From Thunnus maccoyii (lineage: Eukaryota; Chordata; Actinopteri; Scombriformes; Scombridae), in contig NC_056546.1 in NCBI RefSeq assembly GCF_910596095.1, positions 16,702,425-16,766,424 on the forward strand: a stretch of DNA of 64,000 bases, written 5' to 3'. The position numbers and the translations under genes were made by a program. A model generated the notes under the pieces. The model was not told where the DNA came from and ran no database searches. It saw only the letters and a list, made by a program, of their open reading frames with translations. Shown piece after piece: positions 1-64,000 of this stretch. How positions within the stretch are numbered: the first letter of the stretch is position 1; every line of letters starts with the position of its first letter.

Positions 1-404
1 TTATCAGATTGCTGATTTCCTTTGGTCAGACAAAACAAGCAATTCAAATGTATTGTCTGGGGCTCTGGGAAATTGTGAAAGATAAATATTTTGTTAAATT
101 TTACATAATTAATTGAAATAATAATTAGTTGTAGCCTGTTTATTTCTTCTGAAAAAAATGTCTTTTAATAAAATGTACTTGAATGAAAAAAATTGCAGTA
201 GAAGCTCAAACATTGGCACAATACATTATTCTTTATATTCTGAATAAATTATTATTGTATAATTGTAAATTCACATATTTGAAGTTTTTTAGTGCCTATA
301 TATATATAAAATAAATTAAAAATTAAATTATATTAGTTTTAATTAAGTTTAATTAAGTTAGTGTGATGGCAATTGTACATGTGTTCATGTGTGTTTACTA
401 AGTA
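1..404. other. AT-rich intergenic DNA
   Basis: Very AT-rich sequence with no open frame of gene character and no splice-flanked exon that I can recognise. It lies upstream of the transposon relics that precede slc25a28. I see nothing specific in it. Confidence 0.5.
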
Positions 405-570
405 TTACTTGTGTTGTGGGGATATAAATCTATTACACAGTCACATTGTGGGCACTTGCCTTCCTTTTGGGGACAAAAAGCAAGTCCCATAATGTAAATC
501 ATAAAATTTTAGAATGAAGACTTGTTTTTAGGTGAAGGTAAGGTTAAGGTTATGGTAATGGTTATGGTAA
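405..570 (-). repeat. Dispersed fish repeat ending in degenerate telomere-like GGTTA motifs
   Basis: A block resembling a common fish dispersed repeat: a GTGGGGA/AGTCCC-rich part around 415-490 is followed at about 531-570 by degenerate GGTAA/GGTTA motifs. The second, telomere-like part resembles the stretch near 62453 in the opposite orientation. I recognise the general type from memory but cannot name the family. Confidence 0.4.
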
Positions 571-684
571 GTCTCCAGCAAATGAACGTACAGTTCTGTG
601 CAAAGGTTTTATGTACTAAAAGTAAAGTGAGGATGCTTGCAAAAATATTGCTATAAATTATGTTTTTTTATTTAGCCTTTAACA

Positions 685-960
685 TCATACAAAGTTCAGT
701 AAACAGAAGAAACCTAAATGAAAACAATATTTGGTGTGACCACACTTTTCCTTTAAAATAACACCAGTCCATCTTTTTTTGGGTACTTGGCAGGTTGGTT
801 GTTTCTGTATCTTGGAGAAGTTGTCACAGTTCTTCTGTGGATTCAGGCATCTCTGCTGCTTCCGTCTCTTCTTGTAATTGTAGACTGACTCCATGATGTT
901 GAGATCAGGAGTCTGGGGGGGCTGTCCCCTCTGTTGCAGGACTCCTTGTTCTTCCTGCCA
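685..960 (-). pseudogene. Transposase C-terminal fragment (Tc1-like)
   Basis: The reading frame covers only the last third of a Tc1-like transposase, including the glutamate of the DDE catalytic triad in the context N-I-M-E-S. An open part of about 69 codons runs to a stop near 685. The N-terminal helix-turn-helix DNA-binding region and the first catalytic Asp are absent. It is a relic inside the 591-1415 element. Confidence 0.7.
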
Positions 961-978
961 CTGGAGTTACCTATTTAT

Positions 979-1271
979 CAAATCAAATCAAATCAAATCA
1001 AGTTTATTTACACATTTTAAAACAACCAGAGCTGACCAAAGTGGTGTACAATAAAATAACAAAAGTAAATTAAAACAAGATAACAAGGTAACAGCAAAAA
1101 AAAAGAAGTAGAGATAACATAACAATACTATCCCATATGCAAACAAAAATAAGCAAATAATAGTAAAACATGAAGCTTAACACTCAAAAGGCCTGAGAGA
1201 ACATGTGGGTCTTAAGTTTAGCCTTAAAAAAGGCTAAAGTTTTGGAGCAGCTACAGCAAATACACGGTCAC
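979..1271 (-). mobile_element. 5'-truncated LINE (or LINE-tailed SINE) nested inside the Tc1-like element
   Basis: The insert is flanked by a perfect 9-bp direct repeat, CCTATTTAT, at 970-978 and 1272-1280, which I read as the target-site duplication. Read on the - strand it ends in a TTTGA-type tandem tail (979-1001), typical of the 3' end of fish non-LTR elements. Its 5' part translates as a short decayed LKTHMFSQAF-like stretch, a tail motif that I remember from fish LINE ORF2 proteins. The clade is uncertain. Confidence 0.6.
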
Positions 1272-1453
1272 CCTATTTATAACTTTGGCTGTATGTTTGC
1301 AGTCATTGTCATGCTGCAGAATTAATTTGGGACCAATCAGGCACCTCCATGATGGTATTACATTAAAGATAAGAATCTAAACATCAAAAGTGCCGAAAAC
1401 TTTTGCACAGTCCTGTAAGTCAATATAATGTCATCTAAAGTGATGGAAACACC

Positions 1454-1455
<2 letters not shown>

Positions 1456-1523
<68 letters not shown>

Positions 1524-1539
1524 TGTGTGTGTCTGTGTG
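1456..1539. repeat. (GT)n microsatellite
   Basis: About 40 GT dinucleotides with two CT interruptions near the 3' end. Long alternating purine-pyrimidine tracts of this type can adopt Z-DNA, but no function is implied here. Confidence 0.95.
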
Positions 1540-2139
1540 ACTGTTTACAAAGAAGAGAGGAGATTGTTGGTGTGAAAGTCAGTGGACTGTATCACTGGTG
1601 AAAATTTACATCATAGTAGCAACACAGCTGTTAGTTATGCAGCTATTTACATTGCCAGATGTGGTCATTGTTGACTATCTTTACTGATGGAATAATCACT
1701 TGATGAGTTCATGAATTAACAATTGATCAAGAGGCTTCTACCTGTCAAGAAAATAGCAAATTGGATGTATCAAATCACTGTCTGTGGCCTCTCACATAAC
1801 TTAAATAAAGTTAAACATGCTAATGAAAAAAACCCACTCTTCATATGGGGAGATACACTCTTGGACTCCAAGCTGTAAGTTTCAGATTTGTGTGAGTGAG
1901 TAAAACACAACAAATTGGACTACAAAAGCTGCTTAAGTGTAAACATAATCCATACTAATACAAAAATCTTGTACACTTTATTTTCTTCTCGACAATTTAA
2001 GAAATGTATTTTTGATTGACCTATAGGTGTGTCTTTTAATAGCCCTCGAAAATGCACTGACTGTGTGGTAAAGGCCTTAATACCCATGTCAAGTGCCTCA
2101 TGACAGGGTTTGAAGTCTTCACCAAAATGCAACCAAGAG
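1540..2139. other. Intergenic DNA upstream of slc25a28
   Basis: No recognisable gene, repeat family or splice-flanked exon. A 70-codon open stretch on the - strand (1920-2132) has no family resemblance and I treat it as chance. Confidence 0.5.
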
Positions 2140-2149
2140 TGACATGTGT

Positions 2150-2423
2150 ATTAACCAATAGCGTGAGTAGGACTTGGCTACTGTAACCAATCAGAGTCCA
2201 TTTCCGCGTTGCGGCCTGCGGTGTGGCTCGATGTGTATTTGTCCGCCTCGGCCTCCCTTGCTTGGCTCTGGCTGGGAAGGAAAGGAGCGGGGTGAGGGAA
2301 TGGTTTAGCGGGCAAGCAGCTGCAAAACTACCCCAAGGGAATGCAAAACTTTCAGGCTGAAATTGACCACAAGACGCCGTGCCTGCGTGCCTGAAGACTT
2401 ATTAACACATTACCTGGTTTCTC
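2150..2423 (+). promoter_or_regulatory. slc25a28: slc25a28 promoter and 5' UTR region
   Basis: Two CCAAT boxes (2155-2159 and 2187-2191) sit just upstream of a locally GC- and CpG-richer stretch (2203-2300) in otherwise AT-rich DNA. No convincing TATA box is visible, which fits a housekeeping, CpG-type promoter. The transcription start cannot be fixed from sequence, but the CCAAT spacing suggests it lies around 2240-2300. Confidence 0.5.
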
Positions 2424-5400
2424 ATGGAAGCAGATGGGTTTGTGAGGAGGCGTCGGATGACAGCGGAGACTGCAGGCAATGATCCCGGAGTTGCGGGCGC
2501 ATCTGCCGGGGCAGAAGTTCGATGGCTGGGAGGAAGATTCTGGGTAGTTTCGGAAAGTATTGTGGGAAGCCTGACACCTCGTATCGGAAGCGAGACAGAA
2601 CTACAGACTGTTGACTTTATTCGTACTGCACAAGATCAAACAGAGGACTCTGAACCAGACTATGAGGGTTTACCACAGGGAGCCTCCACCAGCACCCACA
2701 TGTTGGCTGGAGCCGTGGCCGGGATCATGGAGCACTGCCTCATGTTCCCCATCGACTGTGTCAAGGTAGCTTAGCTTGGTGGCTGACCAGCTGATCCACG
2801 AGTTTGTGTGTTTGTTCTCTGTGTTTTCACAGACTGTGGATGTTATTCTTGGAAGGTTAGCTAACATGTTTGTTAGCATAGCTCATTAGCTAAACACGCT
2901 GCAGAGCTGACGGCTGTGAGGACAAGGTCAGCTAGCGTCTCACACCCCTCCTAGCTAACTTGTTAGCATGCTATAATAACAACAACAATAACAATGCATT
3001 TAATTTATACTGTAATTTTCATTCGCAGTGAATCTCAAAGTGAAGTTAACCGCGACTAACGTTAGCTAGTGGCTAATTATTATAACAACCTTAAAGCTCG
3101 GTCAAACACAGGAGCCCAGTTGGCTACTTGGTTGAAAACATACAAAGTTAAACAAGAAATTAATTTACTGTCAAACCCATAACGGCTATAATGTTACTTA
3201 ACTGATGTTTACATGTGTAAAATGTAAGAAAATCTGAAAGTTAACGCCAGGTTGAGTAATTTAATGAGGAAACGGTTGTTTAACTGCAACAACATTTTAG
3301 GGAGACCAACGCTATGGTCGTTGTTTACTAAAAGCAAAGGCCACTAGTTGAATGTTGTTGTTGCTAGGAACTTACGCCCTGTCTGCCACTATTATCTCAA
3401 GGAACATAAAAATGGTGGAGTCGGGAGGCAATTTGGCTCTTCCAGTCCCCGGTGGTGCATGTGTTGACCCCTCCCCTCCTCCCAAAACACAGTACACGGT
3501 CGTTTTATAGAGAAGTAGGCCCACTGCTCGTAGTTTTGTTGAGAAGTAGGCCCACTGCTCCACACACCGTAAGTCATTGTTTTCAAAAAGTCTTCTGGTC
3601 ACATGTGAGTCATGCAATTACTCTGGGCCAGTTCTCATCATGCGGCCCTGTTTGTTATGTATGAACTAGTTGTCTTAGGAATAAAAAGGTAAAGAGGCAT
3701 GGCCTATTACCCCCTGAGGTCAGTTGTGGCCATGAAGTAGTGATGATTGTATAACGCAGGCACAGGGCCAGAGGAGATGGGACAAGTGACAATGAGCTTA
3801 GTACAGTCAGCTGTCCATGTCAGACTGAAAAGCTGTTCCCACACCTGTGCTTCATCCATGTCTCTTCCACCTGTAGTCTACCTCCGTTGCAGCCTGCAGA
3901 GCCCTAAACCTGGACAAGGCCAATGTTTACAGAGCCTTCTGGCGTGTTTGCTACGCTGCTAATGGATCTCAGCCTCTCTCCGTGCAAGCCACAGGAATTT
4001 TGGGGCATTGTGACTCAGCAAAATGACATCTACAGCCCATAATCAACCAGACATATTATGCAGAGAAACAGATATTTCAGAAAATTGAGAAATATTTAAG
4101 AGGCATCTAACATATTCCTTTATTTTGCATACAGTAAACAGAGGTTTCCCTCTTCCCAAATCAAGGCTTCTCCTGCACGATAAGCTTCTTCACTGCACTT
4201 GTTGTGTAATTATAGTTTTGAGTAGGCTTGTATTCTACCTTAATGTATCCTAAATCCCAGTAATTAATTGTGGATTTTAAAAAAAGCTTGCTGCATTTGC
4301 AGTGAATACTGCACAGCGCACATGAATGGAATTTCCAGTCATTAAAAGAAACCAAGAAGGTCTTCAGAGTTTTCTACAAGGATTGATGGACATTGTGTTA
4401 ACATTGAGCACAAAGGTCGTTGCCTTTTAGATATGTAAACATACTATAGATAAACACAGCACTGTGCACAGCTGACCTTCGTGCATGTGTTTCTAAGGAC
4501 AGCCATGATCGAATGAGTACTGAAATTACAGCCTCTGCTCACTCGGTGCATACACCTGTACCACTGTTAGCCAGCCCTCTTTGGGCCCTGCATTCCTCAG
4601 CTGTAGTATGGAGTGACATGAGGCCATGTTTATACTTTGCTACAGCACCACATGCACACACATACACAGACACACAGTGGGGTGTAAGTTTGTCCATTCA
4701 GCTGGAAGTTTGGTATTTAGGGATTATGTCGCTGCTAGTTCCTCAAGGACAGACGCACTCACCCAGTCCCCTTGCAACCCTCGCTAAACACCAAATAGCA
4801 GGTGACTGAAACAGTGATTCCTTGCACTTGTCCTCTTAAACAATATTGATTTATTTCAGTATGTGGGCATGCATGTGTGTGTTAAGCGGAAGAGAGAAAG
4901 GTGTGCTTTAGGGTCAGTGGGAAAAGAGGCTTACAGGAAATCAGCTATGTCCCCCTGTGACCTTGGAGCTTGTAACGCCATACTTCCTTCTATTCAATTA
5001 TGCATGTACACCAACACACACAACACACAATGTCCGACTCCTCATTTCCCTTATTTGCCCCCCTATTCACACCACAGTCTATTCAGACCTCTTTTCATTG
5101 CCATGCTATTCTTTGCTGTAATAGGGAGACGTATGGTATTTTTGCGTTATGTTCAAAATTTTGATTTCAAATTCATTCAACTTCGCGCACTAAACTTATT
5201 CTTTGTCCATGTTTGACTTTACAAAACTTTTGTGGGTGGGACGTGAGCACTGTTTCGACTTTGACCATTGCTACATTCCACCTTTTCCTCTTTTCCAGAC
5301 AAGAATGCAGAGCCTCCAGCCCGACCCCGCAGCCCGCTACAGGAACGTGATGGATGCTCTCCGCCGAATTATAGCCACAGAGGGCATCTGGCGGCCAATG

Positions 5401-7486
5401 AGAGGGCTGAATGTGACAGCTGTTGGGGCAGGGCCTGCCCATGCCCTCTATTTTGCCAGCTATGAGAAACTCAAAAAGACTCTAAGTGATGTCATTCACC
5501 CAGGGGCTAACAGTCATTTGGCTAATGGTACCATAAAACATACATATGCACACACAAGCAGTGACATATAATGACACATACTGTGCAGATGCTTTATAGT
5601 CATCTTAACTTTGAGATCAATCTAAGTCTGTTGATATGTAGGACTACAGGCCTAACTTGACCAACTTCAAGCTCAATACCACGCGCCCTCAGTGAAATCT
5701 GTGGAACTGCTGAGTCAGCCTAATCCGTAAATAGAGCAGACACGGCCTGGCCAGTCCTAAAAAAAAACCCTGACAGGATGTCAAATTGGATAGAGCCTTT
5801 TCATAGCTACAGTTGTGCACTGTGAGGAAGTAACAGGGACAGTTGGGAGTTCAACAAACTCTTATTTTGGTTCAGCTAAGTGACATCAACTGCCAAATAG
5901 GAGATTCAACCAGAAATTCTGTGTGCTCTCAGTGTCAACCTTTTCCTTATTCCATGTTCTGCCCACTCTCTCTCTTCCCTCTTTTCCAGTGTAGTGGGAG
6001 GCTGGGTAAGTCCTCTTTCTCCCATCTCATCTGCTCTCTCCTCTGTTGGTCCTGTCTTTTCAAGCTTTTGGGTTTGGTTCATAAATCTCAAAGGAGCAAT
6101 GAACTGTCTTGTCCACTAGGTGTCTCTCTTTGCTCAAGTTTGGCCTACTGAACTCAGTCAAGAGTTATCTCTAGTTTTAACCTGTGCAACTTGCCATCAA
6201 GTATGCACCAATTCTGTTAAGATGATATATATGTATTTTTTAGCATGACAAGCACAGCCTTTAGGAAAGGGGAAGGAAGGGTTCTTAATCGTGCAAGTGA
6301 AATTTTGTTTTTTTTCTTACTCATTCTCTGCCTCTTTGCTGCAGTGCGTCCTTGTGCGTTTTTCCTGATTATCTCACTGTCTAGTAATTTTGGAGTTGTG
6401 TTTGTTTCAGGAGCAGCTGGGTGTGTGGCCACTCTGCTTCATGACGCAGTCATGAACCCAGCTGAAGGTAAGGGCAACATTTTATTGTATACTACTGTTT
6501 GCCTTTGGCCACAATTTGGGAACAGAATTAGGATGTGCGTCAAGATATTTTTTTAGTGAAGAAATTTACAGGTGCCACGCCTGGGCCAACCGTCTGCACA
6601 TGGTGGCCTTAACCCCTCAGTCTCACATATTGACTTTCACAGCTGCATCCAGTCCACCTGCCCAAACATGTCCGTAGAAGGACACTGGTCAGAGTCATTG
6701 TGTGCAGCTGTTGGATGGGGTGCAGCTGTCTGAGCAAAAGCTGCTACTAAAATGACTTACTACATCTTACTGTATGTTTATTTGTTCAGAAGCTAGAGGT
6801 AAAAGCTCACTAATTTCTTTCATTCTTTTTATGTGCTTTTTTTTGTTCATCTCTGCAAACTGTGGACACATTTGACCTTCTCCATCAAAACATCCACCCA
6901 TGCGTCCTTAGTTGTGAAGCAGCGCATGCAGATGTATAATTCGCCCTACCGTGGCGTGTTGGACTGTATACGCGCTGTGTGGCAGAGAGAGGGCGCTGCA
7001 GCGTTTTACCGCAGCTACACCACCCAGCTCACCATGAACGTGCCCTTCCAGGCGCTCCACTTCATGACCTATGAGTACCTTCAGGAGCTGCTCAACCCCC
7101 ACAGACAGTACAATCCCTCATCCCACATGTTGTCCGGAGCTTTGGCCGGGGCCATCGCGGCTGCGGCCACCACACCTCTGGACGTCTGCAAGACCCTGCT
7201 CAACACCCAGGAGTCTCTAACCCTCAGTTCCCTGTCTTCCGGCCAAGGCCCCGGCCAGGGCCAAGGCCAAGGAGCCCACAGACATATCTCAGGCCTAGCC
7301 CATGCCTTCCGGACAGTATACAGGCTGGGCGGCCTGCAGGGCTTCTTCAAGGGAGTCCAGGCGAGGGTCATCTACCAGATGCCCTCCACAGCCATTAGCT
7401 GGTCAGTGTATGAGTTCTTTAAGTATGGACTCACCAAGCATCAGCACAACAAGAGGCGAACGCAGCAAATTGAGGCTGAGACATAG
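2424..7486 (+). CDS. slc25a28: Mitoferrin-2 (mitochondrial iron transporter), four coding exons
   Basis: Joined exons 2424-2765, 5299-5527, 6411-6467 and 6912-7486 give a 400-residue protein; all introns are GT-AG and phases agree. It is a mitochondrial carrier: three repeats with the signature P-x-[DE]-x-x-[KR] seen as PIDCVK (109-114), PAEVVK (207-212) and PLDVCK (298-303), so six membrane helices in the inner membrane. Mitoferrins import ferrous iron into the matrix for haem and Fe-S synthesis. The assignment to paralogue 2 rather than slc25a37 rests on close resemblance to remembered SLC25A28 (the [10 protein letters not shown] and GPAHALYF stretches) and on its neighbours nkx2.3, got1 and cnnm1. 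The protein is about 36 residues longer than the human one, partly from a Gly/Gln run at 320-330 and a longer N-terminus. Met12 (2457) is an alternative start. Exon 3 is only 57 bases. Confidence 0.9.
2766..5298 (+). other. slc25a28: slc25a28 intron 1
   Basis: The 2.5 kb first intron separates the coding part of carrier repeat 1 in the middle of its signature (K114/T115). It is rich in GCTAGC/GTTAGC-type words near the 5' end and holds a small duplication, GAGAAGTAGGCCCACTGCTC at about 3511-3530 and 3540-3559. I see no nested gene. Confidence 0.8.
7241..7272 (+). repeat. slc25a28: Coding GGCCAA/GGCCAG hexamer repeat in slc25a28
   Basis: A short degenerate GGCCAAGGCC-type repeat in exon 4 encodes alternating Gly and Gln (residues 320-330) in the loop after the third carrier signature. 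The human protein as I remember it lacks this run, so it looks like a repeat-driven insertion tolerated in a matrix loop. Confidence 0.7.
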
Positions 7487-7930
7487 ATGCCTCTTCTCAC
7501 ATTGCTTTGCCCTCCTTGTGAGGAGAAGATGAAGTCAATACGCACATAGAATCTGACTAAAATCACCTCAGTTGTCCCATCCCTCTCAGACATAGCAGAT
7601 AAGAAAGACATCTTTGAAGACAGTTTGAGTAGTTATGTTCCTGCAGCACTATTTCAAGACTAGGCACGGTTTGAGTTATGTTGTTTCTCTCTACTAGGAG
7701 ACAAGCATTTACACAGTATTATAGAACTAGTTTATCTGGAGATTTTTTTTTTCTTAAAACCATTCTAGTGACCAGTACAAGCTAAGGAAAATGTGAAGAA
7801 TGCACAAGTTTTGAGTCGGAGAGGTAGTCAGCAGAGGGCAGTAGTGTTAATTTGTTAACTTTCTGGTAGTTTCATACGCTTTGCTGTCCTAGGATCAGAT
7901 TTAATGAATAAAAATGATAACTGACTCCTG
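7487..7930 (+). terminator. slc25a28: slc25a28 3' UTR with AATAAA poly(A) signal at 7907-7912
   Basis: The first clear AATAAA on the coding strand after the stop is at 7907-7912, giving a 3' UTR of roughly 440 bases. Other poly(A) sites further downstream cannot be excluded. Confidence 0.55.
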
Positions 7931-9555
7931 ATACAGAGCCCTTTTTGGATTCATGCATTCATTTTTTTTGTATATCTCATAACAATATTCTCACAGTAAT
8001 CCAAGACCAGACAAGTTGTTTGTTTTGGTGTCTAGTTGGGGGTACACAAAGGCATTCAGTCCCTTATTAAAAGTATCTATTAAGTCTTCCATTCTGATTT
8101 AAATGCAAATTGAACATGGGTGAGGACATTTTGTTGTTAATTCAATACATTAATCTACTGACTGATCAGTGGCCAGATACCTTTTTTATAGAAATGTAAT
8201 GGAACCCTGCAAACAAAAGTGAAGACCACCAAATATACATATATATTATATGCAAATAGTATGATATTGACTCCACAAATGAACAAAGAGAACATGGATC
8301 AGATTGGGTTTCCCTTTTTGTTTGGCTGTTGGTGGTTCAAAGAATGAATTTGAATAATTAAATACTTTCTTTGCCCTTTATCAAATGTCAAAGTTCATGA
8401 TTGTTGCCCATGATAGAATTGGAAAGAGAAATATCAACTTTCAGTTGAAGTTTCTGAAGTGTATGTTTAGTTTATTTTAACTAAAGTTGATTCCTCAAAT
8501 GTTATTTTATTTCCAGAAAAAACATTGGTTTCTTTTGTTTTCTTATGGTCCCATTTATGAATTTAACCAACCCACTCAACTACTCACCATTATTGCCTTG
8601 TGTACCAGTTTGGCAGAGCAGCGTTATGATGGCCATTCCTGTGCATTAACTGTAGCTACCAGCCTGTTTTCATCTTGTGAACTACTGAGTGTCAATATCT
8701 CTGCTTGATAGCAAAGGCTGCATAAGATGTACCATGCTCCAAAAATATGAATTTTACTAAAATTTATGTGGAGTTCAGTATCCCAGAAGAAGTTAAATCG
8801 TACCCCTGTTGAGTACACATAAATGGAAGCTGTCATTCTTATTGATTGAAGTCTGATTGTTTCTGACACTGAATTGCACTCGAATAAAGACTGAGCAGTG
8901 GGGCTCCACTCACTGCTCATAAATGATGGGAGTCCCTTTGATGTATTTCTTTTAAATGTTGCTGAATGCTTTGCTAATGATGTGAAGATGACTTAATAGA
9001 AGAGAGTTCTTGCATATTTACTGATCATCAGCAAAGGGACAGTCTATAGTACTTTGTTTTCCTGGTGAAAAGTCACTAAATAATAGGATGGATGAAAAGG
9101 AAGCAATACCCAAAGTCACATCTGTACAACCAGAAACACATTGGTGAGTTTGTGTGTGTTTTCAGGTTTCATTTATTTTTAGTTTGAGGCAGGTACAGTT
9201 GTTTAGTCTTGAACGCAGGTGCAGATCTCAACTTTGACCCTCAAGACTGAAAACACTATTTGAACTAGTGGACACATACTCTGCGTACAAACAGCTAGGA
9301 GAGTGAAGCATTGGAATTCAGCAAAAATGACAGCAAATGTTAGTTCATGTAGAAATAGAAAAGCAGATTGCAATGAGAAAAAGTACAATATTAGTGCCTG
9401 AAATGATGGAACTTTTGCAGTAAGCCATACAAAGTGATGAAGATTTCTTAACACAACAAATCAATAGAAATGTAGAACAATATTGAATGTTAGAGAATAT
9501 AGAATTGGCAATTTAAATGAGAATTAAGTTTTCCTGGCTTTTCATCATTTTGCTT
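7931..9555. other. Intergenic DNA downstream of slc25a28
   Basis: AT-rich unique-looking sequence. Several short open frames have no family resemblance. I recognise no repeat family or exon. Confidence 0.5.
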
Positions 9556-10010
9556 CATCAGATCAGATCAACTTTATTATCCCACACGGAAATTCGTTTG
9601 GTCCAATGCTTCAGACATAAAAGCACCCGAGAATCCACGGTAAAAACAATAGAATAACCAATAAGAACTCAGCATAATCATAAAACACTTTTGATCACAC
9701 TGAGACAAAGTAAAAACAAATCAAAAACAAGTCAATCCAAAATCAATAAAATCAAATTTGATATAAAAGTGCAAACGTGCAGGTGAACATGTTATACAGG
9801 CTGATGGCCAGAGGAATAAAAGACTTGTATCTACTTGTTTTGAGTTTTCTTTGTAGAAGTCTCTTTCTCCTTTCAAGTTGTTGCTGCGACTGAATTTGGA
9901 GTGACGGGGATGGGTACTATCCTGTAAAATCTTTCTAGTTTTTGGAAGATGAGTTTGGTGTAGTGTGGCTGTTTCTTGGTCAATGGCTATGATTTTTCCC
10001 GCTGTCCTGA
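9556..10010 (-). mobile_element. 3' end of a decayed non-LTR retrotransposon (Rex1/L2/CR1-like)
   Basis: On the + strand it begins with tandem ATCAG units followed by ACTTTATTATCCC, which read in reverse is the tandem 3' tail typical of fish CR1/L2/Rex1-group LINEs. The - strand further in translates, with frameshifts, to a tail-of-ORF2 pattern around 9780-9880: basic residues, then T-S-R-Y-K-S-F-I-P-L-A-I-like residues. It is 5'-truncated and dead. The exact clade is a guess. Confidence 0.6.
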
Positions 10011-10262
10011 TTTGTCACTGCAGCCTGGCTTGGTCCTGTTTTCGCATGTCACCAAGCACACAGATGAAATGTGGTGGTAACTGTTTATGCGAGGCCTCTA
10101 TATCTTGAGGATAAGTGACTGTGTTCTTGGTCAATATTGTAGGACAATTGTCGGACTTTCTCCAATGGAAAGGAGTTTAGATACACTTGAATTGTCATCT
10201 TAAAACAGTCTAGCCCCTTGCCAGTTCTACAGAGGATCCAGAAAACATGCATTTCCGTACAT

Positions 10263-11130
10263 TTAAAGGTTCTATATATCGGAATCAGAAATTCCTTCTC
10301 ATTAGTGACCTCTGTGGCCGTAAAATGAACTGCAGTCAACATCCTGGTGCTCACGCTCACATGCTCACAGCGCGAGACTATTGCAGGCCATGTCTTTTTC
10401 CTCGCTTACTCTTCTCATAGTTACATTCAACACGCCGTGGCTGGGCAGCAATGCGCTGTGGTCGAGGAGCAACAGGGTGTGGCTGGGCAGCAACGTACTG
10501 TGGTCAGGGAGCAACAGGGTGTGGCTGGGCAGCAACGCGTTGTGGTCAGGGAGCAACAGATTGTGGCCAGGCAGCAACATGCTGTGGTTGGGGAGCAATG
10601 CACTGCGGTTTTGTTGTGAAATGTGTGCTACGACCTTTGGACTACCGACAGGAAAAACAAAAGGGGTAAACTATGTTCTGCTATTGCTCTGGAGCTTATT
10701 TTCTGCTCCTTTGTTGAAGAAATAATGTTGTTTTAGTTGTGTGTGCTCAGGAGTGGATGACTTGTCATTGCAGGGGTGTTTTGTTGTGAAATGTGTTGTG
10801 GTTGACTGAGGCAGCTAATCATCTCAGTAGCTGGAGAGCTAATATCTGCAGGATGTTTCTAATCAGATAGCACCATTTTTGTTGTGGTATGGTGTCATTA
10901 TGCCAGTCGTTTGTTGATGTTAGCGAGAGAGAGGCAAAAACAAAAATTTTCACAGAAAATCCAGCCTGGGTCCTTCACATAGAAATCAGTCCACAGGCTG
11001 TTACAGACAACCAAGAAAGTTGGGTAAGGTCTCATTTTTTACATTACATTACTACCTATTCACTCATTATCAAAAAAATAAAGATTAACACATGTAAATT
11101 GCTTCACAATTCTACATATAGAACCTTTAA
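10263..11130. mobile_element. Candidate non-autonomous DNA transposon with 17-bp terminal inverted repeats
   Basis: TTAAAGGTTCTATATAT at 10263-10279 is the inverted complement of the end at 11114-11130 (16 of 17 positions). The roughly 870-bp interior has no transposase and carries a minisatellite. A TGTTGTGAAATGTG word is repeated at about 10613 and 10782. I could not define a clean target-site duplication (possibly GTACA/GTATA), so the superfamily is unknown. Confidence 0.55.
10437..10604. repeat. Minisatellite, four copies of a 42-bp (2 x 21) unit
   Basis: The unit is two related 21-mers, one with GTGGCTGGGCAGCAA and one with GTGGTCAGGGAGCAACAG. Copies start at 10437, 10479, 10521 and 10563. 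Because 21 is a multiple of three, several frames on both strands stay open and give 7-residue periodic peptides (for example W-L-G-S-N-x-L). These are a by-product of the repeat, not evidence of a gene. Confidence 0.9.
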
Positions 11131-12779
11131 GTATAGAGATCTGTGAGATTGGAGAGACACCAGAGGCAATAATAGAGTTGCAGTGAGGACAGAGCTAGTT
11201 CACAGATGCCACAATATGCCTGGGGACAAGAATATACCTCCAGAATTGAATTTAAGTTAAAAAGGTATGAAGATTATGGAAAGTGCGATTCATAAAATTC
11301 CCTACACAACTGGCCTTTAATTGAGTCCAAAACACCATAATTTAGAATGTGGGAAAAACATTTTAAGACTTGTGACAACTGGTGAGATGTAAATCAGTTT
11401 CAATGACTCATCTTTAGAATATAATCAAGCAGGAATGAATAATCAAATCCTGTTTAGCCATTCTTGCAGTAAACATCAGAGACAGCCCATATCTTAGTTG
11501 TGATCAACACAAGTATGTCAAATGGTTTTATTATCATTTTGATCTGTGCACAAAATGACATTACATAATGACACTCCTGCAGTGTTTGTAAATTAATTCA
11601 ACTGGATTTGACAGGGTTGGGCTCCTGCACAAGGTAAAAGTTGAGAACTGGTTAACTGGAAAATTTGTGGTCCACTTGTCTGTACTTAATGTCCTCTTAT
11701 GGATTGAAAAATGCCAGACAGTTTTTTGATGTCACATCATTTGACATGTTCACCCTATTTCTCTTTTTGGGAAAAATATGAAACAGACTCTACACAAACA
11801 CCAAAATCTTTTGGGTAGCATTTGTGGACACATCAGTTTCATCGTGGTGAGGAGTGACAGCTCCCCCACCCCAGCCTCTACACACACACACACACACGCA
11901 CTCTCACATACGCATGCTTGTCAGACAGACACCTGTTCAAACAGGGAGTGTTAATGAACCGTTTCTGTCTCTCTCTCTCTCTCCCAATATCTCTCTATCT
12001 CTGCGTGCATGTACAGTATACAGTATGTGTGGCCTGTCATAGTTTATGCTGTTATAATGGTGTGTGTGTGTGCGCACACATGCTCCTTTCTTTCCTACTA
12101 CTGCTCAGCCAGCTCAAGCTTGCCCACAGCGACTCTCGTGACACTGTGCATGAGAGACTGAATGAAAGGTTTTACATGGGTGGGAAAAATGAATTGAAAT
12201 GGCAAACGTGTTTAGAAATATTTTGATAAAAATACAAAGAGAATGACATAATACAGTAGAAACTGTTATTCACATGTCAGTTTTGTCTACCCTACTACTC
12301 TCGCTTTGCACTTCCCTGTCAGTGTGGGAGAGTGTGACTGATCAATCTGAGAGGAGTGAACTATGTAGTCTGTTCATTTGCCCCTTTCTTTCTCTTTCTC
12401 ACACTTTTTATAGTGTGTGTGTACTTCAGAAATGAGTATCCATTACTAGCCTGAATATTATGCAGAGGCAAGAGTTGTCATGAAGGACAGAAATACTCAG
12501 GTGCATGTTTGTTTTTTTTTTAGCTGTCTTTCAAGATTCAGAATTACAGGGATGGAAGTTCTAGCTTTTTCCAGGGCTTTCAACTACATCTCACAGTCTT
12601 ATCAGCAAATGGAGCTGGCAGGTGTCATCACCTGCTCATATGATAACAAATGGCCGTATATGGAGTATTTATTTAGTGATCGTCCTCAGGATTGGATGCA
12701 AATGGCCTCCTTCATCTTTCTGTCCAATGACTCCTGGTTGATGACTTCTTCCCAGTCAAAGCTGTGACTTTCTGTGACG
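11131..12779. other. Intergenic DNA with short CA and CT runs
   Basis: Contains a short (CA)n at about 11880-11897, (CT)n at about 11968-11983 and a GT run near 12059-12072. No exon or known repeat family recognised. Confidence 0.5.
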
Positions 12780-12782
12780 TCT

Positions 12783-13245
12783 TTAATCTTCTTCTCTGGA
12801 GGTTTTGTCTTCAGAGTGTACCAGCAGGGATCTGAAGGTGTTGAAGGTAAGTGCTGCCTCCTCGTGACTTGAAAACTGTGGTCCTGGCTGGGTAGATTTC
12901 TTGTATCTATTGGTAATCTGCTGCACTTCCCTCTCTTTATCCTGTTTCTCACAAGACAAGACAATATGTTCTGCTCTATGAGCAAGAGCCTTCACCACTG
13001 ATCTTTTATGTTGTAAGTGGTGGTTAGAGTTAAAATTGAGATATTGGTATGTGGAGTGGGTTTCCTGTATACTGCGGTCTTTATGCTCTCATAAGCCCTT
13101 CACATGAATGCAGGTGTCTAACAACGACAGCTTACTATCCTCTTCCTGTTCGCTAGTGAACTTGCTGTGTGGGTTGATGTTATAGATGTGATGGGTGAAG
13201 CTGTCAGTGTTGGAACAGAGCAGTTTGAAAAAAAAGTGTGAAACT
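12783..13245 (-). pseudogene. Relic of a Penelope-like retroelement (reverse transcriptase C-terminal part)
   Basis: Reading the - strand from about 13230 downward with frameshifts gives an L-L-D-T-C-I-type stretch, then V-Y-R-K-P-T, then H-K-R-S-V-V-K-A-L-A-H-R-A (codons from about 13013 down), then a charged tail. The order (L)LD, YRKPT-H, HKRSVV, HRA is what I remember from Penelope-like element reverse transcriptases just before the GIY-YIG region. The frame is broken by at least two indels and no GIY-YIG domain is visible, so it is dead. Confidence 0.55.
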
Positions 13246-15699
13246 GTTGTCCTTGTACTGGTATGAGATGTCAGGTAGGGTAGAGGCCATTATAGGATAC
13301 AGCTTCTACCTTAGTTTCTGTGGATGCCACTAGAGTTTCTACATGGCAATTGTTAAAGGTGAAGTATGCCAGCTCCTGAGCCGTGCTATTGTACAAGTTG
13401 ACTGGGACACTTCATTGAAACAGAGCCACCATTAACGGTATTATTAACACCTGTGCTTTCCTGCTATATTTGTGGTGCAAAGACAAGTAAACAGTAAACA
13501 AAAATACAGTACATGTACATAAAAACACTTGATCCCAAATAGATACCAGAACAATCACAAAAACATGCACAAAATATCATTTTAAATGTCTGTCAGTCCT
13601 GTCTCGTTAGGTTTTTACATAACATTTTCACTGTCCATGTTACTGTACATTTTATTGTTCAGACAAGGCTGGAGATATAGCACGGCCAACATGGAGGAAG
13701 TGGACCCCGTGATAGGCAGTTTTACAAGCTCAGGCAGCACCAAGACATAGAGATATTGTAGGGCACGAACAGCATGGGCTCAGCACAGCCCTCATGGGGC
13801 AACAGCAACAGCGGTAGGCAGGAGGATGCAGGTTGTAGAGGAGATTCAGAGACAAGAAGAGGCTGCTAGATGTGCAAGAGTCACTTAGGCAAAGCAGTAC
13901 CAACAGATGATATGGGAAAGTGTAGAAAAGAAGAAACAGGGAAGTGTGGAAGCATGGAGTCAGAGATAAGATGGAAGTTGATTTGGGTAGGGATGGTAGG
14001 GACATGTCCAACATCAAGGTGTTGCCAGATTGTCCCTACCAATATTTTTAACAAACTCAAACGATCTTGCCACTTTAACTCCATGTTATCTTAATGGTAA
14101 GATTGGTTGATGATGGTAAGCAGAGTTGCTAGGTTTGTGTGTTTTCTGCAAAAATGTGTGCTTTTATGATGAAGAGTGAAGAGCAGGATATATTTAATAT
14201 TTAATGTCTCTATTTAATTTAATCTCTCCCCTTTTCCATGAGTGGATCAAGAGCAGGGTTATTATTGCAAATGTGTCATTAAGACATGAACATTATTTAT
14301 AAGCTAAATTTATGTGTGTACATGTTTGCGTACACGTGCCTAAAAAAGAGAAAAGATTGATAGAGAGTACAAATACACAATTATTTGGCAAAAAATGTCC
14401 CTACCAATGTTAAAACCAAACATAAACAGCTGGTGGGAAGGGCCATCACAGTGCATACTGTAAATGGATAGGTGAGGACCCAAACTGTTTTCATGTTCAT
14501 GTATAGCTTCAATTCAGCACTATCTATCGAGGGGTAAAACAAAAGGCCTTAAGGGTCTCAAGGGCGATATACCTGAAGAGGTAACAAATTGCTGAAGTGC
14601 CTAGCAACAGCTATTGAGAGCTCTTAGAAGTTAACTCACTGGATACAAAAAGGAAACAAGACAGGATTTTGTTTATTTGTGAGAGCGAAAGGCCAGGCAT
14701 GAGATGGGGCAGCAGGGAGCTCATAGTTCTTTAAGAGATAGACACCACTAATGTAAGACCAGATCTTGTGTTGCCGTCAGAAACACAGCATGTTTTGTCC
14801 ATTGTACCATGGGAGGATGCAAGCAGGCAGAGAGGCGTGGTTGGAAACCTAGGGTCTGCCCAGTGGAGGTTGGCTGTAGGGGTTTTGTTGGCAGATCAGT
14901 TTTGTCCCTAAAAAAACATGGCCGACACTGCATCGGATTCTAGTGAATGGCTGTGGGTTAGAAGACAAGTGAGTGACTGGATTAAAGAAAGGTAAGTGGA
15001 GGATCTTGAAAATGTTTGCCAGTGGTGTTCTACACTGAAGTGTATGTAGTGTTGCTTTCTGGCATGAAGTAGCAGAAAAGGCTCGGTTGATTTGTTTGGT
15101 GGCAACATGCTGCTTAGCTTAACATGGTGTTAGCTGATGGTGCTAGCTCAGCTGGTGGACATAAGTGTATACTTTGTTGCTTGCTAAGGTAAAGTAGCTG
15201 AGGAAGATTGTTTGGTTTGCTGTTTGGTGGGTGTTAGCTGATGGTGCTAGTTGGTGATGTTATAGATGAAGTGAATATAGCTTGCTTTGGAGGATTGTGT
15301 TGAGTTTCTTGGTGCTGGTAGAGAGAGGGATGGCTCTGGGAAGCTGGAACACACCAACTCAATGAAACATCATTTTGAGATGGTGCCCACACAGATTCGA
15401 TTCAAGTAAAACAAAATGCAGTTAGCATCCAGCTAGTGCAAACAGTAGCAAGTGCCTATAGATATAGGGTAGACTAAACCGTATGTACAGTAGAATGAGT
15501 CAGATAAACATATGTACAGGTGGATATATCTATGTTGGTGATAGATGACCCTGTAGACTTGCTTGCACTCTTACACCCAAATACAACTTCATATAGAAAC
15601 CATTTCCTTTTTGTCTTTGTTAAGTCAGGTCAAGAGACATGATCCATGCATGGAATAGTTTATCATATCCGAGAGGTTGCTCATTGGTGACTAGTTGTG
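13246..15699. other. Intergenic DNA
   Basis: No exon or repeat family recognised. A word GTTAGCTGATGGTGCTAG is present twice (about 15129 and 15234), pointing to a local duplication within 15120-15260. Confidence 0.45.
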
Positions 15700-16085
15700 A
15701 AGGTTGTGTAACTTTAGATAAACAGTGATGGTGGCTGGGCAACTGATAGCCTTCAAATGAAACTGCTTATCAAGCCAGATGAGCCAGTCATTGTAGCTTA
15801 ACCTAAGCACCTACAATTTATAAGGCCTTATGAAGCAGCTGAGTATGTACTGTTTGCTTGGGCTATGGTAGAAGTTTCTTATATAACTAGTGACTATTTG
15901 CAAGTCTATAGTGGATCTAGATAAGCAGGAACTATGTCTTGACTACTGAGCGTGCCATGGCATTCAGATGAAACTGCCTATCGAGCTAGTGGGCCAGCCA
16001 ATGTAGGTTAATATAAGCAGGTACAATGTAGATATAAGGTTGGGTCTAGCTGCAGAATATCTGCTCTTTGCCAAAGTGAGAGTAT
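15700..16085 (+). repeat. Degenerate tandem duplication with a period of about 210 bases
   Basis: Blocks near 15708-15830 and 15915-16045 align by eye at roughly 70-75%. They share TAGATAA(A/G)CAG, TGAAACTGC(T/C)TATC(A/G)AGC, GGCCAGYCA-like words and TAAGCA.GTACAAT-like ends in the same order. No coding potential. Either an old local duplication or two adjacent copies of an unnamed repeat. Confidence 0.55.
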
Positions 16086-16385
16086 GATTTAAGACAGTTT
16101 AAGGTACATTAGGTCAGCATCTAAGAGAATGGAGTCGCCAGTCCCACGGCTCAGTAGGTCTTGGACAGCACAGCCTGATACTCACTGCAGGCCGTAACGT
16201 TGAGTCAAAACAAAATTTAACATTAATACTGGGCTTCCACAGGCATGGTCATCCAACTTTTGACACATTTAATTATGTGTATTGAGAACTATTAGTATAC
16301 TGCATGTTAAAGTTGGTGATGGAAGGTGGTGGCGGCCAGATCAGCTAGGTCATATAGGCAGTGATGTTCTTTCACCTGGCATTTA

Positions 16386-16556
16386 TTTTTATATTAGCAC
16401 TAATTTTTGGCCTTTTGCCTTTATTTGAGAGTCAGCGCAGAGATACAGGAAACATGGGGAAAGAGAGGGATATGACATGCAACAAGGGTCCCCAGGCTGG
16501 GAGTCGAACCGTTGATGTTGCGAATATTTGGTAACCATTAGGCCACTGCGACACCC
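16386..16556 (-). mobile_element. tRNA-derived SINE
   Basis: On the - strand the head at about 16556-16495 carries RNA polymerase III internal promoter boxes: an A-box-like TGGCCTAATGG (around 16537-16547) and a B box GGTTCGACTCC (16500-16510). A non-tRNA body follows, running to the low-complexity 3' end near 16386. The body resembles a widespread fish repeat that I remember only by pattern. Its cloverleaf is degenerate, so this is not a functional tRNA. Confidence 0.7.
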
Positions 16557-17196
16557 TGTTGTATACTGTTTTGTGAGAAATTGTTGATTAGTAAGCTCAA
16601 GGTAACTTATTTTTGTCACTACCTTCTCCTTAACACAGAGAGACTTACTTGTGAAGAGCTACTGTATGTACAGTAAATGCATGAACCTGAACTTAACAGA
16701 CCTTGACTTGTTTGATGATTCATTCAAACATCAAACATGACCCACTTCAACCCTCGTGTCTTTTAATGGAAGTATTATGGTAATAAGGTCGACCATTAAT
16801 TGATCTTATCACAGCAATTACACCCTTAAGGCAAATGAAACTATTACATTTACAATTGAGCATTTTAAATTGATATACACATGAGAACAAAGATTTAATG
16901 TTCTCAGAGTGGCACAGTTTACACTGTCAATCACAATTACCTTGAGGTGTTTAACCAGTGGGTGTGTGATAATATGCTACTACGTGTGCTCACCGAAGGA
17001 GAAAACCAGTATGTGCATGTGTGAATGCGTCATCACAATATGTGAGTATGTGTATATACTGTATATGCATGTGTGTGAGTGTGTGGACCAGTATCTGCTG
17101 TCACCTGAACCTACATGTAACACTGTCTCTCCTCTTTGAATCTACTGAAGATTATGACTATATCAAGACCATCATGTCTGACTTTATTTGGATAAT

Positions 17197-17199
<3 letters not shown>

Positions 17200-17256
<57 letters not shown>
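17200..17256. repeat. (AC)n microsatellite
   Basis: Uninterrupted AC repeat of about 28 units. Confidence 0.95.
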
Positions 17257-17259
<3 letters not shown>

Positions 17260-20200
17260 TAGATGATGCAGGTAGAATGAGGGATGCTTGGCTTTGGTAG
17301 GAATGAAAAAGTGTTCTTTTTTTGTATCTACCTGCTGAGATTGTTGGGATATGGAAGATGTGTCGAGAATCTGACTTCTCCATTCATGTCCTCTACTGCT
17401 ATGATGTCTTTGGGACCTTTGTTCTTCACTTTGCTTGTCCTACAAAAGCAGCCAAACATGCAAAGAGAAAAAGACTGACGATATATCAGACAAATTGCAA
17501 GGTAGATCCACAAAATATTAATTTGTCCCAAAACACTTATTTAGGATAAAAATACTCCAGACACTGAAAACTGGAGATATTATCACTCAAATATTCAATC
17601 AATTTTTGGTTCATATCACAGCATACATCTTTACTGGTGGAAAAGACCCTTACAAGTTGATAAAGGGCTCACAAACACATACATACACTCCCTTGTGTAT
17701 TGGTGTAAGCCCATGTTTTGGAAACTCAAGCCTCCGGTCAAAGCCCCTTACAGCAAGCACCTGTGGAAGGGTGTATTTAACACACTCATGCACGCACACA
17801 CACACACATATACTCACACACATACACTAATGCTCACAAACACACACTCCAACGGTACTTAGGAATGTGAACGCCTGAAGGACTAAGGACCTCTACACCA
17901 ACTCTCACTCAGTCGCTTGCCTTCTCCCCTTCTCTACATATTTATGGCCCTTTTGTTGCTTTTCTTGTCAGATCTCTCTCCATATATTAAGCCAAATCAT
18001 AACTGGACCACTCAGCATGAATTACAAAGTGATACAGAATTACGCCATAATGTCCACTTTATTCCGTCCTTGTCAGCGTCTAATGGATGAGGTGTGATTA
18101 CAGGCTCTTCGTCTTACTCACTGGGATACACACAGACACATACAGGTTGTGATCTCACGCTCCTCGGGAGTGCTGCTGGATAAAGGAGCTGTTGTCGTAA
18201 TCACTTTGGCTGTTGCAGTCTCTCCCACTCTGGCCAAATAGAGCAGCTTTGAGGGGAGGAGAGGAGAGCAGAGAAGAGACCAGAGAGTAGAGCCAACAAG
18301 CTTGTTGGTACATACATTTAGCAAAACCGGATCCCATATAAAAATCTGCAGACAAGATAACTATGATTTGAGATGTTATCTCTGATTTTGATCATGTTTC
18401 ATTTCCATTATTTAGCACAGGCAACGTGCTAATTGGATTTATGCAATCTGATATGAATCGTATTTCTGAGAAAAGTGGACTTTTACTCAAGTGCTGCTGA
18501 AATATTATCTTATCTCTCACACAGGAGGCTCTGGGCCCTCAACACTCAGGGTTCCCCCACTTAATTTTGCTATAATTTGATCAAATGCAGATGTATTTAA
18601 GTATATGCACTATATACACATAATATCAACTGGTATATAAAAAGTATTTTAGTATATTGGATTTTTGCGCATGACCTCCACCTTCCTTTAATAGTCAACT
18701 TTCTTGTAGTAAAGAAACATAAAGTCCTCCTCTATTCATGAGTGTGTTTTGCTTATTGTTACATCACTTGGATTTTTGACTTTCACTGTGCAGAATGATA
18801 TATGTATAGTTTGACAATAGGAGGCTGTTTTCACATTCATCTTTATTTATGATGAAAGTTTCTCTGTACTCACCTTAAACCTGAGTTAAAGGCGTGTACG
18901 TGCAAGATGATTTTGTGACATCATACCTAGCTTGGAAGTCAATCATGGTTCAGTATGCAACTTGCACAAGTGTGGTGAGAGAAGTTGAAACATCAAGTGC
19001 ACATATAGTATGAATGGGCTTCTAATGTAGTAGGAGACATCTTGTGTGCAGCAGGTAAACTTTTGAAACAAATTCAAGTATTTGCATATTTATAGATTTT
19101 AGATTTTAGAGAATTTATAGATGTAATAAAATTTTTAACAAGATAAATGAACCATTTGAGGGAAAACATACTCTATTTTTTTATTTAAGACAGCATTTTC
19201 ACGTGTCTCAAAAGATATCTGATGGGAATCTTTAGATTATGAGACAAGTGAAAAATGTTTCCTGGCTAGATCCGGTGATGTGTTTATCCATCTTTAACTC
19301 AGACATTGACTCCAACGATGGCAGTATCAGACTGAATTATGAAGCATAGCAAAATGTAAGATCTGGATGAGGGCCAGTCTACAAAAATAACAGAAAGATT
19401 ATCAACCTAGCCAGTTGTGGCTTGAACATCTCCCATAGTGCTGTGCTGTGGAGAATTAGGATGCGGGGGAGATACGGTTCCTGTCATCACTTAAGAGAAC
19501 AAGTTGGGGAGGAAAGATTCTTCCCACCACCACCAAAGATACATGATGATCATTAACACACACATACACACACACAAATACATGAATATGCGCACACACA
19601 GCAATTTCTCTGTGGGAGAAAAAGCTGAAACAGAAGAGAAAACAGCTGCTTTGATTATGAGCATTTAGCAGAGTATACAGAGTGTGCAGGGCACCATGGT
19701 GATGTATGTGTGTGTGTGTGTGAGAAACGGGATCTCCCTCACTTTTCGTGCAATAAAAGAATATCACGCAAGACTTACAGTGAATAGAAAGCTCCTCGAT
19801 AAATCCAAGTGTTTATAGTAAAATGCCATTGCTAATGGGCCAGAATAGGGAGAAGGGGAGAGAAGGGGGAATAAAGCTCTTAAAGCAGGGAAACTGATAT
19901 TCTCATATCAGCAGACAAAACCAATGTATGATGATGATGAAAAAAATGGGAGTTTAAATAGAGTGGGCTTGTGTCATAGTTTGGAGTGTGAGTGCAGCAG
20001 GCATATTTCGATTGCTATTGTTGGCTGAGGAAGGATCCCCAAATGCTAACTTACTCTGACATGCCACAATCATGATCAAAGCAAAACATACTCATATGCG
20101 CGCACACAAACACACACACTTATCATCCCTCGGGCCTTCGGGAGTGAAGCCTTGGCAGAGTCTGATGAACTACAGCATTGTTACGGATGAATGCAGGTGT

Positions 20201-20460
20201 CCAGCACTTTCTCCTCCTTGCCCTTCCTTCTGTCTCAAATGTTGTGACAAATTCCTTTAAAAGGTAAGCAAGGTCATAAAATCTTCTTAGAAACACTTCG
20301 GAGAGCCGCGACCGCAACTTAACACAGAAACACACACACCTTGTGTGCATGCCCAGCACATGTGCGAGTTCAAAGATACACGCACACATGGTTCACACAC
20401 AAAACCAAAAGTACAGCTGTCTGTCAGTAGTGTGGAAGCAGTGTGGACAAGATTCTCTGC
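17257..20460. other. Intergenic DNA with short CA-rich patches
   Basis: Short CA/CACA patches occur near 17795-17850, 19555-19580 and 20100-20120. No exon, RNA gene or recognisable transposon end. Open frames here are short or low in complexity. Confidence 0.45.
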
Positions 20461-20487
20461 GTGTGTGTGTGTGTGTGTGTGTGTGTG
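20461..20487. repeat. (GT)n microsatellite
   Basis: About 13 GT units, uninterrupted. Confidence 0.9.
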
Positions 20488-20988
20488 CTAAAGCAACACA
20501 GGTGCAGTCAGGGACACTGAAGAAGAAAGAAACAGGCCTCCTGCCCTTTGAACTTGATCTTGAAAAGAAAGCTGTCTTTCCTTTCTGTCAAACAAGCTTA
20601 ACTGCTATGCCTTCGAGCTCTAGTGAGCGCTAACTGGTCTGGTGAAAAACCTTACGCCGTTCATTTATTCACAGACGGTATTCACTCCAATTCAAAAGTT
20701 TTCACTACACACTTGTTGGAAATATCTTCAGTGACATGTATATATCATCAGCAGTCATTTATACTGAAGCCCTTTTTTTTTGTACTTTGTTTTCATATCT
20801 GTTTTATTTTAATCTATTTTATTTTTGCTCCAAAAGAGAACTGCAACCTTATTGTGACAGTCCAGGTGAAGATTGTAAATTTCTTATCAACACATGTTCA
20901 AATATGTGTTTCTGTCTGCCAAACAGCATCAGGGAGGATTTGCCCAATTTATATTGTATCCCTCAGTGTGACAGGTGGACTCAAGGCT

Positions 20989-21021
20989 TGTGTGTGTGTG
21001 TGTGTGTGTGCATGTGTGTGT
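20989..21021. repeat. (GT)n microsatellite
   Basis: GT repeat with one CA interruption. It creates the Cys-Val run seen in the chance 191-codon open frame at 20623-21198. Confidence 0.9.
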
Positions 21022-21286
21022 CCAGACGTCCAGAAATACTGGTTCAAGGTTAGGACATGTTTTTTGAATTTGTGTTCTGCTCCTGTATCCTTGTGGAATA
21101 CCTCTCTTGCGATTCAGTTAATGATGTGGTTTACAGAACAGAATATGGGACCTGAAAGACCAACAAGACAGGGGGGGGGCAGTGGCACAGAGGTATAAAT
21201 TGAAGAATAAAACATAGAGATGCGAGAGAGAAAATAAAACAGCTCCAAGCAAGGTTTAATCTAATCTAGAATATAAAAAGTGAAGC

Positions 21287-21911
21287 TTTAAAGGGGACAT
21301 ATTATGCTTTTTGTGATTTTCTATTTTTTTATACTGCTATGATGTTGGTTGTCTATGTTAAACATGGTCAAAGGTTCAAAACTTGAGGTGAACATATGTA
21401 AGTCAAAAGCCCAGGCTTCAGCCTGCTCTGAACACTTCATTTACAATGTGACCTCTACTTCCTTGCTTGTTCGCGCATGCCCACAAATGACAGCCCGTTA
21501 CGTAGTCTTTGTTGCTAAGGTTGTTCATGTTGTCCACTCAAGTTTCTGATTGGATTTGGGCTCAAACATGTATTTGTATGTCTTTGATGTATTTGAGAAG
21601 TTTATATTTCAAGTAAAGAATGAGGAAAGAGAAGAAAAATCCGACTACCATTGTTTGTCTACGTAGTCTCTGCAGAGAGGCGGCTTCTGAGAGCTGGCCA
21701 ATCAGAACAGAGTGGGCTCATTGGGAGGGGGGCCTTAAAGAGACAGGAGCTAAAACGGCTTGCTCAAGACAGGGTGAACTGAGGGCCTGCATAAAAGGCC
21801 AGTATAAGATAAATAAGAAGTTTTTTGAACTATAAATCATGTAAAGATATACCAGTAGAGCTCCAGAATGTAAACATAGGCCTGGAAATGTGAATGATGT
21901 GTCACCATTAA
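21287..21911 (+). mobile_element. Fish non-autonomous DNA transposon (AAAGGGGACATATTATG family)
   Basis: Starts with TTTAAAGGGGACATATTATG and ends with a diverged inverted version (ATGTGTCACCATTA, about 21897-21911). The interior has landmarks of a very common teleost MITE-type repeat: GTTAAACATGGTCAAAGGTTC, GAGAGCTGGCCAATCAGA, and GGGGGGCCTTAAAGAGACAGG. No open frame of transposase length. The family name is not known to me. Confidence 0.7.
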
Positions 21912-22079
21912 TAGCGCTCATGAAAGACAAGAAAGACTAAGAGATGATAAATGGCTTTACTAAAGTTTAAGATACTCTCTGTTTCACACAGCAGAGATGA
22001 GAGTATCCCTCACTGGAGGTGTAGACCAGGATGAGGAGGGAGAGGAGGGCGGCTTGAGAGGCCGTAAGTGGGGCCTGAG

Positions 22080-22200
22080 TAGTTCCTTTATCAGCCCACT
22101 GATAGGAGACGTCTCTCTGTGTGTCAGAGCTGCTCAATGCTCTCCTTGTCTCCGCTTATCACCGCTAATTAAAACATTTGGATTCCTCCGGCCTGCTCTG
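22080..22200. promoter_or_regulatory. Candidate non-coding regulatory island
   Basis: A non-repetitive stretch with paired TTATC/GATA-type words (TTATCAGCCCACTGATAGG; CTTATCACC) directly beside CTAATTAAAAC, a homeodomain-type core. It is non-coding and about 6-7 kb downstream of nkx3.3. Conservation is not testable here, so this is only a candidate. Confidence 0.25.
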
Positions 22201-23186
22201 GAGGAGTGTGTGTCTGTCTGAGGATGTGTGTGGGAGACATGAGAGCGGAGAGGAGTCAGAGGAAGGAAATGTAGCAGCTTGGAGGATCTTCTGTCCATCT
22301 ATGGCCAAAGGAGCTCAGAAAATACTCACCCCTAACAACTGATAGACAGGCTGCTTCTATACAGACACAATACCCTTTATATAAACTTTTTATGTTAGCA
22401 GTTTTGTTTCCTGTATTTCTTTTTTAAATCCCATATTCATTTTTGGAAAATAAGGTGCTTTTTGTGCTTTACTTTCTACTCTCTTGCCTTAATCTGCCCC
22501 CAAATACACTCACATTCTCAGCCCCGAACATCCTGTATCTGCTCCTAATCGACACACACACACAACACACACACTTAAACACACACACAGACTAGACCTG
22601 TGCTTCTTCCTAAAACTGAGCCTGTTCTTTGTAGGTTCTGGGTGGGCTCATGTCTCTGTCTTTTCTAATCCTCTCCATGACCCCTGCTCCTGCTCTGACA
22701 AACACAGAGCTGGGATCGCTGCGTTTCTTTACATGCACAACTCTATGACCACTCGGCCACAATATCCACTGGATGTTACACCCTGCCCAGTTTGAATAAC
22801 TCCTGAAACAATGTAACAGGAACATTTCTGATGTTTTTGTCAAGACTTTCCATAAAATTATCTCAGTTTGGTTACCGGTAATCATAAATCTGTATGCCTG
22901 GTCACACAACTGCTTCAGTAATCTATCAGCATGCCAAACAGAACAATGTGGAATGATTGTACAGAATCGGTTCAAATTGTGCGCAAAGGTGTGATGTCTA
23001 ATTCCTTTTGAAACCAGGGGTGCTTATGAGTGCTGATGTGGTTGGCCTGTGATGGATGTGTCTTCCCCAGGGGGAGTTGATGTCTTATTGCTTTACTGTA
23101 AATGTTTACATTCCTACATGCGCTGATGCTATCTGCTAATAGTTTCTGGAACAAGCCTGAAGAGTCCTCTGGGTGGGATTATTTGC

Positions 23187-23217
<31 letters not shown>

Positions 23218-23229
23218 ATGCGCGTCCGC

Positions 23230-23271
<42 letters not shown>
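23187..23271. repeat. Compound (GT)n microsatellite
   Basis: Two long GT runs (23187-23216 and 23230-23271) separated by a GCATGCGCGTCCGC spacer. Confidence 0.95.
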
Positions 23272-23272
<1 letters not shown>

Positions 23273-23499
23273 GAAAGAGAGACCAGGTCAAAGGGAAGCA
23301 GATCTGTCTTTAAACAGAGGTATTAACCATGACCCCTCTCCTTCCTGAATCCTGCCCTGTGCCGGCTGAGGGCTAACACATTAAAACACACTGCTGCTCT
23401 GTACAGCCACTTTCCCCAAAAGCAAAACAGTGATTGTTTCTGTCAGAACAATCAAAAGTAAAGGTAGGGTGTGAATAATCACGAGAGGACAGCCTCACC

Positions 23500-23730
23500 C
23501 AGTGTCTGTGTCGTGTGAGCTCTAAATCCCTTCATATCACCCGGCAGTGTCTCGGTGCCAGCAGCCGTTATGTGAAGGTGATATTGTTTAAATCAACAAG
23601 GCCCTTAAGAAAATGACTCCAGTTACAATAGGCGCATCGGAAATGCATGTGTAATTACAGCTCAGGAGCCATGTGAGAATTCTCCGTCAATAGATCTGTA
23701 TCTTTAAAAGTGCAGCTGAGCGTGGATTAG
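23500..23730. promoter_or_regulatory. Candidate non-coding regulatory island
   Basis: Base composition is balanced and free of simple repeats, unlike its surroundings. It includes TTTAAATCAACAAGG, TGTAATTACAGCTCAGGAG (a palindromic TAATTA core) and CAATAGATC. There is no open frame. It looks like sequence under constraint, but this is an impression without a comparison. Confidence 0.25.
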
Positions 23731-24429
23731 GTGAGAAGCCTACTGTCATTCCTGTGTTGTGCACTGTAGCTCAGCCCCACCCTCAGTGCATTCCTCTCAG
23801 CTGAGAAATCTGCAGCGACATAAAAGACAACAGGAAATTATCTGTTTCCACTGGTATTAATAAGTTCTATTTAAATCCACCCTTTAATGCTTTAAGTTGT
23901 GGAAGCTGGTGCAGTTGATTGTTCAAAGAGGCAGAAGAACATGTGTTTCTGCACTGCTGTCCGACTCGTTTAACTCTCTCTCTCCCTCTCAGCTTTATGA
24001 GCCTATTCACAGAGAGACGCACAAATAAAGCACAACGCTGAATGTTTACATACTTGAGTATTACATTTATAGATACAGTAATGCTTCATGGCTCAGTGGC
24101 CTACAGGCTGGAGCACATGCCAGAAAAGCAGTTGACGTGGCTGCAACCTGAGAATGATTTAGTGATATTTCAGTAATGGAAAGAGAATAAGGGTTTCAAG
24201 ACTAAGGCTTTGTCTGAAATCATTCACATAGAGTATTCACCACTCCCTATATAACAGACACTCAATAGTTTACCCTATGGTGAGCAGTAAACTGAGCATA
24301 AATTTCACAGTCAGAATTCAGACACCTGGATACAATGGTGGACAGTAAATATAGTGCACACTATGGAGGGATTTCGGACACATTTTAGGAGTCTACAGCC
24401 ATGCTTGAAGCTCTGTAAGGCTATACTTG

Positions 24430-24905
24430 ACACGGCACTACAAGCTAAAAGCTAATGTCAACGTCAACAACTTTCTCCCAATGACGATGCCAACATGCAG
24501 GATATTAAGCAGGTATAATGTTTACCATGTGCACCATATTAGTATAGCATGTTACAGTTCTAACATTGCTAATTACCAGACAACTCAGAGTAGGTCTGTG
24601 TTTATGGGAATGTAGTTGTAGAATGTAGCAGGAAATGTGCAGATATTTGGTCATAAACAAAAGTATTTTGATCCAATGATGATTCTAGATGAAGTGGGAT
24701 CAAAAACTCATCCTAAGGAAGACATTATTGACTGTAGCAAATTTTATCCAAAAGTTGTAGAGAGACAGTTTACTAAATTAAAAAAATGTCAACCTCATGG
24801 TGGCACCAAAGTGATTAGGATTCCTCCTCTGGGGACCACAAATGTCTATACGATATTTCATGGCAGTCCATCCAATTGCAAGAGCCAAACTGCTAACATG
24901 GCTTG
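24430..24905 (+). repeat. Dispersed fish repeat (unnamed family)
   Basis: Contains a set of words that I remember from a widespread teleost repeat, in order: AAAAGCTAATGTCAACG, AGCAGGTATAATGTTTACCATG, AACATTGCTAATTA, then TGTCAACCTCATGGTGGC, ATTAGGATTCCTCCTCTGGG and TTTCATGGCAGTCCATCCAAT. The 89-codon open frame over its second half is incidental. Confidence 0.6.
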
Positions 24906-27436
24906 AAGATTTTGAGCTTACTGTGGAATTGCTTCACAGTTTGTGCAAAGAGGAATGTTTACATGACTATGGCTCACTTTTAGTTTTACCTCCTAATAAA
25001 ATAATTGTTTAAATAATCTGGTTGAAATGCTGGTTAGCTTTCTAACTTGTCTGATTGTCTTTCTCGCTCATGCGTGTTTCCCATTTAGACTGTTGGCAAG
25101 ATGTTGCTGTATTTCCAGATCTCAGTAATGACTCGGTGAGTACAATGTCATCACCACTGGTAGAAAATGGTGGCCAGAACTACAAAAATAAGACCCAAGT
25201 TGTAATAAACCTGAAGTGAAGACAAGGAAAGCTCTTTTAATGTCTAATGTTAAACCTCACTTAAGGATGAGCCCCATAGTCATCAAAAAATAATTCTGTG
25301 TTGTGTCACCTTTTCAGTGTCTCCAACTTCTCAATGGAAATTTACATCAATATGACGTCACAGACTGGGTGCAGGAAAAGAAAATCTTATCTAGTCACGG
25401 TAGACAGGAATGACTAAAGCAACTATTCACCAGCACAATGTGAATAATCAGAGCACACAGGACGTAGCATACCTCACAGCCACAACGCAACGCCATGACC
25501 TTTTCTGTTGCATAATCTAAGTTCTGAATAGAAAATACAAATACACCCCGTGCAAATGAATTTAATTAGACTTAATGTTAATTAGACTTAACAGTTGGAC
25601 ATTCAAAAAGAGATGTTATTTCTCCTTCACAGAAACCTGCTGTGTGCACAATGCCAACCACTTACGATAACTTGAAGTGGTGTTTTGATACAAGAGATAA
25701 ATGAGGTTTGGGCTGGTGCCAGAATACGGCACAAGGTGACTCTTTGTGCCAAAGCAGCTTGTTGTAGGAAAAGGGGAACTGAAGTACCTATTTTATATTA
25801 CATTTCTTTGATGTTGCAGCCTCTTCGATGTTGTAATATTGTAATAACATTAGCTAAGATATTTGCTAGACAGAACACTACCTTGCTTTAGGCAAATACA
25901 TGCCAACATTGTGTAAATAAGCACACAATTTATCTTGTCAAGTCACTGGACACGTTGGACAAATATATACATACATGTTGTATTTCTAGCCACATAAGGA
26001 ACAGATCTTATCTGGTCATTACAGTAGAGCTCATGGTGCCCTCCCCAGCAGCCTGCAGGCCCCAGCCTTAAAACTTTGGAAGTTAACACCAACTTGCTGG
26101 TATAAGCACAATCAGTTAAGAACAAAACCAAACCATTAGTCATCTAATTTAGGAATAATGTTTTTACTTTCCTATGGAGTGTAGCTATTGTGCATATTCC
26201 TTTAGGATGAGGGTGTAGTCTTTTCTGTTAGATATGATTAATGTGTGCTGTCTTGTGCTGCCCGGCTGGATGGTGCAACATCTCCACGGTCTATTGACCC
26301 TCTCTGACTCATGCAGCACACAGTAGAGCAGAGTAGGCCTATGGCGGACTTTTTTTACACACATACAAAACACACTTAAAAAAACATTCACCTACTGAAT
26401 ATCATTTGGCTGAGTCAGTACAATTTGACATATTCGTGTAGTGCTAAAGTAAACTTTAGTATTACAGTAAACTTTTTTTGTTGTCTGCATGTCTTTGTAT
26501 GGATAGGAAACTAGATTGGCGTTACAGTACATATCCCTTTCTACACACACTTTTTAAAGACATCATAAAGTTTTATATTCATGCTATTTGTGCCAAAGTC
26601 AGAGCCCAGCCTGCCTCTTAATCTGTTGCTTTAGTGAAAAAAAACCCCATCCAAGATACATAAACACACAAGACTCCTAAAGGTCCATGAACTCCATGTA
26701 AAGAATGTGTTCCTGCACGTGTTATGCTGAGTTTCATGATCAATAAAAATGTCCCATAAGTAAAATAAATACCTACTAAAAATGTCAGAGTGCGGTCATG
26801 CGTCTCGCATGCTGAAATAAGCCACTTTCTCTGGTTGGGTTTGTATAAATTGTAGATTCCTTTCTGCTCAGTCTGGAATGGACTGTCTAAATGGACTGTT
26901 ACTGGCAGTCATTAAGGAGGGAAAAAAGCGATGTATAGATCATCCTCTGGACTCTACAGACACCCAGTCCTGATCCCAGGAGCTGGCACTGGGATCTGGG
27001 ATGGCCTGAATTAATACTGATTATAGGTTATATTTAAATAAAATTGGTAAATAAACAGCTGCATCATTTCAGATCCACTATGTTATTTTTTATAACATAA
27101 ATATATAAGTTGGTCATTTGTGTTAGACTTTTTTTATTGTTAAATTGTGTGTAACTGTAGGATATTATTTAGACAAACCACTAAATGCTGCATTTAAACT
27201 ATATTTGATTTTCTGTTTTTTTTTGTTTGTTTTTTTCAAATATTACGATATTTAACATTTTTGTCTTAAAACTGAGGAAAAAATATTAAGGTGAAAATTT
27301 GAACAGTAATGTTTTTTGAGCTCACAAAAGTAATTTAGACATTAAATTACTCTGTTGTTTTGAAAATAGTTTAAAAAAAACTAAAATACATATGAAATAT
27401 ATATTAGCACAGGCCTCGCATAACAGATTTGTATTA
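24906..27436. other. Intergenic DNA 3' of nkx3.3
   Basis: AT-rich, no exon or known repeat recognised. A paired, possibly unique block at 26860-27010 (GGACTGT repeated, then GCAGTCATTAAGGAGGG) is the only stretch of more complex composition. Confidence 0.4.
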
Positions 27437-27442
27437 TTTATT
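27437..27442 (-). terminator. nkx3.3: Candidate poly(A) signal for nkx3.3
   Basis: TTTATT on the + strand (AATAAA on the coding strand) lies about 350 bases after the nkx3.3 stop codon. It is one of several AT-rich candidates. Confidence 0.35.
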
Positions 27443-27792
27443 TCTTCTAATTTCCCTATTTATAACAACTTCCAAAATCTTTAAATTCAGCAAATCATTT
27501 GCATTTTATGAACCTTAAACTGCAGGTCAAGTTCTCATATTGTTTGACTTAAAAACAAAAAAAAAGGCTTAACTGTCTTATAAGACAAACAAGAGCCATA
27601 AAGAGAAACTGTTATATTTTCTGAAAAACAACAACAATCTCAATCAGTTTTCGAGTATTCCGTACAGAAACTTCCCTTGAGGTGCACCATCGGAGAGCTG
27701 CTAACTTATAAAACAGTCACACACTTTGTATTTTTGGTGACACTTGTTGAAGTCATTTACTCTCCAAAGTTGCAGTAAGTTCAGAGAGCGCT

Positions 27793-29294
27793 TCAGAGCA
27801 TTCCTCCATGGGACATGCTACTCATGCTCCAGGGCTGGCAGCAGCAGTGCAGGTAGGGGTAGCACTGGTAGGCCTGGTACAGCGGTACAGTCATGGGGAT
27901 GTGTACTCCATTCGCCTGCTGGTACTGCTTTTGATCGTCCCTCACCAGCACTTTGACTGCTACCTTCTTTGGTGAGCTGCACGCCGCCAACTCTGCAGCC
28001 ATCTGGCGCCGTTTGGTTTTATATCTCCTGTTCTGAAACCAGATTTTCACCTGGGTCTCTGTGAGTTTCAGGGTCCCTGCCAGATCGGCCCGTTCAGGAC
28101 CTGAGAGGTACCGCTGCGTGTTGAAGCGGCGCTCCAGCTCGTAGACTTGAGCGTGAGAGAAGGCCGCTCTGGAGCGCTTCTTGGTGCCGGACCTAGACTG
28201 TCGCTCTTCTGGGGAGCAGCTGACCATCTCCCTGCTGTGATATCCCTCCTCATCCACCCCTTTATCCTGCAGTTTATCCCGCTGCACACAATGTGGTTGC
28301 TTGTCTGCACCATCTAGGAAAGACAACACGGATTTGCAATGACGATGGTCACATTTAGCAAACTGTCATTCTCTCTCAAGAGGGTCAAAAAGTCACTACA
28401 GGAAGGTGCTGATGTTGGCCACTATGAGGCTTTTCTTTCTTATCCTGTCACACGGTTATGACAGTTGGGAGATACAACGAAATTGTATTAAAATGAAATT
28501 AGTTAATGTGAACATTTTTTTACAAGCAAACCCCCCCTCAGTAAAAACTCACAACACGACCTGGAGGATGGTTTTCCAGTGTTTTAGAGTCACACTTCAC
28601 AACCACATTAACCTGGTACCTTTCTCTCGATTATTGAGCTATTTTTTATGGTATATCGGCCCTTAATATATCTCTATGCAAAATGTAAGGCCTAAAGAAA
28701 CACTCTCGAAACACTCTCACCATGTGGGAAAACCCCTGGACATAGTGTTGACGATTATTAATAATTCATCATATTTTCTGTCGTCAGTTAAAATCATGTT
28801 TTATCTCAAAAAGATGGTAAAACCAAGAAAAGACAATTCATCATGTTTCCAATGTAAAATTTCAATTTTATTATTATTATTTTTTTTTATCTTGAGAAGT
28901 AAAAGTAAGTAAATGCAATAAAATGCGTAAACTTGTCTCTCCCGCTGCAGTCTAAACGCATCGAGTTTTTATTTCCTCACTGTTAAATAGAAGAAAATAG
29001 CCGACCTTCTCTGTGCTCAGTCTCCTCTCCTGTGGACTCTTCGCTGTAGGTATCACATTTGAGGTTCCCAACAGACACACTGAGTTCAGGAAAAGGTGTC
29101 TGAGGGTGGATGCGGTTCTCATCCACGTCTTGGTGAGACAAATCAGGGATTCTTGTACCTCCATGCCCGGTGTAGATGTTGCGCGTTGGCGCGCAGAGCT
29201 CCTCTGTACTCCAGGTGCCACCGGGTTTCCCCCGGTCACCGCGTCCTGTGGTGAGGATGTCTTTGATGGAGAAGGACGAAAAGCTTAATGTCAT
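27793..29294 (-). CDS. nkx3.3: NK3-class homeobox transcription factor Nkx3.3 (bagpipe family), two coding exons
   Basis: Exon 1 runs 29294 to 29006 and exon 2 from 28313 to 27793, joined in phase 1 to give 269 residues. An N-terminal TN/eh1-like repression motif, SFSIKDIL, is at about residues 8-15. The homeodomain spans about 141-200 with W48, F49, N51 and Tyr54 of the recognition helix ([15 protein letters not shown]). [12 protein letters not shown] motif follows, typical of Nkx3.2/3.3. The homeodomain is near-identical to bagpipe/Nkx3.2, but the N-terminal region is much shorter than Nkx3.2 and unlike it, and the gene sits beside nkx2.3; that combination indicates Nkx3.3 (frog zampogna), missing in mammals. 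It is expected to be a nuclear repressor in pharyngeal and gut mesoderm. The intron donor is GTCGGC, weaker than consensus. Nkx3.2 is the main alternative. Confidence 0.82.
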
Positions 29295-29337
29295 GATTAA
29301 AATAAGAGCACGGATGTTTCCTTACTCCCACATGTGG

Positions 29338-29343
29338 TTTATA
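29338..29343 (-). promoter_or_regulatory. nkx3.3: TATA-like box of nkx3.3
   Basis: On the - strand GCATATAAACC places TATAAA about 44 bases before the start codon, with CACATGTG (an E-box-type palindrome) between. The start would then give a very short 5' UTR, so a second upstream promoter is possible. Confidence 0.4.
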
Positions 29344-29379
29344 TGCAGGCATTAAGAGATCGGCCACCTGAAAGCAAAA

Positions 29380-29640
29380 GCCCGTACTGATTCTATCTTA
29401 ACCGCCTCCGTTAATTGCTCTAATTTAATTGTGGTGAAGTAAGTCCGGTCTGCTAATGAACAGCTTATAGCGGGAGCTGTCAAGTCTATTACAATATTCT
29501 CAGCAGCAGCAGGAGTTCTAGTCAACAATTGATTGGCTGTTTCTCTGTCTGGTACCTCCTTCGTACCGCCCAGCTCCATGTCGGTCTCTGTGCCCTGCGC
29601 TCTAATTGAGGACGAGGAAGGCTGATTTTGCAGTTGAACT
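29380..29640. promoter_or_regulatory. nkx3.3: Candidate nkx3.3 upstream regulatory region
   Basis: A repeat-poor stretch with clustered homeodomain-type cores (GTTAATTGCTCTAATTTAATTG, CAACAATTGATTGG, CTCTAATTGAGG) immediately upstream of the nkx3.3 promoter. Function is inferred only from composition and position. Confidence 0.35.
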
Positions 29641-32075
29641 TCTTTAACTTAGGGGGTGTGATTTTTTTATCCACTTATGAGAGTAAAAAACGTTAAGAGC
29701 GTTCTGCAGAGGCTGTTCAAGTATGTGCGCACGAGGAGAGGACTGTAAATACAGTAGACCTTATCGGCAAAATCAAAATGTAACATTTATATTAGACAAT
29801 AGTTAGAGACTCAGAGTGGATGTTGTCAACCATTCCTGCAAAATGTAGCTCATATGTAATATGTTACATGACTTACATGTAAATTGCAGTAAGAAAACCT
29901 GATGCGTAAAGTTCCCTAGGCGTGCGTAAAACGTGGCTAAATGCAAGCTTTCACTTGTGAATTGTGGTTTTAAATCCTTCCACATTGCTGCAGAACAAGA
30001 ACGTTTAAAGGAGTTGTGACTCAATTTTTATAAAACTTTGTTTTTAACTCCCACTTCAGTTAATAAACTTGTTTCATCTCATCTTTGCAAAAATCAAACC
30101 TTTTATTCTTCATAATTGGGTATTTTAGCATTTTATCCACAAAATTGGTCATTTTTAGTTGTCACATTGTGAAGTGTTTAATGAGGGAGCCTCAGATTTT
30201 TGATTCCATGATGCTAATAATCCATAATACTTGTTTATAAGACTCATGACAGAAAAGTCACCGAACTGAGATTGACAATAGATGTTTGATCCGTATGAAG
30301 GTTGCTGCTGAAACAGGTGAGTAGCGCCGCCGTGTGGTGATGATAAGTGATTTCCAAAGTTACAGGGGGTGCGTAAAAAGAAAAGATGCATGGCAACTCC
30401 CCCCCCCCACGCCTCTTCCTCTCTCTCTCGCGCACACACCTTACACAATCAGCAGGCCTATTGAGAAGACGTGATGACAGATGCAGTGATCTGCCTCCTC
30501 TGTTATTTTGTTTTCTTCCTCTGACTAAACAGAGAAATCTCTCTCTGTTTGCCGCAGTGCGCAATTCAGCTCACGGGTGTCAAAACATGTCTGGATGGGA
30601 AACATTGAAGCAAACTTACATGTGTTCAAACCACGAAATGTCATCACCATAATAAAAAAATGTAACGTTTGAATTCAGCAAAACCATGAGAGGTTTTTCT
30701 TGCTAATATAAAATTGTGTTGATTATCATTTCTGAACGCAGCGTATCCTTCACTCACACACTCACTCATAGCTATAAGCACCTTTATGCTTTATAATCCG
30801 CATCCAAATACACTCATAATTTCAATCTCCCTTTCCTTTGCTTGCTATTTTCCTCTGGATTAGTGGACTATATTCAAAGTGCATGTATCTGATCTAAAAC
30901 TGGATACTCTGCAATTCCTGAAAATAATTTCTGTGTGTAGAAAATAATTTTATGTCTGTATTTCTTCTCTACATGATGGTTTGGATCATGCGGAAAAACG
31001 CACAAACGCTAGAAAAATATGTTTAAATCTTGTGATGCATGTGATGCATCAAGTGGCTTTCACAGTAAGGTTTATTTATATAGAGCAAAACTACAACTTT
31101 ATCTCAGAGCTTATTTTTTTTAGTGTACCACATCCACACCCTTAATCATTGGGCCATTCCAAACTGATTTTAAATTCTCCCAGAAGGTTATAGTCCTGAC
31201 AAACACCTAATGACTGAGCCTTAATTTACTCCTGCTTCTCCACGCACTTTTCCCTCTCTATATTTGGGCCCTGGTTCTTTTGTGAGCTGCTTAGTGGTTG
31301 CCATTGGAGACTTTGTTTTGGGAAACTCCACGCCTCGCTCTGCGATGAGCCGAGCTGCTATCTTTGGAAGCAGGAGATAGCGATCGCAGCGCCTGTCAGG
31401 GCAGCCGTGGCCAGGCCGCGTCCTCAGGCATCGCCGCCCTGTCGCCAGCTCTATTTACACTAGTGACTCTGCAGCACTTAGGACTGACACCAGGTATGTC
31501 CTACCGGCAGTGCAGTAGCCAGGGGAAGTGGCCAGTGAGGCTATCAGAGGAGACAAACACTCTGTTTACGTTGTCATTCATCTCCTTTACATCTTAGTGT
31601 CTGCGTATTCGACCATGCCTGGGAGGTGAAGGTGTTTGTTTAACACTGTTACTAATTAATGGCGTGTGTGTGTGAATGAAAAAAAAGAGTAATTATTCTA
31701 GATTTATTGTCAATTCTTGCCAAACACATGGTGATGATTAATATTAGTATTATATAAGTAGCTTATCTTGTTTTAACTGGAGAACGATATATTTCAGCGT
31801 CAGGCATTAACAAAGATAAAATAAATCCAACTGTATTTATTATCCAAAGCTTTGTGAGTTTATGTGCTCTGTGGGTCCTGAGGATGCGGCTGTCTGGTTA
31901 ATGTCCATCTCTGAATCCTGACCGGACATTAGCTCGCCTCTACATTCTCACTGTTTCTGGTTCTTGTCTCAGACCAAGGTCTGCGACAAGCTTTCTCACA
32001 GGAAAAGAAAACGTTTGCCTGGCTTTAGAAACGACCTAAAGCTACGTATGCTTGAAAAATAAACCCAAGGCAAAA
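29641..32075. other. nkx3.3 - nkx2.3 intergenic region
   Basis: The region between the two NK genes. It holds a CpG-richer block at 31330-31460, a repeat-poor block at 31190-31330 with CCTAATGACTGAGCC and CTTAATTTACTCC, and an exact TCAAGTGG (NK2-type site) at 31049-31056. No coding exon recognised; the 77-codon frame at 31364-31597 has no family resemblance. Confidence 0.45.
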
Positions 32076-32090
32076 TTTATTTATTTATTT
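32076..32090 (-). terminator. nkx2.3: Candidate poly(A) signals for nkx2.3
   Basis: Three overlapping TTTATT words (AATAAA on the coding strand) about 880 bases beyond the stop. Another is at 32217-32222. The 3' UTR length is therefore only a guess. Confidence 0.35.
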
Positions 32091-32971
32091 GAATTTCCAA
32101 ATCCATATTCATATAATCTAAATGTTAAAACGTAATAACGCATCGGGAACGTCGCATTGGCATAAAGAAATGCATCATCACATATTTATATTCTGTGCTT
32201 TTTTTTTCTCTATATGTTTTATTTATATATATTTTATATATCTTAATAAGCCTGTTATTAATAAAAGTGAATGAAAAAATCTGGCACACGCGCACACACA
32301 CAAACACATACACGCACACACACACACCAAAGGACAACATAAAAAAAAAATTGTGCCATTATGTTTGTTGTATAATGTTAATTATCATCGTCATTTCGTT
32401 ATGCGCATAAAAAACAGTCCTGGTAAACAAGCGTCCGTTTTAATCAGGTAATATACCACTCCATGTCACGCACTTTGTTTCATAGAAAAGGCTACTGGCC
32501 AAACACAAGTCACTCTGCATGTTAAAAAATAATAAACAACATAATACTTTATAAAACTGCATGAGGAAGGCGATTGAATGGGTCCACTTGGATCAATAAT
32601 TACTCTAATTCTGTAGGCTATTGATAAAAGCATGTGTGTGTTTTTATGGAAATGTTAATACATTACTTTTTGATCCTCAATATGCCAAATTACGCACAGT
32701 CTTATCGGAAACATTCAGTCCAACAATCAAATATCCAACAGCAGTTTTAATACGTTTTATAAACATTGAGGCTCAGAGATGAAAAAAAAAATCTGTATAT
32801 AGTTTGTATCTCAGTCAACTGTAGCGGGTTAGAGTTTCCTTGAAGGCCCGCCTGGAAGCCATGTATTTTCTTTAGAGTTTTAAAATGTGCTTTCATTGCA
32901 TTAGTTGACTTGAGTCCATTCAGCTATCCCAGAGAAGTCTCCTCTAGCTGTGATTGTGCGTAAAAACTGCG

Positions 32972-35226
32972 CTACCATGCCCGGATGCCCTGCAGAGTTC
33001 CTTGACAGGGTGTGACCACTGGTCCTTGGTGAGCCTGGCTTTGCGTCTGTGCTCCAAGATTCCCCAAATTCATGTTCATCAACGCATTTGCAGTGGTGTT
33101 ACTGGGCGGCAGAGCAGGTAGACTAGAATAAGTACAAGAGTAAGTGTTGGTATACACCGAGTTGTTGTAGCTGTAGGCCGGATAGCCATTGTAGCTGTAC
33201 GGGTTTGGAGCTCCGACTGTGTAAGAGGTGTTATAGTTTTGGGATCCAGTCAGACAAGGCCTCCCGTCCCGGACCAGCACCGGCACAGCCACCCTCCTGG
33301 GCGGCGGAGGTGGATGGTGGTGGTGATGGTGATGGCCTGCCATCTCCAGAGTCTTGTCCTGCCGCTGCCTCTTGCATTTGTACCTCCTGTTCTGGAACCA
33401 GATCTTGACCTGGGTGGAGGTGAGTTTCAGCGAGCTGGCCAGGTGCTCTCTCTCCGGGGCGGACAAGTAGCGCTGCTGCTTGAACCGCCGCTCCAGCTCG
33501 AACACCTGAGCCTGGGAGAAAAGGACGCGAGGTTTCCTTCTGGTCCTTTGCTGTTTATTAGCGGTCTTCTCCGAGTCTGCGTCCTCACACTCAGCCCGCA
33601 ACGCACCGCAGCTCTCTGCATGGAGACGAGAGGGAAACATTTATAACTGCTAATTATGCATGATCCATTTTGGCAACATTTATCGCACAATCTACGATTT
33701 CCTTATCTATTAACACTGATATCTACATCAGATTATTTATTTCAGTCTGTGTTATCTTAAAAGTTTGAGGGAAAACATTTTTTCCTCAGCAAATAATTTT
33801 GTGGCAGTTTTTTAAAAATTGAAAATTGTCCTGCATATGATTTAGATTTTTTTTTTTTTCATAGTATTGACCTTTAATTATTTAATCATTCTTCAAACAT
33901 TACAAGAAAAAATGAAAGTGCACTAGATAAGAAATTATCACGCCAGCTTTTTAAAATAATAACTGAATATGTGAGTATATACATCCAGATGTGTTTAAGT
34001 GATTACAAAGTATATTTCATTGAAAGTGAATTCGGAAGAAATTTTGATGAAATAGTTGTCAATAAGTGTAAGAAGGCTACATGCTTCACACTGAGATTTC
34101 TCTGACGATTAAATGCGCATTCAGGGTAAATATGGGAAATTGTAAGACAAGTATTAAAAATACGTTTAGTTTTAGTAGTTTAGAATATAATTTGGTTTGG
34201 TGACTTTAGCGGATTTTTAAAAGTAGATAAATCAGTACAGGTGTAAACAAGACTTAAATGCCTGCAAACTTTATGAACAGTAATTGAAATAGTTGGCGGT
34301 AAATGAATAACCTGGAATTACACTTTGCTGTATTTTCATCAAATGTGCAAGGTGTGGCACTTCATATGTGTGTGTATATATATAGAGAAATATATTTTAA
34401 TCTAAATTTTAGTGGTAGTATCATTCCAGAGCAAAAATGAAGCCAAAACGTATACATGTATTTATTTTATCCATAGAAAACAAAACAAAACAAAAAAATC
34501 CCACCATTGAGGAATTGAGGACCTATAGTTCTATATTCTTATGTTATACAGTCTGTGCAGTTAATGATAATTTCATCGTAATTCATACATGAATCAACAC
34601 ATGCTATATCGTATCTTCTCATATTTTTTCTCCAGAAATGTCGATTAAAGTTTGTTTGGAAAATTTGCCGTCCATTTCCGCGAAACTGTCAGATTTTTCA
34701 GTGTTTAATGCGAGTATCATCTATAATCTGGGTCTCTGCTAAAAATTTTTTATACAGCTATCAATAATAAATACAGCTACCATCATCACCATCCTCACTG
34801 ACTTCTGAACGAACACCTTTATTATTAGACTGTGTACTCACTGGTGTCCTCCTGCTCGGTCTCCAGCCGGAGGTCTGCAGAGTGGCTCTGCGCCGGGTTG
34901 CTGAACATCTCCACCGGCAGACCAGACTCCGCCAGTCGGTCATGTACAGTCAGCGCGTTGAGGTACGACATCCTCTCCTCGTTCTCCGAGAGGCCGGAGC
35001 TGATGGGACTTGGACTGTCCCTGCCGGCCAGCATGCAGGAGGGCGGTGAATGGGAGCGAAACGATTTGTTTGGGAAAGGTCCCGGTTGTGAGAGCGCACC
35101 AGAGAGACCGAAGCAGGAGATAAACTGGAGCTGGTGTTGCTGAGATTGCTGCTGCAGCTCTAACTTCAGAATGTCCTTCACAGAAAAAGGCGTGGTGGAA
35201 GAAGTTATGACCGGACTTGGAAGCAT
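32972..35226 (-). CDS. nkx2.3: NK2-class homeobox transcription factor Nkx2.3 (tinman family), two coding exons
   Basis: Exon 1 runs 35226 to 34842 and exon 2 from 33615 to 32972, phase 1, giving 342 residues. The start is the MLPSPV methionine, matching the family; an in-frame ATG 33 bases upstream is not used by relatives as I remember them. Domains: TN motif ([10 protein letters not shown]) near the N-terminus; homeodomain about 154-213 with the Nkx2.3-identical stretch [20 protein letters not shown] and Tyr54 (NRRYKCKR), which sets the CAAGTG preference; a His run then a Pro run; the NK2-specific domain [12 protein letters not shown]; a Tyr/Asn/Ser-rich tail; and the C-terminal GTLQGIRAW. 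Known roles in vertebrates include pharyngeal endoderm, gut and spleen mesenchyme and vascular addressins. It lies about 3.7 kb upstream of nkx3.3 in the same orientation. Confidence 0.93.
33616..34841 (-). other. nkx2.3: nkx2.3 intron
   Basis: A single 1.2 kb AT-rich intron with donor GTGAGT (34841 downward) and acceptor TGCAG (33620-33616). It separates the TN-domain exon from the homeodomain exon, as in other NK2 genes. Nothing else recognised in it. Confidence 0.85.
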
Positions 35227-35443
35227 TATTACCACCAACAGAGAGGTGACAGACAGCAAATGGTCAACAGGCCCAAAACTGGACCAGTTTGTCTTCGCCG
35301 CGCGCGTAAAAGAAATAAATACCCCGTGCGTAAGCGTGAAGAATGGTCGCGCACTGCTTGTTTTTCATGCAGATCGAGAGGGACTGGCTTTCTTTCAGCT
35401 GTGACATCCCTCTCCTTTGGCTGTGTGTTTACGGCTGGAGGGC

Positions 35444-35485
35444 AGAGAGAGAGAGAGAGGAAGAAAGAGAGAGAGCGAGCGAGAG
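35444..35485. repeat. (GA)n-rich tract
   Basis: GA repeat with AAGAAA and GCGAGC interruptions, on the + strand, upstream of nkx2.3. Confidence 0.85.
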
Positions 35486-35596
35486 GTCGATCCTGTTTGG
35501 TTGGCTGAATTCAGTTATCTAGAGAAAGAGCTGGGTCAGCCAAGATGCTGTCCTCTCCCTTTCAGTGACGTCCTGAAGCGGGGGAGGGATTGACAG

Positions 35597-35597
<1 letters not shown>

Positions 35598-35631
<34 letters not shown>

Positions 35632-35654
35632 TCTCTCTCTCCCTCTCTCTCTCT
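35598..35654. repeat. (CT)n tract
   Basis: CT repeat with three CCCT interruptions, complementary to the GA tract at 35444-35485. Confidence 0.9.
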
Positions 35655-35660
35655 GTGTCA

Positions 35661-36599
35661 GGAAGACCTATAGACCTAATTTATGAAATAATATCAACAC
35701 CATCAACTCTTCTAAGACTGTTAAATGTGATAAAGATAAAGATTTGATCACACGAAATGTTGTTTTCCCAAAAGAAAACAACACCACCAAAAATGAAAAT
35801 AGCACACGTGCCTTTTAATCTATATGATAAGAAAGTATAGCCTATATAGCATAAGCCTTAATATGGTTGGGCATCTAAGTAATTGGTTGAGTTTATCTAA
35901 ACTTGAAAACCACTTATTATCTGTTGGATGGTCCCACGGCACCACAGCTCTTCCCATCATCACTACGGTGGTTTTTCAGATTAGGCATATCTTCGTTTCC
36001 TGTCTCGGCAATCCATGGATAAGATAATATGCCGCGACTGTGGGAAATGAGATAAAATTGGCAACCAAAAGAGGCATGACGTATATATTTTAGGACCATG
36101 TCGTGTATTTATGTCTCCTTATTTTGAGAAAGTTGTTTGAGTTTTTTTTTTTTTTTTTTTTAATTATTTCAAAAAATATAGCCATGATACTTTCCCTTGA
36201 AATTACGCCAGTATCTCCGAAAAAAACCCAACCTTGGATAAAATATTAAGACAGCTTGCTCAATGCAAAATATCTGTATCATATACGGTAATTAATGGGA
36301 TACAGAAAAAGTCCTTTGAATCATTTGAGAGATTGAGTGTCGCCACAAAATAGTTTAATTCGATAAACTTCTGCAATAATAGTAATAATAATAACAATTA
36401 TTATAATAATGTCACCTGCTTCAAAAAGATACGTTATGTTTAGTTTAGACAGAAAATGCCCTTAACGTTTGGCTCAAGTACGACTTGTTTGCAGATTCAC
36501 AGTATTCCCAACAGGTTTGGTCATATTTAAGAGATACTTAACAAAAGAAAAATGTCTTAAATTTCTGCTTAATTTTACCTGAGTGTCAGAGGGCAAATA
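35661..36599. other. Upstream region of nkx2.3, AT-rich
   Basis: Contains a long T run near 36140-36161 and an AATAAT-type run near 36375-36410. No exon recognised. Confidence 0.45.
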
Positions 36600-36830
36600 T
36601 CCTGAAACGGGACACCTCTCTGCCGGTCGCCTATCAGTGGCCAAGTGCAGGCGCCAGGCTCCGAAGGCCCATTGCTCCTAAACTGTGTGGAAAGAAAAGG
36701 AGGTACGCCGACATAATCTCATCCGCTCACCATCAACAAGGCGCTGTTTAGATTAGGGCAGCGTCTTCCCCTCTTCTAAAGATCCATGTCTTTAAAACGG
36801 GCCATTTAAGTGGAGTGGAAAAGCACAGAA
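36600..36830. promoter_or_regulatory. nkx2.3: Candidate nkx2.3 upstream enhancer
   Basis: A GC-richer, repeat-free island 1.4-1.6 kb upstream of nkx2.3 in AT-rich surroundings. It contains TTAAGTGG (36806-36813), which fits the NK2 consensus TYAAGTGG, and GATTAGGGC at about 36751. Non-coding. An enhancer role is inference. Confidence 0.35.
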
Positions 36831-37289
36831 AGGAATTAGGTCTGCGGAGAAAATAGGCATGAGTGTATACAAGGATTTAACATTTCCAAATGTAGCCCCG
36901 TAAAAATAAAAGGAGATTTTGGATGGTCATTTGAGTTTGCGCCCTGCTGGGATACTGCTGAAAACATCTTACATTACAGTCCTCCTTAGAATTTACTTCT
37001 AAGGACAACCACTGGTTATTTTTGGGGCTGTTGAATGTGATTTTGCGCGTGTTAGGTGGAATTTATTGAAGGACTTTACTGGAATGTATTGACTCATAAA
37101 TGCCCCCCAAAAGCAGTACATCGAGCCAGTGTATTTCCCAAATATTTACTCTGTCCTGTTTATTGAGTGCAATTATTCAAAGAGACAACCAAACAATGTA
37201 CGTTATATAATGGCAAAACAGAAACAAAGAAGAAGAAAAGAAAATAAAGAAATTTAGATTCGTATGTGTTTAACTGCAAAGTGTTATTA

Positions 37290-37440
37290 CAGTCTTTAAA
37301 GGCCATTAGCGGCCGTATTCATGAGAATTCAAAACGTCATGGGCCAGAGACTCCGGTTACGCACTAACGGCCTAATTAGCCATAACCCCAAAACACGCAC
37401 GCGCGCTCATATGGCTGGCTCGACTCCTTTACTGACCATC
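37290..37440. promoter_or_regulatory. Candidate regulatory island with homeodomain-type cores
   Basis: Contains GGCCATTAGCGGCC, ACTAACGGCCTAATTAGCC and a CpG patch ACGCACGCGCGCTC in an otherwise AT-rich region upstream of nkx2.3. The 85-codon open frame over it has no family resemblance. Confidence 0.25.
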
Positions 37441-40354
37441 ATCATCAGTGGTCCTCGCGTGCCACCGCCAGCCCAAAAAGTGGCCAAGCAGAGAAGCGTG
37501 TTTACGGAGCGGAAGAGTCTGTTTCCTGCCTGTAACAAAACCCAGACTCCCCGAGAGTGTCAAGGAGCTGCTCGGTGATGAATGCGACTCTCCAATACAT
37601 CATCTTAATTTCAGAATCATCTCGATAAGCTGGGTAAGGTCAGACCTACGGAGAGGTCAGCACGGATAGTCTGCAGAACACAGAACAAGATAAATACAAG
37701 AAGTTTAATTTGTTGGATATTGATACTATCCACATATTCACGTTTCAATCATCCTCTTAATTCACTCTCTGGTGAGTTCTTTAAAACTGGTGGCTTGCCA
37801 GGCAGTGCTGAACAAGTTTCTTCTTGTTCTCCCTCTTCTCTCCATATCTCTGGCAGGCAAACCTGTTGAAGCAGTGTCTTCTGCAGTGCAGAGTGGCAGG
37901 TGTATATTCATATCAGAGGTTTGCAAACCCAGAAAAACCAATCCACTTTGGGGATGTAGGCTTGAATGTTCTCTAAAGACAGCAGATCCCTGAACACAGA
38001 ATGGAAGTTTGATGACCTGGTAATGACTGTAATTATCTTTCCCCTGTGGTCTGCATGTAAACCCGAGAGGCGAGTGGTATCTGATGGTTTTACCGCAGTG
38101 GTAAACTCTGCGTAAAGAAAGCATCAACACCTCACAGTGTCTGTGGGTGCACTGTACAGGCCTCATGCATGTGTGTGTATTGAAAGAAAGGATGTCTGTT
38201 ATTATGACTTGACAGAGCTTTGTAGAGGAGCACTTAACATCTTTCTACAAAGGAGCTGGTTGTTTACAGGTGTTACTATAACAGCCTAGATGTGTGATGA
38301 GGAACTGAAGTATGACTGTCCATTTGTCTTAGCCAATAACAACACTAGATTGTGGCATCAGGATTAGGAAAATAGATTAGCTTAAGTGTGTCCGCATGAT
38401 TTGTTTTCCATGTTGTGTGCGAGTCCAAGATTGGGTGTGATAGCTTTTCTCCGGCATGTTGCAATGTGGAAGTGATGAGGGGAAAATTAGACCTTGAAAA
38501 TATAGAGAAGAGAGCAGAATTATACGCAGACTGTATGCATGCCTCATGTGGCTCATAATGTGCTTTCCTTTTCCCCTTTTATTTCATGGTCATCAGTAAT
38601 AATGGCAAAGGACCAAACTGTTGTGTTGTCACTAATGGCTATGTTCTGGGTCCCGGAAGGTGAGTCTTATCAGCAGCCCATGTGATGGTGTCAGTAGCCA
38701 GGACCTAGACTGTGCTATTGTACCCCTGCCTGGGCCCGAGTGACGGATGACAGCGCCTTCTCACTGGAGGAAATGAGGAGGCCAGAGGCGAGCCTGGGGC
38801 CAGATTTTTAGCAAAACCCTGTTCTCTCCCGCTCACCTTTGGCTCTGAAAGTGCCAAATATTCCACTAGGTGATAGGTAACTTGTATGGTGCAGCAGTTC
38901 CTCAGGGCTCACCAGGTTAGAAAAAGATATCCAAGTTAGGTAGTTTGTTTGAAACACTGTGAGCGTTTGAGAAACCCCTGATCTGTGTATCAGCATGGGC
39001 CATGAGGGCCATGAGAGGAGGAAGTGAGGTCAGGTCCGTCTGGGTCCCCTGCCCTTTGCCCTCGCTTGGGTCTCATAAATTAGCCTGCTGTAATTCTCTT
39101 TCAGACAGCCTTGCCCCAGCAGGTGTGTGTTTGTATATATAAGTGCTAAAAGAGGGATGTAAGGGCTGTGATGTCTGTGATCTACGGTGTTGGGAATGTA
39201 GTTTGGGAGGAAACATGCAACCTAAATATGCTTATCCTCTCCGCTGCCACACAGGCCATGTAGATAAAGACGCTGCAGGGAAAACGGATTCTCACTGAAT
39301 AGGATGCGTTGGCCTTTAGTACTCTCATTAGCTGCTTGTATGCTCTGTCGTACTTGGCCAGTGCTGGGTAAAATCATTTTAAAAATATCAAGAGGTTGGA
39401 TCAAGTTCAGCTTGCTACTGGAGGGATGTTCTCTTGCTTGCTCACGGCTGTAATGGCTCTCCTGGGAGAGACAATGTTGCTGTGAAATAAAAGCATGCAT
39501 GTATCCTGGCTTCATGAGGTAAACATCCTTGTGAGAAAATGCTGCCGTCTCTATAGCAACCAGAGTGGTATCTTTATCACAGTGACAGCTTGTTTTGGCA
39601 AAGCTCTGACTCCCTACATATAAAGTTCAATTTTTGTAAATAATTACTATTAGAAATACCAAGCAATATTGTTCCAGTGTGCTTTATCTCCGCTAATACG
39701 CATTACCAAGTTCAAGCTGCATGCTATCATAACGAACAAGGAGACTGTCCTTCAACTGAAGGACTTTGGTTCAAGCTCCAGTGTTTGCAGGCATCCGCCC
39801 TCCTGAATCCCTGGTTTGTAGCTGACCCTGAACTCTGACCTCTCTGTAGATGGCAGGGTGCAAAAAGTTAATATCCCTATTAGCATTGATCAAATATTAC
39901 ATCATTACACATCCCAGTACATGCAGTCAGGGTTCTTGTGACCTCTCTCTCTTTTTTTCTTCATAGCAGTTCGCTTTAACTATTTATGCAGACAAAAATG
40001 AGCAGTGAGGGTGAAAATTCAGTCATGAGTCTTCCACTTCCTGTCTTTGTTTCTTAGCATGCATATTTGTGTAAAGCTGAGGTCTGGAGAGGCTGAGCTG
40101 GCCAAAAGACAACATCAATCAATTAGAATAGCATACTGTAGACCTTGTGTTTGAGGTTCCACCCATTTCAGCCTTGCAGGGTAAAGGCCAGATCAGAGCG
40201 AAGCCGTGAGTGACAAGCATATTAGCAGACCTTTAAAGATATTACAATACTTGCCAAAAGTCAAATCTTGGATCAAATATACAGTCAGTATCCATTTATA
40301 CATAAAATACATTAAAATTTTGCACTTTTATTTAGAAACAAGCAATGTAAATTT
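37441..40354. other. Intergenic DNA between nkx2.3 and got1
   Basis: No exon recognised. The repeat-poor stretch 38580-39130, with balanced composition and a block CATAAATTAGCCTGCTGTAA near 39074, is the most constraint-like part. The rest is unremarkable. Confidence 0.4.
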
Positions 40355-40480
40355 AAAGGATTAGTTCAACATTTTAGGAATTACAATTATTTGCCATTAT
40401 TTAGGTGAGATGACTGATACCAACCTTCTCAGCTAACTGCCGGCAAAAAGAAAACAGCTGCATTTCCTAAAATGTTTCCC
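40355..40480. mobile_element. Short MITE of a common fish family
   Basis: Begins AAAGGATTAGTTCAACATTT and ends with an inverted copy of ATTTTAGGAAAT (40464-40475), so it can fold into a hairpin. The interior has GATACCAACCTTCTCAGCTAAC, which I recall from the same family. A more complete sister copy lies in the got1 3' UTR (49230-49384). Confidence 0.6.
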
Positions 40481-40530
40481 AAAACTACTCTAAGTTAATT
40501 TAATTTTGTGTGAGTAGCATGTATGACTAT

Positions 40531-40558
40531 GTATGTATGTATGTATGTATGTATGTAT
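40531..40558. repeat. (GTAT)7 microsatellite
   Basis: Seven GTAT tetranucleotides without interruption. Confidence 0.9.
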
Positions 40559-41920
40559 TAACACACTAGTTTAACTGTGGAAACAATGTGGTTGCCAGTG
40601 TGGGATTCCTGTATTTGCACTTCAAAAATATAGATAGCCAAGGGTGTGTTAGCGATGGGATGTCTGAGAATTTGCATTTTCCAGAGTAATTATTGTATTA
40701 TCTGAAAAATTAAATTTGAATTTCATTTGAATACACTAATCCAAGCAGCTTCTGTTCAATCAAACGGTTTTCTTTGATCGTAGAGGTATTAATAGTTGGA
40801 TCCGGTATTCTTGGTCCTTTGTCGGGTGCACAATGTGAGCGTGTTTGCATGCACAATATCTTATGATCATTACTGCAAGAAAAAAAAAAACAAAACACAG
40901 ATTGTCACAATATCAAACGGAGCACACAAAGGCGCACATACACAAACTTGCGCAGACCTACACACAAACACACTTGTTGGAATGTAGTCAGGCACACAGA
41001 GCACTGATGTCTGTTACTGCATGCATGCTCCATCAGTCATTGGACTACACAGGGAGCAACAGGGAGGTCCTGCGCTCCGTGTTGTTGCTGTGTCTAGTCC
41101 CTTGTTAGAGAATTGATGACACTGTCTTTGGAAAACAAACAAGGCGGGGAGCTAAAAAGGTGGTCACTCACCACAGCTCCCTGACCCAGAGACACAGAGG
41201 CCATCGCTACATGTGTGCAACGCTGCAACGTCCCCCTTGGAATGTGCTGCAGTATATGTGCACACACACTCCTGTTTGTGTTTCTGTGATACCGCCGCTG
41301 GAATGTGTCTGTCTTGTGCCTGAATGTGTGCCTTTGTGTGTTTTAGTGTCAGCGTACCACAGGAGCAGTGATAACCTGCATGCAAAATGAAAACACTGTG
41401 ATAAAAGAAACCTTGTTGGCACTACTCTTTTTTTGTCATATTTGCATTACACAGGTAGATGCCAAAATAAATGTTCCACATATCACTGTCAGGGAAATGC
41501 AGAGACATTGCCTGTGAATGTTTGGCTGACTAACGCATTGATCTGGATGTGACACACTCTCCCTATGGGCACTGTCTTGCCAGCGGCTACTCCTGTCACT
41601 CCTTGCTCTGACTCACACTTCACATCACAGCCCACACCGTGGCCCCGGGGCCTCCCTAGTACGTACACACCAAACCCTGCCCTGGGCCCCCAAGCCTTGT
41701 TCTGGGAGCTCAAATCCCATAATTGCAGGGCTGACAGTGATAGCTAACATACGAGACACCCTCACCTGGTCGGAAAGAATGAAAACATCTACTGTCAAAG
41801 TGAAGCGAGGAGATGACTGGGGGTGGTACCAGGTATGGGGAAAGTGAGTAACATCTGGGACGAAACAGAAGGGGAAAAGAATAACTCAATGTTCTGTGAT
41901 AGCTATCAGGAATAACTGAA
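40559..41920. other. Intergenic DNA
   Basis: Contains CA-rich patches near 40920-40970. The GC-richer stretch 41560-41720 includes short open frames on both strands without family resemblance. Nothing supported. Confidence 0.4.
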
Positions 41921-41921
41921 C

Positions 41922-42492
41922 CACTTTCTAGTAAAGTATAATTTATGAGGGGTTTATAGGGCGTAACTGATGATTTAATGTTGATAACTTATTGTAATGG
42001 TTTTTGGATGATTTATAACCTATGATTAAGTAAGGAAACTTTGGGGCTGCCAGGTTGTGAAGAACACCTTACTTGCTTTGTCTTTTTAGGTTGCTCTGTA
42101 ATTTATCAGGAAGATAACAGTGACTTGTTAGACCACTTACCTTCTGGAAAAGAGCTGCAAATCAGTTCACTTGTTTTACTTGTCAATATTTACAACTCCA
42201 GATTTACCAGCCAGATTTATATTTTTGCAGCCTAAACCCAAAAGTTATCCTTATTAATAGTTAATATTATAAGACAGTTCTCTTACACATTAATTCATGC
42301 ATTTACTTATTTTACATTTTAACATGTAGAACTGCAGATTTAGCCATACAGATTTCCTGCAACCTCAAATGTGTCCTTACAAATACTGTATTACTGAGCA
42401 AAATAGCATTAATTAATGGTTCATTAACCATTAATAAAGCCATTAGTTGCAAATTATAAACCCCTATAAAGCATGCCTTATCAGAAAGTGAT
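41922..42492. mobile_element. Candidate inverted-repeat element, about 570 bases
   Basis: The left block 41922-41995 (CACTTTCTAGTAAAGTATAA, then AGGGGTTTATA) is matched at about 65% by the reverse complement of 42420-42492 (CACTTTCTGATAAGGCATGC, then AGGGGTTTATA). Inner words CCAGATTTA/CAGATTT and CTGCAACCT recur. It looks like an old non-autonomous transposon. The family is unknown. Confidence 0.4.
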
Positions 42493-42664
42493 ACTGGCTT
42501 AATGCGTCATCAGTGAGTTTAACTACACAAACTAGGTTGGACCATATAATAGCCCCTCTATCGACAGTAACATTAAGAGCAAGCAAAGACTTATGAATTA
42601 TGACTTTTTTCTATAAAGCATTAATAATAATTTATTAACCATTAATAAACCAATCAGTGATACA

Positions 42665-43075
42665 GTAGAATAACTATGAAGAACTTTTACTTATGTAAAA
42701 GTAGTAATACTATAGTGTGATGTACTCTATTATAAGTAAAAGTCCTTCATTCAAACCTTTACTTACATTTACAAAAGTATGGAAGTGTCGGCAGCAAAAT
42801 GTTCTTTAAAGTATCAAAGTGCTTGTTATGCAGACCTGCCTCATTCAGAGTATTCTATTATTTTGTTATTGTTATATTATATTAGAGGATTATTATTATT
42901 ACTGAAGCATAAACATGTGAGCACCATTTTAATGCTGTAGCTGGTAGATGTGAGGCTAATTTTAGCTATTTTACAGTATAAATGGTTCCAGAGTTCAATC
43001 TATAACTATGCATCACATTTTTCTGATCATTTATTTTGTGTGTAAAATCCTAATCTAACTTTTAACTACAGTATG
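42665..43075 (+). repeat. Widespread teleost interspersed repeat
   Basis: Carries in order AAAAGTAGTAATAC, AAGTAAAAGTCCTTCATTCA, ATTATGCAGACC-like words (TTATGCAGACCTGCC), TTATATTATATTAGAGGATT, CATTTTAATGCTGTAGCTGG and GAGGCTAATTTTAGCTA. This order is that of a very common percomorph dispersed repeat that I know only by pattern. The copy is diverged. Confidence 0.6.
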
Positions 43076-43830
43076 GCTTCTACTAAATTATGCTTTATTT
43101 GAACATGGGACTGGCTCAATGTATTCCATTATTACTGAGATTAACTAGGTTGGACAATCCAGCAACTTCATTTGTACCAGACAGACAGTCCTACCTCTAG
43201 TGTGGCTGAAAAACTTTCCAACAAAGTGAAGCTCCTGGTAGAGGGGAGCAGGCTTGGAGTGGCTTTCATTTATCATCCACTTCAGCTCCTGCAGACAGCT
43301 GCGGGGAGAGCACAGAGGAGCCGGCGTGTTTACACCATAGCTCAGCCGAGGCCCTCAGGACAGAACAGATGAAGATCCCTGCACACACTCATTTACACAG
43401 CCTTACATGCACTTACTCAGTGTCGAGCCTGAGCGTAATAGCTGTCTATTCAGTTAGAGTTCAAATTGACATTTATGATGGGATGTATGGCCTCCCATCT
43501 GAAACAGTGCTTGCACTGATGAGGATTAAGCAACGTGAGACTGAGCTATTGCCTGTGAGCCATTTGCCCTTTATATGAGTTATTTTTATCTATAAATAGA
43601 AGACAAAACACTGTGCAGAGCAAATCCCACCACCAGTGGATATGATCAGTGGCTAGTAAAGGGATCCTAATATAATCTTTTACTGGGTTGTGGCACCATC
43701 TTGTGGCTAAATCCTGTATTGCAGTGCAATTATGAACCACCCCCTTACATCAACGCCAGACATTTGTTGTGACATTTGTCAGTTATCCTGCAGAGGTATT
43801 CATTGGTCAACACCCTCTATGCCTGTGTTT
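43076..43830. other. Intergenic DNA upstream of got1
   Basis: No exon recognised. The block 43190-43360 has more complex composition, but there is no conserved frame. Confidence 0.4.
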
Positions 43831-49111
<5,281 letters not shown>

Positions 49112-50285
49112 AAGACTGCACTATATCCACAGTTCCTTCTGCCCAGCCCTGAGCCACCCTGATCCCAGGGACAGTGTTTGTATCCAGCAGAGTTTCTGGG
49201 GCAAACACTCTTAAGCCCCCTGGCCCCATTTCCCCTGCTTTGAGTGTTTGTGCTAAGCTAGGCTAAACACATTCTGGACCTGTTTCTCTAATGAACGCAC
49301 AAGACTAGTGTAGATATTCATCTTCTCACCTAACCACCATAAGACAGCAAATTCATTTCCCAAAATATGGGAATTATTCCCTTAAGTAATTGTTTATAAT
49401 TTGTCTCTGTTTTTTCTGTGTTGGTCTCTTACTTGTAGTGTGTACTTAAGAGTATGACATCACTTATTTTTTAAATGTCATGTACTATTAGTTCGCTGTT
49501 GTGTGTCATTACTCGGACCTTTGAGAGGGTTAAGTACGTCTGTGACTGTGTTACAATTACCTCAGCAGTGCTGACTCTGTGATCCTCCACTGTTATTATT
49601 CATCCATTCCAAGTGTTGATGACACATTTCCAGTTTTAATTAGCCTGCAGTAATTAGCATGTTATGATTAACAGTTTTAAGAACACTTGAAAAATAGAAT
49701 TTGCATTTACCATGACCAAATTCATTGTATGTAGTTTTATTTAGTGTACACTGTCGTATTAAAGGGTGAAGAACCACCTCTATCATGAATTAAGTAGTAG
49801 TATTACATCATTTTCTTGATGCAATGTAAAACAGAGTGTTCTCAGGAAGATATTTTTAACTTGAACTATGTAATTTATTAATGATAATGTCTTCTGCCCA
49901 TGGGGGTTATATTAATTACCTCACTTTTAATCTCTATTTGTGGACTGTTTTTCATTCTGTGAGCACAAACGCTGCTCAACTGTTCTCACAGCTTCCGTGA
50001 CTCAAGAGCAACCTCAGTGTTTTCTGCTGCCAGACTAATGTTCTGGTACTTCTGGTTCTGTCCGGCACCTGCCAAGTTAATGTTGAGTTTGCACAGTGAT
50101 TGTCTGTTCGAAGCACTTGCGCACTATTATGCAAGACACTCATGTCAGTGGCACAAACACACTAATGATCAACCAGTTGGCTATCATATCACTGCTCACA
50201 GCAATAAAGCAGTCTTACTGTGTAGCAAATGAATGCAAGCCGATGAGATGAATGAACTACTCTAATAAATGACTATAAATAGTAT
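49112..50285 (+). terminator. got1: got1 3' UTR with AATAAA signals
   Basis: Strong AATAAA hexamers at 50203-50208 and 50264-50269 suggest a 3' UTR of about 1.1-1.2 kb. ATTAAA near 49756 is a possible earlier site. The UTR contains a MITE relic. Confidence 0.5.
49230..49384. mobile_element. MITE relic inside the got1 3' UTR
   Basis: Shows in order TTCCCCTGCTT, TGCTAAGCTAGGCTAA, CATCTTCTCACCTAAC, and ATTTCCCAAAATATGGGAATTATTCC, the landmarks of the same fish MITE family as 40355-40480. If the distal poly(A) signals are used it is part of the got1 mRNA. Confidence 0.6.
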
Positions 50286-52966
50286 GTTTGTACAGTTGTC
50301 ATTCATGCTGGAATTGATTTTGGGTTTAATGACAAGGTTTGTATTCATACAACAGCTATTGCAAGGCACTGCAACAAATTATGTGAAATGGGGAGAAACT
50401 CAAGTGAGTGACCATAGAAAAAAAAAGATTTAGTGAACTTTACACTATTATAGTAGTTTAAATATTGGACAAATATAAATGGTGGAAACAAGAAAGCAGA
50501 CATAGTAGTACTTCAGTCAATTTATTATTAATTTCATTATCCCTTATGTAGAACATACCGTCTGTTTCTAGATATCGATATCTTTGGGTAACTTATAGAA
50601 TCATCTGAAATACAAAATGTAACTTTGCATTTCTGTATCAATCCTCAAAAATATAAATAAGCACAAAACCAACTGCAAAATCTCTGAAAGCATTTTGCTG
50701 AGAGACCTTTCTGATTCACACAAATCCTCTCACCCTGTCAGTTGTCAGATCAAAAGACTTCCCCTTGCGCAGTCTGTGTATACAGAGGGGTCAATGTGAA
50801 TAGCTTAGCAGTGCAGTATCCTTTGTACTTCCATAACCTTACCAGGCAGAATCATCACTGAGTGTCCCCAAACATCACCTATGTGTGTGTGTGTGTGTGT
50901 GTGTGGGTGTGTGTGGGTGTGTGTGATGTGCGTTTAAAAGAGAGGTGGTGGCTTGACGTCATGTGTGCGTCACATTGCTTTCCTGTCATATCTCTTTCTC
51001 TCTCTCTGTTCTGTTTAGCAGTGTACCTGCCAAGATTTCACAACGCAGACCAGCTTAGTCGAAACTGAGCTTGCAGCTGTCGCTCACATTTGAAAAAGGA
51101 TCATTTCATAACTACAGTACTAGATAATCTTTAGAACAATGGCTTAAAAGTGAGCAGCATTCTCTGGCCTACCACACCCTCCTCAGTACATCAGTGACCT
51201 CTGATCTCCCTGAAGTCCCCACCCCCCTTATTCATTTTAGCAACAGCTGAAACATTTATTTTAAAAAAACTGCCTTTTATGAAAATGCAGTTTTGTTTTG
51301 TGTTTCTCTGTTATCCCGCAGAAAAGCGTGGCTATCGTTTCTCCTCAGCGCTTGCAGTGGCTACTTCAGCTCCTCTCTTTGTGAGGTTCACATAGGATCG
51401 ACAGTGGCACAAGATTTCAGTAAATCGCACACTGCATTTCTGCGGGAAGAAGTTACTGCAGATTGGCATAATCCTATTCATGCATCCCTTTGCCTAAGCA
51501 TGCATATGGACAGCAGGACTTTCTACAGGGGATAATTCTACAGTAAAAGCAGCATAAACAAACATGCAATTAGCAACTACTCTCCCTCAAGAATACTCAA
51601 AATCCATTGAACCCCTTCACTCAAAGAAACCCCTCAAACCCCTAGTTTATTGTTAATTGGTGTATGCAGCTTTAGTTAACGACCTTGTGAGAGATTAACT
51701 GTGCACAGAAAAGTGGCTAATATGATGTTATGAAGTTGAAGAATTCCACACTAGTGTGTCTTTTGTGTCTTCAGTGTGACAGGCTAATGATTTTTTAAAA
51801 GGTGGTCAAGAGAAAAGGTCAATAAATGAAGGTGTGTGTTTAATAGAAACACTGAAATGTGTTGTAATGGGAAAACATATACAAAACAGACTGTGTGTAG
51901 AAAACATGCATTTCTGTAGGACAGATGCATTTACTGAAGGTGCGCGTGTATGTGGTTGTCTAGTGATAAATTCAAGCCATTTATATAAGATGATTGATAT
52001 TGCTATCTTTAAATTACATTTGGTAATTCTGACACTTTCATATAAAAATCAGGTAAGAAATTGTGTTGTTTCAAGCACAGATATTTTCAAAATTGTGCGC
52101 ACCCCTCTAAACTGTATAGAGGCCAGTTTGTAAAATTAGTCATTCATGCTGAGAATAATTTATGAATTTTTTTAAAAATACAGTTGCGCTTTTTTTTTAC
52201 TCTGGTGTAAAAATTGTGCTGTGGTCTCGTGGCTTTTTCTTCTGTGGTGGATTATGTTGGCAGTAGGTGGCACCGTTATGGCAACAATAGGACAGTTCCC
52301 TGTGCAAACAGCATTTTCAGTATGTGGGAACTGCTTCATAATAACAAATAAATAATTAATACTGTTTTTTTTGACTATGGAAAAGGTCAAAAATGGCTCA
52401 GATATTATTGAAGAACTTTGCTGAGTTCCTCCATATTGACAGATCTCAGAGTTTAGATAAAGTGATTGCAGCTAATGAACAGGTAGCCGGTTATTAAATT
52501 CCGGACTATTCTGCCACTTGATTGACACATTATGGCTTAAATGAGATGATTTAGATATTAACATTATGGGTAAAGCTACCAGAAAAAGGTAACATGGACA
52601 TGAAGTGGCCCAATATTCTACAAAACGTAATGAAAACCTGCTGAGATCCAAACAGTCCAGTGTAAGGCTGGATAAATCCAATACTATGTTATTTAGATTT
52701 TTCCAATCAATTTTCCAATCTTGATCTGTCCCTCTTACGATCAGCAATCACTAAGGGTGTGAAGTCAGGCAGAAGTGGGACAGACTGTGTCAGTGGGGAC
52801 CTGAGTATTACTGGTGGCTACAGCAGATAGGATGGCTCAGTCTCCTGTGAAAGTTGTCGGATCATTGAGGGAGTCTATGAAGGGGCGGTTGTTAAGTGAG
52901 GAAAACTAGCAAATGATAAAGAAGAAGAAGGCGTCTGCGTCATCCCTCTTCCTCAGTGTCACTGTG
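50286..52966. other. Convergent intergenic region got1 / cnnm1
   Basis: Lies between the converging 3' ends of got1 (+) and cnnm1 (-). Candidate cnnm1 poly(A) signals (TTTATT on +) are at 51646-51651, 51255-51260 and 50521-50526, so much of this may be cnnm1 3' UTR. No exon recognised; the short open frames have no family resemblance. Confidence 0.4.
50882..50925. repeat. (GT)n microsatellite
   Basis: GT repeat with two GGG interruptions. Confidence 0.9.

Positions 52967-64000
<11,034 letters not shown>

Follow-up and report, generated by a model that had tools for sequence, protein, structure and literature searches.

A linked nkx3.3-nkx2.3 homeobox pair in Thunnus maccoyii, probably one copy of an ancestral mitoferrin-NK3-NK4 block

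Known NK3-NK4 linkages

In Drosophila, tinman and bagpipe lie in the 93D/E NK cluster, where NK4 and NK3 genes are neighbours as they are at the locus described here. The fly cluster is larger and contains more NK genes, whereas the 64,000-nucleotide stretch of Thunnus maccoyii DNA that we analysed (the window, on C14) has only two in tight linkage. Retention of NK4/NK3 linkage in amphioxus and vertebrates is described in the consulted part of PMC2446394. NKX3-1 and NKX2-6 at human 8p21.2 are likewise an adjacent NK3 and NK4 gene, and their fish counterpart on C9 has the order and orientation of the window pair together with a mitoferrin-type neighbour; unlike the window pair, it is a paralogous copy with other paralogues (nkx3.1 and nkx2.7/Nkx2-6).

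According to the excerpt of Holland 2007 (PMC2211742), humans have two Nk3 genes, located at 8p21.2 (NKX3-1) and 4p15.33 (NKX3-2), which agrees with the initial annotation that mammals have no NK3 gene at this locus. The third vertebrate NK3 gene, Nkx3.3, is described in the consulted passages of PMC12506533 as an amphibian and lungfish gene that amniotes are unlikely to have, so the loss of this NK3 member is wider than mammals. Those passages report both its presence and its expression, with Xenopus orthologues expressed in the branchial arches, and treat the gene apart from nkx2.3 adjacency. Our literature search for nkx3.3 together with nkx2.3 found no paper. Nkx3.3 also has zebrafish and Xenopus database entries.

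The Nkx2.3/Lbx1/Tlx1 paralogon of human chromosome 10 (PMC2446394, Table 1) resembles the tuna locus, where nkx2.3 and a tlx1-like gene lie on one chromosome. The NK3 slot of this paralogon is blank in that published vertebrate NK table, and the window fills it with nkx3.3.

Structure and identity of the two genes

The window contains two intact two-exon NK homeobox genes arranged head-to-tail, both on the minus strand (NK3, 29294→27793; nkx2.3, 35226→32972). The interval 27793..35226 runs exactly from the nkx3.3 stop to the nkx2.3 start, so that the whole pair spans 7.4 kb with 3,677 bp between the coding regions (29295..32971, nkx2.3 stop to nkx3.3 start). The initial annotation had described two same-orientation NK genes within 7.5 kb, one bagpipe-type and one Nkx2.3-type, and both the layout and the NK3/NK4 identities were confirmed. 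The nkx3.3 model (269 aa, open and in correct phase) consists of exon 1 at 29294-29006, with the ATG at 29294 and a TATAAA-like box at 29338, and exon 2 at 28313-27793, which carries the bagpipe-type homeodomain, one further motif and the stop codon at 27793-27795. Its intron donor, GTCGGC, has the GT and an otherwise poor match and is the weak point of this predicted gene model; the acceptor TTTCCTAG and the phase are both consistent with it. The nkx2.3 model (342 aa, also open and in correct phase) consists of exons 35226-34842, with the ATG at 35226 and a duplicate exon found on C2, and 33615-32972.

Hallmarks of Nkx2.3 are an NK4 homeodomain, an NK2-specific domain, a TN motif and a GIRAW-type C-terminal end. 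All are present in the window gene, the TN motif in exon 1 and the others in exon 2, and the protein ends in GIRAW. The NK3 family is marked by a TN motif near the N-terminus, borne by a first exon of its own; the NK3 gene in the window likewise has its TN-type motif in exon 1. Pfam Homeodomain matches were obtained in exon 2 of each gene (E 1.2e-21 for nkx3.3 and 4.2e-21 for nkx2.3), and the best PDB match of the NK3 protein was human Nkx-3.1 (2l9r). Both genes encode homeodomain transcription factors with a tyrosine-54 NK homeodomain, a type expected to read AAGTG-type sites. No RNA family above threshold was found when the window was searched against Rfam.

In the protein tree, NK3 and NK4 formed separate clades with support of 100/100, the references including human NKX3-2 and bagpipe. 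The phylogeny suggested in the initial annotation thus separated NK3 from NK4 and left nkx3.3 unseparated from nkx3.2. Long branches were present when every reference was included (16 rows), and a 12-row tree was built after removing Drosophila tinman, two NK2 genes and a human NKX3-1 fragment. With human NKX3 sequences as NK3 references, and Nkx3.3 of no other species among them, the C8 gene grouped with human NKX3-2 (82/84) and the C9 gene with human NKX3-1 (92/87). The window NK3 leaned to nkx3.2 and took no strongly supported place within 3.1 or 3.2; a strong grouping with either, which would have spoken against the original identification, did not appear. From the paralogon history, nkx3.1 would be predicted as its closest relative.

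The tree bears directly on whether the window NK3 could be an extra copy of nkx3.2 (or nkx3.1), brought beside nkx2.3 by a move or a duplication. Its homeodomain is identical to that of the C8 nkx3.2-type gene at 56 of 60 positions (47 of 60 for the C9 nkx3.1-type gene), and joining it with nkx3.2 was not rejected (AU p 0.53; 0.12 for joining with nkx3.1). However, pairing it with fish nkx3.2 alone was nearly rejected (p 0.064), its C-terminus outside the homeodomain is unlike those of both the C8 and C9 genes, the genome already has a separate nkx3.1-type and a separate nkx3.2-type gene, and its order and strands agree with those of the C9 pair. We therefore consider an extra copy of this kind very unlikely. 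The window NK3 is a third NK3 locus besides the recognisable nkx3.1 (C9) and nkx3.2 (C8). We use the name nkx3.3 on the strength of synteny and by elimination, since nkx3.3 and nkx3.2 are left unseparated by the protein tree alone.

NK3 and NK4 loci and their neighbours across the genome

In the homeobox survey of the 782-Mb genome, 150 of 206 candidates were scored and translations were read for 42 loci, among which three NK3 and four NK4 genes were identified. Besides the window, NK3 genes were found on C8 at 23.916 Mb (nkx3.2 type) and on C9 at 23.4085 Mb (nkx3.1 type), and NK4 genes on C2 at 5.583-5.585 Mb, on C9 at 23.416 Mb and on C8 at 11.229 Mb. No second nkx3.3 was seen within this survey, as the initial annotation would require; what it did reveal was a duplicate nkx2.3 locus without NK3.

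The C9 genes form a second NK3-NK4 pair (nkx3.1-nkx2.7-type) with the order and strands of the window pair and an adjoining mitoferrin-type gene (mitoferrin-type, 23.397 Mb, plus; NK3, 23.4085 Mb, minus; NK4, 23.4158 Mb, minus). Under a simple uniform model that places three NK3 and four NK4 genes across 782 Mb, the chance of one same-strand NK3-NK4 pair within 8 kb is about 4e-5 and that of two such pairs about 5e-9. A chance or recent secondary re-association of the two genes, for which we found no support, is contradicted by this second pair with its shared order, strands and mitoferrin neighbour, and we regard it as exceedingly improbable. The initial suggestion that the pair is a remnant of the ancestral NK cluster was strengthened accordingly.

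The neighbours of the window pair point to the same history. Exons of a mitoferrin-type carrier lie on the nkx3.3 side (approximately 5296..7483, plus strand; assigned to slc25a28 and not slc25a37 by synteny), and two exons of got1, encoding cytosolic aspartate aminotransferase, lie on the nkx2.3 side (45728..47201, plus strand). A CNNM metal-transporter exon in an open frame is found at 59535..59993 on the minus strand and is probably cnnm1 by synteny. These genes follow the human 10q24-type order, CNNM1-GOT1-NKX2-3-SLC25A28. A tlx1-like gene, 98% identical to a human TLX1 homeodomain, lies on C14 at 30.08 Mb. By its slc25a28, got1 and cnnm neighbours, together with the tlx1-like gene on the same chromosome, the locus corresponds to human 10q24.

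The duplicate nkx2.3 on C2 (76% identity to the window gene over 213 aa) has kept a mitoferrin-type neighbour at 5.603 Mb and has a got1-like aminotransferase exon 38 kb away at 5.545 Mb, assigned by Pfam only, with another such exon on C1. No NK3 exon was present in the fully read gap at this locus, indicating that the arrangement can do without its NK3 partner. Overall, the mitoferrin neighbour is kept at three of the four NK4 loci and the NK3-NK4 pairing at two of the four.

We conclude that the vertebrate nkx3.3-nkx2.3 pair is probably a whole-genome-duplication copy of a mitoferrin-NK3-NK4 block, with inherited linkage and a persistence that is most likely passive. The ancestral block would have been copied in the two rounds of genome duplication early in vertebrate history, the window being one copy, and order, strand and neighbours support an origin of its linkage in the NK cluster. 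Such a pair is ordinary and largely expected in a teleost. By analogy, nkx2.3 most likely acts in the pharyngeal endoderm, where it is expressed in other vertebrates (PMC8476176, in part), and nkx3.3 in the branchial arches.

Regulatory DNA and persistence of the pair

The initial annotation had read the close linkage as suggesting shared regulatory DNA. This was not supported: non-NK neighbours are equally persistent, and blastn comparisons of the window, its four NK exons masked, with 37 kb from C2 (E up to 0.05) and 22 kb from C9 (E up to 1) gave no convincing alignable non-coding DNA, the intergenic 3,677 bp included, between it and these ohnologous loci. Among collinear non-coding matches the strongest joins window 21286-21911 and C2:5598718-5599174; it starts with TTAAAGGGGACATATTATGC, which differs at a single position from a teleost repeat terminus, and has TTAA at the other end. 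It was set aside as an enhancer because these ends make it a likely transposable element; no further copies were found in the 50 sequences examined. The match at window 18759-19166 had two C2 counterparts of the wrong orientation and was repeat-like, and C2 matches at window 22.4, 23.2, 24.8, 42.6-42.9, 47.8-48.0 and 56.2-56.4 kb were discounted as short and either wrongly oriented or misplaced relative to nkx2.3. Non-coding C9 matches with E <0.01 fell at window 0.4-0.6, 1.4-1.5 and 50.9 kb, several C9 places matching the same window place, and were likewise repeat-like; weaker C9 matches had E of 0.01 to 1. TYAAGTG sites were not enriched: the window has 23 where 31.7 would be expected, and only 2 of these lie within 27793-35226. 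NK sites were not clustered in the window.

Shared or interleaved regulatory DNA might nevertheless hold the pair, pharyngeal enhancers near nkx2.3 also driving nkx3.3 so that breakage is selected against. Orthologues of both genes have been placed in the pharyngeal region (passages of PMC12506533 and PMC8476176), nkx3.3 is cited as an example of the genes targeted by novel conserved non-coding elements of teleosts (PMC11034925, Table 1), and it has been argued that conserved clustering is usually due to common control DNA (PMC13088399, section 15). Zebrafish nkx2.3 reporter lines, however, used a 5.5-kb upstream fragment (PMC6392332, in part). The lack of convincing alignment to C2 or C9, the transposon-like nature of the only strong collinear match, the unenriched TYAAGTG sites and the retention of nkx2.3 without NK3 on C2 also argue against it. 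NK linkage in vertebrates was the subject of a 2009 paper that reportedly described the Nkx3.1-Nkx2.6 pair as without conserved elements and without co-expression. Taken together, we consider such shared control doubtful.

Passive persistence remains our preferred reading: judging from the neighbours, the pair most likely persists since a 7-kb tandem rarely breaks, perhaps helped by overlapping control DNA. With two intact NK3-NK4 pairs and one nkx2.3 locus without the NK3 half, this one genome offers a ready comparison of whether old gene neighbourhoods are kept by shared control DNA or by inertia. We suggest only tentatively that nkx3.3 lies inside the nkx2.3 regulatory landscape, held there by interleaved enhancers, with C2 as a natural deletion separating the elements of each gene; if true, such enhancers would explain the amniote loss of NKX3-3 without breaking NKX2-3.

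The adjacent nkx3.3 and nkx2.3 genes

Both genes were predicted on the minus strand with two exons each, and their phases and splice sites fit. The exons of nkx3.3 lie at 29294-29006 and 28313-27793 (269 aa) and those of nkx2.3 at 35226-34842 and 33615-32972 (342 aa), so that 3,677 bp separate the coding regions; exon 2 of each gene matched the Pfam Homeodomain. The predicted donor of the nkx3.3 intron, GTCGGC (window 28998-29005), is weak past the GT.

In a tree of 12 rows, in which the window gene was the sole nkx3.3 candidate, the NK3 (bagpipe) and NK4 (tinman) classes were split with support of 100/100, and the window NK3 gene, nkx3.2 and Drosophila bagpipe formed a fork with 83/85. The topology tests rejected neither a union of the window gene with nkx3.2 (p 0.53) nor the weaker one with nkx3.1 (p 0.12). 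Therefore, the strong grouping with nkx3.1 or nkx3.2 that would speak against the initial annotation was not found; likewise, no nkx3.3 clade of its own was seen in these 12 rows. Over 65 codons of the homeodomain region, nkx3.3 and the nkx3.2-type gene differed at 5 first, 3 second and 30 third codon positions, a third-position excess as would be expected for proteins under purifying selection.

Vertebrate NK4/NK3 linkage has already been stated in PMC2446394, where Table 1 leaves the NK3 slot of the Nkx2.3 paralogon empty. No literature naming both nkx3.3 and nkx2.3 was found in an open-access search. The zebrafish genes are presumably annotated on one chromosome.

NK3 and NK4 loci across the genome

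The genome analysed (782 Mb, 54 contigs; window at C14:16702425-16766424) was searched with the NK3 protein (111 matches, 150 of 206 candidates scored) and with nkx2.3 (112 matches, 118 of 198 scored). Its gene content, and contigs that measure 27-39 Mb and run up to C24, suggest a teleost. Among the 42 stronger matching loci read as translations, 30 from the NK3 search and 12 from the nkx2.3 search with many overlapping, three NK3 and four NK4 genes were identified, one of each in the window. The genes on chromosomes C8 and C9 were named by comparison with human sequences and by their position and motifs. We take the NK3 gene at C8:23916420 to be of nkx3.2 type, its homeodomain and C-terminus matching human NKX3-2, and that at C9:23408501, resembling human NKX3-1, to be of nkx3.1 type. 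Of the remaining NK4 genes, the one at C9:23415817 is by its position of nkx2.7/Nkx2-6 type and the one at C8:11229286 is of nkx2.5 type; the last is nkx2.3b (C2:5582820-5585221), which is 76% identical to window nkx2.3 over 213 aa with an identical ending.

The C9 block, with a mitoferrin-type gene (+), NK3 (-) and NK4 (-), repeats the window arrangement. On C2, a got1-like aminotransferase exon (5.545 Mb; identified by Pfam only, with a similar exon on C1), nkx2.3b (5.583-5.585) and a mitoferrin-type gene (5.603) were found. No NK3 gene was found in the N-free gap between the latter two, where the complete nkx3.3 protein, compared with the translated DNA (E <=10), matched only nkx2.3b exons and noise. 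C2 is probably the duplicate of C14 that arose in the teleost genome duplication. The placement of nkx2.3b outside C14 nkx2.3a and others (88/73) argues against a clean sister pair, but support within NK4 is weak in this tree.

Linkage and possible shared regulatory DNA

The initial annotation took persistent close linkage to suggest shared regulatory DNA, a step that the neighbouring genes do not favor. NK3 adjoins NK4 at two of the four NK4 loci, whereas mitoferrin lies within 26 kb of NK4 at three. Since the mitochondrial carrier stays beside NK4 at least as faithfully as NK3, linkage alone is no evidence for NK-specific shared control, although a carrier-type neighbour of this kind can also be a bystander within a regulatory block.

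With NK exons masked, comparison of the C2 and C9 loci with the window gave no convincing collinear alignment of non-coding DNA. The single strong collinear match, window 21286-21911 to C2:5598718-5599174 (72% identity), has a repeat-like terminus, starts with TTAAAGGGGACATATTATGC and has TTAA at the opposite end. It may be a conserved element; from these termini it is likely a TTAA-type transposable element. Non-coding DNA at window 18759-19166 was rejected as a conserved element, being repeat-like and present twice, non-collinearly, in C2 (69-74%). AAGTG-type sites were not enriched in the window (23 vs 31.7 expected; at least 23 in 95 of 100 shuffles), and two of the 23 lie within 27793-35226. 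Shared enhancers may nevertheless exist, because ohnologue elements commonly become unalignable and the comparison covered one fish genome. In the literature, zebrafish nkx2.3 reporter lines were made with a 5.5-kb upstream fragment (PMC6392332), Table 1 of PMC11034925 gives nkx3.3 as an example of a gene targeted by novel teleost elements, and arthropod authors argued for shared control of NK clusters (PMC13088399).

Gene order compared with human 10q24.2

The window also carries a mitoferrin-type gene on the plus strand at 5.3-7.5 kb, which has 69% identity to human SLC25A37 and was named slc25a28 from its synteny. Further along are got1 on the plus strand (45.7-47.2 kb) and, on the minus strand, an exon of a CNNM gene (59.5-60.0 kb). 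Reversed, this order is CNNM1–GOT1–NKX2-3–SLC25A28 with agreeing strands, the same as that of human 10q24.2. Human NKX2-3 is placed at 10q24.2 in PMC2211742, and PMC12506533 reports Nkx3.3 in amphibians and lungfish and considers its absence in amniotes likely. As nkx3.3 is flanked by nkx2.3 and slc25a28, an amniote NK3 loss would map there.

A tlx1-like gene lies at 30.08 Mb on C14 (98% to the human TLX1 homeodomain). Two further Tlx-like matches (90 and 93%) are both on C8, the chromosome of the nkx3.2 and nkx2.5 types. There, the nkx2.5-type (11.23 Mb) and nkx3.2-type (23.92 Mb) genes are 12.7 Mb apart, with one Tlx-like gene at 17.28 Mb and the other at 28.26 Mb, and C8 appears to join two paralogons carried by separate human chromosomes.
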